Origin: Actinomycetota bacterium
GTDB lineage: Bacteria > Armatimonadota > SYMT01
Length of the DNA: 51,466 bases
Assembly: GCA_005798285.1 (NCBI GenBank)
Contig: SYKE01000016.1
Location: 1-51,466 of the forward strand
Direction: 5' to 3'
Both the position numbers and the translations under genes were made by a program. The notes beneath the pieces are model-generated. The model did not search any database. It worked only from the letters and a program-made list of their open reading frames with translations, and was not told where the DNA came from. Below, in pieces: positions 1-51,466 of the stretch; positions within the stretch are counted from its first letter, which is position 1; every line of letters starts with the position of its first letter.

Positions 1-1061
1 AACAGGCCCAAAACGGGGAGGAAATGGCCGGCGACGAATCGGTTCGGCGAGGTTGCTGTGCGCCCCACAGGACGCGTCTCGCCGATTGCGAAGGTGTTGA
101 CCGGGAGGAACGATGGTTCCTCCCGGGAATGAAAGTTTTTTTGAAAGAGTTTTTCGCAGAATTCCGGCCTGAGGAGTAAGGGGACCCCACGTGAAATCTG
201 ATGCTGCCACGCAGCCAAGCCCACGAAGCATCCCCCAGTGTACTCTATCGCTACACTGGTCCTGTTTCCAGAGGTCGCTATGGCAGCTTCCGGAAGAGGC
301 CGTCCCGAGCGGGCTCACCCCCTTCCATCCACGCCGGATGTGGCTGCTCGACTGGGTTCCGGTGCAGCGCTTCGTGGATGCTCCCCGGCCCGGGCCGGGT
401 CATCCTGAGCATGACCGTCGCGGTCTGCCGCGAGCACTTCTGGCCAAAGCCCTCGGGGACGTCCCTACGACGGATGCACTGCCGGAGTGATCGCGATCTT
501 CGCTTCAGTGCTCCAGGGCTGGGAAATACCGTGAGCCCCTGCGCCTCCGAACTCCAGAGGGCGGCCACCGATTGCTGCGTTCGCGTAGGGCGGTCACCTC
601 CGCACGTCTCTGGGAGCGCAAGTAGAGAGCAAAAAGCGGCCTGGGAGCCCATGTCGACGCAATCCGAGCGCCGAAGGGTCAGGCAAGGGCAACAACTCTC
701 CCATTTGGTGCTCCGAACGGGCAAGTCTTGCAAGTGCCTCATCGGTTTGTGATCTCGCAGGACATTCCCTCTCCGTTGTCTCGGCAGGAGTTGTAGAGAA
801 CCGAATGTGTCGAGGTCGGGCCGTCAGAGCGCCAAACAATCAACGTACCGCCAGCTTCGAACCATCCCGGCAGCCGCTTCCCGTCGGGGAATCACGCCTC
901 GGGCAACCCCGGTGGAGAGCGCGACTATGGACAGTTCACCTGGATTAGAGTCACCTGGCCGTCATTGTAGGTGAAACACTACAGCGTGATCCCGTGTCCC
1001 AGTTAGGTACAGCGAGTTGTTCCGGCGCATGGGTCGGATGTCGGCTGGGGGAGGATCAGCG
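1..1061. other. Stretch without a supported gene
   Basis: Several open frames of 60-185 codons exist on both strands, but none shows a ribosome site, signal peptide, motif or family resemblance I recognise. They overlap one another in the way random high-GC frames do. The only structured element is the hairpin at 101-142. A short start-less frame at 797-967 (plus strand), ending in TAG, reads somewhat like the C-terminal end of a protein and could be a gene remnant, but I cannot name it. The last bases (1045-1061) hold the ribosome site of the DUF1501 gene at 1062. Confidence 0.5.
101..142 (+). terminator. Intrinsic terminator-like hairpin
   Basis: A perfect 11-bp stem (101-111 with 116-126) closes a four-base loop, GATG. 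A run of seven T lies at 136-142, about nine bases after the stem. That spacing is longer than ideal. If active, it would end transcription coming from left of the window, since no gene in the window lies upstream of it. Confidence 0.5.
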
Positions 1062-2438
1062 ATGCTTACCCTTTTTGGTGGCGGTCACCGGTATTGCGAT
1101 GGGATTTCCCGGCGGAGCTTTCTCCGGGTCGGCGCGTTCTCCATGGGCGCGGTCGGCGGATTGTCTCTCGCCGATGTGATGCGCGCCGAGGCGGCCGAGG
1201 GCAAGAAGCCCGGCCACAAGGCGCTCATCAACATCTTCCTGGCAGGCGGTCCGCCGCACCAGGATATGTGGGATATCAAGACCGACGCGCCTTCCGACAT
1301 CCGCGGCGAGTTCAAACCCATCAACACCAACGTCGACGGCATCCAGATCGGCGAGGTGTTCCAGCGCATCGCCCGCTCCGCCGACAAGTTCGCCTTCATT
1401 CGCTCCGTGGTCGGCAACGACGGTGGTCACGACGGCTACCAGTGCATGTCCGGCTGGCCCCGCCGCGCCCTCCCCTCGCAGGGCGGCTATCCCGCTATCG
1501 GGCCGGTGGCGGCACGGGTGCTCGGACCGGTCCATCGCGCCGTGCCCGTCTCCGTCGGTCTGGCGCCGCCCGCACAGCACAACCCGTGGTCCGAGAACGG
1601 CAGCTCCGGCTTCCTCGGCGCGGGCTACGCCCCCTTCCGTCCCAACCACGCCGGCGGAACGGCTGGCGGTGAGTCCGGATTGGACGTCATCAAGCTGAAA
1701 GGCATGACGCTCGGCCGCCTTCAGGATCGCCGCAAGCTGCTCCAGTCGCTCGACGCCACGCGGCGCGACCTGGAGAACCTCGAGCCGGTGCATGATCGCG
1801 ACGCCACCACGACCGCCGCGTTCGATCTGCTCACCTCAAACCGCCTGGCGGATGCGTTCGACCTCACCCGAGAGTCGGCCAAAACCCGCGAGCGCTACGG
1901 GACGGGCCAGCCGTTCAAATTCACCTACGACGGCTGCCCCACCAACAGCGAGCACGTTCTCATCGCCCGCCGTCTCATCGAAGCCGGCTGCCGCGTGGTG
2001 TCGCTCTCCTACGGTCGGTGGGACAGTCACGGCGACAACTTCAACCTGGTGCGCGATCATGGCTCCAAGCTCGATCAGTGCGTCACGGCGCTCGTGGAAG
2101 ACCTGAACGAGCGCGGCATGCTGAACGATGTCACCATCGCGGTGTGGGGCGAGTTCGGAAGAACCCCGAAGATCAACCCCGGCGCGGGTCGTGACCACTG
2201 GCCGCAGGTGAGCTGTTGCCTCCTCGCGGGCGGAGGGATGCGCACGGGTCAGGTCATCGGCGCCACCAACAACCTGGGAGAGTACGCCACCGAGCGACCG
2301 GTCCACGTTCAGGAGATCGTCGCCACGCTCTACCACAACATCGGCATCAATGTGGAGAACACGCTGATCGACGACCGCTCCGGCCGTCCGGTGCGGGTGC
2401 TCGAAAAGACGACCCCGCTGCCGGAACTGGTCGGCTGA
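1062..2438 (+). CDS. DUF1501 protein, Tat-exported
   Basis: This 458-residue DUF1501 protein belongs to the alkaline-phosphatase/sulfatase-like fold found in great numbers in Planctomycetes and Armatimonadota; no substrate is established for the family. The ATG at 1062 is chosen over an upstream in-frame start because GGGGAGG lies seven to eight bases before it and because the family typically begins with MLT followed by a twin-arginine signal. The signal reads SRRSFLRVGA around residues 16-25, followed by a hydrophobic stretch. Family landmarks are FLAGGPPHQDMWD near residue 60, WGEFGRTPKIN near 365 and GRDHWP just after. It stands alone as a transcription unit and is followed by a strong terminator. 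Two paralogues lie at 4640 and 33541. Family assignment is firm; function is unknown. Confidence 0.9.
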   Translation: MLTLFGGGHRYCDGISRRSFLRVGAFSMGAVGGLSLADVMRAEAAEGKKPGHKALINIFLAGGPPHQDMWDIKTDAPSDIRGEFKPINTNVDGIQIGEVFQRIARSADKFAFIRSVVGNDGGHDGYQCMSGWPRRALPSQGGYPAIGPVAARVLGPVHRAVPVSVGLAPPAQHNPWSENGSSGFLGAGYAPFRPNHAGGTAGGESGLDVIKLKGMTLGRLQDRRKLLQSLDATRRDLENLEPVHDRDATTTAAFDLLTSNRLADAFDLTRESAKTRERYGTGQPFKFTYDGCPTNSEHVLIARRLIEAGCRVVSLSYGRWDSHGDNFNLVRDHGSKLDQCVTALVEDLNERGMLNDVTIAVWGEFGRTPKINPGAGRDHWPQVSCCLLAGGGMRTGQVIGATNNLGEYATERPVHVQEIVATLYHNIGINVENTLIDDRSGRPVRVLEKTTPLPELVG

Positions 2439-2477
2439 TCCCGACGGCAAACACGTCGTCCACCGCTGAAATAAAGT

Positions 2478-2508
2478 GGGCCCCGGGGAGATTCCCCGGG
2501 GCCCTTTC
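2478..2508 (+). terminator. Intrinsic terminator after DUF1501 gene
   Basis: A perfect 11-bp GC-only stem (2478-2488 with 2494-2504) has the loop AGATT and is followed by TTTC. It sits 40 bases past the DUF1501 stop and 34 bases before the end of the convergent sulfurtransferase gene, so it may serve both strands. Confidence 0.75.
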
Positions 2509-2541
2509 GGCGTTTCACTTAGCCGTGCCGTGCTCCGACGC

Positions 2542-3462
2542 CTACTTCTCCAGGGGCGCGTCTGCGTGCTGGGTGTAATCCGCCATCGAGCCGTAATACA
2601 CCCGCACCCTCGGGTAGCCGAGGCGCTTCAACGTGAACAGCACGTGAGACGCACGCCAGCCGACGGTACAATAGGTGACGATTTCCCGATCCGGGGTCAC
2701 ACCCTGGTCCGTGAGGATCTTGCGGATTTCCGGGTCGGGCTTGAAGGTTCGCTCTGCCGTAAGCGTCTCTCGCCATTCGATGTGAATGGCGCCGGGGATG
2801 CGCCCTGCCTTCGACGCGCCGCCGGGGGTCTCACCCCGATACTCGGCAGCCGAGCGGGTGTCGATGACCACCACGTCCTTGGTCCGGGCAAGCACCTCGG
2901 GGCGGGTGCAGCCGAACGCGGGCTCCCGACGGGGCTCGAAGTCGCCTGACCGTGCCGGCTCCGCCGCGGTGCTTACCGGTTTCGACTCCGCGCTCCAGCG
3001 GAACCAGCTTCCATTCAGCATCGAGACCTTACCGAACCCATAGGCGCCGGCAACGTACCACAGGCGAGCGGCGTGGAGATTGCCGGAGTCGTCGTAGGCC
3101 ACCACCCGAGTGGTGGATCCCACTCCCGCCCCGCGCAGCATCGCCTTGAGGGTATCGGGAGTGGGCAGGTAGGTCAGGGTGTCCTCCGTGCCTCTCAGTT
3201 TCTGGAAGTCCAGGTGAACCGCGCCCGGAATGTGCCCCTGATCGTAGGCGATCCGTGGCCTCAGATCCACGATCCGAAGGTTCGGATCCTTCAGGTGATC
3301 CGCCAGCCATGCGGTTTCCACCAGCATCTCGGCGGGCTTCACGTCCGGCGCCGCCTCCGGGGAAGAAGCAGCGGCGGAGAGTCCCGCGGAAGTCAGAAGC
3401 ACGAGCGCTGCCGCGGCGAGCGACGGCAAACTGGAGAGAGTGGATGAGGTAAGAATCGTCAC
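2542..3462 (-). CDS. Exported two-domain sulfurtransferase (rhodanese family)
   Basis: A 306-residue protein with two rhodanese domains, as in thiosulfate and 3-mercaptopyruvate sulfurtransferases, which move a sulfane sulfur through a cysteine persulfide. The N-terminal domain (about 45-165) carries IVDLRPRIAYDQGHIPGA and lacks the active cysteine, as is usual. The C-terminal domain (about 180-295) has the active loop CTVGWRA with Cys265. The GTG start at 3462 is chosen because GGAGG lies six to seven bases upstream and the following residues form a typical Sec signal peptide (hydrophobic stretch about 13-30), so the enzyme probably acts outside the cytoplasm. A longer in-frame ATG exists at 3615, but the added residues are not protein-like. 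Its 5' end lies about 130 bases from the divergent gene at 3590. Family is firm; the sulfur donor is not decidable. Confidence 0.88.
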   Translation of the reverse strand: MTILTSSTLSSLPSLAAAALVLLTSAGLSAAASSPEAAPDVKPAEMLVETAWLADHLKDPNLRIVDLRPRIAYDQGHIPGAVHLDFQKLRGTEDTLTYLPTPDTLKAMLRGAGVGSTTRVVAYDDSGNLHAARLWYVAGAYGFGKVSMLNGSWFRWSAESKPVSTAAEPARSGDFEPRREPAFGCTRPEVLARTKDVVVIDTRSAAEYRGETPGGASKAGRIPGAIHIEWRETLTAERTFKPDPEIRKILTDQGVTPDREIVTYCTVGWRASHVLFTLKRLGYPRVRVYYGSMADYTQHADAPLEK

Positions 3463-3589
3463 GAGAAGCCTCCGGTGAGTTCTTATCAGGAGTGGACCGA
3501 ACTCGTGCCGAACTCGCCGAGGATTTGCCCCCGCGCTGAGGAAACATTCGGGGAAGCGGCCCCGAAGACGCGGGCCCCAGGACCCAGAC

Positions 3590-4555
3590 ATGCTCGCCGC
3601 TGTTCCCGGCATCAAGATTTCTCACCGGATCAGTCCTCGTCCCACCGAAGAGGAACTCTCGTTCTTCGAGCAACTGGGGATCGAGTACGCCACCATCTGG
3701 ACCCGCGTGGAGGACGCGAACGAACCCTATCTCGTCTGGGTGAGGGATCTGCTCGCGGCACGCGGCATCCGTGTGTGGAACGTGGGGATTCTGGACCTCC
3801 ACTGTGACCCAACCCTCACCCTCGGCCTTCCGGGCTGGGAGGAGAAGATGGAGCAGTACCTCGCCTACCTGGAGGCGCTCGGCCGCGCCGGAATCGGCTA
3901 CACGACCTACGCCCACATGGCGAACATCAAGATGCTGCCGTACTACCAGACCGGCATGAGCCCGACCCGCGGGGGCGTGATGACCCGAGAGTTCGATGAG
4001 GCCCTTGCCGCAAAGCTCCCCCCGAGCCACGACCGAGCCTACTCGGACGATGAAATCTGGGCGACGCTCACGCGCTTCCTTGAACACGCAGTTCCCGCCG
4101 CAGAGCGCGCCGGCGTTCGCATCGGCCTGCACCCCGACGACCCTCCCCTGCCCAGCCTCGGCGGAGTCGCCCGAGTGATCCGCGACGAGGACGGCTACCG
4201 GCGCGCGCTGGAGATCGCCGGGAGCGAGAACTTCGGGCTCTGCTTCTGCGTGGGAACCTGGGCGGAGGGCGGCGACCGCACCGGAAAGTCCGTGCTCGAC
4301 ATGATCCGAGACTACGGAGATCGTATCTACAAGGTCCATTTCCGAAATGTCGATGCTCCCATGCCGGTGTTCCGGGAAACCTTTGTGGACAATGGCTATC
4401 TCAACATGTATGAAGTGCTGAAAGCCCTCCGAGCCGTGGAGTTCGAGGGCGCCCTCCTCCCGGACCATGTTCCAGGGGGTCTGATTCACACGGCCTACAC
4501 CATCGGCTACATGAAGGCGATGCGGGACCGGGTGAATGCGGAATGGGGCTGTTGA
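3590..4555 (+). CDS. Mannonate dehydratase-like TIM-barrel enzyme (UxuA family)
   Basis: A 321-residue cytoplasmic protein resembling UxuA, which dehydrates D-mannonate to 2-keto-3-deoxygluconate in glucuronate breakdown. Landmarks seen: HPDDPP at 181-186, LCFCVGTWAE at 217-226, KVHFRNV at 248-254 and PDHVP at 291-295; these correspond to the metal and substrate blocks of the family. It is somewhat shorter than classical UxuA (roughly 350-390), so it may be a divergent sugar dehydratase or isomerase of the same superfamily. No uxaC or uxuB neighbour is present; the next gene is a DUF1501 protein 84 bases downstream. The start at 3590 is the first ATG; no strong ribosome site is visible. Confidence 0.8.
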   Translation: MLAAVPGIKISHRISPRPTEEELSFFEQLGIEYATIWTRVEDANEPYLVWVRDLLAARGIRVWNVGILDLHCDPTLTLGLPGWEEKMEQYLAYLEALGRAGIGYTTYAHMANIKMLPYYQTGMSPTRGGVMTREFDEALAAKLPPSHDRAYSDDEIWATLTRFLEHAVPAAERAGVRIGLHPDDPPLPSLGGVARVIRDEDGYRRALEIAGSENFGLCFCVGTWAEGGDRTGKSVLDMIRDYGDRIYKVHFRNVDAPMPVFRETFVDNGYLNMYEVLKALRAVEFEGALLPDHVPGGLIHTAYTIGYMKAMRDRVNAEWGC

Positions 4556-4639
4556 GCGGCTGGCCGGTCCGCGACGGATCGGGTTGAACCGCTCCTCGAA
4601 CGGCGGTGTTCGAGTCTTAGGGCAGGATTGGTTGAACGA

Positions 4640-6043
4640 ATGACACCAGGGAATCCCGTTTCGCATCGGCATCGGATCGGACTGACGCGCCGCGAGTATC
4701 TGCAGATCGGCTACTCCGGGCTACTGGGTCTCGGTGCCTCGCAACTTGCCGAAGCGGCGGCGCGAACTCGCCCCGGGCGGGGCCGCGCGAAGTCCATCAT
4801 CCTGGTGTTTCTCACGGGCGGGCCGAGCCACATCGACACGTTCGATCCGAAGCCTGACTCTCCGGCCGAGATCCGGGGCGACTTCACGACCATTCCAACG
4901 GCGATTCCGGGAGTGCGATTCAGCGAACACCTGCCCGGCTTTGCGAAGCGGATGAACCAGTTCGCGCTCGTTCGCAGCATGTCGCACAAGAACGCCAGTC
5001 ACCTCCCCGGCACCCACTGGATGATGACCGGAACGCCGATGCCCGGAATTCCGATCAGCCAGGGGATCGACAAGATCCGCAGCCGGAACGACTGGCCCTG
5101 TTACGGCGCGGGCATCGACTACCACTTCCCCCGCACCGACGGCATCCCGAACGCGGTACATCTTCCGACCTACCTGATCGAGGGTCCGCTTCTCTGGCCG
5201 GGCCAGTACGCGGGCTGCATGGGCGCCCGGCATGATCCCTGGCAGATCCGGGATGATCCCAACAACCCGAACTTCCGCATTGAGAACCTCTCACCGCCCG
5301 AAGGCTTCGCGCTGGAGCGGCTCGGTCGCCGGCGCTCCCTGCTGGATGCCGTGAACGAGCAGCAGGATCGTCTCTCCAACCTCGCCGAGACGCAGCCGCT
5401 TTCCGACACCCAGAAGAACGCCTTCGCGCTTCTGACGGCCAGCAAGTTCACGCATGCCTTCCGGGTCGACCAGGAGCCCGCCCAGCTTCGGGATCGGTAC
5501 GGGCGCCACATGTTCGGTCAGTCCCTCCTCCTTGCGCGCCGTCTGGTCGAGTCGGGCGTTCGGATGGTGCAGGCGAACATGGGCATCGTCCAGACGTGGG
5601 ACACGCACGTCAACAACTGGGTGGTGCTAAGAGACCGGCTGCTTCCAGCGGTCGACAAGGGGGTCTCCGCACTCATGGACGACCTCAAGGATCGCGGCAT
5701 GCTCGACGACACACTGGTGATCGTTACGGGCGAGTTCGGCCGCACTCCCAAGATCAGCACCCTGGCGGGGCAAACCCTGCCGGGTCGGGATCACTGGTGC
5801 GAGGCGTTCAGTTCGCTCTTCGCCGGCGCCGGGGTCCAGGGCGGACAGGTCATCGGCTCCACGGATGCGTCAGGCGCGTACGTCACGGCGGACCAGTTCA
5901 CCGCGATGGATCTGGGCGCGACCGTCTACGACTCGCTGGGCATTCGGCCCGATTCGGAGTTCATCGACCAGGCGGGCCGGCCGCTGGTGCTGAACCACGG
6001 GCAGGTCATCGAGCCGCTCTATTCCGGACGCGGATCGATCTAG
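4640..6043 (+). CDS. DUF1501 protein, Tat-exported
   Basis: Second DUF1501 paralogue of the window, 467 residues from the ATG at 4640. An in-frame TTG at 4628 would add four residues; GGCAGGA at 4621-4627 is far from the ATG and too close to the TTG, so the start is uncertain. A twin-arginine type signal (TRREYLQIGYSG) is followed by a short hydrophobic run. Family landmarks: FLTGGPSHIDTFDPKP near residue 55, QTWDTHVNNW near 320, TGEFGRTPKI near 360 and GRDHWCEAF. The conserved histidines and aspartates match those of the paralogues, although overall identity looks modest. It may be co-transcribed with the TIM-barrel gene 84 bases upstream. Function is unknown beyond the sulfatase-like fold. 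Confidence 0.9.
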   Translation: MTPGNPVSHRHRIGLTRREYLQIGYSGLLGLGASQLAEAAARTRPGRGRAKSIILVFLTGGPSHIDTFDPKPDSPAEIRGDFTTIPTAIPGVRFSEHLPGFAKRMNQFALVRSMSHKNASHLPGTHWMMTGTPMPGIPISQGIDKIRSRNDWPCYGAGIDYHFPRTDGIPNAVHLPTYLIEGPLLWPGQYAGCMGARHDPWQIRDDPNNPNFRIENLSPPEGFALERLGRRRSLLDAVNEQQDRLSNLAETQPLSDTQKNAFALLTASKFTHAFRVDQEPAQLRDRYGRHMFGQSLLLARRLVESGVRMVQANMGIVQTWDTHVNNWVVLRDRLLPAVDKGVSALMDDLKDRGMLDDTLVIVTGEFGRTPKISTLAGQTLPGRDHWCEAFSSLFAGAGVQGGQVIGSTDASGAYVTADQFTAMDLGATVYDSLGIRPDSEFIDQAGRPLVLNHGQVIEPLYSGRGSI

Positions 6044-6063
6044 CCGGCGTCCCACACGACAAC

Positions 6064-6098
6064 AGGCCCGAGTCGACACCATCGACCCGGGCCTTTCA
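6064..6098 (+). terminator. Intrinsic terminator after second DUF1501 gene
   Basis: A 13-bp stem with one mismatch (6064-6076 with 6082-6094), a five-base loop CACCA and a short T-rich tail (TTCATT). It lies between two convergent genes, 21 bases past the DUF1501 stop. Confidence 0.65.
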
Positions 6099-6115
6099 TT
6101 GTCTCCAGCCGCCCT

Positions 6116-7399
6116 CTAAAACGTTGAGACGTTGAGGAGCGGTTCACGGAAGCCGTCCGTGTCGTCCATCGGGCTGAACGCATCGCCGGCCGCCACGAGC
6201 GCCGCACGGATCTCTGCGGGCATCGCGCCGGGATGAGTCTTCAGGTAGAGCGCGGCGGCCCCACTGACATGGGCCGTCGACTGACTCGTGCCGGAAATGG
6301 AGCCGTACCCACCGCCAGGTAACGTCGACTTGATGCTGCAGCCCGGCGCCATGAGCGCGATCCCCGCGCCGAAATTGCTGAAATAGGCAAAGCTCTCGTC
6401 CTTCTCAGGCGTCGCTCCCACGCGAAAGATTCCCGCGCTTTTCCCGCCCTTCCCGTTCTTATCCGCGAGAGCCGAGACGGCGATGACGCCCTCGAAGCTT
6501 GCGGGCGCAATGCCCGCCACGTCCTGACGAGTGTTCCCTGCTGCGGCGATCACGGTTACGCCCGCCGCCTGACATGCCTGCACCGCCGCCCGCAGCACCT
6601 CCGAATCGGCAAGATCGCCGGTGAGACTCAGGTTGGCGATGCGAATTGTGTCGGACCGTTCCACAACGAACTCCAGTCCGGCTGCAATGTCCGTGTAAAA
6701 CCCCGTGCCGTCGTCTCCCAGCACCCGCACCGCCCACAGGCGCGCGCCCGGCGCCACACCCACCACCCCAATTCGATTGTCCCGGGCTCCCACGATCCCC
6801 GCAATGTGGGTGCCGTGTCCATTCCCATCCGCGAAGGTGCCTCCAACCGCGGCAAAACCTCCGACCACGTTTAGATCCGGGTGAGATGCGTCAACTCCGG
6901 TGTCGACGATCGCCACGTCAACGGGCATCGGGTCTTCGATCTTGTTGATTCTGGCTGTCGCGCTTAGCCTGGCGCCGCAGCGCGCAACCCCGGTGGGAAT
7001 CGACTGCGCGGGCTGTCTCGGAGCCCGAACGGCCCGAACGCTGACCGGTCCGTCCGCGATGCGCGCCCTTCCATCTCGGACCACCGCGCGAACCCCTGGC
7101 CGGTGCTGCAGCGAATCCGCTTCGGCGGCGGTGAGATCGGCGGCGAAGCCGTTCCAGACTCGACGGTAACGCTGGCGCACCCGGCTCAAAGCTCGAGCTC
7201 CCAGCGACCGCACCGCCGCATCGGGCGTCGAGTCCTCGTCAAAGAACACCGCATAGCGCGCGGTCGGCTCGGCGGAGGAGACGCTCGATTGCCCGGCAAT
7301 ACTCCACACCAGGGTCACCGAAATCATTGCCAGTGCGGTGAGCGCTCTGCGCGCGGTGACGGAGTTGCGATGTGAGGGGTGGACGCGGGCCTGAGACAT
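6116..7399 (-). CDS. Secreted subtilisin-like serine protease (S8)
   Basis: A 427-residue pre-proprotease. The ATG at 7399 gives a classical signal peptide (hydrophobic run about residues 18-38); upstream in-frame ATGs add basic, non-protein-like sequence. Residues about 47-115 look like an inhibitor I9-type propeptide. Catalytic triad: Asp166 in VAIVDTGVD, His195 in NGHGTH, Ser372 in SGTSQSTAHVSG; the oxyanion Asn is 289 in AAAGN. The serine block departs from the usual SGTSMATPHVAG by having QST in place of MAT and Ala in place of Pro. No C-terminal anchoring or repeat domain is seen, so the enzyme is probably released. It is transcribed away from the dehydrogenase at 7585. Confidence 0.9.
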   Translation of the reverse strand: MSQARVHPSHRNSVTARRALTALAMISVTLVWSIAGQSSVSSAEPTARYAVFFDEDSTPDAAVRSLGARALSRVRQRYRRVWNGFAADLTAAEADSLQHRPGVRAVVRDGRARIADGPVSVRAVRAPRQPAQSIPTGVARCGARLSATARINKIEDPMPVDVAIVDTGVDASHPDLNVVGGFAAVGGTFADGNGHGTHIAGIVGARDNRIGVVGVAPGARLWAVRVLGDDGTGFYTDIAAGLEFVVERSDTIRIANLSLTGDLADSEVLRAAVQACQAAGVTVIAAAGNTRQDVAGIAPASFEGVIAVSALADKNGKGGKSAGIFRVGATPEKDESFAYFSNFGAGIALMAPGCSIKSTLPGGGYGSISGTSQSTAHVSGAAALYLKTHPGAMPAEIRAALVAAGDAFSPMDDTDGFREPLLNVSTF

Positions 7400-7584
7400 G
7401 GGTGCGTGATCCTGAGGATGGGTCTGACCGGAAACGAACCTGCAGCGATGGCGCGAAACCATACGCTCCCGACATTCATCCATGTTATGCGGACCGATGG
7501 TCGGGTATTCACCGATTGTGGGTTCCCGCCCCTGCCGCCGTATGAAACGCGTCACTCGTTGGACGCCGAACCGGGAGCGCTTCG

Positions 7585-8346
7585 ATGCAGCGATTTGATG
7601 GTCTCACCGCGCTCATTACCGGTGGCGCAGCGGGGATTGGGCGCGCCACCGCGATCCGTCTGGCTGAAGAAGGCGCCCGCGTGGCCCTGGTGGATTCCAG
7701 CGAATCCGACCTGGCCGACACCCTTCAGACGCTCTCCCTCTCCGGGGCCGAAGCGATCGGCGTGTGTGCCGATGTGCGGGACCCCGTGTCGGCTCCGCGC
7801 GCGGTGACGCAAGTCCTCGCAGCATGGGGACGGTTGGATGTCCTGGTGGCGAACGCCGCCATGCGGCACTACGGCGCCGCCACCCAGGCCGAGGAACGGG
7901 ACTGGGATGCCGTGCTCGGAGTCAACTTGAAGGGCGCCGCATTCGCCTGTGCGGCGGCGGCAGACGCCATGCGTCCCGGTGGCGGGGGCGCGATGGTGCT
8001 CGTGAGCTCGGTCCACGCGGTGGTGGGGCGAGGCGACATGCCACTTTATGACGCTTCCAAGGCGGCGCTCCTCAGCCTCACGCGTTCGCTCGCCGTGGAA
8101 CTCGCGCCGCAGGGGGTTCGCGTCAACAGTCTCTGTCCGGGCTTCACAGTGACCGACTTTCACATCCGGCGCACACGACAAACCGGTGGCGACCCTGAAT
8201 CGCTCCGAAGAATCCCCGCAGGGCTGCTCGGCCGCCCTGCGGAACCCGCTGAAATCGCAGCAGCCATCGCATTTCTTGCTTCTCATGATGCCTCTTACGT
8301 GACAGGTACGAACCTGATGGTCGACGGAGGCCGCCATAGCGCCTGA
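7585..8346 (+). CDS. Short-chain dehydrogenase/reductase (SDR)
   Basis: A 253-residue classical SDR, an NAD(P)-dependent oxidoreductase of the cytoplasm. The Rossmann glycine motif TGGAAGIG is at 12-19, NAA at 90-92 (usually NNAG or NNAA in this position), the active-site Asn at 114, Ser at 141/142, and the YDASK motif gives Tyr155 and Lys159. Asp37 at the end of beta-2 (ALVDSS) suggests NAD rather than NADP. The C-terminal VTGTNLMVDGG is typical. Substrate cannot be told. The ATG at 7585 comes shortly after GGGAGC. It stands alone, divergent from the protease gene. Confidence 0.9.
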   Translation: MQRFDGLTALITGGAAGIGRATAIRLAEEGARVALVDSSESDLADTLQTLSLSGAEAIGVCADVRDPVSAPRAVTQVLAAWGRLDVLVANAAMRHYGAATQAEERDWDAVLGVNLKGAAFACAAAADAMRPGGGGAMVLVSSVHAVVGRGDMPLYDASKAALLSLTRSLAVELAPQGVRVNSLCPGFTVTDFHIRRTRQTGGDPESLRRIPAGLLGRPAEPAEIAAAIAFLASHDASYVTGTNLMVDGGRHSA

Positions 8347-8417
8347 GCGATTCGACCTCGGAGACAAACAGGGAAACCCGTGTGCGGCGCGGTATATCTA
8401 ATAGGAGTAGGTGGATT

Positions 8418-9626
8418 GTGTCGCCAGGTGCCGACATGGATCATGCACAGTCCCGGCTGGGAGTAGCCCAATTGAGTCAAGATCGGTTTTGGGAGCAATG
8501 GGGTCAGCAAGAACCCGCGCCGGGCGCGGGAAGTCCTCCGGCTGCGCCGGGTCCTGATCGCGGAGCTGACCTGGGCAACCTGAATTTCGACGCTCTATCG
8601 GCCTGGCTCAGCGACTCGCCGGCGCCCGCGGTCACAGCACCCCCGAGCCCAAGCCCGACAGCCTCGCCCGCCACGGTGGACCTTTCCGGGGTCTGGCCCT
8701 CGTCCGCAACGGCGGATCCGTTTGCCGCGATCCTCTCGCCCGGCGCCGCCCCAACGCCGGCGCCACCAGGCGGCTCGAATTGGGATCTCGTCATCGAACC
8801 AACCCCGAGCCGGGCGGCGCCGCCGGCTTCGCCATCGTTCGGCGCTGCGCCGGGTCCGGATCCGTTCTTGAACCCGCCGGCCGGAGTCTATGGCTCGACG
8901 TCCGCCGCGCCCGCCGGCTATGGGGCGCCGCCGGCCGCATCCCAGGGTTTTATGGGGGCGCCTCCGACTCCCGCCCCGAATCCAATAGCGCCGCCTGTCC
9001 CGACCCCTACCTTCGGACTGAGCCCGACACCCGCCGGCGTGATAGATCTCGGGCCGTTAGGTCCGGATCCGGCCTTTGATCTGGCAGGTCTCGGTGGCGC
9101 TCCGCTTCCCGCCGCACCGGTTTATCCGACTGCCGCCATTCCGCCGCCGGTCAGCGCGCCAATCGCTTCACCCTACGCCGGGGGAGCAGGATCCGGAGGA
9201 GGCGGATTCGGAGTCTATCCGGGCAGCCCGTATGCCGGTCCGGCCGCCCATCCGCCCCTCGCTTCCGAAACAATCATCGGAATTCGCCCTACCGTGCCGG
9301 CCCTTTTGAAGGTCGAGATCTCAAGCGGGGCGCGAACTGTGGAAAAAGAGATCCAGGGTGAAGCCCTCATCGGTCGCCCCGATGCGGCGCGAGGGGTGTT
9401 CCCCCAGATTGATTTGAGACTCGACGACGCGGTTTCACGTCGGCATGCCCGCATCTACGAGAAAGAAGGTCGCTTCTACCTCATGGATTTGAACAGCACA
9501 AACGGCACGCGTTACAATCAGCAGTTCCTCGACCCTGAAACTCCCGTGCCGCTTCTGGTCGGGGATCAGATCGAGGTGGGCGAAACGGTGATTCGAGTTC
9601 TGGCATCCCCGGGCGTGAGCGCCTAG
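8418..9626 (+). CDS. FHA-domain protein with long Pro/Ala-rich region
   Basis: About 402 residues. The first 300 are low-complexity and rich in Pro, Ala and Gly, with no membrane segment, and are likely a disordered linker or docking arm. The last 90 residues form a forkhead-associated domain that binds phosphothreonine: LIGRPDAARG near 316, SRRHARI near 339, STNGTRYN near 359. The GTG at 8418 follows GGAG by ten bases; an ATG at 8436 and a GTG at 8382 are alternatives. First gene of a same-strand cluster with a second FHA protein, a protein kinase and a VWA protein, so it probably reads or is a substrate of that kinase. Domain call is firm; partner assignment is inference. Confidence 0.85.
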   Translation: MSPGADMDHAQSRLGVAQLSQDRFWEQWGQQEPAPGAGSPPAAPGPDRGADLGNLNFDALSAWLSDSPAPAVTAPPSPSPTASPATVDLSGVWPSSATADPFAAILSPGAAPTPAPPGGSNWDLVIEPTPSRAAPPASPSFGAAPGPDPFLNPPAGVYGSTSAAPAGYGAPPAASQGFMGAPPTPAPNPIAPPVPTPTFGLSPTPAGVIDLGPLGPDPAFDLAGLGGAPLPAAPVYPTAAIPPPVSAPIASPYAGGAGSGGGGFGVYPGSPYAGPAAHPPLASETIIGIRPTVPALLKVEISSGARTVEKEIQGEALIGRPDAARGVFPQIDLRLDDAVSRRHARIYEKEGRFYLMDLNSTNGTRYNQQFLDPETPVPLLVGDQIEVGETVIRVLASPGVSA

Positions 9627-9687
9627 GGTGCAAACTCGTCGTTGGAGTTGCAGGCAAGATCGCGCGTACGGGATAGAGCTGAAGTAG

Positions 9688-10314
9688 ATGGTTGGTTCCG
9701 ATCGCGGGAATAAGGGACGCTCCGGAGGCGACGTGCCCGGCGGTTTAGTCGGGGGCGATATCTCCGAACTCATCCTCAAGCCGCCCGTGCAGGAGACACT
9801 GGACAGCTTTAACGGGATCTCGGACTGGGGACTCGCCGAAGAGTGGGGCTCGCCCCCTTCGCCCCCACCCGCGCCCGGTTGTATTGTGCCGCCGCTAAGC
9901 AACCAGCCGCCTGTCAACCGTCCGGTCTCCCCTCCTGTCGGCGTGGGACCGGGACTCCCGCCGCCGCCGCCGCCCGCGCCTCCGCCCGCGCCGGTTGCCC
10001 GGCTCATTTTGCAGGTTGGGTCCCAGGGACAATCCGCCGAACAGGTGATTGAGGGAACGGTTCTGATCGGTCGGAATGACCCGGTGCGAAACATTCACCC
10101 GGCGATCGCGTTCCAAACGGACATGCTGGTCTCTCGCCGGCACGCGCAGATCACGCTGAAGGATGGGAAATTCTTCCTCAGCGACCTCGGCAGTTCAAAT
10201 GGGACCGTCTACAACAAGACGCCCCTGCAGGCGAGCGTCGAAGTGCCGCTGCGAACCAACGATCTGGTGGAGCTCGGCGAGTTCAGTCACATTCGCGTCA
10301 CACAGGCCCCCTGA
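9688..10314 (+). CDS. Short FHA-domain protein
   Basis: 208 residues. An N-terminal region of about 60 residues with conserved-looking helical sequence (ISELILKPPVQ, GISDWGLAEEW) is followed by a Pro-rich linker (about 55-105) and a C-terminal FHA domain: LIGRNDPVRN near 126, SRRHAQI near 149, GSSNGT near 168. It is built like the preceding protein but shorter, and the two FHA domains are alike, suggesting a duplication. The gene lies 61 bases after the first FHA gene and its stop is four bases before the kinase start, so translational coupling with the kinase is likely. Confidence 0.85.
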   Translation: MVGSDRGNKGRSGGDVPGGLVGGDISELILKPPVQETLDSFNGISDWGLAEEWGSPPSPPPAPGCIVPPLSNQPPVNRPVSPPVGVGPGLPPPPPPAPPPAPVARLILQVGSQGQSAEQVIEGTVLIGRNDPVRNIHPAIAFQTDMLVSRRHAQITLKDGKFFLSDLGSSNGTVYNKTPLQASVEVPLRTNDLVELGEFSHIRVTQAP

Positions 10315-10318
10315 TCTC

Positions 10319-11851
10319 ATGCCAAAACGAATCCGTGTGGAAGATCGTTATCTCCTTGCGCCCGGGGAATGGCTGGAGGGCAAGGAACGGATTCAGATTC
10401 AGGGGTTTCTGGCTCGGGGCGCTTTCGCGGCGGCCTATCGCGCCGTGAACGAGCGAGGCGAAGTCTGCTTCGTGAAGGAGTACTTCCCCGCCTCGCGCCC
10501 GTCGGAAGCCGCCGAATTGGATCGAGTCTACGCCACGGAGCGCGACGTGGTTCGTCGCATCGGCAACTACGAGCTCATCCCCCGATTCTGGGACGCGTTC
10601 TCGTATGAGGGCTTCAATTACCTGATCACCGACTTCATTCCGGGTCCGGACCTGGAGACGGTGATCAAGTCCGGACAACGACCCCGCATTGATCGCGTGA
10701 TCCAGTGGTGCGTCTGCCTCTGCCAGGAACTTGCCTTCCTGCACAGCCGGGGAGTGGTCCACCATGATCTGAAGCCGGAGAACATTCGACTCAACGCGGA
10801 TGGCGACCCGGTAATGGTGGACTTCAGCGCCGCTTACTGGTACCGCACCACCGGTGAGGTCAACGACCAGATTTACGGCTCGGACAGCGTCCTGGCGCCC
10901 GAATACGCCGGCCGCGGCTCCGAAGATCTTCCGGCCGGGCAGAAGATGGATGTGTTCGCGCTGGGCCGCATCCTGGTTGAGTTGATTACCGGACTTCGCC
11001 TGTCTCAGGACGAGATCAATCAGCGACAGGATCAACTTTACGGCCAGATCCTGCACTCGAACCGGATCGACCCGAGCTTCGTGCGGGCGGTGTTCCGGGC
11101 AGTTGCCTACGAACCAGAGAAGCGCTTCGCAAGCGGCGTGCAGATGGCGGAAGACATCACGCCCGCAGCGCCGCCCGTGGGTCGAGCGCGTCCAGGATCG
11201 GTCGATTTCGGTCGCGTCACCGACAGTGCGCCCAGGGAACTCGCGGTTCAGGCCTACAACGTCGGCGGCGGCACTCTGCGAGCCGACATCGCCGTGGAAG
11301 GCGATTGGATCGAGGTTGGGGTCTCCGGCGCCGTGACGGGCAAGAGCGCCATGTTCGAGCGCAATCGCCAGTCGATCCGAGTCGTAGCGTTCCCGGAGCG
11401 GCTGCCGGCCGGCGCCGCCGGGGCAGGCCGAGTGGTCCTGACCATGGGCGATCACGTGGTCGAGATTCCGGTTCGAATGGAACGCGCCGTCGAAGTGTCG
11501 GAAATCCAGGTCACGCCGTCGCCCCTCAACCTCTTCGCACCGCCAGGCGGGGTGGGCCAGGCCCGTTTGACCTTCTCCAACAACGGCTCCGCCCCTGCCC
11601 GAGTGCAGCTTCGACGACCCCAGGACCTCCTCATCACGCTGGAACGGGAAGAGTTCACGGTCCCCGCCAAAGGGCGCCAGGAGGTGACGGTGAAAATCGA
11701 ATCCACCGTTCTGGGAGACCGGGAGATGGACAGCCAATTGGAGTGGCTGGTCGAAGGCAACCCGCGGCCCTCGGTCCCGATCCACGCCGGGATTCGGCGA
11801 GGAGCGGGCATTCTCACCTCGCTTTCCGGGGTCTTCGGGAAGAAAAAGTAG
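10319..11851 (+). CDS. Ser/Thr protein kinase fused to Ig-like domains
   Basis: 510 residues from the ATG at 10319, four bases after the FHA gene's stop. Kinase domain about 26-285: a degenerate glycine loop (LARGAFAAAY), Lys53 in VKEY, the catalytic loop HHDLKPEN with Asp150 and Asn155, the metal-binding motif DFS (168-170) in place of DFG, and APE-like APEY at 193-196. The HRD arginine is His149. Such changes can lower or alter activity, but Lys53, Asp150, Asn155 and Asp168 are all present, so activity is plausible. Residues about 290-495 form beta-rich segments like two Ig-type or ASPM-SPD-2 domains, with no membrane helix between, so unlike most PknB-type kinases this one appears soluble. 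The protein ends in a basic tail (GKKK). Likely partners are the flanking FHA and VWA proteins. Confidence 0.87.
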   Translation: MPKRIRVEDRYLLAPGEWLEGKERIQIQGFLARGAFAAAYRAVNERGEVCFVKEYFPASRPSEAAELDRVYATERDVVRRIGNYELIPRFWDAFSYEGFNYLITDFIPGPDLETVIKSGQRPRIDRVIQWCVCLCQELAFLHSRGVVHHDLKPENIRLNADGDPVMVDFSAAYWYRTTGEVNDQIYGSDSVLAPEYAGRGSEDLPAGQKMDVFALGRILVELITGLRLSQDEINQRQDQLYGQILHSNRIDPSFVRAVFRAVAYEPEKRFASGVQMAEDITPAAPPVGRARPGSVDFGRVTDSAPRELAVQAYNVGGGTLRADIAVEGDWIEVGVSGAVTGKSAMFERNRQSIRVVAFPERLPAGAAGAGRVVLTMGDHVVEIPVRMERAVEVSEIQVTPSPLNLFAPPGGVGQARLTFSNNGSAPARVQLRRPQDLLITLEREEFTVPAKGRQEVTVKIESTVLGDREMDSQLEWLVEGNPRPSVPIHAGIRRGAGILTSLSGVFGKKK

Positions 11852-11883
11852 CTCCACCGCCGTAGTCGCAGAGAAGCCGACCC

Positions 11884-13311
11884 ATGGATCCCCGATTCGA
11901 TCTTCAGGCCTCCGTGAGCATCCCCGCCATTCGGGAGAATGATGAGCCGCGCGAGCCGCTCTACGCTCGAATCCGCATCGTCCCACGGGCCGGCCAGCTC
12001 TTGCGCCCACGTTTGAACCTCTCATTTCTTCTGGATGCCAGCGCCAGCATGCACCACTTCGTCTTGAGCCCGGATCAGCGCGATGGCTGGGTCCGCCGGG
12101 CCGAGTCGCGGGGCGAGATCAAGCGACAGTTGACCGACGGTCGAACCGGAGTGGTGTGGACCGGCCAGACGTTGAAGGAGCTTCAGCAATACGTCAGCAC
12201 CCCCATGCTGAGCACCCTGCGCGGAGTGTGGCGGATGCTGGAGGCGCTGGGGCCGAACGACGCCGTGAGCGTCCTCGCCTTTGCCGACAAGCATGGAGTG
12301 GTCTACGCCGATGCGGGGGCCGAAACACAGCAGGCTCGTTTGGGCACGGCTCGCGCCGCCCTCGCGACGCTCGGCGGCGGCGTGGACCAGAGTGGCCTCG
12401 GGCGAGGCACCCGCCTGAAGAGCGCCCTGGAGGAGGCCATGGCCCGAATGGGGGTCGGTGGCGAGCAACCGGTGGTGCACCGAATGCTGCTGGTGAGCGA
12501 CGGCGTGGTGGAAGACCGCGAAGCCTGCATCCCCATGCTCGAAACCGCTGTGGATCGCGGACTGGTGATCTCGGTGATTGGAGTGGGCGAGGAGTTCGAC
12601 GAAGAGTTCCTGATGCGCGTGGCCGACCTGGCGCGGGGGAATTATTACTACGCCGCCACAGCGCCGGAGGTGGAGCAGGCTTTCAACGCCGAACTCGGCG
12701 TGATGCTCCGCATGTTCGCGGACCAGGCCACCCTGACTCTCCGCCCCACCCCCGCAACGTTGATCAACGATGTTTACCCGATCGCTCCTTCCATGGGTGA
12801 GTTTCACGCGGTATGGCGCGAGCAGGGCGGGTGGAAATTCCGGATCGGCGACCTCTCCGCCGCTCAGCCCCCGGAGTTCCTTGTCGAGATGTGGCCCGAC
12901 GCACAGGCGCTGGGACCGGTGAATCTGGGAGCAGTTCAGGTTGAGGGCCGCGACACCGAAACCGGTCAACTCTACTCCAGACAGGCCTTCCTCAACATCC
13001 TCTCGACCAACGACCCGATGCTGCTGCAGGCTCGAGATGAGGAAGTGCTGGAAACGGTTCGACGGCTGGAGGTCTACCGCGAAGAGCGCCGCTACGCCGC
13101 CGCGGAAGCCCGGGGCGACATGGAGACGGCCACACGCCATTTGCAGGCCGCGACACGGATGCTCAAGCAGATGGGCAATCAGGAGCTCGCCGGTGACATG
13201 GCGGCCGCCGCGGAGGAAGCCTCCTCCGGCACGCGCAATCTGGCCCGCACCAAGCGCCTGAAGGCCGGTACCCGAAAGCTTTCGGGTCCCCGCCCCAACC
13301 CCAGCGTCTGA
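11884..13311 (+). CDS. von Willebrand factor A domain protein
   Basis: 475 residues, cytoplasmic (no signal or membrane helix). The VWA domain lies at about 40-270 with the metal-site motif DASAS at 51-55 and LLVSDG further on. It is followed by a beta-rich middle region and a helical, tetratricopeptide-like C-terminal part (about 375-455) ending in a basic tail. It begins 32 bases after the kinase stop and closes the FHA-FHA-kinase-VWA cluster. VWA proteins next to kinases or FHA proteins usually act as assembly platforms; here that is inference from context. The MIDAS motif is intact, so metal binding is expected. Confidence 0.85.
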   Translation: MDPRFDLQASVSIPAIRENDEPREPLYARIRIVPRAGQLLRPRLNLSFLLDASASMHHFVLSPDQRDGWVRRAESRGEIKRQLTDGRTGVVWTGQTLKELQQYVSTPMLSTLRGVWRMLEALGPNDAVSVLAFADKHGVVYADAGAETQQARLGTARAALATLGGGVDQSGLGRGTRLKSALEEAMARMGVGGEQPVVHRMLLVSDGVVEDREACIPMLETAVDRGLVISVIGVGEEFDEEFLMRVADLARGNYYYAATAPEVEQAFNAELGVMLRMFADQATLTLRPTPATLINDVYPIAPSMGEFHAVWREQGGWKFRIGDLSAAQPPEFLVEMWPDAQALGPVNLGAVQVEGRDTETGQLYSRQAFLNILSTNDPMLLQARDEEVLETVRRLEVYREERRYAAAEARGDMETATRHLQAATRMLKQMGNQELAGDMAAAAEEASSGTRNLARTKRLKAGTRKLSGPRPNPSV

Positions 13312-13317
13312 AGTCCC

Positions 13318-13352
13318 GGTGGCCGATCGTCTGAAGGCCACCCTTTCCTTCC
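13318..13352 (+). terminator. Probable terminator of the FHA/kinase/VWA cluster
   Basis: A 7-bp stem (13318-13324 with 13336-13342) with an 11-base loop is followed by the T/C-rich stretch CTTTCCTTCC, seven bases past the VWA stop. The stem is short and the tail imperfect. Confidence 0.4.
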
Positions 13353-13520
13353 ATGGTTCGGCTGTGACCTGGAAGGCCGTTTGAATACCGTCGTACGCAT
13401 CGGTACTTTTGTCGCGCTCCTGTGGTTCCCTTGATGTCGGAGCGCGGATACCTTGCCGATCCGGGGTATTCCGGTCTGGGAAGGGCCAGAATGACAGGAG
13501 AGTTCACAGGAGAAACAGCG

Positions 13521-14810
13521 ATGTCATTACCCCTCAAGCCGTTCCGATCGGGCGCAGCGGTCAGCAGAAGGCGCTTCACCGCCGGCAGCGCGGCGTTCTT
13601 GTGGTCGCTGTCGATGCACCGCGGTGACACTGCGGATGGTTCCGAGTGGGCCAACTGGCGTGGTCCGGGCGGCCTGGGCGTCGCGGACGGATGTGCGCCG
13701 CCCACTCAGTGGAGCCAGACGGCTGGCGTGGTCTGGTCGGCCGACCTGCCGGGTTGGGGCACGAGCTCGCCGGTGGTGAGAGACGGTCGGGTCATCGTCA
13801 CCAGTATGGATGGGGAAGCCGACCGGCGCTCGCTTCAGACGCTCTGCTACAGTCTTGCCGACGGCGAAGAGATGTGGCGCCACGACTTCGGCTTCGGCTT
13901 CTCGCAGCCCACCCACCAGAAGACGTCGCTGGCGATGAACACCCCCATCATCACCAGCGACGCGGTCTACGTGTCGTTCGGCAATGCAGAGTTTGCCTGC
14001 TACAGCCTGGAGGGGAGGCTGCAGTGGGTCAAGCGACTGGTGGAGGAATTCGGCGACCCCAAGACGGCCTGGGGGTGGGGGACCAGCCTGCTGGTTTCCG
14101 GCGACCACCTGGTTTTCAACTGGGATCACCATGCCGGACCGTGCTGGATGATCGGGCTCGACCGGAAGACCGGAGAGATCGCATGGAAGGTAGACCGCCC
14201 TATCGGGACGTCGCACTCCACTCCCCTGCGCCTCCAGCATCACCAACAGACCGACTTGCTCGTGCCGGGCAAGAACCGCCTCACCGCCTTCCGGGCTGAG
14301 GATCGGAAGCCGCTCTGGGTCTACGGCGAGGGCTCGGGCCCGTACAATGGGGAGATCATCGTGAGCCCCACGGCTGGCGACGGCATGGTGTTCACGCAGC
14401 TCTGGCGGCAGAGTCCCATTCACGCGCTGCGATTGATGCCCGATGGACAGCCGCCGACGACCGTCTGGATCGCCGATAAGCCCGGCCCTCAGGAGCCATC
14501 CCTGCTCTACTACCGGGGGATCCTCTACTGCCTGCTCGACACGGGGATCCTAGTGGCGTATCAAGGCCAGACCGGGAAGGAAATGTACCGCGAGCGGATT
14601 GCCGCAGAGTGCAACTCGTCTCCCCTGGCTGCGGATGGCCGCATCTATGTGAGCGACATCCGCGGCAAGACCGTGGTGCTGGCGGCCGGCCCCGAACCGA
14701 AGATCCTGGCCCGCAACGACCTCGGAGAGAGAATCACGTCTTCACCCGCTGTCGTGGCGGGGCGGATGCTCATCCGCACCGACTCGTCGCTCTGGTGCCT
14801 CAAGGGGTAG
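13521..14810 (+). CDS. Exported PQQ-like beta-propeller protein
   Basis: 429 residues. The ATG at 13521 is preceded by AGGAGA at proper spacing; earlier in-frame starts are weaker. A twin-arginine signal (SRRRFTAGSAAFLWSLS) sits at about 15-31. The mature part is an eight-bladed PQQ-type propeller: it opens with WANWRGPGGLGV, the usual start of planctomycete-type PQQ proteins, and shows the recurring W-V-D-x-x-T-G-x-x-x-W pattern (for example LDRKTGEIAWKVD). No quinone-binding dehydrogenase residues are evident, so it is more likely a structural or binding propeller, as in BamB, than an alcohol dehydrogenase. It converges with the ThuA gene. Confidence 0.85.
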   Translation: MSLPLKPFRSGAAVSRRRFTAGSAAFLWSLSMHRGDTADGSEWANWRGPGGLGVADGCAPPTQWSQTAGVVWSADLPGWGTSSPVVRDGRVIVTSMDGEADRRSLQTLCYSLADGEEMWRHDFGFGFSQPTHQKTSLAMNTPIITSDAVYVSFGNAEFACYSLEGRLQWVKRLVEEFGDPKTAWGWGTSLLVSGDHLVFNWDHHAGPCWMIGLDRKTGEIAWKVDRPIGTSHSTPLRLQHHQQTDLLVPGKNRLTAFRAEDRKPLWVYGEGSGPYNGEIIVSPTAGDGMVFTQLWRQSPIHALRLMPDGQPPTTVWIADKPGPQEPSLLYYRGILYCLLDTGILVAYQGQTGKEMYRERIAAECNSSPLAADGRIYVSDIRGKTVVLAAGPEPKILARNDLGERITSSPAVVAGRMLIRTDSSLWCLKG

Positions 14811-14816
14811 CGACTC

Positions 14817-14845
14817 GAAGCCCGACACGTGCCGCGCCGGGCTTC
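14817..14845. terminator. Hairpin between convergent genes
   Basis: An 8-bp perfect stem (14817-14824 with 14838-14845) with a 13-base loop fills much of the 54-base gap between the PQQ-propeller and ThuA genes. There is no T-run on either side, so terminator function is only suggested by position. Confidence 0.35.
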
Positions 14846-14864
14846 AACTCCCAGGGGTTCAGAC

Positions 14865-15725
14865 CTATCCGGACTTCCGAATCCCCTGGTAGGGCACGCG
14901 GATCGACATCGGGCCGGCCCACTCCGACGGGATCGGGCGATCCGCCGCCCAGTGCAGCGCATTCACCACCAGGCGCTGAAACGGCTCCAGGGCGAAGTCT
15001 TCGGGGTGTCCCAAACTGGTGTAGAACGCCCGGCCGCCGTGCTTGTTTCGCCACGTCCACGCCACGGGATTCTCGATCGCCGCCTTGTCCGGATCCACGG
15101 CGGTCCCGATCAACAGCCGCTGTGCGTCGGCGGGCGGCGAGTTCGGCAGTACATGGTAGAGCCAGGAGCGGTAGTGGAAGCTCTGAGCCACGCCCTTGAG
15201 CACCGGGTTGCCCGCCTGCGAGGCTTCGATCCGGACGTCGGTGCTGGAGTTGTGGCCGTAATGTGTGTGCCCACGTCCCCAGCCGGGAGGGGTCCCGAAG
15301 GCCCGTTCTCCGAACGCATTCCAGTCCGCGAGAGGATGCCCCGCGGGGTAGTTGAACGCATGGCTCGTGGTTCGAAACCCCACCACCGGCTTCCCGGATT
15401 TCAAGTAAGCGTCAATGGGAGCCACCTGTTCCGGCGGGAGGCGGCGCCAGCGCAGGAAGAACACCGCCAGGTCGGCGCTGCGCAGGGCATCGAGTCCGGG
15501 GATGTTCTCCTCGGCGTTCTGGTCCGGGTGCGCCTTCAGGATCTGGGGGTCCCAGCCATAACGCTGCTTCAACTCGCCGGCCAGGAGCGGCAGAGTCTGC
15601 TCTCCCCCGTATTCATGGTCCCCCGTCACGATCACCACACGCGGCATGGCGGCGGTTTCCCCTTTGCGGCCCGAAAGCGCGGCCACCGAGGCCGCGGCGC
15701 CCATCAGACAGCGTCGTCGATCCAT
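14865..15725 (-). CDS. ThuA-domain protein, exported
   Basis: 286 residues from the ATG at 15725 (AGGTGG upstream). An arginine-rich short signal (DRRRCLMGAAASVAALSG) opens the protein. The rest is one ThuA domain, a glutamine-amidotransferase-like fold named from trehalose utilisation and common in Planctomycetes next to oxidoreductases: RVVIVTGDHEYGGE near 29, the FFLRWRRLPPEQ segment, GFRTTSHAF, and the C-terminal FYTSLGHPEDF motif near 245. Biochemical activity is not settled for the family; a role in sugar metabolism is usual. No sugar dehydrogenase is adjacent. Confidence 0.87.
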   Translation of the reverse strand: MDRRRCLMGAAASVAALSGRKGETAAMPRVVIVTGDHEYGGEQTLPLLAGELKQRYGWDPQILKAHPDQNAEENIPGLDALRSADLAVFFLRWRRLPPEQVAPIDAYLKSGKPVVGFRTTSHAFNYPAGHPLADWNAFGERAFGTPPGWGRGHTHYGHNSSTDVRIEASQAGNPVLKGVAQSFHYRSWLYHVLPNSPPADAQRLLIGTAVDPDKAAIENPVAWTWRNKHGGRAFYTSLGHPEDFALEPFQRLVVNALHWAADRPIPSEWAGPMSIRVPYQGIRKSG

Positions 15726-15979
15726 AGCTGAACCCACCTGCAGCCATCCATAACGTGGGACGGCAGCCACCGCTCCGGCGCGGGAACGACGGACAGAGCC
15801 GGAGAACGAGGAAACGATTGCGGTCGTCATCAACGAGAGAGAAAGGCGTCTCTCTGGCGGATGGCCCATCCAGAGCCAATTCTTGCACGGAGCGATGCAC
15901 TTCCTTCTCCGTTCCGCATCCCCGACCGCACCTCGAAGCGTTCGGGGCCCACCGGCGGACGCACAAAGGTGATTTTGCG

Positions 15980-17422
15980 ATGGTTAGTCGACGTTCTCTA
16001 TTCCTCGGAGCCGCCGCCCTGGGTGGCAGCCTGGTTCAGCAGCCCTTGCCCGCCACGGCGGTCCAGTCCGCGCTCGATATCGGATCTCGGCTGGAGCCGC
16101 TCGTCGATGACTTCCTCATCGAAAAACTCACCGGCGGCGCCCGTCACGTGATGCACACTCCCGAAAGCCGCGAGATCGCCCTCGATCACAACACGCCCTG
16201 GGAGGGCAATACCTGCACCTACCACACCGTGTTCCAGGATGGCGACACCTACCGGATGTACTACCGGGGCGCGCATGTAGACGACGCTACTCAGAAGACC
16301 ACGCACGACCAGGTCTTCTGCTACGCCGAGAGCACCGACGGCATTCACTGGACCCGACCCGAGCTGGGCCTGCACGAGTTCCAGGGCTCCCGCAAGAACA
16401 ACATCTGCTGGGTGGGTCCCATCGGGGAGCACAACTTCGCTCCATTCCGGGACCGTCACCCCAATGCCGCTCCCGAGATGAAGTACCGGGCCGTGGGTTC
16501 CGGGACCCAGGGCTTTCGCGGCCTCTTCGCTTTTCACTCCTCCGACGCGATCCACTGGAAACAGACTCGGAAGGAAGCCATCATCACGGACGGGGCGTTC
16601 GACTCCCTGAACCTCGCCTTTTACGATCCCCACCGGAAGCTCTACGTGGACTACCACCGCAAGGGACGGGGCGGTATCCGGGACATCATGACCTGCACCT
16701 CGCCGGACTTTCTGAACTGGACTCAACCCGAGTTCCTGGAGTACGGCAGCGCGCCCAAAGAGCACCTCTACACCAACGCCATCACCACCTACGACCGGGC
16801 CCCGCACATCCTCATCGGGCTGCCGAAGCGGTACGTGCCCAATCGCAACCCGTCGGGCCACCCCCAGGGAGGCGTCTCGGATTGCCTGTTGATGACGAGC
16901 CGGGACGGGAAGAACTTCCGGCGATCCGACGGCGCCTTCGTTCGTCCAGGACCGGAGCCCTCTCGGTGGGTGAACCGCAACAACCTCGCGGCATGGGGGA
17001 TCGTCACCACCCCCTCGACGTTCCCGGCCGCGCCGAAAGAGCTCTCCATTTACACTTCGGAGGGGTATTACCGGGGGCCGAGTTGCCGACTTAGAAGGCA
17101 CAGTCTCCGTGTCGACGGCTTCTACTCCGTTCAGGCGCCCCGAGCGGGGGGCGAGATGGTGACCCGTCCATTTCGGTTTGCCGGGTCGGATCTGATCCTG
17201 AACTACGCCACCTCCGCCGCCGGATCGATTCGGGTGGAAGTCCAGGACGAGTCCGGTCGGGCGCTCCCCCGATTTGCGCTGGAGCAATCGCCGGAGATCT
17301 TCGGAGACGAAGTGGAAAAGCGGGTGCGCCTCGGCTCCGGGCTCGCCGCCCTCACCGGACAGGTGATCCGCCTTCGGTTCGCACTGTCGGATGCGGACCT
17401 CTACTCGTTGCGGTTTGGATAG
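15980..17422 (+). CDS. Exported five-bladed beta-propeller protein (GH32/43-like)
   Basis: 480 residues from the ATG at 15980, with AAGGTGA eight bases upstream; a longer frame begins at 15755 but its extra 75 residues are not protein-like. A Tat- or Sec-type signal (SRRSLFLGAAALGGS) is followed by VDDFLIEKLTGG. The sequence then shows the spaced blades typical of GH43/GH32-like propellers (TYRMYYRGAHVDD, CYAESTDGIHWTRPELG, FHSSDAIHWKQ, TSPDFLNWTQPEF) and a C-terminal beta-sandwich of about 110 residues (FYSVQAPRAGGEM, YATSAAGSIRVEV). Likely a glycosidase or glycan-binding protein of the cell surface; I do not see enough to name catalytic residues. It ends in a terminator. Confidence 0.8.
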   Translation: MVSRRSLFLGAAALGGSLVQQPLPATAVQSALDIGSRLEPLVDDFLIEKLTGGARHVMHTPESREIALDHNTPWEGNTCTYHTVFQDGDTYRMYYRGAHVDDATQKTTHDQVFCYAESTDGIHWTRPELGLHEFQGSRKNNICWVGPIGEHNFAPFRDRHPNAAPEMKYRAVGSGTQGFRGLFAFHSSDAIHWKQTRKEAIITDGAFDSLNLAFYDPHRKLYVDYHRKGRGGIRDIMTCTSPDFLNWTQPEFLEYGSAPKEHLYTNAITTYDRAPHILIGLPKRYVPNRNPSGHPQGGVSDCLLMTSRDGKNFRRSDGAFVRPGPEPSRWVNRNNLAAWGIVTTPSTFPAAPKELSIYTSEGYYRGPSCRLRRHSLRVDGFYSVQAPRAGGEMVTRPFRFAGSDLILNYATSAAGSIRVEVQDESGRALPRFALEQSPEIFGDEVEKRVRLGSGLAALTGQVIRLRFALSDADLYSLRFG

Positions 17423-17432
17423 AGCTACCGGG

Positions 17433-17465
17433 GGCCCGAGGTGGAAATCTTCGGGCCTTCTCTAT
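17433..17465 (+). terminator. Intrinsic terminator after the propeller gene
   Basis: A 9-bp stem including one G-U pair (17433-17441 with 17449-17457), a seven-base loop and the tail TTCTCTATTC. It starts 11 bases past the stop of the propeller gene. Confidence 0.65.
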
Positions 17466-17617
17466 TCGAATTAGCATGCAGGTTACAGATGGGATGGCTG
17501 GGAACTGATTCTCGGCCTCGAAGGACCGCATCGGCCGGGTGCGTCACCCGGACCTGATCGGCGACTTCATCGCACTCATCCATGCCTCCCCCCGCCTCTT
17601 CCTGAAAAGGAGCCTCC

Positions 17618-18406
17618 ATGAGAACCAGTCGGTCTCGCAGGGGTTTCACCCTGATCGAGCTCTTGGTGGTTATCGCCATCATAGCCATCCTCGCTGCCAT
17701 CCTCTTCCCGGTCTTCGCACAGGCGAGAAACGCCGCCCGAGCCTCAGCCTGCGTCAGCAACCTCAAGCAGCTTTCAACGGGGCTGATGATGTACGTTCAG
17801 GATTACGACGAAGCGTTTCCGCGCTCCAACCAGGACGTCAGCGCGGCATCGTGCGCGGCGGCGCCCGGCGGGTGCTGGTCGGGCGGACTCATCTTCTGGC
17901 AGCAGATCGCTCAGACGTACTCCAAGAACTTCGGCATCATGACCTGCCCCAACGGCGCCACCGAGTCTCGTACGGCTTCGTTCTGGGGTCACTACGGCGC
18001 CAACCGCCGGATCCTCACCCGACGCCCCGCCACTGGAGACCCGGTTCCCGCTTCCCTGGCGCAGATTGTCGAGCCGGCAACCACCTACCTGATCATGGAT
18101 TCGGGCACGTACTCCATCGATCCGCTGCAGGATGTGCTCCCCGGCATCGGCGCTGGGCCTCGAAATGCCTTCTGGTACCTTCCCGGGACGGGGCGGGCTG
18201 CCAACATCCCAACACCGGCGTTTGCCGGCGCCTCAGCCTCGTACTGCGCCGGTGATTTCGTGGACGGCAGGCACTCGGGCGGCGGCATCAACGTGGCCTG
18301 GGTCGACGGACACGTGAAGTTCCAGAAGACTCAAGTCGTGCTCGACGGCGTTCGCAAGATGCGCGCCGGCACGAAGAATACGTGGGATCCCGCAAACCCG
18401 GGATAG
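17618..18406 (+). CDS. Prepilin-like DUF1559 protein (H-X9-DG family)
   Basis: 262 residues. AAGGAG precedes the ATG. The N-terminus is a type IV prepilin leader: a short basic peptide cut by prepilin peptidase before Phe in [12 protein letters not shown], with Glu at +5 and a long hydrophobic helix (residues about 10-32). [18 protein letters not shown] and MYVQDYDE follow, a combination very common in Armatimonadota and the best taxonomic hint in the window. Near the C-terminus are [18 protein letters not shown] (the H-X9-DG signature). These pseudopilin-like proteins exist in dozens of copies per genome; their function is mostly unknown, perhaps surface display. Single gene, closed by an exceptionally long terminator stem. 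Confidence 0.92.
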
Positions 18407-18410
18407 GCGG

Positions 18411-18456
18411 AAAGAATGAGGCCGTGGGGGTTGTGCCCACGGCCTCATTCTTTCCT
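18411..18456. terminator. Strong bidirectional terminator
   Basis: A perfect 18-bp stem (18411-18428 with 18436-18453) with loop GGTTGTG. The outer stem is AAA on the left and TTT on the right, so it ends in T on either strand and can serve both the prepilin-like gene and the convergent hydrolase gene. Confidence 0.85.
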
Positions 18457-18491
18457 GCAGCAATCCGCTCAGGAGTGCTGTCGGGAGCAAC

Positions 18492-19601
18492 TCAGGGCTT
18501 CAGTCGGGCATCCAGGAACTTGTAGGCGCGGGCGCGCGCCTCGAACGGGAAGTCGTGATCACAGCTCGGGTAGAACGCTTCCAGATGATGCTCCCCTCCC
18601 AGGAGTTCATAGATCCGGCGGGCGGCGGAGATCGACTCGCGCACTCCCCTCACGTCGAAATTGGAGTCTCTCAGTGGAGCGTTCGTAAAGATGGCCCGCG
18701 GCGCGATTGCCGCGAGCACCTCCGGGAAGTCAAACGGCATCCGGTCCGGATCTTTGCCGAACTGATCGGCAATGCGCGGCATGTAGCGGGGTTGCGTCCA
18801 GCCGGTTAGATCTCCGCCGTAGTAGCGGTGAAACCGCGTGTAGCCGCAGCTCGTAACGGTCACCCGAATTCGGGGATCAAACGCAGCCGTGAAGAGAGCA
18901 TTGTGACCGCCCAGGGAGTGTCCGATGGAGCCAATCCGCCGGTGATCCACCTCAGACATCTCGGCCAGGAGGTCGATCCCGCGACTGTTGTCCCACACCG
19001 CCCGCATCGTGCCGGAGACAAACCCCTCCCCATCCGGAGGAGGCGTTCGATAATCCCCGAAGGTGGGGTAGTCCGGCGCGAGGACGACATAGCCTCGCTG
19101 CGCCAGTTCCAGCCCGTACTGCCGGTTCGGTCGGCCCCCAGGGAGACCCGCCACGATCCCCTTTCCGAGTTCTCCGGTGGGATGAAGGGCGAGCATCGCG
19201 GACATCTTCCTGCGCGTCGCTCCCGCAGGGAGCATGAGAATGGCAGGAACACGATGATTGGAGCTGCTCTGGTAGGTGATGGTACGACGGATGACCTCGC
19301 CAAAGCGATCCTCCGATAGAACCTTTACGTCCAAGGGAGGTCGGGCGCCGCCGCCCGGGTACGGCCCCATCGCCTGCTCCATCCCTCGAAGGATCCCCTG
19401 CCGCCGACTCTCCCACTCCGAAGCAGTGGAGATTCGACGGTCGTCCCCCGGCACTTCCGACACGCGGAGGGGATCCTGGTGAAACCCCTTGTCCGAATGC
19501 AACAATCGCTCGGCCCCTACGGGGCCTCCCTGAACGTTTCCCATCCAACTCATGCCCCAGGCCAGCATCCGACGACGAGCAGCCCGCTTCCTGGCCCGCA
19601 T
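18492..19601 (-). CDS. Alpha/beta hydrolase (acetyl-xylan-esterase/dipeptidyl-peptidase-like)
   Basis: 369 residues. The ATG at 19601 follows AAGGTGG by eight bases. Alpha/beta-hydrolase core: LALHPTGELGKG (oxyanion region) near 140, nucleophile elbow GHSLGG near 220, a later acidic segment (NAPLRDSNFDVRG) and the final catalytic His in CDHDFPFEAR near 352. The N-terminal 60 residues include a basic start and may hold a weak signal sequence, so location is unclear. The overall plan resembles the secreted acyl or glucuronoyl esterases and prolyl-oligopeptidase-like hydrolases of Planctomycetes; substrate unknown. It is divergent from the ABC operon. Confidence 0.8.
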   Translation of the reverse strand: MRARKRAARRRMLAWGMSWMGNVQGGPVGAERLLHSDKGFHQDPLRVSEVPGDDRRISTASEWESRRQGILRGMEQAMGPYPGGGARPPLDVKVLSEDRFGEVIRRTITYQSSSNHRVPAILMLPAGATRRKMSAMLALHPTGELGKGIVAGLPGGRPNRQYGLELAQRGYVVLAPDYPTFGDYRTPPPDGEGFVSGTMRAVWDNSRGIDLLAEMSEVDHRRIGSIGHSLGGHNALFTAAFDPRIRVTVTSCGYTRFHRYYGGDLTGWTQPRYMPRIADQFGKDPDRMPFDFPEVLAAIAPRAIFTNAPLRDSNFDVRGVRESISAARRIYELLGGEHHLEAFYPSCDHDFPFEARARAYKFLDARLKP

Positions 19602-19640
19602 GCGTCACCACCTTTCCGCTGGTCTCTCAAGTCGCTCTGC

Positions 19641-19659
19641 CCCTTGAGAAACTCAAGGG
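19641..19659. promoter_or_regulatory. Perfect inverted repeat in divergent promoter region
   Basis: Two 8-base arms (CCCTTGAG at 19641-19648 and CTCAAGGG at 19652-19659) around AAA lie in the 154-base gap between the divergent hydrolase and ABC-operon genes. It may be an operator or a small leader hairpin; nothing else supports a specific regulator. Confidence 0.3.
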
Positions 19660-19755
19660 AATAGGAGATTATTCGTAGTCGGAAGCCGTGTATCCTGAAT
19701 TCCAGAGCCGGAAATCCAATCCGATCGAACCGGAACAGTCGCTGGAGTTGACAGC

Positions 19756-20454
19756 TTGACCGGCAGGGCGAGATCCCATATTCGCGTGCAAGACCTCCGG
19801 GTTTCAACCCGGAGCGGCGACGAGCGAAAGACGCTGCTCGACATCCCCGAGTGGGTCGTGGAGCGAGGCGTACAGGTGGTTCTCCACGGCGCCTCCGGAT
19901 GCGGGAAGACGACCCTGCTCCACCTGCTGGCGGGAGTGCTGGCGCCCACCTCGGGGAAGGTCGGCGTCGGCGAATTCGAACTCACCGAGCTTTCCGAGTC
20001 TCAGCGGGATCATTTCCGGGCGACTCGGGTCGGCTACATCTTTCAGGGACTGAACCTGATTCCCGGCCTGACGGCGCTCGAAAACGTCCTGCTCGGAGCC
20101 GAGTTCGGCGGCACACGGACCACCCGTGGCGCTGCTGCGGACATGCTCTCCCGCATGGGCTTTGACGCCGCCAGTCGCACGCCGTCGGAGCGACTCTCCG
20201 TGGGAGAGCAGCAACGCGTGGCGGTGGCCCGAGCGCTGGTGAAACGACCCGAACTCGTGCTGGCCGACGAGCCCACGTCTGCGCTGGACCGCAGGAACCG
20301 GGAGCAGGTGCTGGACCTGCTCAAGTCGGTTTGTGGTGACACCGGCAGCACCCTGGTGGTGGTGACCCACGATGATTGGGTGCTCCAGCAGTTCTCGGTA
20401 CGTGTCGACTTCGAGGCGCTCAATCGGGCGCTGTCGGGGGCGGGCGACGGATGA
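19756..20454 (+). CDS. ABC transporter ATP-binding protein (LolD/MacB type)
   Basis: 232 residues. Walker A GASGCGKT at 45-52, Q-loop Gln97, signature LSVGEQQR at 147-154 (Val in place of the usual Gly), Walker B with Asp171/Glu172 (VLADEPTSALD), and the switch histidine in VVVTHDD. The TTG at 19756 is the only fitting start: GGAG lies eight bases before it and the next residues align with the usual ABC N-terminus. The class is that of LolD, MacB and FtsE, which power envelope remodelling or extraction of lipoproteins rather than ordinary uptake. It overlaps the permease gene by four bases (ATGA), so the two are translationally coupled. Confidence 0.92.
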   Translation: MTGRARSHIRVQDLRVSTRSGDERKTLLDIPEWVVERGVQVVLHGASGCGKTTLLHLLAGVLAPTSGKVGVGEFELTELSESQRDHFRATRVGYIFQGLNLIPGLTALENVLLGAEFGGTRTTRGAAADMLSRMGFDAASRTPSERLSVGEQQRVAVARALVKRPELVLADEPTSALDRRNREQVLDLLKSVCGDTGSTLVVVTHDDWVLQQFSVRVDFEALNRALSGAGDG

Positions 20455-21698
20455 AGTTCTGGACGCTGCTCCTGAAATCGATTCGACGCCGGGCCGCCGC
20501 CGCGGCTCTGGTGGTTCTCGGCTGCGCCGTCGGAGTGGCGCTCCTGGTCGCCGTGGGATCGCTTCGGGAGCAAACCGCCGATCAGTTTCGCGTCGAAGGG
20601 CTGGGAGTCGATGCCATCCTCGCCCCGAGAGGCTCGGCCCTGCAGATCGCGCTGAGCAGCCTCTATCACCTCGACCAGCCCTCCGGAACCCTGGCTCGGA
20701 CCGAGGTCGAAGCCTTACGGCGCGACCCGCTGACCGTCGCCGTCCTGCCGTTCGCCGCCGGCCACTCCTACCAGGGAACCTGGGTGATGGCGGTGGAGCC
20801 CGATTTCTTCTCGCTCCTGGCGGAAGCCGGTCCGGCTTTACGGTTCGACGCTCCTCAAGGTGGGAGCGGTCGCGGGTTTCGAGGCGGCGCCGAGGCGGTG
20901 GCCGGAGCGACAGCGGCCCGACGGCTGCGGCTCTCCCTGGGAGATCGCTTCGCACCCTCACACGGCCTCAACCTCGCGGATCCAGTCCACGATGGCGACT
21001 CCTTTGAAGTGGTTGGCATCGCCTCACCCACGAATACCCCCTTCGATGACGCGCTCTACATTCCGCTGGTGAGCTTCTACGCGTTGGAGCGCGCCGGCGA
21101 AGCCGAGCAAGAGGTAAGTTCCGCCACGGGGGAGCGGCGCGTCAGCGGAGCGATGGTGAAGCTTCGCCGCATTCGAGGGCGGGCGCTCCACCCGGGAATC
21201 CAGCAACTGCGCCATGCCTACCTGAACCATCCCACGGCCCAGCTCGTGATCCCCGCAGAGGTGATGCCAGAGCTTCTGCGACTGGTCGGCTCAGCCACCC
21301 GCATCCTGGATATCGTGGGCGCGATGGTCCTCGTACTGGGGAGCGGCTTCCTCTTCGCACAGCTCCTCACGTCCCTCTACTACCGACGCCGGGAGCTGGG
21401 TCTGCTCCGAATGCTCGGAGCCGGCCGGCGCTACATCCTCGGTCTCGTTCTGGCGGAGGCCGCTTGGGTCGGGGCTCTCTCCGGTCTGTTGGGAGTGCTG
21501 CTGGGACACGCCCTGATCGCACTGCTGGAGCCCTGGCTGCTGCGAGAGGCCGGACTCCGGGCATCATGGCTACGGTGGACCCTCGTCGATCTCCTTGCCA
21601 CGCCAGTGGCTGTCCTGCTGGCGATGGCGGCTGGCCTACTCCCGGCGATCCGGGCCTACCGCCTGAGTGTCGTGGAGAACCTGCGTGCCGTCGACTGA
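20451..21698 (+). CDS. ABC transporter permease (FtsX/MacB family)
   Basis: 415 residues. One N-terminal membrane helix (about residues 15-38), a large extracytoplasmic domain (about 40-270) and three C-terminal helices (about 285-310, 330-360 and 375-400), the FtsX-like arrangement. The typical YYRRRELGLLRMLGAGRR segment between the second and third helix couples to the ATPase. The ATG at 20451 overlaps the ATPase stop. Together with the DUF3299-like protein and the parvulin that follow, this resembles operons in which a LolCD-type transporter handles a metal- or protein-related envelope task; the zinc-linked Zrg locus of Vibrio is a distant analogue by family composition. Confidence 0.9.
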   Translation: MKFWTLLLKSIRRRAAAAALVVLGCAVGVALLVAVGSLREQTADQFRVEGLGVDAILAPRGSALQIALSSLYHLDQPSGTLARTEVEALRRDPLTVAVLPFAAGHSYQGTWVMAVEPDFFSLLAEAGPALRFDAPQGGSGRGFRGGAEAVAGATAARRLRLSLGDRFAPSHGLNLADPVHDGDSFEVVGIASPTNTPFDDALYIPLVSFYALERAGEAEQEVSSATGERRVSGAMVKLRRIRGRALHPGIQQLRHAYLNHPTAQLVIPAEVMPELLRLVGSATRILDIVGAMVLVLGSGFLFAQLLTSLYYRRRELGLLRMLGAGRRYILGLVLAEAAWVGALSGLLGVLLGHALIALLEPWLLREAGLRASWLRWTLVDLLATPVAVLLAMAAGLLPAIRAYRLSVVENLRAVD

Positions 21699-21737
21699 AG
21701 CCAGTTGCTCCGTGGAGTTTTTGGAAAGAAGGCGCCG

Positions 21738-22829
21738 ATGAGGCGGAGCCGCTCTTCGTTGCTCCTCGCCCTCGGCTTCCTGCTGATGGCCGGAATGGCG
21801 GCGGCCGATCATCTGGCGGCGGCCGTGAAGTCGGCCGGGCATCCGCGCTCCATCCGGCTTGCCGTACGTTCGGAACCGAGTCGAACCGGTCACCTCAATC
21901 TCGGGATCGATGAGAAGAAGATCGAAGAGACGCTCGGCGAGCGCTTCCTCCAGTTCGCCACCCTGGCGCAGTGGCGCTATGATCCGAAGAAGCCGACTCC
22001 GGCGCCCGCCGCGATCCAACAGTTGAGTGGCTCTCGCTTCAGTGCGATCGGCTTCATGTATCCCCTTGAGGTGGCGGCAAAGATCCAGGTGTTCTGCCTG
22101 CTGCGCAGCACCCAGACCTGCTGCTACGGCCCAAAGCCCCAGTTTGACCAGTACCTGCTGGTGGAGAGCGCCACTCCCATCCCACCGGAGCGCTTCGAGC
22201 CGATCCTCGTTCGGGGCACGTTTTTTGTCGACCCCAAACCGGACGAAGGCTACATCTATCGGATGGAAGCGGACTCCGTGACCCGAGTGGAGCCCGACGA
22301 CCACCATCCGAGCGCACGCCGCCTGGCGGAACAGGCAGGGATGCCGCTGTTCGACTACGGCATGCTGCGCCGGATGGAACCCCTCGGCGTGGATGCCGCT
22401 CCACCCGCGGAACTCGCGGCACTCGACGGTCGCCGGGTCGTGCTGGAGGGCCACGTCGTGGATCGGGACGACGCGGATCCACCGGTGCTCACCCTGGGGG
22501 AACAGTGGTGGGATGGCGTCTCTGTCGGGACACCGCCGGGTGTGTTCAACTCAGTGCTGGTTTACCCCGCCGGCCGCGATGAAGTGCCGCCGCTATGGCG
22601 GACGCAGCAAGTGTACTCCGGACGTCTGGTGGTCAACCGCGATCCTGCGACCCGGAGAGACTCGGGGTTGGTTCAACTTCGAGAGGCGCGGCTCGGGGCG
22701 CCATCGGGCGGCGCCGGGAAGTGGCCGCTCTGGCGGATCCTCGGATTCGGATTGGGAGTGGCGCTGATGGGACTTGGAATTCGGCCGAGCAGAGTCGGAG
22801 AGAAACGGGTCGATCATGGTCTGGAATAG
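21738..22829 (+). CDS. DUF3299-like exported protein
   Basis: 363 residues from the ATG at 21738, after GAAAGAAGG; a TTG 33 bases upstream is less likely. Signal peptide about 1-23. The core at about 95-175 (GFMYPLEVAAKIQVFCLLRS, then TCCYGP near 127-132 and VRGTFFV near 165) matches the DUF3299 pattern of a beta-rich lipoprotein-associated domain, with Cys120, Cys128 and Cys129 as possible metal or redox residues. A second, similar beta segment (VVLEGHVVDRDDADPP near 235) looks like a repeat of the same fold. A C-terminal hydrophobic segment (about 330-350) may anchor it in the membrane. It follows the permease gene by 39 bases and overlaps the next gene by 14. Confidence 0.7.
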   Translation: MRRSRSSLLLALGFLLMAGMAAADHLAAAVKSAGHPRSIRLAVRSEPSRTGHLNLGIDEKKIEETLGERFLQFATLAQWRYDPKKPTPAPAAIQQLSGSRFSAIGFMYPLEVAAKIQVFCLLRSTQTCCYGPKPQFDQYLLVESATPIPPERFEPILVRGTFFVDPKPDEGYIYRMEADSVTRVEPDDHHPSARRLAEQAGMPLFDYGMLRRMEPLGVDAAPPAELAALDGRRVVLEGHVVDRDDADPPVLTLGEQWWDGVSVGTPPGVFNSVLVYPAGRDEVPPLWRTQQVYSGRLVVNRDPATRRDSGLVQLREARLGAPSGGAGKWPLWRILGFGLGVALMGLGIRPSRVGEKRVDHGLE

Positions 22830-23760
22830 CGCGGAACGCGTGGGCTGCTGCGTCCTGCTGGCCCTCATGGCCGGCACTTCCACCGTCGCCGTCGGGCAGG
22901 ACGATGTCGCCGCGCGAGTCGGGGCCACCCCGATCACACGGAAGCAGATCGATGCGGGAGTACCGCCGGACGCCTACGCCCGACGCGCCCGGAACATCCG
23001 CGAGCGCCGCCTCACGCGCCTCATCGAACTGGAGGTGACGCGGCAGTTTCTGGAAGCGCGAGGCGTCCGGCCCGCTCGCGCCGCCATCGACGCCCGATTG
23101 GCGAAGCTTCGAAAGCTGCCTCCGGCCCAGCTCTGCCCGTGCTGTCGCTTCCCGTCACTCGAGGCGTTCCTCGAAACTGAAAGCATCACGCTCCTCGAAA
23201 TGAAGGCGCAGATCCGCAATGAGATCGGGCTGGAGACCCTCGTTCAGGCGGCATGGAAGCAGACCTATCCTGGCGGCAGGGGGCTAAAGATCGACCGTCA
23301 GCGCATGGAACGAGAGTGGATGCGCGGGGGGCACCTGTTCTTCAACACGAGCCGCCTGCTCTCCGCGGGGGAAACGCCGGCGAGTCAGGCTGCGCGTGCG
23401 CGAAAACTCTCCGACGAGTGTGCCGCCGCCCTTCGGGCGGGCAGCAGCTTCGAAACGACGGCCCGCAAGTTCTCCGAGGACCCCATGAGCCGGGATCAGG
23501 GCGGCGACCTGGGCCTGTTCCGCCGAGATGCCTACGGCCCCGAGTTCGAAGACGCGCTGAAGGGGGCAGCCGCCGGGCAAGTCGTCGGGCCGTTTCGGTC
23601 GCAATTCGGCATCCACATCGCACGGTGGGTTCCGTTCAAGCCGGGCGACTTCAAGGAGATCGCCTTCCGGGAGTTTGCCGAGAAGAAGACGGTGGAACTC
23701 AAAGCCGCCGCGACAAAGGCGATCCCGGTGCAGCCCGTCGGAGCCGTCCCGGGGTCGTAA
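22816..23760 (+). CDS. Parvulin-type peptidyl-prolyl isomerase with CPCC motif
   Basis: 314 residues; starts inside the end of the previous gene. A signal peptide covers about 1-28. Residues about 30-165 form a SurA/PrsA-like N-terminal helical region that contains the unusual cluster CPCC (107-110). The parvulin domain lies at about 170-275: GGHLFFNTSR, the FSEDPMSRDQGGDLGLF core and FRSQFGIHIARW. It probably assists folding of exported proteins; the operon context suggests a client linked to the ABC system and the Cys-containing DUF3299-like protein. It is not a lipoprotein by sequence. End of the operon. Confidence 0.85.
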   Translation: MVWNSAERVGCCVLLALMAGTSTVAVGQDDVAARVGATPITRKQIDAGVPPDAYARRARNIRERRLTRLIELEVTRQFLEARGVRPARAAIDARLAKLRKLPPAQLCPCCRFPSLEAFLETESITLLEMKAQIRNEIGLETLVQAAWKQTYPGGRGLKIDRQRMEREWMRGGHLFFNTSRLLSAGETPASQAARARKLSDECAAALRAGSSFETTARKFSEDPMSRDQGGDLGLFRRDAYGPEFEDALKGAAAGQVVGPFRSQFGIHIARWVPFKPGDFKEIAFREFAEKKTVELKAAATKAIPVQPVGAVPGS

Positions 23761-23791
23761 TTCCACAACCCCGGTGGCGGTCCGAGAGAGG

Positions 23792-24034
23792 TCAACGCCC
23801 GTCCGGACGACGGCCGTCGACCCAGTGGGGGCGACCCCGCATCCGAGAGAGGATACCGCCGGGCACGGCGTGGACGGAGTACTCGGACAGCCCCTTGGCC
23901 TCGGCGTACCGCTCCAGCAGTTCTCGCGAAGTGAAGAATGCCGGACCCTGTTCCGCTTCGGTGTCGCCGAGACGGAGGGCTTCCCGCGTTTCCGGATCCA
24001 CCAGCATGTAGACGGTATCCGGAAGATTGGGCAT
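23792..24034 (-). CDS. Small conserved-looking protein, unknown function
   Basis: 80 residues from the ATG at 24034. The sequence is compact and protein-like, unlike the Gly/Arg-rich translation further upstream in the same frame, which is why the short start is preferred. It reads as an alpha-beta module: YMLVDPETREALRLG, then FFTSRELLERYAEAKGL, then VHAVPGGILSRM. It loosely recalls the N-terminal half of SseB-like or similar small domains, but I cannot assign a family. No clear ribosome site is visible. It lies 107 bases after the peptidase gene on the same strand and may be its distal operon partner. Confidence 0.55.
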   Translation of the reverse strand: MPNLPDTVYMLVDPETREALRLGDTEAEQGPAFFTSRELLERYAEAKGLSEYSVHAVPGGILSRMRGRPHWVDGRRPDGR

Positions 24035-24141
24035 CGGTCTGGGTGTGCCGGGACGGCGAAGCCGGCCCTCGCCGGATCCGGGTCGACGGCGGGGACCGCC
24101 TCCCGACCCGCCTGCATCCCTGGAAGAGCCTCCGCCTCGAT

Positions 24142-25230
24142 TCACAGCGCGACCTCGATCAGTTCGCGTGTGGAGTGGGTAAGGAACTCGAAGCCCGAGT
24201 CGGTAACCAGCAGGTCGTCCTCCACCCGAACGCCACCCCAATCCGGAATGTAGATCCCCGGCTCCACGGTCGCAATCATGCCGGCGCGCAGCGTCAACTC
24301 AGAGCGCGGCGAGAGCATCGGCGGTCCCTCGTGGATCACCCGGCCAAGGCCGTGACCCAATCCGTGTCCGAAGAAGTCGCCGTATCCCCGATCCCGGATC
24401 ACGTCTCGCGCGGCCGCGTCTACGGCCCGCCCCGAAGCTCCGTCTCGAATGAGGGCAAACGCGGCGTCTCGCGCGTCGATGACCGTCTGGTACACCTGCT
24501 TCTGAAGCTCGCTCGCCGGACCCAGAACGAGGGTTCGGGTGAGATCACTGTGGTAGCCCCGGTGTTTTGCGCCGAAGTCCATGGTCACAAAATCGCCCGC
24601 CTCCAGCAGCTTGTCCGAGGCGCGCCCATGCGGGAGCGCCGATCGGACGCCCGACGCGACAATCGTATCGAACGCCTCTCTTTCCGCCCCTGCCCGGCGC
24701 ATGTGGAACTCCAACTCCAGCGCCACCTCCCGTTCGGTGAGACCCGGCCGAATCCAGGTGAGAATGTGCTCGAAGGCCCGATCCGCCATTAGGCACGCTT
24801 CGCGGAAGACGGCGATCTCATCCTCATCCTTGATCATGCGAAGCGGCATGACCATATCGGCGGCCGGATCCAGCGCGATGGGATCAGCGCCCCCCAGATG
24901 CTCCTTCAGGGCTTGAAACCGGCTGAGCGTGAGATAGTCGCCCTCTACACAGAGCTTCTTCACGCCCAGTGCGCGCGCACGTGCCGCTACCGTCTGATCG
25001 TAGCCCGCTCCGCCGGAGAGCACGACATGCTCGAAATCGGGACACTCCGCAGAGGCCTGCACGGCATAGCGACTGTCGGTGATGAACAGGGCGTGCTCCG
25101 GTGTGAACAGCAGCACGGCCGACGAACCCGTGAAGCCGGAGAGGTAGCCCACATCCTCCGGCCGCTGGATCAGCACGGCGGAGGCCCCCACCGCAGCCAT
25201 CCGCTCCCGAAACAGTTGAATTCGGTTCAT
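24142..25230 (-). CDS. pepP: Xaa-Pro aminopeptidase (M24 family)
   Basis: 362 residues, the usual length of the short PepP/PepQ-type aminopeptidases that release N-terminal residues next to proline. An N-terminal creatinase-like domain (about 1-130) precedes the pita-bread catalytic domain. The five metal ligands are all visible: Asp218 and Asp229 ([18 protein letters not shown]), His293 (GHGLGR), Glu323 (VEPGIYI) and Glu337 (VEDDLLV). It overlaps the aroQ stop by four bases (ATGA), an aroQ-pepP order widely conserved in bacteria; the efp gene that often follows is absent here. The choice between aminopeptidase and dipeptidase rests on length and context. Confidence 0.9.
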
Positions 25231-25673
25231 CGACGCTGCTCCTCCACGGTACGCTTCGCCGCCAGCAAACCCAGCGTGTAGCTTTCCGGCCCAAAGCCCA
25301 CCACCTGGCCCACCACCACCGGGCTGACATACGAGTGATGCCGGAACGGCTCACGGCGGTGGACGTTGCTCATGTGCACTTCCACCGTGGGAAGGCGGAC
25401 CGCTGTGATGGCGTCGCGGATGGCGACCGAGGTATGGGTGTAAGCGGCGGGATTGATGACGATGGCATCCGCCCACTCCAGGGCGGCGTGGATGTGATCC
25501 ACGATGACGCCCTCGGAGTTCGACTGATGGATGCGGACTTCCAGCCCCTCGCGCCGGGCGAGTTCCTGGATACGGTCATTGATCTGCTGCAGGTTGAGGG
25601 CGCCGTACACCTCCGGCTCCCTCAGCCCCAGCAGATTCAGGTTGGGTCCGTGGATGACAACGATCTTGATCAT
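25227..25673 (-). CDS. aroQ: Type II 3-dehydroquinate dehydratase
   Basis: 148 residues, the normal length for the dodecameric type II enzyme that converts 3-dehydroquinate to 3-dehydroshikimate in the shikimate pathway. Landmarks: [18 protein letters not shown] with the catalytic Arg18 and Tyr23, the [12 protein letters not shown] segment, [12 protein letters not shown] with Asn and His, and [15 protein letters not shown] with the general-base-side His and Arg. A longer in-frame start at 25934 adds 87 residues without homology; the ATG at 25673, shortly after GGAAGG, gives the canonical N-terminus. Coupled to pepP by an ATGA overlap. Confidence 0.95.
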
Positions 25674-25973
25674 GGCCTTCCGTCCGACCCCAACACCCAA
25701 TTGTCCTCCCTGTCCTCTCCGACCAGGGAATCTCTTCGATGACCGATCGGGGATCCGGCGGCAGGCGTGGTTTACGCGCCGAGCGGACACTGCCTCTCCA
25801 GGGCCTGATTTCCAACGGATCCGCTGCATCGCATTCGTACGCGCAATTCCCCCGCGCGCCCGCCCCTCGTACGTAAGTGCTGGCGGCTGTAACGGGTGAT
25901 CCCCGATGGACTCCGCCCAGTGCGCGGCATCCATCGGGGCGAAACCCGCGATGACGGAACTCCTGATCCAGCG

Positions 25974-28400
25974 TTACCGCTGGGAGCTTCCGTTTCCGGG
26001 GAAGCGGTTGGGAACGTCATTGACATCGCCGGTCTGGTTCGGCTGAATGACGCTGACTCTGATCCCGATGAAGTTTCGATGCACTTCCGCAATGCGAACG
26101 AGATGACCTCGAAGCATTCCCACCATCTCACGTTTGGGCACGAAGACGACTCGAGTCAGTTGGCTGCCGAACGGGACCTCTTCAACCTCCCGCATCGACA
26201 TAGCCATCAGGTTGATCCGGTGAGTTTCGTGCATGTTGGGCCAGAACTCTGCAACCGCCGGGGTGAACACGGAACCGAAGAGGTTCAGGATGCTCCCGAT
26301 TCGGTTGGAGTTGGCATCACCCCCGGTTAGGTTCGGGATGCGGGTCACCGCCGTCGCAACCGTCCCCAGGAAGTTCAAACCGCGCAGGAACCAGGCTCGA
26401 GCGTTATGCTGTTCCTGACGTAGCGCGATCGCCGCCATCATCTCGTTTGTGTAAGGACGATAGCGGAACCGATGTCGAATGTACCGCGGATGCGCGGCCC
26501 GCACCCAGGCGTCCAACTCCTCGATCAACGCCTCTCTCGCGCCCTTGGTGGCAGGCTCCCCGGGAGTACGCACGAACCTCAACAGATCCCGAATCTGACC
26601 TGTCATCTGATCGGACTCGATGCCGGGCGACAACTTTGCAATCTCTCGGGCCCGACTGGCTAAGTCGGCCAACAAGAGTTGATCCACCGCCGAAGGCTGG
26701 AAACCCGGGTGGTGGGCCAGGTCATACAACGATGCCCAGGTAACTCCATCCTCGACTGCTCGTTGGTTCTGCGCGCCTCCGTTGGGATCTGCAAATGCAG
26801 TTGCGCGCAGAGGATTACCGCTGCCGCCAGCTGGCGACCGGCTCGCTACCGCACGGCTCTGTCCATCTACCGTGTCCTCCCCCAGATAGGGCAATTCCAG
26901 TTCTTGAATGACATCTGCCTGCGTGACCTCGCTCCACTCCTTGCGGTTGGCACGGTTCTCCGGAGCTGAGCTCCCGTCGCCGCTCGGAGAGCTCCCTCCT
27001 GGCTCCCGGTTGGTTGAGTCATCCCCACTCTTCTCTCTACTCGAGTGCTGCGCCGGATTCCACCGCTTCTCAAACGTCACTCCGAAGTCCAGCGAGGAGC
27101 GATACACCATAATTGAAGCCCCGGCCAGAGCATCGCCAGTGTTCTTGGGGAGGTTGTTCTTGACAGTCACCGTCATGACGTGGTAGTTGTCTTTAAACTT
27201 CTTTCCAAAGAGCCGGTTGACTGTCTTGGAGTCCATGATGTCAGCGGTCACGACCGCCGGACGTATGTCGGCAATGGTCACCGCGTTCAGGGCTACGGAC
27301 ACTTGACGGTCGGACCCCCCGTCTTTGGGACGGGCGGTTATCGTGATCAGTGCCGGACCCGGAGACTTCAGCGTGCCGTTCCAGACGGCGCCACTCTCGT
27401 TCTCGCGATAGAGTTGGGAAACGTTGGTTGACTGGCTTTCGGCGGAAATCTCGAAACGCTTCGAGTAGTCTGACGTGATGATGAGGTTGCCGTCACTGTC
27501 TCTCAGGAGCACCCTGATCTGGAACGGCTGCCCCGCAACGATAGAGGTCGATGGACTGACCATCGCGTCGATCAGCCGAAGCGCCTTGGGACGATCTCCC
27601 AGAATGGTGAGGGGAATCGACTGATCAGCGCTCCTGGGTTCATCGACGAGGCCGCCAAACTTGTCGCCTCGCCTCACCTTCGCCGTAAGCTGAACCTCAC
27701 CCGAGAATTTTGCCTGTACCCGGTAGGCGTCACCCCCGAGCGCAGCCGGATCCGGGAGTTTGAGCCTGGAGGGCGTGCCAGACTGAGTCGCTTCAAACTC
27801 CACTCTGTAGTGAGAGAGGCTGGCGGGTGGGATCTCCACCAACATCGGCGGGGCACCGGTGAACGCCTGGACCTTGAACTTGAGTTCATCGCCAAGAAAG
27901 ACTTGCTTCGGCGGTTCAACCTGAGTGATGGTCACCCGTGTTACCAATGGATCCATATTCGCGGCCGTCGTGACCGACACTCCACTGTTCGCACTGATCC
28001 ATCCATCCGGACCCATCGCGTTCGCCGGGCGAGCTGACACCGTTAGATCACTTGTGCCTGCTGTGCCAGTCGTCTGAGTGACCAGGCGTCCATCTGAGCT
28101 GGTAGTCGCCTGTTTCGGCAGTACCGCAGCCTGGTTACTGGAATCAAGCCTGAATTGGTAGCGCCTGTAGTCACCCACCGCTATGGGCATGTTGTTGTCC
28201 GTGAACAGCGCGACTTTCAACGAAAGGGTGGAGTTCGTGTAGTACGGCGCCGGATCCTCAAGAGTTGCCTGCACTACGGCGAGATGTGGCGGGCTATCCT
28301 GAGCCCCAGCGGAGGGCCTGGTCGCCGCAGCCAGAGACGTGAGTGCCAGCAGTAGTGCTGACGCTGTCGTCCAGCCGGGCCATCTAAATGCTCGTGTCAT
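25974..28400 (-). CDS. Large secreted protein with Ig-like repeats, unknown function
   Basis: 808 residues from the second Met (28400), giving a basic start and a signal peptide that ends near the sequence SAGAQD. Residues about 40-400 are three to four beta-sandwich-like repeats of about 100 residues, each with a pattern such as VTITQVEPPKQVFLGDELKF and ILGDRPKALRLIDAMVSPST; they resemble invasin or bacterial Ig-like domains. About 400-560 is low-complexity and Ser/Gly/Asn-rich. About 570-800 is mainly helical, with a possible hydrophobic segment near 685-720. I recognise no catalytic motif. The gene is visibly richer in A and T than its neighbours, which could mean transfer or relaxed selection. 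Confidence 0.7.
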   Translation of the reverse strand: MTRAFRWPGWTTASALLLALTSLAAATRPSAGAQDSPPHLAVVQATLEDPAPYYTNSTLSLKVALFTDNNMPIAVGDYRRYQFRLDSSNQAAVLPKQATTSSDGRLVTQTTGTAGTSDLTVSARPANAMGPDGWISANSGVSVTTAANMDPLVTRVTITQVEPPKQVFLGDELKFKVQAFTGAPPMLVEIPPASLSHYRVEFEATQSGTPSRLKLPDPAALGGDAYRVQAKFSGEVQLTAKVRRGDKFGGLVDEPRSADQSIPLTILGDRPKALRLIDAMVSPSTSIVAGQPFQIRVLLRDSDGNLIITSDYSKRFEISAESQSTNVSQLYRENESGAVWNGTLKSPGPALITITARPKDGGSDRQVSVALNAVTIADIRPAVVTADIMDSKTVNRLFGKKFKDNYHVMTVTVKNNLPKNTGDALAGASIMVYRSSLDFGVTFEKRWNPAQHSSREKSGDDSTNREPGGSSPSGDGSSAPENRANRKEWSEVTQADVIQELELPYLGEDTVDGQSRAVASRSPAGGSGNPLRATAFADPNGGAQNQRAVEDGVTWASLYDLAHHPGFQPSAVDQLLLADLASRAREIAKLSPGIESDQMTGQIRDLLRFVRTPGEPATKGAREALIEELDAWVRAAHPRYIRHRFRYRPYTNEMMAAIALRQEQHNARAWFLRGLNFLGTVATAVTRIPNLTGGDANSNRIGSILNLFGSVFTPAVAEFWPNMHETHRINLMAMSMREVEEVPFGSQLTRVVFVPKREMVGMLRGHLVRIAEVHRNFIGIRVSVIQPNQTGDVNDVPNRFPGNGSSQR

Positions 28401-28704
28401 TTGCGTCAAATGCCTATCTTGCACTCCTCAGTGAGGGATGTGCTGTTCCGAAGTCGATATTGGGCTGTCTCCGTCGCGAGGCCGACAACGCGGGCCGGGG
28501 CCAAACTCCAGGTCTGCAGCCCATAGACACCCCTGGTTGTCCACTCTGGCTGGGCCCCATGCGGCCAACGGAGGGCCGCGTCCTGGCACAATGAGGACTG
28601 ATGCTGTCATAGGATTGATCCGTCGAGCGCACTCTGTTCGCTGTCGATACTTCGGCATCACTCGCGGGAAGCCATAACCGTCACCTGCGATGAGAGTCGG
28701 ATGC
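28401..28704. other. Intergenic stretch, 304 bases
   Basis: This gap separates the start of the 808-residue secreted protein from the stop of the upstream repeat protein on the same strand. It presumably holds the promoter of the former, but I see no convincing promoter boxes, hairpin or small gene in it. Confidence 0.4.
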
Positions 28705-30615
28705 TCATCTGCCCCCAGTCGCACTCGCCGTAAGCTGCAAGGACCGGAGGGAAGTGTTTGCGCCGTCAGGTGAAAGCAGACTCACATCCAGCTTTGCCGT
28801 GTGAATTCCGGCTCTCAATGGGGCGTAGACAACATCGACACTCACAGACTCGCCGGGTTGGATCACGACGATCCGGTCCAAGCCAACCGGCACCGAGAAC
28901 GGAACGTCAGGCACGATCGCTAGAATGATATTGGCAGCGCTACCACCGGTGTTTTTCACCGTGACTGGTTGAGTTCGCACGGATCCAACGGTGACCGCCG
29001 AGCCAAAGTCGAGAGAACCCGTCGGGGCGACGGTAATCGCAGGTGCGACTCCACCGAATCGAAGGGCGCCCAATAGGCCGTCTTGCAATCCTCGGTTGCC
29101 GAGCACTCCATCGTCGGGCACCACGGTGCGCGTCCAACTCTCTGTAGCTCCGGCAAAAAGCAGAGTGTCGACGCCCCCTTTTGGCTGCCCAACAGCCGAA
29201 ACACTGTCGGCGGCAGGACCAGACACATAGCTCAATCCCGCTAACTGAAGCGATCTGAATAGCGGGTCTCGAGCTTGAAGCACCCCGACAAACCCGTCCA
29301 ACATGGTTGGCGCACCTGGATCTCCGATAGCGCGATTGATAGTGGGCAGATCTGCAGAGGTCGTGGATCCTCCGATCCCTACTTCAACAACCCCGGATGA
29401 TTCGGATACAGCGATGGAGCGAATTACCTCATCGCCTGAGCCTCCGAGGACCACACTCTGAACCGGGGTCAATCCAGCGGAACTCTCGGTAAACCCCATC
29501 AGCAGTCCGTCAACGCCGGAGGGTGATCCGAGCGTGACACGCACTGGAAACTCGGTGGCGCCCGCACTACCACATCCGGCAAAGACCAACCCGCGCAGCG
29601 CAGCAAGGCTCCAGCACGAGTCCTCTGCCGTACTGCCAAATCGCGCGACATAATGCAGGTTGGCGCCTGCCCGATCGGCTCGCGCCAGAAAAGCATCTGT
29701 CCCTCCGAGTGCAGCATTCTTGAGGGGACCATCCGGATCCAACCCGAACGCGGGAGAGTCTGTGGAGCCTCCGAGGAAAATCCGGCCACCGCGTCCCACC
29801 GCCAACGCGTTCACATGGTCGGAGCCAGCACCGCCCACACGAAGTGCGGGGGACGCCACTGTTCGCCATCGACTTTGAAACCGCAGCACCCCCACGAATC
29901 CATCGGTGCCGCCTCCCGTGGCGTGTGGCGCCCTCCTCTCGGCGGAGCGACTCGAACCCACCGTCGGCAGCACCGCTGACTCGGTACTTCCCCCCACAGC
30001 GATGGAATTGAGAGACAGAACGGCAATCGCACTGACGCCATCCTCACCAACGCCTCCGTAGTAGCTCGAAAAGGTGACTTCGGCCGAGTCTGGTTCCATG
30101 GTGGCAATGAACCCATCCGGCAACTCGCCTGAGCGACGCATCTGAACCGCGTTGGGGGTGATCGGGAAGTTGGGGGAGGCGGTTTTGCCGCCGATGACCA
30201 CGCGGCCTTGCGTATCCACGGCGACGGCGAGCGCTTCGTCATCGAGGCGGCCGCCGAACCGGCGGGCCCACATCACGCTCCACTTCCCCTCCGTTCGACG
30301 GAGAGACACCACCACCGCATCCAGGTCCGTGCCCGTCCGCGGCGGCCCGGCCAGGGCGAAGTCTCGCGAGCGGGTGGAGCCGACCAGATACGCGGTTCCG
30401 TCTTTCCCGAGTGCAAGCGCGTTGAACGCGTCATCTCCGCTGCCGCCCAGTGGACCCACTGTTTTCAGCGTCGGCAGCAGCGGCGGCAGCGGGCGGACCG
30501 GGCGCGCTTCCGCGGAACGGTTGCACGGGAAAAACAATGCTCCCACTCCAACCAGGGCGCAGAGAAGCGAGATCCGAGTCCGGTTTGAACGGGGTGAATG
30601 GGTTCGGAGAGTCAT
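28705..30615 (-). CDS. Secreted beta-propeller-repeat protein with C-terminal ASPM/Ig-like domain
   Basis: 636 residues. The ATG at 30615 gives a basic start and a hydrophobic stretch (ISLLCALVGVGALFF) as signal peptide. Residues about 45-510 carry repeated SBBP/NHL-like propeller units, each of the form GGSGDDAFNALALGKDG followed by V-G-G-S-T-x-S-x-x-F. From about 520 an HYDIN/ASPM-type Ig domain follows (SLDFGSAVTVGSVRTQPV, VKNTGGSAA), a common way of ending such proteins. Probably surface-exposed, function unknown. The C-terminal half looks lower in GC than the N-terminal half. It shares its architecture with the partial gene at 50090 and diverges from the DUF1549 gene. Confidence 0.8.
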   Translation of the reverse strand: MTLRTHSPRSNRTRISLLCALVGVGALFFPCNRSAEARPVRPLPPLLPTLKTVGPLGGSGDDAFNALALGKDGTAYLVGSTRSRDFALAGPPRTGTDLDAVVVSLRRTEGKWSVMWARRFGGRLDDEALAVAVDTQGRVVIGGKTASPNFPITPNAVQMRRSGELPDGFIATMEPDSAEVTFSSYYGGVGEDGVSAIAVLSLNSIAVGGSTESAVLPTVGSSRSAERRAPHATGGGTDGFVGVLRFQSRWRTVASPALRVGGAGSDHVNALAVGRGGRIFLGGSTDSPAFGLDPDGPLKNAALGGTDAFLARADRAGANLHYVARFGSTAEDSCWSLAALRGLVFAGCGSAGATEFPVRVTLGSPSGVDGLLMGFTESSAGLTPVQSVVLGGSGDEVIRSIAVSESSGVVEVGIGGSTTSADLPTINRAIGDPGAPTMLDGFVGVLQARDPLFRSLQLAGLSYVSGPAADSVSAVGQPKGGVDTLLFAGATESWTRTVVPDDGVLGNRGLQDGLLGALRFGGVAPAITVAPTGSLDFGSAVTVGSVRTQPVTVKNTGGSAANIILAIVPDVPFSVPVGLDRIVVIQPGESVSVDVVYAPLRAGIHTAKLDVSLLSPDGANTSLRSLQLTASATGGR

Positions 30616-30924
30616 GGGACGGGCAACGCCTCGACGATCGGCACAGTCTGCGTTCGATCTGCGGGGGAGAATGGATCGAACGATGTCTTGAATGAAAACG
30701 AGCTTGTTGCCACCGACAAGACACCCGGAGGAAATCCGCCATCCGTAAAAGTACGGATGGCGGAGGGTTTCTTTCGTTCGGCGAACGCGAGCGACCAGCA
30801 AGGGGTCTGCTCACAGACGGCGCGGGCCGGGTCTTGCCACGGATCGGCGAAGGAATCGGCGCCCCGAAGCGACAAGCGGTGGGTGGCGACTTCGGATCGG
30901 ACGGTGGCGTTCGGAGGCTGGGCG
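30616..30924. other. Divergent intergenic region, 309 bases
   Basis: The region holds the promoters of two divergent genes and the leader of the DUF1549 gene. Its notable content is the terminator-like hairpin at 30735-30775 and the ribosome site GGAGG seven bases before 30925. Open frames that cross it are not protein-like. Confidence 0.45.
30735..30775 (+). terminator. Terminator-like hairpin in a leader region
   Basis: A perfect 13-bp stem (30735-30747 with 30752-30764) with loop AAAG is followed by GGGTTTCTTT. No plus-strand gene ends upstream of it; it lies 150 bases before the DUF1549 start. It may therefore attenuate that gene's transcription rather than end an operon. Confidence 0.5.
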
Positions 30925-33519
30925 ATGAAGCATCGGCTGGGATGGCGAGGCATCGGTCTGCTCGGGAGCTTCTGGCTCGCGAGTGGCGTTGCACACGCCT
31001 CGCCGCCGAAGTCAAATGTCGCGTCTCCGCCTCACGCCGGGCGCGGCGCCACGCCGGCGCCGGCAAGACTTGTGATCGAAGGGGTTCCCCTGGGCGGCAT
31101 CGTGCTCTCGGGTCCTGAAGCGACATGGCGGCCGGCGGTCGCACGGCGCGCGGCGGACGGACGGACCGAACCCGTGCGGTCGGGCTACACGATCACCGTC
31201 AGTCCACCAGCGGTGGCAACGGTGACCCCGGATGGACGACTGAAACCCCTGCGGGAGGGGCGCGCCATCGTCCGGTTGCGTGTGCCCGGCGTACCCCCGT
31301 CCGATACCGCCCTGCGGGTTGTCGATCTCAAGGCGCCCCCCAGGGTCAGCTTTCGGCAGCAGATCGTACCGTTGCTGGCCACGCACGGGTGTAGTGGAGG
31401 AACGTGCCACGGTAAGAGCGGCGGGCAGGGCGGTTTCAGCCTCAGCCTGTTCGGTTTTGAGCCGGGCGAGGATCTTCCCGCACTTCGGGCCGGAGGCCGC
31501 ATTGATCCCGCACGACCTGAACAGAGCGCGATCCTGAGAAAAGCGACGCTGGAGGTTCCGCATCGGGGCGGCAAGCGCTTCGACCGGAGTTCGTCGGCGT
31601 ACCGTGTGCTCGTACGCTGGATCCGTGAGGGCGCCGAAATGGATCCCCCCTCCGCGCCCCGCGTCGAGCGGATCGAAATGCTACCCGTACGGGATTCCCT
31701 CCAGCGGGGGCAGCACCGCCCGCTGGCGGTGGTGGCGCATCGCTCCGACGGAAGCGCCGTGGATGTCACCGAACTGGCGCAATGGGAGAGCAACGACGAC
31801 GCGCTGGCGGAGGCTTCGCCGGAGGGGTGGGTCACAGCCGGGGAGCGAGCCGGAGTTGCAGCCGTGATGGCCCGCTATCAGACCCACGTCGCGGTGTCCC
31901 AACTCCTCGTGCCGGCGTCATCGCCGCGCCATGGGAAGCAGGGAGGAACTCCGGTCGGACCCGCCCGGCCGAGCGACCCAACCCCGGCTTCGTCCCTGGA
32001 TCGACTCCTAGAGCAGCAGTGGCGGCGACTGGGTTTGATCCCGGCGGCGCTCGCCGATGATGGGACCTTTCTCCGACGCGTTACCCTCGATCTCACCGGG
32101 CGACTGCCGAGCCTGGCGGAGTTGGAGGCCTTTGCGGCGGACCGCACGCCGGGGAGAGACCGCCGGCTCATCGACCGGCTGCTGGGCAGCGCCGAGTACG
32201 CGGACTTCTGGGCGATGAAGTGGAATGCGCTCCTCCGCAACCGACGGGCCTCTCCCCGCGACGACCCTCAGCAGACCATCCCGTTCCACGGGTGGATCCG
32301 CCGCTCTCTCGCGGAGAACAAGCCGTACGATCGCTTCGTTCGGGAGATCCTGACCGCTGTCGGCGACGTGGCGTCTCGACCCGAGGCGGGCTGGTATCGA
32401 GAGGTTCGGGAAGTCGACGCCCAGGTGGAGGACACCGCGCAGCTCTTCCTGGGCCAGCGAATCGCCTGCGCCCGATGCCATCACCACCCGCAGGAGCGCT
32501 GGAGCCAGCGGGATTACCACGGCATGGCGGCCTTCTTCTCCCGACTCACGGTGGTGGACCCGCCGGCGCCAAAGGCGGTGAAGGGACAGCCGGCGCCCGT
32601 AAAGCCGCCGCTGGCGGTGAGCTTTCGCTGGGGCAAAACCGAGGCGAAGCATCCTCGAACCGGCGAGACGATCCATCCTACTCCACTTCTGGCTTCCGCG
32701 ATCCGAATTGAGGATGAGGACGATGCCCGCGCCCATCTCGCATCCTGGATGACGCGACCGGACAACCCGTTCTTCGCGCGAGCGCTGGTGAACCGCTACT
32801 GGAAACACTTTCTGGGTAGAGGCCTGGTGGAGCCCGAAGACGATCTCCGCGTCACCAATCCCGCCACGCATCCGGAGCTGCTGGACGCACTGGCGGCCGG
32901 GTTCTCCGCATCGGGCTACGACTTGAAGCAGCTCATCCGGGAGATCTGCTCGACGCGGGCCTATCGGCTCAGCGCTCATCCGGCCGTCGGAATGGCGCCG
33001 GATGTGCAGAATTACTCTCGCTTCATTCCCCGCAGGCTTCCCGCGGAAGCGCTCCTCGACGCCATCGATACGCTCACCGGCGAGACCACCACCTTCCGGG
33101 GGATGCCCGTCGGCACGCGCGCCGTTCAGCTTCCCGATGCCCAGTTCGAGTCGCACTTCCTGGGATTGTTCGGACGACCCGAGGCGGCCACGGCTTGCGA
33201 GTGTGAACGGTCCTCAGGCGCCTCGCTTGCGCAGGCGGTACACATGTTGAACTCGCCCGAGATCCTCACCCGTGTGGGCGGCGCGATGGCGAAACGGATG
33301 AACGCCGACCCCCGACCCCACCGAGAGCGCCTGACCGAACTCTACCTCCGCGCCCTGTCGCGTCCACCCACGGCCCGCGAACTCACCCTTCTGGAACAGC
33401 GGCTGAGTCGCGGACCCACGTCGGATGGTGTGGCCGCAGGTGGCGCAGCCGGCGGCATGGATTACTCCGATGTGCTGTGGGTGCTCATCAACTCTCGCGA
33501 GTTTCTCTTCAACCGTTAG
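30925..33519 (+). CDS. DUF1549/DUF1553 protein with Big-like and cytochrome-like motifs
   Basis: 864 residues from the ATG at 30925 (GGAGG seven bases upstream). A signal peptide (about 1-25) leads into a Big2-like Ig domain (about 48-133). A cysteine motif follows: C156-X4-C161-H162 in the segment GCSGGTCHGKSGGQGGF, the haem-like motif common in these planctomycete-type proteins. DUF1549 begins near 355 (RRVTLDLTGRLPSLAE) and holds a CARCHHHP motif near 515 followed by WSQRDYHGMAAFF. DUF1553 covers about 610-860 (LVNRYWKHFLGRGLVEPEDD). It is paired with a DUF1501 gene 21 bases downstream, a pairing seen again and again in Planctomycetes and relatives. Proposed roles are polysaccharide handling or electron transfer; none is proven. 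Confidence 0.9.
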   Translation: MKHRLGWRGIGLLGSFWLASGVAHASPPKSNVASPPHAGRGATPAPARLVIEGVPLGGIVLSGPEATWRPAVARRAADGRTEPVRSGYTITVSPPAVATVTPDGRLKPLREGRAIVRLRVPGVPPSDTALRVVDLKAPPRVSFRQQIVPLLATHGCSGGTCHGKSGGQGGFSLSLFGFEPGEDLPALRAGGRIDPARPEQSAILRKATLEVPHRGGKRFDRSSSAYRVLVRWIREGAEMDPPSAPRVERIEMLPVRDSLQRGQHRPLAVVAHRSDGSAVDVTELAQWESNDDALAEASPEGWVTAGERAGVAAVMARYQTHVAVSQLLVPASSPRHGKQGGTPVGPARPSDPTPASSLDRLLEQQWRRLGLIPAALADDGTFLRRVTLDLTGRLPSLAELEAFAADRTPGRDRRLIDRLLGSAEYADFWAMKWNALLRNRRASPRDDPQQTIPFHGWIRRSLAENKPYDRFVREILTAVGDVASRPEAGWYREVREVDAQVEDTAQLFLGQRIACARCHHHPQERWSQRDYHGMAAFFSRLTVVDPPAPKAVKGQPAPVKPPLAVSFRWGKTEAKHPRTGETIHPTPLLASAIRIEDEDDARAHLASWMTRPDNPFFARALVNRYWKHFLGRGLVEPEDDLRVTNPATHPELLDALAAGFSASGYDLKQLIREICSTRAYRLSAHPAVGMAPDVQNYSRFIPRRLPAEALLDAIDTLTGETTTFRGMPVGTRAVQLPDAQFESHFLGLFGRPEAATACECERSSGASLAQAVHMLNSPEILTRVGGAMAKRMNADPRPHRERLTELYLRALSRPPTARELTLLEQRLSRGPTSDGVAAGGAAGGMDYSDVLWVLINSREFLFNR

Positions 33520-33540
33520 AACCTCGAACAGGTGGCCTCG

Positions 33541-34953
33541 ATGCTCGTCAGCTTCTCAGGATCCGGAACCCCCGCCGCGGACTGCTCCGGCCGCAGCCGG
33601 CGCGACCTGCTGCGGATCGGCTCCCTCGGACTTGGAGGGCTGTGCGGCCTCAACCTGCCGCTCCTGCTCCAGGCCCGGGCCGAAGCTGCCGACCCCGCCT
33701 TTCTAAAGGACAGGAGCGTGGTCGTCCTCTTCCTGGCGGGCGGCGCGAGCCACATCGAGACGTTTCACCCGAACATGGACCAGCCCGCACCCTACCGCAG
33801 TGTGAACGGCGAGGTGAAAACCCGAGTGCCCGGCCTCACTCTCGGCGGCGACTTCCCCTTGCTGGCGAAGCAGGCCGACACGCTCACGGCGGTGCGGTCG
33901 TTCACCCACACCATCAACGATCACGAACGCGCCATCAATCACGTCCTGACGGGCGGAACCGACATCCCCGGGCTCGGCCGACAGGGCTTCGGCATCGGCG
34001 GCGCCTATGCGCGTATTCGGGGCGCCAATCACCCCAGGACCGGTTTGCCAACGTATGCGCTGCTCACGGCGCCCCATGCAGACGGCCAGTATGCCAAGGA
34101 GCTGGTCCGGGTGGTCGGCGCATCCCGCGGCGGCAGTCTCGGCAGCGGCTCGAACCCGTTTGTTCCCGGGGGCTCCGGCTCGGCATCCGCCAACATGAAG
34201 CTGAACCTACCGCTGCGCCGCCTGGAAGATCGACGGGCCCTCCTGCGGGAACTCGATGCCGCCCGCCGTTCGGATCCGGCCTTCGATGCGGGGCAGGCGT
34301 ACGACCCGTACGAGCAGCAAGCGGTGGAACTCATCACCGGCGCAGCAGCACGCGCGTTCGATCTCTCCTCCGAGCCCGCGAAACTGGCTGAGCGCTATGA
34401 CACGCGGATGTTCCAGATCGGCAAGAAGGTGTTTCAACCCTCCATTCTGGGTCAACAGCTCTTGTTGGCCCGGCGACTGGTGGAGGCGGGCTGCGGTTTT
34501 GTCACCGTGCAAAGCGCCGGCTGGGATATGCATGCCGACGGCAATAACCCCGGCATCGAGGCTGGAATGCGCATGCTCGGACCCACCGTGGACAAGGCGC
34601 TCTCAGCATTCCTGGAAGACCTCGCCCAACGCGGGCTGCTTTCAAAGACCCTGGTGATCGTCACCGGCGACTTCGGCCGCACCCCCGCTATCAATGCGCG
34701 GGGAGGACGGGATCACTGGGCGCGCCTCTCCACGCTGGCGCTCTTCGGCGGGGGCATCCCGGGTGGCCGCGTCATCGGCTCCACCGACCCCAAAGCGGGT
34801 GAGCCGGCCTCGGATCCCGTCACGCCGCGAAACCTGCTGTCGGCGGTGCTTCACACCGTCTTCGACGTGTCGAAAGTCCGCGTCATCCGGGGGCTTCCGA
34901 CAGACCTCACGCGAACGTTGGAAACTCGGCCGGGACCCTTGCTGGGCGGTTGA
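33541..34953 (+). CDS. DUF1501 protein partnered with DUF1549/DUF1553
   Basis: 470 residues from the ATG at 33541, with AGGTGG five bases upstream (a GTG at 33532 is the alternative). The twin-arginine signal SRRDLLRIGSLGLGG sits near residue 20. Landmarks: FLAGGASHIETFHPNMD near 60, SAGWDMHADG near 320, TGDFGRTPAIN near 370, GRDHWARLS. It lies 21 bases after the DUF1549/DUF1553 gene, so the two are one operon and may form a complex at the cell surface. Of the three DUF1501 copies in the window, only this one has a DUF1549 partner. It ends 12 bases from the convergent ATPase gene, with no room for a separate terminator. Confidence 0.9.
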   Translation: MLVSFSGSGTPAADCSGRSRRDLLRIGSLGLGGLCGLNLPLLLQARAEAADPAFLKDRSVVVLFLAGGASHIETFHPNMDQPAPYRSVNGEVKTRVPGLTLGGDFPLLAKQADTLTAVRSFTHTINDHERAINHVLTGGTDIPGLGRQGFGIGGAYARIRGANHPRTGLPTYALLTAPHADGQYAKELVRVVGASRGGSLGSGSNPFVPGGSGSASANMKLNLPLRRLEDRRALLRELDAARRSDPAFDAGQAYDPYEQQAVELITGAAARAFDLSSEPAKLAERYDTRMFQIGKKVFQPSILGQQLLLARRLVEAGCGFVTVQSAGWDMHADGNNPGIEAGMRMLGPTVDKALSAFLEDLAQRGLLSKTLVIVTGDFGRTPAINARGGRDHWARLSTLALFGGGIPGGRVIGSTDPKAGEPASDPVTPRNLLSAVLHTVFDVSKVRVIRGLPTDLTRTLETRPGPLLGG

Positions 34954-34965
34954 CCAACCCCCGCT

Positions 34966-37900
34966 TCACTCCGATGCAAACGCCGCCAGCAGCATCTGCG
35001 CGGCGTGCTCCTGGTGGAACGGCTCCATCCCCTCAGGGGCGCGATCGGCAACCACGCGTCGGATCTCCTCCAGCGTGAGCGGCGGCTCCAGGTAGCCGTG
35101 ACCCTCCAACCATTCGCGTGCGGACTGCTTGGTGGTGGCGCGGATGCTCGGAAGTCGCTCGATCCGCTCGAGACAACGGGCGCCGTCCCCGCGCTCCTCT
35201 CGCACGATCTCTCGAATGCTCTCCCGGTAGGTCGGAGTCACCCAATCCGTCTTCTGGATTTGCTCCCACACCAGTCGAGGACGCTGCCGCAGCAACTCCT
35301 GACGGCAGGCTTCCAGCAACTCCAGATAGGCGCGCAGCTCCGGCGCCAGGGCGCCCAACTCCAGCAGTTCCTCGATACTCTCCACCGGTGGCAGCCTTCG
35401 ACGGACCGACGCCGGGAAAAACGCTTCGGGGTGATGGGCGCGAATGGTGGAAAGGGGGTGCGGAGATCGGACCCCCGGTGGGCGACGATAGCCGGGCAAC
35501 TCCGCCGGCGCCTCTGGCAAGAATTCAGGGTCGGGTCCGAGAGTCTTCACCTGCACCTCGGGACACAGCTCTCGGAACAGAGACACATCCTCCGGTTGGT
35601 TGGTGAACAGAATCACCTGCCGTTCGGCCGCGATCTGCACGAGCGCTTCCGCCAGAGCGCGGGACGCCTCGGGGTCCGAGACCGCCATTACCTCGTCCGC
35701 AACGATCGGAAAGTGGCGCGCGTCGACGCCGCCTTCCTGCTCCGTCAGGAGCCCGAGCCGCAGGGACAGCACCACATGCAGCCGCGTGCCGGTGCTCAGC
35801 TCGGCAAACGCTTGAGGAACGCCACGCCGCTCGTCGTAGACCTCGAGACGCCCGATCGGCGTATCGGAGTGCCGCCCAAATCGCAGGCGATAGCGCCCGC
35901 CGGTGAACCGGTCCAGATAGCCCGACGCCTCTCGGACCATGCCGGGCAGGGCATGGTCGCGCAGATTCTCATTGATGCTGAGGCGCACCTGATGGAACAT
36001 CCACTTTCGAATGTGCTCACGCCAGGCATCCGTCTGGGTGTCGGTCAGCCGCTGCAGGCGCTCATCGAGCTGGAGCGCCTCGCGGGACTGCTCGGCGCTC
36101 CGCAACTGCTCCTGGATCGTGGCAGTTTCTCTCGCCAGTTGCTCGATGTCTGAGTGCGCGAGCTCCCGTCGAGCGATACCCGCCTGTAGCTCCTCGTCGG
36201 TCACTTCATCCAGCGGTGCCCCCAACAGCGCATGGATCTCACCGCTCTCAGGCAGCCGGTGCTGCTGAAGCGCCTGCTTCAGGTCGCTCGATCTGGAGTT
36301 CAGCATCGCAAGCTCGGCCGCAGCGGCAGCACGCGCTTCCAGCCGGCTCACCCGCGCGTCCAGATCGTCGTCCGGGGGAACGCCCTGGCTTTCCAGGAAG
36401 CGGATGAGAGAATCCGAAGCCACTCGGAGCGACTCACACGCGGCGGACCATCGGCGGCAGGCTTCTCGGCGGCGAGCGAAGGCGGCCACCCACTGTCCTG
36501 CATCGAGCTCTGAGAAAGCCTCGGGCGCCGCGAAGTCGAACCGGGCGAGTTCCGTTCGCACCGCCTGGAGTCGTCGGTTGCTCCGATCCAGGGCCTCGGT
36601 TAGAACAGCACTGCGGCGTTCAACCTCCACCCGCGCCGCTTCGTACTCCCGCAGGCGACTCGCACAGGCTTCCAGCGTGAAGGGGTCCGCCAGCCGGATG
36701 CGCAGGCGCTCCGCCAGCGCGGGCCACTCCGCCTCGGGCAGCGGCTCTCGAAGGGACCGCTCGATCTCCGCCGCCATCTCGGATGCGAGTTGCAGCGTGA
36801 GCGACCCCCGCTGGCGGGTGTCATACGCGGCCAGGATCGAACGCCGATCCGGCGCCGCGCCTCGAACTTCGGCCGGAATGCGCTCCAGTAGTTCAGCAGC
36901 CCGGCTCGGGCCGAGTCGGGGCGCGCCGAATATGAACACCGCCACGGCCGCCGCCGCCACGGCCGCCACTGCGATCCACTGCCAGCCGGCCGCCCCCGCA
37001 AACGCCACCAGCACCGCGCCGCCTCCTGCGATTCCCACCAGCAGCAGCGGTCTCCGATCGATCCCGGGCGACGGCGTTTCGCACTCCAGCCACGCTTTCA
37101 GCGCATCGAGGAGTTCCGCGGACGGCGGCTCTCCGGCGGGGTGGCGGATGCGCCACTCGGCGAGGAGCCGTTCCGCAGCATCCCGCTTTCGCTGTGCCGC
37201 TTCCCGCGCATCCTCGAGCCGCAGCGCCGCGGTCGCCGCCTCCACATCGGTGGCGGTGGGCGCCGGCAGGGAATCCGGATCCTCGTGGGGCAGGAGTCGA
37301 AGGATGCCCTCGCGCAGAGTCCGAGCCTTCGCGCTCGCCTCCCGCAGCCCGTCCTCCGCACGACGGACCTCCCCCATCAACTGATCCCAGCCTCGGACCT
37401 GCGCCTCCAGTTGGCCGAGTTCGGCATCCGTCATTCGCCCCGCGGTCAGGACCGATTCGTCAAGCGCCGCACCCGGGCCGAGTTGCTTCTCAGCCTCTTC
37501 GCGGGCCTTGCGGGCATCGCACAGGGCCCGATACCGCACCTGTGCACCGTCGACCGCGCCGAGATCCTGACGCTCCAGTCCCGGATGGTCTTCGAGCAGC
37601 TCCTCTCGCGCCTTCCCGGTCTCCTCCAGCCGCCGCACCAACTCTCGATAGGCCCGGATCGACTGGAGGCGTTTCAATTCCTCTCCGGCGGCCTTCGCCT
37701 CCAGGGTGCGGCGCTCCAGATCCGGCAGTCGGGCCTCCTCCAACACCAGGCGGTCGGCACGGGCCCGCTGACTCTTGAGCTCACGGTCCAACGCATCAAA
37801 CTCAGAGACAGGTGTTGAAAGCCGCGGCGGCGTACCGGGATCGGTCGAAACGCCTTCCCCGATCACTCGCGCCAGCAGCTCGCGCTCCCCCTTCCCGAAC

Positions 37901-38217
37901 CCCTCCACGAGCGAGAGCAGGTCGAGCGAGTACTGCCTGGGATTCCCGGGGAAACCGGGGTATTCCCGATCCTTCTTCCGAACCTGCCGAGGCGTCGGGC
38001 CGCTTCCGTCGTCCACGTGACCCGCGATGATGACGTCCGGCGGCGCATCGCCGGGGTTCAGCAGCAATCCGAGCGCTCGCGCCAGCGTACTCTTTCCCGC
38101 GGCGTTCGGCGCATAAACCACGTTGAGCCCGTCGCCGAGCTCGGTGAGCGCGAGTTCCCCGCGAACAAACCCATGAAGCCCGTCCGGCGTGAGCGAGCGG
38201 ACCACGACGCGGCTCAA
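34966..38217 (-). CDS. YhaN/SbcC-like ATPase with coiled coil and central membrane hairpin
   Basis: 1083 residues. The TTG at 38217 is chosen because it overlaps the phosphoesterase stop (TTGA) and GGAGG lies five bases before it. Walker A APNAAGKST is at 36-44 (Lys42). Long coiled coils run from about 140 to 360 and 450 to 790. Between them lies a strongly hydrophobic double segment (about 385-440), as in Bacillus YhaN-type proteins and unlike the zinc hook of true SbcC/Rad50. The ATPase C-lobe follows: ELSTGTRLHVVLSLRLGL (signature) and FPIVADEVM (Walker B), near 830-890. A further helical extension of about 160 residues after that is unusual. With the upstream phosphoesterase it should form a nuclease-type DNA-end or envelope-associated complex. 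Confidence 0.85.
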   Translation of the reverse strand: MSRVVVRSLTPDGLHGFVRGELALTELGDGLNVVYAPNAAGKSTLARALGLLLNPGDAPPDVIIAGHVDDGSGPTPRQVRKKDREYPGFPGNPRQYSLDLLSLVEGFGKGERELLARVIGEGVSTDPGTPPRLSTPVSEFDALDRELKSQRARADRLVLEEARLPDLERRTLEAKAAGEELKRLQSIRAYRELVRRLEETGKAREELLEDHPGLERQDLGAVDGAQVRYRALCDARKAREEAEKQLGPGAALDESVLTAGRMTDAELGQLEAQVRGWDQLMGEVRRAEDGLREASAKARTLREGILRLLPHEDPDSLPAPTATDVEAATAALRLEDAREAAQRKRDAAERLLAEWRIRHPAGEPPSAELLDALKAWLECETPSPGIDRRPLLLVGIAGGGAVLVAFAGAAGWQWIAVAAVAAAAVAVFIFGAPRLGPSRAAELLERIPAEVRGAAPDRRSILAAYDTRQRGSLTLQLASEMAAEIERSLREPLPEAEWPALAERLRIRLADPFTLEACASRLREYEAARVEVERRSAVLTEALDRSNRRLQAVRTELARFDFAAPEAFSELDAGQWVAAFARRREACRRWSAACESLRVASDSLIRFLESQGVPPDDDLDARVSRLEARAAAAAELAMLNSRSSDLKQALQQHRLPESGEIHALLGAPLDEVTDEELQAGIARRELAHSDIEQLARETATIQEQLRSAEQSREALQLDERLQRLTDTQTDAWREHIRKWMFHQVRLSINENLRDHALPGMVREASGYLDRFTGGRYRLRFGRHSDTPIGRLEVYDERRGVPQAFAELSTGTRLHVVLSLRLGLLTEQEGGVDARHFPIVADEVMAVSDPEASRALAEALVQIAAERQVILFTNQPEDVSLFRELCPEVQVKTLGPDPEFLPEAPAELPGYRRPPGVRSPHPLSTIRAHHPEAFFPASVRRRLPPVESIEELLELGALAPELRAYLELLEACRQELLRQRPRLVWEQIQKTDWVTPTYRESIREIVREERGDGARCLERIERLPSIRATTKQSAREWLEGHGYLEPPLTLEEIRRVVADRAPEGMEPFHQEHAAQMLLAAFASE

Positions 38218-39515
38218 GCGCTCCTCCGCGCTTCCAGCACCTGCCGCCGAAGCGACGTCAGTTCCGTGCGAGCCGCCTCGATCACCATCTCTCGCAGTTG
38301 CTCCGGCGAGGGCTTCCGCGGCGCGTCCTCCCCGGTTCGAGGGAATCGTCCCAGGCTGCGGTCCCACGTCCGCTCCATCTCTCGGACTCCGTCGTCGACG
38401 AGCTGCATCACGCGAGTACGCCACTCGGGGAGAATGCGATCATCCGGCGGATCGGAGTTGAGGTTGTTCAGCGCCACCAGAAGCTGGGCCGACTCCGCCG
38501 CCACGTCTCTGCCGTTCACATCCGTCCAGGGCTCATCCCGAAGCAATCGTCGGTAGCTCAGTCGCGTCCAGGCATGGCGGCCGGTGAGATCGGTCACGCC
38601 CACCACTTCCTGGCGCGGTTCGGCGGCGTAACCCTCCAGGCGGACGCGAAGCTGCACGCTCTCCAGATGCTCGATCAGAACTCCGTCCACGCGGCTGAAC
38701 TCCTGGAAGAGTCCGTCAACCCGCCGATCCAGATCCTCGCCCTCCGACGGAACCCCCTCTTCCAGCGTGAGTACGCACTCTTCGAAGCGGACCGTGGAGA
38801 TCGGGTGGACTTCAGAGAAACGGGCCGCGCCGTCCTCCAGCGTGAGGATCCTCGCACCGTGCGCACCCCGCTCGCCCGGCCCGAAGTCGAGCGCCTGCGG
38901 CGAGCCGGGATAGAGGGCCGTGGGGGTGATCTGCCGGCCGACATGGATGTGACCCAGCACCCAGGCATCCGCCCGACCATCCAGCTCGCCGGCGGAGAGC
39001 GGATGGTACGCGGACCCCACCACGCCGACATCCCCGTGTACGAGGGCAACCCGATATCCATCATCGAGTCTCGACGGCATGTGCGGCAGCGCACTTTCCG
39101 ATTGAGTCATGCGTTCGAACGACCAGCCGCAGAGGTGGAGTGGTCCGGAACCAGTCTCAAGCAGCCCGGTTTGCCACCGCCCGCCCGCTCCGAGCAGCAG
39201 TACGCCGCTCTCCGAGGCGGCGGCACAGAAGCGGGGAAGCGCATCCCAATCATGGTTACCCGCCACCGCGGCGACGGGGATTCTCATCGCAGTGAGATCG
39301 CGGAGCCCCTGGCTAAATGCCGTTCGGGCAGCGTAGTACGAGCCGGCGCTGTCGAAGATGTCTCCGCCGAGCAACACCCCGTCCACGCGCTCCCGGATCG
39401 CCAGATCCACAATGCGCCGCCACGCCCCGGTCGTGGAGCGATCCACCGAGTCCGGGCCGTTTAGCCAGAGGCTCTGGCGACCAAGGTGCAGATCACTGGC
39501 GCAGAGAAGTCGCAT
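38214..39515 (-). CDS. SbcD/YhaO-like metallophosphoesterase (DNA exonuclease)
   Basis: 433 residues. All metal-site blocks are present: DLHLG (Asp8, His10), GGDIFD near 52, GNHDWD near 87, HGDVG near 160 and GHIHVGRQ near 190. The rest (about 220-430) is a beta-rich capping region plus helices, as in YhaO and Mre11. It overlaps the ATPase gene by four bases, so the pair is translated together, the usual arrangement of SbcDC and YhaON nucleases that process DNA ends and hairpins. YhaO-type is preferred because the partner has a membrane hairpin. Confidence 0.87.
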   Translation of the reverse strand: MRLLCASDLHLGRQSLWLNGPDSVDRSTTGAWRRIVDLAIRERVDGVLLGGDIFDSAGSYYAARTAFSQGLRDLTAMRIPVAAVAGNHDWDALPRFCAAASESGVLLLGAGGRWQTGLLETGSGPLHLCGWSFERMTQSESALPHMPSRLDDGYRVALVHGDVGVVGSAYHPLSAGELDGRADAWVLGHIHVGRQITPTALYPGSPQALDFGPGERGAHGARILTLEDGAARFSEVHPISTVRFEECVLTLEEGVPSEGEDLDRRVDGLFQEFSRVDGVLIEHLESVQLRVRLEGYAAEPRQEVVGVTDLTGRHAWTRLSYRRLLRDEPWTDVNGRDVAAESAQLLVALNNLNSDPPDDRILPEWRTRVMQLVDDGVREMERTWDRSLGRFPRTGEDAPRKPSPEQLREMVIEAARTELTSLRRQVLEARRSA

Positions 39516-39557
39516 CCCAGCCCGTACTCTCCTGCCGCGGCGATCGAGCGCGGGCGA

Positions 39558-40226
39558 TCAGGGGAGCGCCTTCTTGATGGCGCTCACGACTTCCGCAGCC
39601 AGTGCCTGAGAACCGGCATCCGTGAAGTGGACATTCATCGGTCGCTGGATCTCCGACAGGCGGGGAAGGGCGAAGGCGTAGAGGTCGTTCACTATCACGC
39701 CGCGCTCCTTCATCACTCGAGCCGCGACTGCATTGTAGCGGACGACATCCTCGGGATCCCGATGTGGATTCAACTTCGCTGCGGGCACGGGCGTGGTGGC
39801 CGCATAGATCAGCCGGGCGCCGGTCTTCTTCAATCGATCGGTGATGGCAGTGAGCTGAGTCTCATACTTGGGAAGTTCCGCCTGGCGGGGATCCTCGGGG
39901 TTCCGCGATGCCGCGCCGGTGGCCGCATTCACCCGCTTCAGATCGTGCAGCCCGAAGTTGAAGTGGATCACATCCCACTTGCCGTTCCCGAGCGCCAGCC
40001 ACTTGTCCAACTGGGCCACGCCGTGAGTGGTGCCGGAGCAGGTCTCCGCAGGCCGGATCACCTCGGCGACATCTTTCAGGCCGGCCTTCACGAACGGGGT
40101 ATAGCCGATGGAGATGGAGTCGCCCAGGATGAGCACTCGCGGCAGCTCCGCGGCGCGAGAAGCGGAACTACCGGCCGTTGCTGCGGCCAGCAGCAGTGCG
40201 CCCAGCATCAAAACGAACGACTTCAT
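39558..40226 (-). CDS. Secreted SGNH/GDSL hydrolase
   Basis: 222 residues with a signal peptide (about 1-26). Block I GDSISIGY holds the nucleophile Ser near 37; block III FNFGLHD near 90; the final block is NVHFTDAG near 202, with the catalytic His but Asn in place of the nearby Asp often seen. This subclass is typical of Planctomycetes-like genomes and is thought to de-esterify polysaccharides. The gene is 42 bases downstream... read on the minus strand, it follows the selenoprotein-candidate gene and precedes the phosphoesterase pair, with gaps of 204 and 42 bases. Confidence 0.85.
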   Translation of the reverse strand: MKSFVLMLGALLLAAATAGSSASRAAELPRVLILGDSISIGYTPFVKAGLKDVAEVIRPAETCSGTTHGVAQLDKWLALGNGKWDVIHFNFGLHDLKRVNAATGAASRNPEDPRQAELPKYETQLTAITDRLKKTGARLIYAATTPVPAAKLNPHRDPEDVVRYNAVAARVMKERGVIVNDLYAFALPRLSEIQRPMNVHFTDAGSQALAAEVVSAIKKALP

Positions 40227-40372
40227 CGGAGTTCACCATCCAATCCACCAGACTACTCAGGCCCGTTCGTCCCATTCCGAGACGCATCCTCCCCCCTCGT
40301 GACCCCTGAACTCCTGGATTGCAGGGTAGTGGTCACAGACTGACGATCCACCACCGGGTGCACCGGACGAGA

Positions 40373-40392
40373 CCGCGTGTTGAAACACGCGG
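40373..40392. terminator. Hairpin after the UGA-containing gene
   Basis: A perfect 8-bp stem (40373-40380 with 40385-40392) with loop TGAA lies 38 bases beyond the stop of the 40431 gene (minus strand). No T-run follows, so it is a weak terminator candidate. Confidence 0.35.
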
Positions 40393-40430
40393 CCCGCTCT
40401 ATTCACCGGGCCACCCCACCTGATGACCCT

Positions 40431-41642
40431 CTAGGGCGGCAGAATCCCCGGAGGGATTTCCGGTCGAAGGTAGTGCGGACCGGATAGCGACGGCTCAGGG
40501 GGAATCCGCATCGAGAGAGCGTCGGTGGCTTCGATCATCGCCGTCTGGATGGGGTAGCGGCCGCGAGGAGGCGTGCGAGGATCGTACGTTGCGTCCGTCC
40601 AGGCGCGGCAGTCGGCGTGGGCTCGGAAACGGAGCAGGCGGTTCTGGGTGGTGTCGATCTCCAGTTCTCCCGCCAGTGAACCTTCATGGCCGCGATCGTT
40701 CCACTGCGGCGGGTGAGAGTCGCGCTTGGAGAAGCTGCCGGCCAGTGCGATCGTCTGGCGAGTCCCGTTGGTCCGGGTGAGGCGCCCCGTCAGACCGGGA
40801 CCCCTCAGGGCGCCGGTCTGGTAGGCCCACACCTGTCCCCGAACGTTGTCGACGATGTGGAACACGAGCAGCCGCGTCACAAGCGTACGGGGCAGCGGAA
40901 ACTCTCCGGCGGAGCCGGCAGCGCGGCGGCCGATCTCGCGAATCTCCTCGGGCATGATCCACATGAAGTCCCGGCCGGGCAGCGAGTTCCAGTCCCCTCC
41001 GTCCGCCGGCAGCGGCCGGATGCGGGTGAAGAGCTTTACGACAGCCGCGCCCGCGGGTGGCGTGGTCGGCGCCGTGAACTCAAGCGCCTGGGTGGGCGCG
41101 AAGCCACCATTCGACTGTCGGAAGAGCTGCAGCCCGAGGGCGAAGAACTGGGTCAACCTTGGGGGATAGTTGTCCCACGCCAGGCCCGCGCCCCTGCTGG
41201 AGAGGATGTAGTAGCCCTGGGTGCTGCCGCCCTGCCAGCGGGGATTCGCCTCGCGCACCACGCGGAGCCAGGAATCGCGGAACGGTCCGGCAAGCAGTCG
41301 CTCGTGGGTGAGCGCAACCGGAACATAATCTCGCTGAAGTCGCTGTACAATGCCGGGCTCGGAGAGGGCGACCCGCCCTCTTACGGCGTTGTTTCAGCCA
41401 CACCCCAGCGGATTGCCGTTCATCACCCAGGCCATGATCGGACGCCCCGAGCGGGTCGCCTCCCCAATCGCCTCTGAGAGCGACAGCTTCCAGGGGATGC
41501 TCAGCCACCGCTCTTCCTCCGGGGTGGGCAGCAGCGCATTCAGCTTGCTCTCCCACCCCGAAGCAACCACCTGGGCCGCGCCGTTCCGGCTGCCACCCGC
41601 AGTGAGCGCCAACGTCCCGCAGATCAACTCTCGACGCCGCAT
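40431..41642 (-). CDS. Probable selenoprotein: exported thioredoxin-like protein with in-frame UGA
   Basis: Read from the ATG at 41642, with GGGTGG a few bases upstream, the frame gives a signal peptide (RRRELICGTLALTAGG...), a thioredoxin-like segment (SLSEAIGEATRSGRPIMAWV, then MNGNPLGCG at 74-82) and then a TGA at 41396-41394, codon 83. The same frame continues without another stop to 40431: NNAVRGRVALSEPG, RDYVPVALTHERL and 320 codons in all. With Sec at 83 the protein has 403 residues and a C81-G-U83 motif at the place where thioredoxins have CxxC. A second domain (about 190-400) with VDNVRGQVWAYQTG and one Cys (ADCRAW) follows; I do not recognise it. The hairpin at 41381-41363 supports Sec insertion. 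Alternatives are a pseudogene or a sequencing error. Confidence 0.75.
41363..41381 (-). promoter_or_regulatory. Candidate bacterial SECIS hairpin
   Basis: On the minus strand, 12 bases after the UGA, AGAGGGCG pairs perfectly with CGCCCTCT (8 bp) around the loop GGU. The loop starts 20 bases after the UGA. Bacterial SECIS elements lie directly after the UGA, with a G early in the apical loop and a loop U, both contacted by SelB; the minimal fdhF hairpin of E. coli starts about 11 bases after its UGA. All of these hold here. The hairpin also codes for protein, as bacterial SECIS elements must. Confidence 0.7.
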
Positions 41643-41768
41643 TTCGCCACCCGCTCTTCGATCTCTGATCGAGTCGCCCCCACACCGCTTCCCAGAAGAG
41701 TCATCGGCAGCGAGCCGTTCTCGTCCGAGGGCGGCGGCGTGTGAATGTCGTCACTCAGCCGCCTATCG

Positions 41769-43079
41769 CTATCGGGCGCTGTACCGAGCCACCGCAAAGT
41801 CGTTGTTGCCCTCAAAGAACGTCTCCCCCGCCGCCACGATCTTCTTATCCTTCTGCAGGGCGACGGCATGGGCTCGGTCCCCGTTTTGGAACTGCGTCGA
41901 CGCAACCCCGCCCGAACCGAACGCAGTGTCCGAGGCGCCGTTTGAGAGTATCCGCGCCACCAGAAACCGGGGGACTCCCCCCACTTCGGCGTGACCGGCC
42001 ACCACGATCTTCCCATCCGACTGGAGCGCCACCCCCTCAGCCGCGGACGAATCGCCCGAGTGGAGCGACGTGGAGCCATCACCGGCGAAGGTGGGGTCGG
42101 GCGCCCCGTTTGACATACGCCGCGCCACCGCTACGTCGGAGACACCGGCCAGCGTGGTCCGGCCGGCCAGCACCATGCGCCCGTCCGACTGCACAGCGAT
42201 AGCGGCCGCGTCATCGTCGGGGCCGAAGTCCACCCGCACCAGCCCCTGACTTCCGAAGCCGGCATCGCGCGCGCCGTTTGTCTGGAGACGGAGAAGCGCA
42301 AAGTCGAAGTCATCCGCCCCGGTGCTGCCCGCGAGCAGGAGTTTGCCATCCTTCTGGAGGGCCATCGAGCGACAGATGTCCGTGCCCGCCAGGTTGTAAA
42401 CGGCTTTGCCGCCCGTCCCAAAGGCGACGTCCAGCGAGCCGGTTCGCGTCAGCCGCACGGCCGCAACATCGAAATTGAACTTCGTCAAGGCGTAGCCGGC
42501 CGCCACAATCTTCCCGTCCGGCTGAACCACCACCCCCAGCGCCACATCATCGCTGCCGGAGTTCAGATCGATCTCGATCTTTCCGCCGGCGCCAAACGTC
42601 GTGTCGGGCAGGCCCGACTTCGTGTAGCGGGCTACGATGAAGTCGTGGTTTCCGGGATGGCTGATTTCGCCGGCTACTACCAGCTTGCCGTCCTTCTGCA
42701 CGGCGGCGGCAAACGCCGTACTGTCATCGCCAAAGTCCGTGACGACACGGCCCCCGACGCCGAAGCCCGTGTCGAGTTTTCCCGTTGATAGCAGGCGAGC
42801 GACCGCGAAATTCGAGGCCTCGAACGGCCGGACGGAGTCGGAAGACCCGACCACCACGATCCTGCCGTTCGACTGCGCCACAACCGCCCGTGCGATGTCC
42901 AGCGCCCCATCGAATTCGGTGATTACGCGCCCCCCGGTCCCGAAGCGCGTGTCGAGGATCCCGGCGGCAGCCCTCCCCTCTCGAAGGGTCATCCCCGCCG
43001 CAGCGAGACCCGTCGCCAGGCAGAGAGTAGCTGAAAAAGCTCGCAGTGAAACGCTGCGGCGCCGCAAGTCGATGCCCAT
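41769..43079 (-). CDS. Secreted Delta-60 repeat protein
   Basis: 436 residues from the ATG at 43079, with GAGG nine bases upstream; longer in-frame starts exist at 43103 and 43208. A signal peptide (SLRAFSATLCLATGLAAAG) is followed by seven to eight tandem repeats of about 50 residues. Each contains the pattern D-x-x-FG-x-GG-x-V, then AVALQ-x-DGKIVVAG and VARY, the hallmark of the DUF5122/Delta-60 beta-propeller repeat. The whole mature protein is one such propeller with no extra domain. Function is unknown; such proteins are often extracellular. It lies 126 bases upstream of the UGA-containing gene on the same strand. Confidence 0.87.
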   Translation of the reverse strand: MGIDLRRRSVSLRAFSATLCLATGLAAAGMTLREGRAAAGILDTRFGTGGRVITEFDGALDIARAVVAQSNGRIVVVGSSDSVRPFEASNFAVARLLSTGKLDTGFGVGGRVVTDFGDDSTAFAAAVQKDGKLVVAGEISHPGNHDFIVARYTKSGLPDTTFGAGGKIEIDLNSGSDDVALGVVVQPDGKIVAAGYALTKFNFDVAAVRLTRTGSLDVAFGTGGKAVYNLAGTDICRSMALQKDGKLLLAGSTGADDFDFALLRLQTNGARDAGFGSQGLVRVDFGPDDDAAAIAVQSDGRMVLAGRTTLAGVSDVAVARRMSNGAPDPTFAGDGSTSLHSGDSSAAEGVALQSDGKIVVAGHAEVGGVPRFLVARILSNGASDTAFGSGGVASTQFQNGDRAHAVALQKDKKIVAAGETFFEGNNDFAVARYSAR

Positions 43080-43363
43080 CAGAACAAACCTCGAGCCGGT
43101 CATCATCGAGCCGGCGTTAAGAACTCCCTGCGGCAGCGACAAACCCAGACGCAGGTGGACGGTGGCAAGCACCGACGGGCCGGAGAAGCCGGACGATCGC
43201 ACACGCATCTACCCAGAGTATGAGTGGCGGGAAGGCGAATCGTCCGAAACGACGATCCCATTCCAGATGTAACCGAGTCGATGGAGCGGCCCGTCAAACA
43301 GAATGGACGACAAGAAGTCCAGAGATTACTCGCTGGCCCTTTCATGGGGCGGAGACAACCGGA

Positions 43364-45094
43364 ATGAAACGTTGGATTGTGGCCCTGTGGGGTGTCGCGA
43401 CTCTGGTGGGCGCCCGACCCGCCGGCGCCCAGGCTGTGGCCGCCACTTCGGTGTCTTCCCTGCCGGTGAAGGAAGTGACGGTCTTCAAAGATGGACACGC
43501 GTTCGTTCTCCACCAGGGGAGATCCTCCGTGGCGCCCAATGGAAACGTCATCCTGGATCAACTCCCGAGCCCGGTGATGGGAACCTTCTGGCCCTTCTCG
43601 CTCGAGCCCACCGGCAAGCTGAATTCCGTCGTGGCGGGCGCAGTCACGCTTCGCCGCAACCGCTCCGCGATCTCGCTCCGGGAACTCATCAAAGCCAACG
43701 TGGGTCGGCGGGTCCTGGTCAACGAAGTGACGGGACCGCCGTACCCCGCCACGCTCCGGGGCATTCCCGCCGACTCAGTCACACCGGAGGTCCGGCGAGC
43801 CGGAAACTCGGATGTGGTGCTGCTGGAAACGGACAAAGGCACTCGCCTCGTGCCGCTGGAGCGAATTCGCGACCTGACCGTGAAGAGCGATCTGGGCCGC
43901 ACGGTGAGCCAGACGGAACAGCGGCCGCTGCTCACCATGAAGCTGGACTGGGGGAGCGCGCCCCGCCCCAGAACGGCGGAAGTGGGGATGCTTTACCTGC
44001 AGAAGGGACTTCGCTGGATCCCCAGCTATCGAGTCTCGCTCGATGGAGTCGGCAAGGCGACCGTCAAGCTTCAGGCCACGCTCGTCAACGAGCTGGCCGA
44101 CCTGAAGAGCGTCACCGTAAACCTGGTGATCGGCGCGCCCAGCTTTGCGCTGAAGGATCAACTGGATCCCATCGCTCTCCAGCAAACGGCGGCCCAGCTC
44201 TCTCCCTTCTTTCGCACCGACTCGGCGAGCCGCTTCGGATTCAGCAACGGGATGATGTCTCAAGTCGCCGGCGGCATGGGAGGCGCCTTGGGCGGCGTCC
44301 CGGGAAACGCTCCAGAGGAGCGGGTGGAGGTGGATGCAGGAAATGCCACCGAGGATCTGTTCGTCTTCGCTGTGCGAAACGTCAGCTTGAAGAAAGGCGA
44401 ACGGATGGTGCTTCCGGTTGCGGAGTACTCGCTGCCCTACAAGAGCGTCTACGCCCTGGACATTCCGTTCGGGCCGCCCCTCGAACTCAATTCCCCCGGC
44501 AGTCCCACCCCAACTACCGATCTCACGCGTGCCCTCGCCGCGCCGAAAGTGGTCCACCGCATCCGGCTGACCAACACCGGACCCCATCCGCTCACCACCG
44601 CGCCTGCCCTGCTCCTCCGTGCGGAGGCGGGACGCTCCGAACAGCTCCTGGCGCAGGCGATGATGACCTATGCGGCCCCGGGCGCCCCGGTCGATCTCAC
44701 CGTCACTCAGGCCCTCGACATCCGGGTGGCGCGAAGCGAACGAGAGACCAGCCGCACGCCGCTCCCGGAGAAGTATCGTGATGAGACCCTCTCTCGCGTG
44801 GAGCTCGCCGGCGAGCTCACACTGACCAGTCTGCGGCGAGAGCCGGTGGAGGTGGTGGTCACCCGAACCGTCCTCGGCCACGTGCTGCCGCTGGAGGGAG
44901 ACGGAAAGGCGGAGATGCTCAACGCGCTGGATGGCGGATCGGCGAACTTCTCGCTTCCCGATTGGTGGTACGGCTTTCCCTGGCCCTGGTGGTGGCGCCA
45001 CCAGAACGGCATCGGGCAGTTCTCGTGGACGGTTCGGCTGAACCCGGGGGACTCCCGAACGCTCAAGTACCAATGGTACTACATGGTCCCCTGA
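43364..45094 (+). CDS. Exported DUF4139-family protein
   Basis: 576 residues from the ATG at 43364, with GGAG upstream; the longer frame from 43220 adds non-protein-like residues. Signal peptide about 1-24 ending PAGAQA. The N-terminal VKEVTVFKDGHAFVLHQG is the opening of the mucoidy-inhibitor-like DUF4140/DUF4139 family, and GLRWIPSYRVSLDG near 220 followed by LVNELADLKSVTVNLVIGAP is its core. A Gly/Met-rich stretch near 295-315 looks like a linker. The end is aromatic (WWYGFPWPWWWRHQ) before a typical final beta-strand (LKYQWYYMVP). Role unknown, possibly in the envelope. Confidence 0.82.
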   Translation: MKRWIVALWGVATLVGARPAGAQAVAATSVSSLPVKEVTVFKDGHAFVLHQGRSSVAPNGNVILDQLPSPVMGTFWPFSLEPTGKLNSVVAGAVTLRRNRSAISLRELIKANVGRRVLVNEVTGPPYPATLRGIPADSVTPEVRRAGNSDVVLLETDKGTRLVPLERIRDLTVKSDLGRTVSQTEQRPLLTMKLDWGSAPRPRTAEVGMLYLQKGLRWIPSYRVSLDGVGKATVKLQATLVNELADLKSVTVNLVIGAPSFALKDQLDPIALQQTAAQLSPFFRTDSASRFGFSNGMMSQVAGGMGGALGGVPGNAPEERVEVDAGNATEDLFVFAVRNVSLKKGERMVLPVAEYSLPYKSVYALDIPFGPPLELNSPGSPTPTTDLTRALAAPKVVHRIRLTNTGPHPLTTAPALLLRAEAGRSEQLLAQAMMTYAAPGAPVDLTVTQALDIRVARSERETSRTPLPEKYRDETLSRVELAGELTLTSLRREPVEVVVTRTVLGHVLPLEGDGKAEMLNALDGGSANFSLPDWWYGFPWPWWWRHQNGIGQFSWTVRLNPGDSRTLKYQWYYMVP

Positions 45095-45124
45095 CTTCGG
45101 CCGGGGAACTGATCACAATCCACG

Positions 45125-45153
45125 GGTGACGAGGGAGCCGCTCTCTCGTCACC
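45125..45153. terminator. Hairpin between convergent genes
   Basis: A 13-bp stem with one G-U type mismatch (45125-45137 with 45141-45153) and loop CCG lies between the DUF4139 and sulfatase genes. No T-run follows on either strand, so it is only a candidate terminator. Confidence 0.4.
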
Positions 45154-45182
45154 GTCACCGAACGGCTCTGGGGCTCAGAGTC

Positions 45183-46538
45183 TCAGCGTCCCGATCCCGG
45201 CGGTGTCCACTTCGGATCCCGGGGCTGGGCCACGGTGAGCGGGGCGTCGTCGCCATAGTGCTCCTGGAGTCTGCGGAGATCGACGGTCAGGCGCTCCAGG
45301 TGCGGCTTCGCGGTCGAGTCGGCGGACAGGTCGCGGAGTTCATCGGGATCGGTCTCCAGATCGAAAAGCTGTGTCTTGTTCACCTGGGGGTAGCGAATGA
45401 GCTTCCATCGAGCGTCCCGGACGGCCCGCTGCACGTCGCGGTAGGCGAGGAAGATCCGGTCCCGAACCGCGGGCGCCGTGCCGCGAATCACGGGGGCGAG
45501 GCTCTTGCCGTCGATCAACTCCGGACCGATCACGTTCGTCAGATCGCACAGGGTCGGATAGATGTCCAGCAGATACGCCAGCGCGGGAGAGCCGCCGGAA
45601 CGAATGCCCGGGCCGGCGAAAACCAGGGGTGGCTTCATCCCCGCCTCGTAGAGGTTCTGCTTACCCATCAGACCGTGACTCCCGAGCGCCAGACCGTGGT
45701 CGGAAGAGTAGACGACGATGGTGTTCTGCTCCTCTCCCCGCTCGCCCAGGGCAGCAAGGACACGTCCGATGTGGCCGTCGAGCGCAGTCATCACGGCGTA
45801 GTAGTCTCGGAGATGCCTGCGGATCTCGGACTCGGTTCGGGGCCAGGGCGCAAGCTGTTCGTCGCGTACGGTCATCTCGCCATTGTCGAAGGGATGCTGC
45901 GGCAGGTAATTTCGGGGCAGCGGGATCCGGCTTTCGTCGTACTGCTGGAGGTACTTCGGCGCTGCGGCCTTCGGGTCGTGCGGGTTGGCGAAGGCGAGGT
46001 ACATGCAGAAGGGACGGTCTTGCCGGCGCGTCTTCAGGAACTCCACTGCAGCGTCCGCGATCTCCTGGCCGGGCTCCCCACTCAGCCGCTCGGCCTGATC
46101 GTTCTGCAAGTAGCGGTTGTGCTCAAACTGCGCCTGGATCAGGGTCGCGCTGTTGCCTCGCTTGCCGTGGTGGTACGTCTCATATCCCGCGCTCCGAAAC
46201 GTGTTCGGTAGGTTCGCGCCCTCCCCCGGAGCCAGCGGACCATTCCACCGAAAGTACGCCCGCCCGCTGAGCAGCATGTTTCGGCTCGGGGTGCAGACAG
46301 CGCCCATGTTGGCGCCGAGGCAATAGGCGTTCCGAAACACGAAGCCGCGCCGGACCAGCGTGTCGAGGTTGGGGGTCTTAACCGCTGGATTGCCCAGGGC
46401 GCCCAACGCGTCGGCCCGCTGATCGTCGGTGAACAGGAAGAGCACATTGGGACGACGGCCCTGTGCCGTGCCTGGCCGCGACGCCATCGCCGCCAGGAGT
46501 GCGGCGGCGCATACGAGAGATCCAAGTAAGCGCTTCAT
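45183..46538 (-). CDS. Secreted type I sulfatase
   Basis: 451 residues with a signal peptide (about 1-26). LFTDDQRAD supplies the metal-binding Asp38/Asp39, and CTPSRNMLLSGR holds Cys82, which would be changed to formylglycine, within the required CxPSR motif. VYSSDHGLALG near 290 supplies the further metal ligands. The closest style is that of arylsulfatase A and choline- or glycan-sulfatases abundant in Planctomycetes; substrate unknown. Its ATG overlaps the stop of the YfhO-like gene by four bases, and AGAGGGAAG lies inside that gene's end. It thus depends on a formylglycine-generating enzyme encoded elsewhere. Confidence 0.92.
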   Translation of the reverse strand: MKRLLGSLVCAAALLAAMASRPGTAQGRRPNVLFLFTDDQRADALGALGNPAVKTPNLDTLVRRGFVFRNAYCLGANMGAVCTPSRNMLLSGRAYFRWNGPLAPGEGANLPNTFRSAGYETYHHGKRGNSATLIQAQFEHNRYLQNDQAERLSGEPGQEIADAAVEFLKTRRQDRPFCMYLAFANPHDPKAAAPKYLQQYDESRIPLPRNYLPQHPFDNGEMTVRDEQLAPWPRTESEIRRHLRDYYAVMTALDGHIGRVLAALGERGEEQNTIVVYSSDHGLALGSHGLMGKQNLYEAGMKPPLVFAGPGIRSGGSPALAYLLDIYPTLCDLTNVIGPELIDGKSLAPVIRGTAPAVRDRIFLAYRDVQRAVRDARWKLIRYPQVNKTQLFDLETDPDELRDLSADSTAKPHLERLTVDLRRLQEHYGDDAPLTVAQPRDPKWTPPGSGR

Positions 46539-49018
46539 AACACTTCCCTCTTATTGGACGGGCTCGTGGCCACCAGGATGGCGGTCAGCACGGCGACGGT
46601 AAGGAGTGTGCCGAATAAACCCGCCTGGATCGGCGCCGGCAGATAGTCGAGCTCCACCTGATGACGCCCGGCGGAGAGCGGCAGCGCCAGCAGCATATGG
46701 TCTGCCGTTCCCGGCTGAACGATCCGGCCATCCACCCGGGCCCGCCAGCCCGGCTCGAACTGTTCGCAAACGACGAGGAGGCCCGGTTCCGGGTTCTCGC
46801 CATCCAACCGGATCCGATTGCCGTTCACCCGCCGAGCGGTGTAGGCGATCGGGTCGAAGGAGCTCTGAAACCGGGACCAGCCCGGCCAGGAGCTCATCGC
46901 CAGGGAGGGGAAGCGCGTCGGACGGCCCAGTTCGGTGAGGAGCTGCGCATCGGTGGAGAACCAGTCGGTTCGACCGTGGACCCGGGCGTACGGCAGCGCG
47001 CCGTCGTCTACCTGGAGTGCGCTCCCCGCCAGCGGACGCAGCCCGGGAAAGAGTTCCTTCGAGCCCGTGAGGTAGGTGCGAACTCCCGCCGATCGCAGGT
47101 TCGGCGCGCCGGGATTGGACCACGGGTGGTCCGGCCCGGCCGCCTGTTGAAGCGCCGCCTCCCACTCCCGATACCGACGCGTCACGAAGGAGTCGCTCCC
47201 CAGAATGTCTCCCGATCGATAGACGGAGAGCAGGTTCGAAGGCATCCGTTCCGAGAGGTTCAGCGCTTTGCCGAGAGATCCGATCGAGACGGTTCGGCTC
47301 GGAACCGTGTCCGCCTTCAAGATGTCGATCTCGTTCGTGGTGGCGCGGGCCAGCGCCGGATCCGCCGCCGGGTTGAAACCGAACCCAAAAGCCATCAAGT
47401 CGAGCGCCGCCACAAGTGCAACGCCAACCGCCGCATGGCCGGGCGCCAATGCCCTGCGATCCGGTCTGGGCAGCGTGAGAAACAGGAGCACCAGCGGCGA
47501 GGCCAGCCACGCCACTGCCCGAACGGCATCCTGCGCCGCCAGATCCCCGGGCGTCGGGCGATGATACATCAACATCACCGAGGTCACGTCTCGCGGCGCG
47601 GCCCCGGCGCCCACGACCAGACCCACGCCGATCACCGCCACCAGACCCAGAACCGCGGGAATAAGCACCTTCAACCCCCGCCTTCGATCCTCCACCCGGT
47701 CGGTTTCAACCCACCTCAGCCCCGCAGCCGCAAGGAGCGCCAGTCCCCATCCGGCAAGGCAGATGATCCGAGAGACCGCCGTGAACTGCCCGAACCCGGG
47801 GACCGCCCACCAGAGCGGCCAGTAGAAAACCGTCGCGCCGGCCCACAGCGTTGCCAGCACCGTGAGCGCCGCGCCATAGCGGGCGACGTCCCGCCGTCCC
47901 ACCTCGGCCGGATCCGATCCTCCCGCAGCCTTTCGAGAGAAACCGGTGACCAGCCCACCCACCGCCAGCAGCAACACCACCACACCCGGATAGAAACTCC
48001 GCTCCACGAAAGCCAGACCGGCACGGTTCCCCTTGGGCAGCCAGAACTGGTGCGCGTAGGCGATCGTACCGTCGCCGAAGAGACGCGGCAGGAGCCAGGT
48101 GAGGTAGTGCATCGGCGGCATGCCGGCGCCGTACACCTGCTTCCAGGGCAGCCGTCCCGCTCGATCGGTCCGCGGTACGAAGTCCGCCGCCGGCAGCAAT
48201 TGCCCGAGGGCCAGGCCGATGCCGAGCGCGGTCGGCAGCAGCAGGCCCGTCCCGAGCGCCCTCAAAGGTCGGGGCTGACGCCACGAGCGCAGCAGTGACC
48301 ACATCCCCCAGGCAATCAGCACATACGCGGAGCTCTGACCGTGCCCACCGAGCAGCGCCATGCCGAGAGCCGCACCTTCCACGGCGTGATACTTCAGCCC
48401 GTCGCGCCGTCCCCGCTCGCCCAGGTAGCAGGCCAGCGGAAGCCAGCACATTGTCCACTGAGTCACATTGGGATAGGCCAGCCACACCACCACATAGCCG
48501 TTGAGCGCGAACCCGAGCGCGCCCAGCACCGAGGCGGTGAGACTGAAACCCATTACTCTCAGGAACAGCCAGCCGCCCCAACCCGCAAGCACCAGGTGCA
48601 GATAGGCCGACCACCCCGCCTGCATCTCCGGCGGGAACAGGAGCGCCAGCAGCCAACCCAGAGGGTAGAGCACCGCACCCTGCTGCGCCGCCAGAAACGG
48701 ACTGCCACCGTACACGTAGGGGTTCCAGAACGGCAGCCAGCCCTCACGGATCGCCTCGGTGAAGTACACCCGACGGGGATAGTACTGCTGCAGCGCATCC
48801 AGCAGCGGGTTTACGACCTCCGGAGCCCGCCCCCACAGTTCGCCGGCGTGGCTCCGCCACGGCTCCAGGATCGCCAGGAGTTCCAGGGGAACCAGCGATT
48901 TGCCGAGAAGGATATGGGGGAACAGCAGCAGCAGCGGGGCCGCCGCCAGCGCACAGAGCGCCCGGAGCGCCGGGCCGGAGGGTCTGGGAATTCGAGACAT
49001 CACCAGATCATTCGGCAT
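46535..49018 (-). CDS. YfhO-like polytopic membrane protein
   Basis: 827 residues. About ten to twelve membrane helices fill residues 15-540, starting with ALAAAPLLLLFPHILLG. The loop LLDALQQYYPRRVYFTEAIREGWLPFWNPYVYGGSPFL near 72-110 is the signature of YfhO and other GT-C-type glycosyltransferase-like proteins; Asp and Arg/Glu in it are likely catalytic. After about 545 comes a soluble region (about 560-800) and a last helix near 800-820. Such enzymes glycosylate lipoteichoic acid or other envelope polymers from a polyprenyl-linked sugar. Start uncertain: an ATG at 49000 is equally possible. Four-base overlap with the sulfatase suggests shared glycan work. Confidence 0.85.
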   Translation of the reverse strand: MPNDLVMSRIPRPSGPALRALCALAAAPLLLLFPHILLGKSLVPLELLAILEPWRSHAGELWGRAPEVVNPLLDALQQYYPRRVYFTEAIREGWLPFWNPYVYGGSPFLAAQQGAVLYPLGWLLALLFPPEMQAGWSAYLHLVLAGWGGWLFLRVMGFSLTASVLGALGFALNGYVVVWLAYPNVTQWTMCWLPLACYLGERGRRDGLKYHAVEGAALGMALLGGHGQSSAYVLIAWGMWSLLRSWRQPRPLRALGTGLLLPTALGIGLALGQLLPAADFVPRTDRAGRLPWKQVYGAGMPPMHYLTWLLPRLFGDGTIAYAHQFWLPKGNRAGLAFVERSFYPGVVVLLLAVGGLVTGFSRKAAGGSDPAEVGRRDVARYGAALTVLATLWAGATVFYWPLWWAVPGFGQFTAVSRIICLAGWGLALLAAAGLRWVETDRVEDRRRGLKVLIPAVLGLVAVIGVGLVVGAGAAPRDVTSVMLMYHRPTPGDLAAQDAVRAVAWLASPLVLLFLTLPRPDRRALAPGHAAVGVALVAALDLMAFGFGFNPAADPALARATTNEIDILKADTVPSRTVSIGSLGKALNLSERMPSNLLSVYRSGDILGSDSFVTRRYREWEAALQQAAGPDHPWSNPGAPNLRSAGVRTYLTGSKELFPGLRPLAGSALQVDDGALPYARVHGRTDWFSTDAQLLTELGRPTRFPSLAMSSWPGWSRFQSSFDPIAYTARRVNGNRIRLDGENPEPGLLVVCEQFEPGWRARVDGRIVQPGTADHMLLALPLSAGRHQVELDYLPAPIQAGLFGTLLTVAVLTAILVATSPSNKREVL

Positions 49019-49256
49019 CCACCGCGCCGCGCCCTTGCGGGTTCGCGCTCAGCCGTGGAACACAACGAAACCTGGTTGAGCGGAACCACGCTCCGGCCGC
49101 GCGAGAGCCGCCGCCCGGTCTCGCAGACCCCCAACCGCCGTAGAGGAGCCGCATCGCAAGCCGATCACAGGCGCACCACACGACCGTTATGGATCGCGAC
49201 CCAATTGCAGCGGCAGGTCACAATAACCGGAGGGCCGTCAAAGTTGGGGTTCCGCC

Positions 49257-49703
49257 CTACGGTCGTGCGGTCGGCTTCAGCAGCGGGAGAGTGAGGTGTG
49301 GAAGTTCCATCCTCGACGTGACCGAACTGACCAACTCCCTGAAGAACGGCCAGATCTGAACGACTGCGGAGGTATTCGCCAGGATCACCATGAAGGCTTC
49401 GGACACCGGAACATGGCTTTCGTATCGTAAACGGTAGACTGCCGCCAGCTTGAAACAGCTCCGTCGACCCACCTTCCCGATCACCGCTAGCTGAACCTCC
49501 AGCTCCGGCAGGGCTGGATCGGTCAGGATCACGTCCCACTCCCCAAGTGAATGCTCGAGTGTGATCGGTCCGGTATCGGACAGAACGTCACGCCGCAGAT
49601 TCACCTGAAGGTCCTCAAGAAAGACACCGCGGAGCGAGATCTCCTTGAGGATCGCTTCGAACTGATCCGGAGTCACCGCGTTGCTGGCATCTCCAAGTTT
49701 CAT
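49257..49703 (-). CDS. SecB-like chaperone
   Basis: 148 residues, the usual length for SecB, the cytoplasmic tetrameric chaperone that keeps export clients unfolded. Features consistent with the fold: an initial segment leading into strands (GVFLEDLQVNLRRDV, then WDVILTDPALPELEVQLAVIG), the RLRYESHVPVSEAFMVILANTS stretch and the family-like WPFFRELVSSVTSRMELPHLTLPLL near the end, which parallels the F-P-x-x-R...P-L-x-L-P pattern. GGAG precedes the ATG. No toxin-antitoxin genes adjoin, so it is not evidently a TA-associated chaperone. Sequence identity to classical SecB must be low. Confidence 0.7.
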   Translation of the reverse strand: MKLGDASNAVTPDQFEAILKEISLRGVFLEDLQVNLRRDVLSDTGPITLEHSLGEWDVILTDPALPELEVQLAVIGKVGRRSCFKLAAVYRLRYESHVPVSEAFMVILANTSAVVQIWPFFRELVSSVTSRMELPHLTLPLLKPTARP

Positions 49704-49727
49704 CTCGTACCAAACTCCAACCGCAGA

Positions 49728-50003
49728 TCAGGCAGCCAATGACCGGTTTGGCGATCGAGCGAGATGGTCTCCCGTCAGCCGCTCAGCGGGATCAGGTGAA
49801 GTGTCCTTCCAAAGCCCACCCTGCGCGCTCCGGTCGATCTGGCCGGCGTTGGCCTCGAAGCCACGGCTCCGGGCCGACAGGCCCGCCGAGGCGGCGCCTG
49901 CCCGGAGGTGCGGCGCGGGGCTCGCCGCCGTCAGCGCGAACGCAGCGGCGAGGATCGCGGGCGCGAGACCGTGTGGACGAGGCAGGGCAATCATCGAACT
50001 CAA
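49728..50003 (-). pseudogene. Truncated N-terminal fragment of an SBBP-type secreted protein
   Basis: 91 codons. The start carries a clear signal peptide (HGLAPAILAAAFALTAASPA), and SRGFEANAGQIDRSAQG near 45-62 matches the usual opening of SBBP-repeat proteins, in which a similar FE-x-N-x-GQ-x-D motif begins the mature part. After that the sequence loses sense and stops at TGA (49730-49728). It lies just downstream of the partial repeat protein at 50090, of the same class, so it is probably a decayed or rearranged copy. Confidence 0.45.
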
Positions 50004-50089
50004 GCCTCCGGTTCAAATCCACCGAGAGCAGCGCTGCCCGGTTCGCCGGAGGCGGGTCGGTTTCCTCAAGGGCCGCTGTCCAACCTGTC

Positions 50090-51466
50090 TTATGGTAGGG
50101 CGACCCCGGAGAGCGGGAGCTGCAGGAAGCCGTTGCGCGGGTCGCTGCTGGTGATCACGAGGTGTCCTTTGTGCCGCCCAGCCCGCCGCGGCGTGAAGGC
50201 GATCCTCACTCGCCGCACGGTGCGGGGCGCCAGGGTGAAGCCCCCCGCGCCGGAGATCACTTCGAATGCCCCGTTCGTCTCGCCGGTTGACGAAAACGCA
50301 TCGCTGATCCTCACCTCCAGGGGGGCTGCCCCGGAGTTGCCGACCACCAGCACCCCGAAGCGTTGATCTCCCGGCCGACTTCCGCCGCCCGCTCCATCCG
50401 GCTTTACGGCGGCTCGGAAGAGCGGCATCCTTGGCGGCACCTTCAGCCTGCCCGAAATCTCTCCCGGCCGCTCCTCACGAATCTTGAAGAGATACCCATC
50501 GCGGACAGGATTCTTGAGGTCTCCACCCATACGGGCCTGAGCGGGTCGGAGCACCGGAAAGTCCGTGGATTTGGTGGCGCCTGCCACGAAGATGGAGCCG
50601 TCGGAGCCGACGGCCGGGGTCCATCCAAACGACGTGCCGACGGCTCCGCCCAGACAGGCTGCAAACCGGAACTGCCGGGCCCGGATATCGGCGATGAGTA
50701 CGCTAGGCCCGAACACGGCGGGCCCCAACTGCGGCCAGAACGAAGCGCTCGATGGCAGGAGCGAGGAAAGCGCCTCGCCGGTGAGCACCACTTCGCCTTG
50801 CGGATTGAGAGCCATTCCGGCGAATCTCATTCCCGCCTCGAACTCGTACCGTTCCAGCCTCTTCCGCATAGAGGGGTCCAGCCGGGTCAGCTTCCATGGT
50901 CCTTCGTCGAAACGGAAGGGAAGGGCTCCAAGAAAGGATCCATGCAGGGTGACGACGGTGCCGTCCCGGTCCACGGCGGCGCGGACGAAATTCCGGCCCG
51001 CCAGCGCATCCGCTGCCGGAGCCGCGACCGCTTCGCCGTTTTTCGAGAGGACGCTGAGAGAGCGAGAATAGATGGGTCTTGCCGCGCGCTCGGTTGAAAA
51101 AACTGTAATGACTGCGTTGCCCTGCGGATTGAGATTGACGTCGCTGGCATAGCTACTGATGAAGTCGTGGGCACCGCTGTCGGGCCCCGGCAAGCCGACG
51201 TAGGTCGCGTAGGAGATCGACCCGCCGTCTGCATTCAAACGGAACGCGAAGCCATCGTAATCGTCCTCACTCGAATACTCCGCCCGAGCGGGATTCCGCA
51301 GCGGGATGTCGGTGGAGCGGGTCTCTCCGACCACCGTCACGCTCCCGTCGGGGTCCAGCGCGAGATCATACCCCGCGTCAAACTTACTTCCTCCGAACAG
51401 GGTGGCAGCCTCGATGCGAGAGCCATCTGCGCTCAAACGCACCACGAAGGCATCCCCGCCTCCTGT
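50090..51466 (-). CDS. SBBP-type propeller-repeat protein, partial (5' end outside window)
   Basis: The frame is open to the right edge of the window (459 residues visible); the segment at the edge reads GGGDAFVVRLSADG, an internal repeat, so the true start lies beyond 51466. Repeats of the form G-x-D-x-x-LDPDGSVTVVGETRSTDIPL recur, and AVGSDGSIFVAGATKSTDFPV is the clearest. The C-terminal 110 residues form an HYDIN/ASPM-like Ig domain (RFGVLVVGNSGAAPLEV, then FTLAPRTVRRVRIAFTPR), the same architecture as the protein at 28705. Probably a surface or secreted protein of unknown function. It is followed by the truncated N-terminal fragment of the same family. Confidence 0.8.
   Translation of the reverse strand, partial: TGGGDAFVVRLSADGSRIEAATLFGGSKFDAGYDLALDPDGSVTVVGETRSTDIPLRNPARAEYSSEDDYDGFAFRLNADGGSISYATYVGLPGPDSGAHDFISSYASDVNLNPQGNAVITVFSTERAARPIYSRSLSVLSKNGEAVAAPAADALAGRNFVRAAVDRDGTVVTLHGSFLGALPFRFDEGPWKLTRLDPSMRKRLERYEFEAGMRFAGMALNPQGEVVLTGEALSSLLPSSASFWPQLGPAVFGPSVLIADIRARQFRFAACLGGAVGTSFGWTPAVGSDGSIFVAGATKSTDFPVLRPAQARMGGDLKNPVRDGYLFKIREERPGEISGRLKVPPRMPLFRAAVKPDGAGGGSRPGDQRFGVLVVGNSGAAPLEVRISDAFSSTGETNGAFEVISGAGGFTLAPRTVRRVRIAFTPRRAGRHKGHLVITSSDPRNGFLQLPLSGVALP

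Follow-up and report, generated by a model that had tools for sequence, protein, structure and literature searches.

The question raised by this locus was whether two minus-strand frames separated by a lone TGA represent two genes, a broken gene or a single gene that is translated through its stop codon. In the window, by which we mean the whole stretch of 51,466 nucleotides analysed, minus-strand frame 41642-40431 was interrupted only by one TGA, at codon 83 (41396-41394), and the next possible start after it, a GTG at 41261, followed 44 further codons (84-127). The preliminary description had taken the two pieces given by an ORF lister for one gene split by this TGA, and this was confirmed. 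It is very highly probable that 41642-40431 is one gene for a thioredoxin-like selenoprotein, predicted to be exported and to carry selenocysteine (Sec) at codon 83; judged from the sequence, the apparent split almost certainly reflects one gene inserting selenocysteine at the TGA. The features concerned are as follows.

40431..41642, minus strand: whole predicted selenoprotein gene, ATG to TAG, 403 residues, with the TGA as codon 83.
41394..41396, minus strand: in-frame TGA, putative Sec residue 83, motif PLGCGU-NNA; of 109 aligned stretches with a residue at this column, 92 have TGA.
41363..41381, minus strand: SECIS-like hairpin with an 8-bp stem, loop GGU and 20 nt from UGA to loop, within the bSECIS constraints.

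A pattern scan with the window protein, which covered one genome per species in 84,980 species and detects close relatives only, yielded 18 pattern matches and one confirmed relative, L008, which was 64% identical, homologous over nearly the whole length and had a TGA at the same codon. With L008 as the reference for dN/dS and the window gene split into three segments at the TGA and at codon 127/128, dN and dS were 0.36 and 1.47 for codons 1-82, 0.18 and 1.74 for codons 84-127, and 0.28 and 1.31 for codons 128-403. The gene is under purifying selection before and after the TGA, dN/dS being well below 1 on both sides. Codons 84-127 were the best conserved segment (33 of 44 identical to L008) and had the lowest dN of the three; it is this segment, which a standard gene call would omit, that is most constrained, and the earlier statement that these codons look like protein was borne out. 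The same segment bears on the possibility of two genes or re-initiation, that is, an 82-residue peptide plus a separate protein starting at GTG 41261. Each frame is indeed open alone, but the intervening codons are those best conserved and account for roughly one third of the thioredoxin-like domain, and no purine-rich ribosome site was seen before 41261 when the sequence was judged by eye, in agreement with the preliminary description. Two separate genes are thus extremely improbable here.

The window protein was also searched for in 61 genomes, giving 11 matches in 9 of them (own genome included), each match containing an in-frame TGA. These 11 matches were built into a profile that was run against 291 genomes of the phylum, 113 of which had a match at E 0.001 or better. 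The Sec column was read in those listed matches that reached E 8e-9, together with a few weaker ones, near-identical stretches being merged; 109 aligned stretches had a residue there (92 TGA, 12 Cys, 2 Ser, 2 Asp and 1 Glu) and 11 further segments were gapped at the column. The count of 92 in 109 is valid for the stronger matches; outside it are 32 weaker listed matches (E 2.9e-8 to 4.6e-5), three of them with an in-frame TGA, as well as further unlisted ones, and weaker Cys forms may exist. Cys at the Sec column was found in nine rows of another clade, in L093, and in L130 and L131, which are generic thioredoxins; Ser was found in L106 and L112, and Asp in L113 and L125. The Glu row and one TGA row were frameshifted pieces of a single gene, L124 of genome G072, the Glu being a frameshift artefact. 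L107 and L124 (G072) are two more copies that appear frameshifted, either decayed genes or assembly errors. One TGA row, L128 (G018:C87), resembled another thioredoxin type, as did L130 and L131; with its in-frame TGA and the motif NPGUGGC, it seems to be a separate thioredoxin-like protein. An alignment of homologues had been proposed as a check, and its outcome, TGA at the column of codon 83 in most stretches and Cys in another clade, provides two marks of bacterial selenoproteins, a conserved in-frame UGA and a Sec/Cys pair.

From the TGA rows, 55 sequences were joined with the window protein in an alignment of 56 Sec forms, hand-picked from a list of 71 already thinned at 70% identity. Identity to the window protein ranged from 16 to 66%, and the only invariant columns were Trp51 and the Sec column. 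These figures bear on the reading of the TGA as a nonsense mutation or a sequencing or assembly error in a normal gene now decayed, for which the fragmented draft genome and the two pieces seen by the ORF lister might speak. Since the TGA is conserved down to 16% identity, and lies at the same codon in L008 and in the same column of the stretches counted above, and since purifying selection persists past it, sequencing error, which had been raised as a possible source of the TGA, and decay are both excluded; we assign this reading a negligible probability.

If the TGA is instead a selenocysteine codon, the genome should be able to decode it, and a search for selA, selB, selC and selD had been suggested. 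All four were present, as expected for a selenoprotein gene. The tRNA-Sec (selC; E 1.2e-12, called tRNA-SeC by ARAGORN) was adjacent to SelD (E 3e-106) and SelA (E 2e-142) on contig C20, and SelB (E 4e-109) was located on contig C239; that these genes and the window gene are on different contigs is accounted for by the draft state of the genome, which is 69% complete in 326 contigs. It was also noticed that SelD of this genome (L023, on contig C20) is itself interrupted by an in-frame TGA, within CGGUASK, which gives the genome a second Sec codon; the table of a review (PMC13188914) lists this UxxK form. An ARAGORN tmRNA call at L001 1335-1595 overlapped tRNA-SeC and tRNA-Ala and is probably a false call spanning both tRNAs. 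An in-frame TGA was also contained in a SelB match of another genome (G290:C31:2536-3663).

In this lineage UGA might also encode some other amino acid, as it does in codes 4 and 25, which would likewise keep the frame open past the TGA. However, UGA is not simply reassigned: of eight window genes checked, five have TGA as their stop codon. In addition, each TGA-bearing row has a single TGA in its matched stretch, and it falls in one column, and the genome holds the full Sec machinery. Reassignment is accordingly most improbable, and decoding as selenocysteine is the reading kept below.

Across the phylum, SelB was over the cut-off in 141 of 291 genomes, namely in 45 of 51 genomes with Sec forms of the family versus 96 of 240 others (Fisher p 1e-10, not corrected for kinship; genome lists compiled by hand). 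The six Sec-form genomes with no SelB over the cut-off were 68-90% complete, and four of them had a tRNA-Sec at E 3.6e-13 or better; in the other two, G078 and G108, neither SelB nor tRNA-Sec was over the cut-off. Ten genomes had only non-Sec forms. Seven of these had no SelB over the cut-off, and their best tRNA-Sec was at E 8.7e-9 or worse; G146 (49.1 bits) and G112 (47.2 bits) were just over the Rfam cut-off of 47, in a score range also attained by second or third matches in other genomes. In the remaining three (G142, G143 and G145) both SelB and tRNA-Sec were present, the latter at E 2.6e-13 or better.

The hairpin starts 12 bases after the TGA and consists of AGAGGGCG (41381-41374), GGT (41373-41371) and CGCCCTCT (41370-41363), which together form a perfect stem of 8 bp around the loop GGU, just as in the preliminary description. 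The bSECIS constraints given in a figure legend of the review (PMC13188914, Fig. 2) are a loop of 3-9 nt, a stem of 4-16 bp and a G in the first two loop bases, and the same source gives a spacing of 16-37 nt and an MFE of -7.5 or below. The window hairpin lies within all of them, with a loop of 3 nt (GGU), a stem of 8 bp, a spacing of 20 nt and -13.8 kcal/mol for the hairpin alone. The folding energy of the whole region was unremarkable (z -0.80, 41 of 200 shuffles as good), also relative to synonymous shuffles (z -0.97, 14.5% as good), and Rfam gave no match over the window at the gathering threshold. In a scan that admitted only hairpins of SECIS shape at SECIS spacing, adopted after the whole-region energy gave no significance, -13.8 kcal/mol was reached in 2% of 60 synonymous shuffles and at 3.6% of 277 other codons of the window gene. 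With whole-region folding ordinary, although a hairpin of this form is rarer, the SECIS evidence at the single window site is only suggestive by itself, and the case rests on the relatives.

Hairpins were counted in 90 of the 92 TGA rows, leaving out L124 (frameshifted) and L128 (other thioredoxin type). The constrained hairpin had a mean of -9.0 kcal/mol in these Sec forms versus -3.6 in synonymous shuffles, and the same scan gave a mean of -2.9 kcal/mol at other codons of the same 90 genes. A hairpin at -7.5 kcal/mol or below was present in 68 of 90. The scan admitted loops from 12 nt onwards, more loosely than the published minimum of 16; when both -7.5 kcal/mol and a spacing of 16-37 nt are required, the count is 55 of 90. 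At most 5% of 60 shuffles did as well in 54 of 90 Sec forms, and for L008 by itself 27% of synonymous shuffles did so. With the MFE of the whole 45 nt, only 6 of 90 Sec forms reached p 0.05. Of the five clades represented by at least six distinct sequences, four showed far more pairing in fixed register than slid controls did; in the LWD/QWD clade the excess was unclear (69 of 91 cells versus 63 of 91 for one slide). Covariation inside the clades was weak: the fixed-register stems vary little, with compensatory changes in 4 of 42 base pairs in six clades, a count from which the seventh clade, GRCUGGA, was left out. In clade CTUNNGVRGRQ the distance from the UGA to the best hairpin was mostly only 12 nt, which falls short of the published range. 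Among the non-Sec homologues, for which 14 of 17 rows were used (L124, L130 and L131 left out), the hairpin mean was -1.3 kcal/mol and none of the 14 reached -7.5.

These comparisons bear on a programmed UGA read-through that is independent of Sec and inserts some other residue, which is conceivable insofar as Sec itself is deduced here from sequence. SelB and the family co-occur, however, the site is Cys in homologues of another clade, and the non-Sec homologues lack the hairpin, all of which makes such a read-through exceedingly unlikely. With the conserved TGA, the hairpin and the sel genes, the designation as a probable selenoprotein gene was supported, insertion of Sec being what they predict. 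By this reading, SelB and Sec-tRNA(Sec) would bind the hairpin 12 nt past the UGA, resulting in selenocysteine at codon 83.

The protein itself can be divided into the following parts.

41571..41642, minus strand: putative N-terminal export signal, twin-arginine-like (MRRRELICGTLALTAGG...GAAQ), recognised by eye; L008 starts alike.
41115..41525, minus strand: thioredoxin-like domain, about residues 40-176, from a match of the family profile to PDB 3f9u.
40434..41045, minus strand: C-terminal domain, about residues 200-403, aligned in L008 and several relatives.

The N-terminus resembles a twin-arginine or Sec signal, and the window protein is probably exported. By itself the protein gave no Pfam match, the C-terminal domain included. 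The family profile matched 3f9u at E 1.5e-4 with 56 rows and at 0.048 with 11 rows, as expected for a thioredoxin fold, and AGR3 (3ph9) weakly at E 0.046; Thioredoxin_7 was found at E 0.01 in 7 of 56 members (best 2.1e-5), the window protein not being one of them. An AlphaFold2 model from a two-sequence alignment had a pLDDT of 41; its order of helices and strands fits a thioredoxin-like domain, the model being otherwise unusable, and the C-terminal domain is probably strand-rich according to strands in this low-confidence model. The Sec aligned to the first Cys of CVNC in 3f9u, and in all 90 Sec forms the position of the second Cys of CxxC was Gly or Ala. A Cys near the Sec was present in 87 of 90, at -2 (CxU) in 64 and at -1 (CU) in 23, and three had neither. 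Sec83 would thus take the place of the first, nucleophilic Cys of the thioredoxin CxxC, and Cys81, two residues upstream, is probably its selenenylsulfide partner. Fold and motif suggest that the protein is most likely an extracytoplasmic thiol/selenol oxidoreductase or a peroxide or disulfide reductase.

Several known families were compared. NF041383 (VPGUxxT type 2, OS_HP5 in the review table), the nearest model, is also a thioredoxin-like selenoprotein, with weak similarity to window protein residues 49-112; at a threshold of E 1 it matched 7 of 11 members, the best at 2.4e-7, and at 0.01 it matched 5 of 56, the best at 4.9e-7. Membership was rejected, as the window protein scored 12.8 bits versus a cut-off of 275, and NF041383 was over its cut-off in none of the 291 phylum genomes, though 187 had some weak match. 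The motifs also differ, PLGCGU in the window protein versus VPGU in NF041383, and the window protein adds a domain of about 200 residues. The thioredoxin-like Sec.1 family (PF13192), of which a row in the review table (PMC13188914) gives a CxU motif, is likewise thioredoxin-like and comes closest by motif; in a domain search, PF13192 was absent from the window protein (E 10), the 11 members (E 1) and the 56 members (E 0.01). Thioredoxin_7/DsbH-like thioredoxins (PF13899 and PF03190; 3f9u and AGR3 3ph9) share the fold by profile match, but the window family has Sec for Cys, Gly or Ala at the second Cys and a long C-terminal domain. The motif of TsoC (NF045708), entered as NEPxGxxU in the review table (PMC13188914), and that of the window protein can both be written as PxGxxU; no NF045708 match was found among the 56 members (E 0.01) or for the window protein (E 10). 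Eukaryotic SELENOF, as described in PMC9304195, also has Cys-x-Sec in a thioredoxin-like domain, a likeness of motif.

No Pfam or NCBIfam model describes the family, as searched with the window protein and the 11 and 56 members, and no entry in the review's table of 119 families (PMC13188914) fits, judged by the names, domains and motifs given there. The available portions of the deep-Sep paper (PMC12013277) and of PMC4807772 held no mention of such a family, and a literature search with motif strings, whose coverage did not extend to Haft and Tolstoy 2025 (which defines TsoC), gave no relevant paper. The window gene is apparently one member of a large family of thioredoxin-like selenoproteins, unnamed so far. 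With neither a dedicated Pfam or NCBIfam model nor a recognisable entry in the 119-family table, the family probably has its genes annotated as broken fragments.

Sec forms were present in 51 of 291 phylum genomes, with up to six copies per genome, as in G064 (L043, L058, L063, L079, L082 and L129). With the window protein as query, viral contigs gave one pattern match and no relative, and none was found in plasmids with one member (L012) as query. A tree of 97 rows was made by a quick search with midpoint rooting, its root and long branches being uncertain; L124, L128, L130, L131, L085, L129 and rows under 120 residues (including L125) were left out. One branch held 12 rows (9 Cys and 3 Sec) and the main branch 85 (81 Sec, 2 Ser, 1 Asp and 1 Cys). 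The nine Cys rows grouped together, as did the two Ser rows with the Asp row, and the single Cys of the main branch, L093, was a long branch. In the main clade, Cys is thus nearly never found at the Sec site, and lost Sec has mostly become Ser or Asp. The Ser and Asp forms L106, L112 and L125 were in genomes with no SelB over the cut-off, and L113 (G145) was in one with SelB.

We hold the chances to be about even that this is an ancient, multi-copy, exported thioredoxin-like family of one phylum with almost absolute dependence on Sec. If so, it would perform chemistry in which sulfur cannot replace selenium and would have a role in maintaining Sec, and this dependence would explain why methods based on Cys/Sec pairs and standard gene callers have missed it. 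The few Cys forms and the four Ser or Asp forms, three of them in genomes with no SelB over the cut-off, constitute a natural test of selenium versus sulfur.

Gene neighbours were compared at 22 loci; no cluster spanned more than three loci, and none was conserved beyond close species. Four of the five three-locus clusters came from one genus, and the fifth was antisense to the family gene by coordinates. L019 (G001:C198), a member whose motif is GRCUGGA, carries a long fused extension at its C-terminus, in a frame of 836 residues. In the window, minus-strand positions 34966-38424 hold a 1152-codon ORF with no Pfam match, near minus-strand genes for a DUF5122 propeller protein, a sulfatase and a YfhO-like protein.
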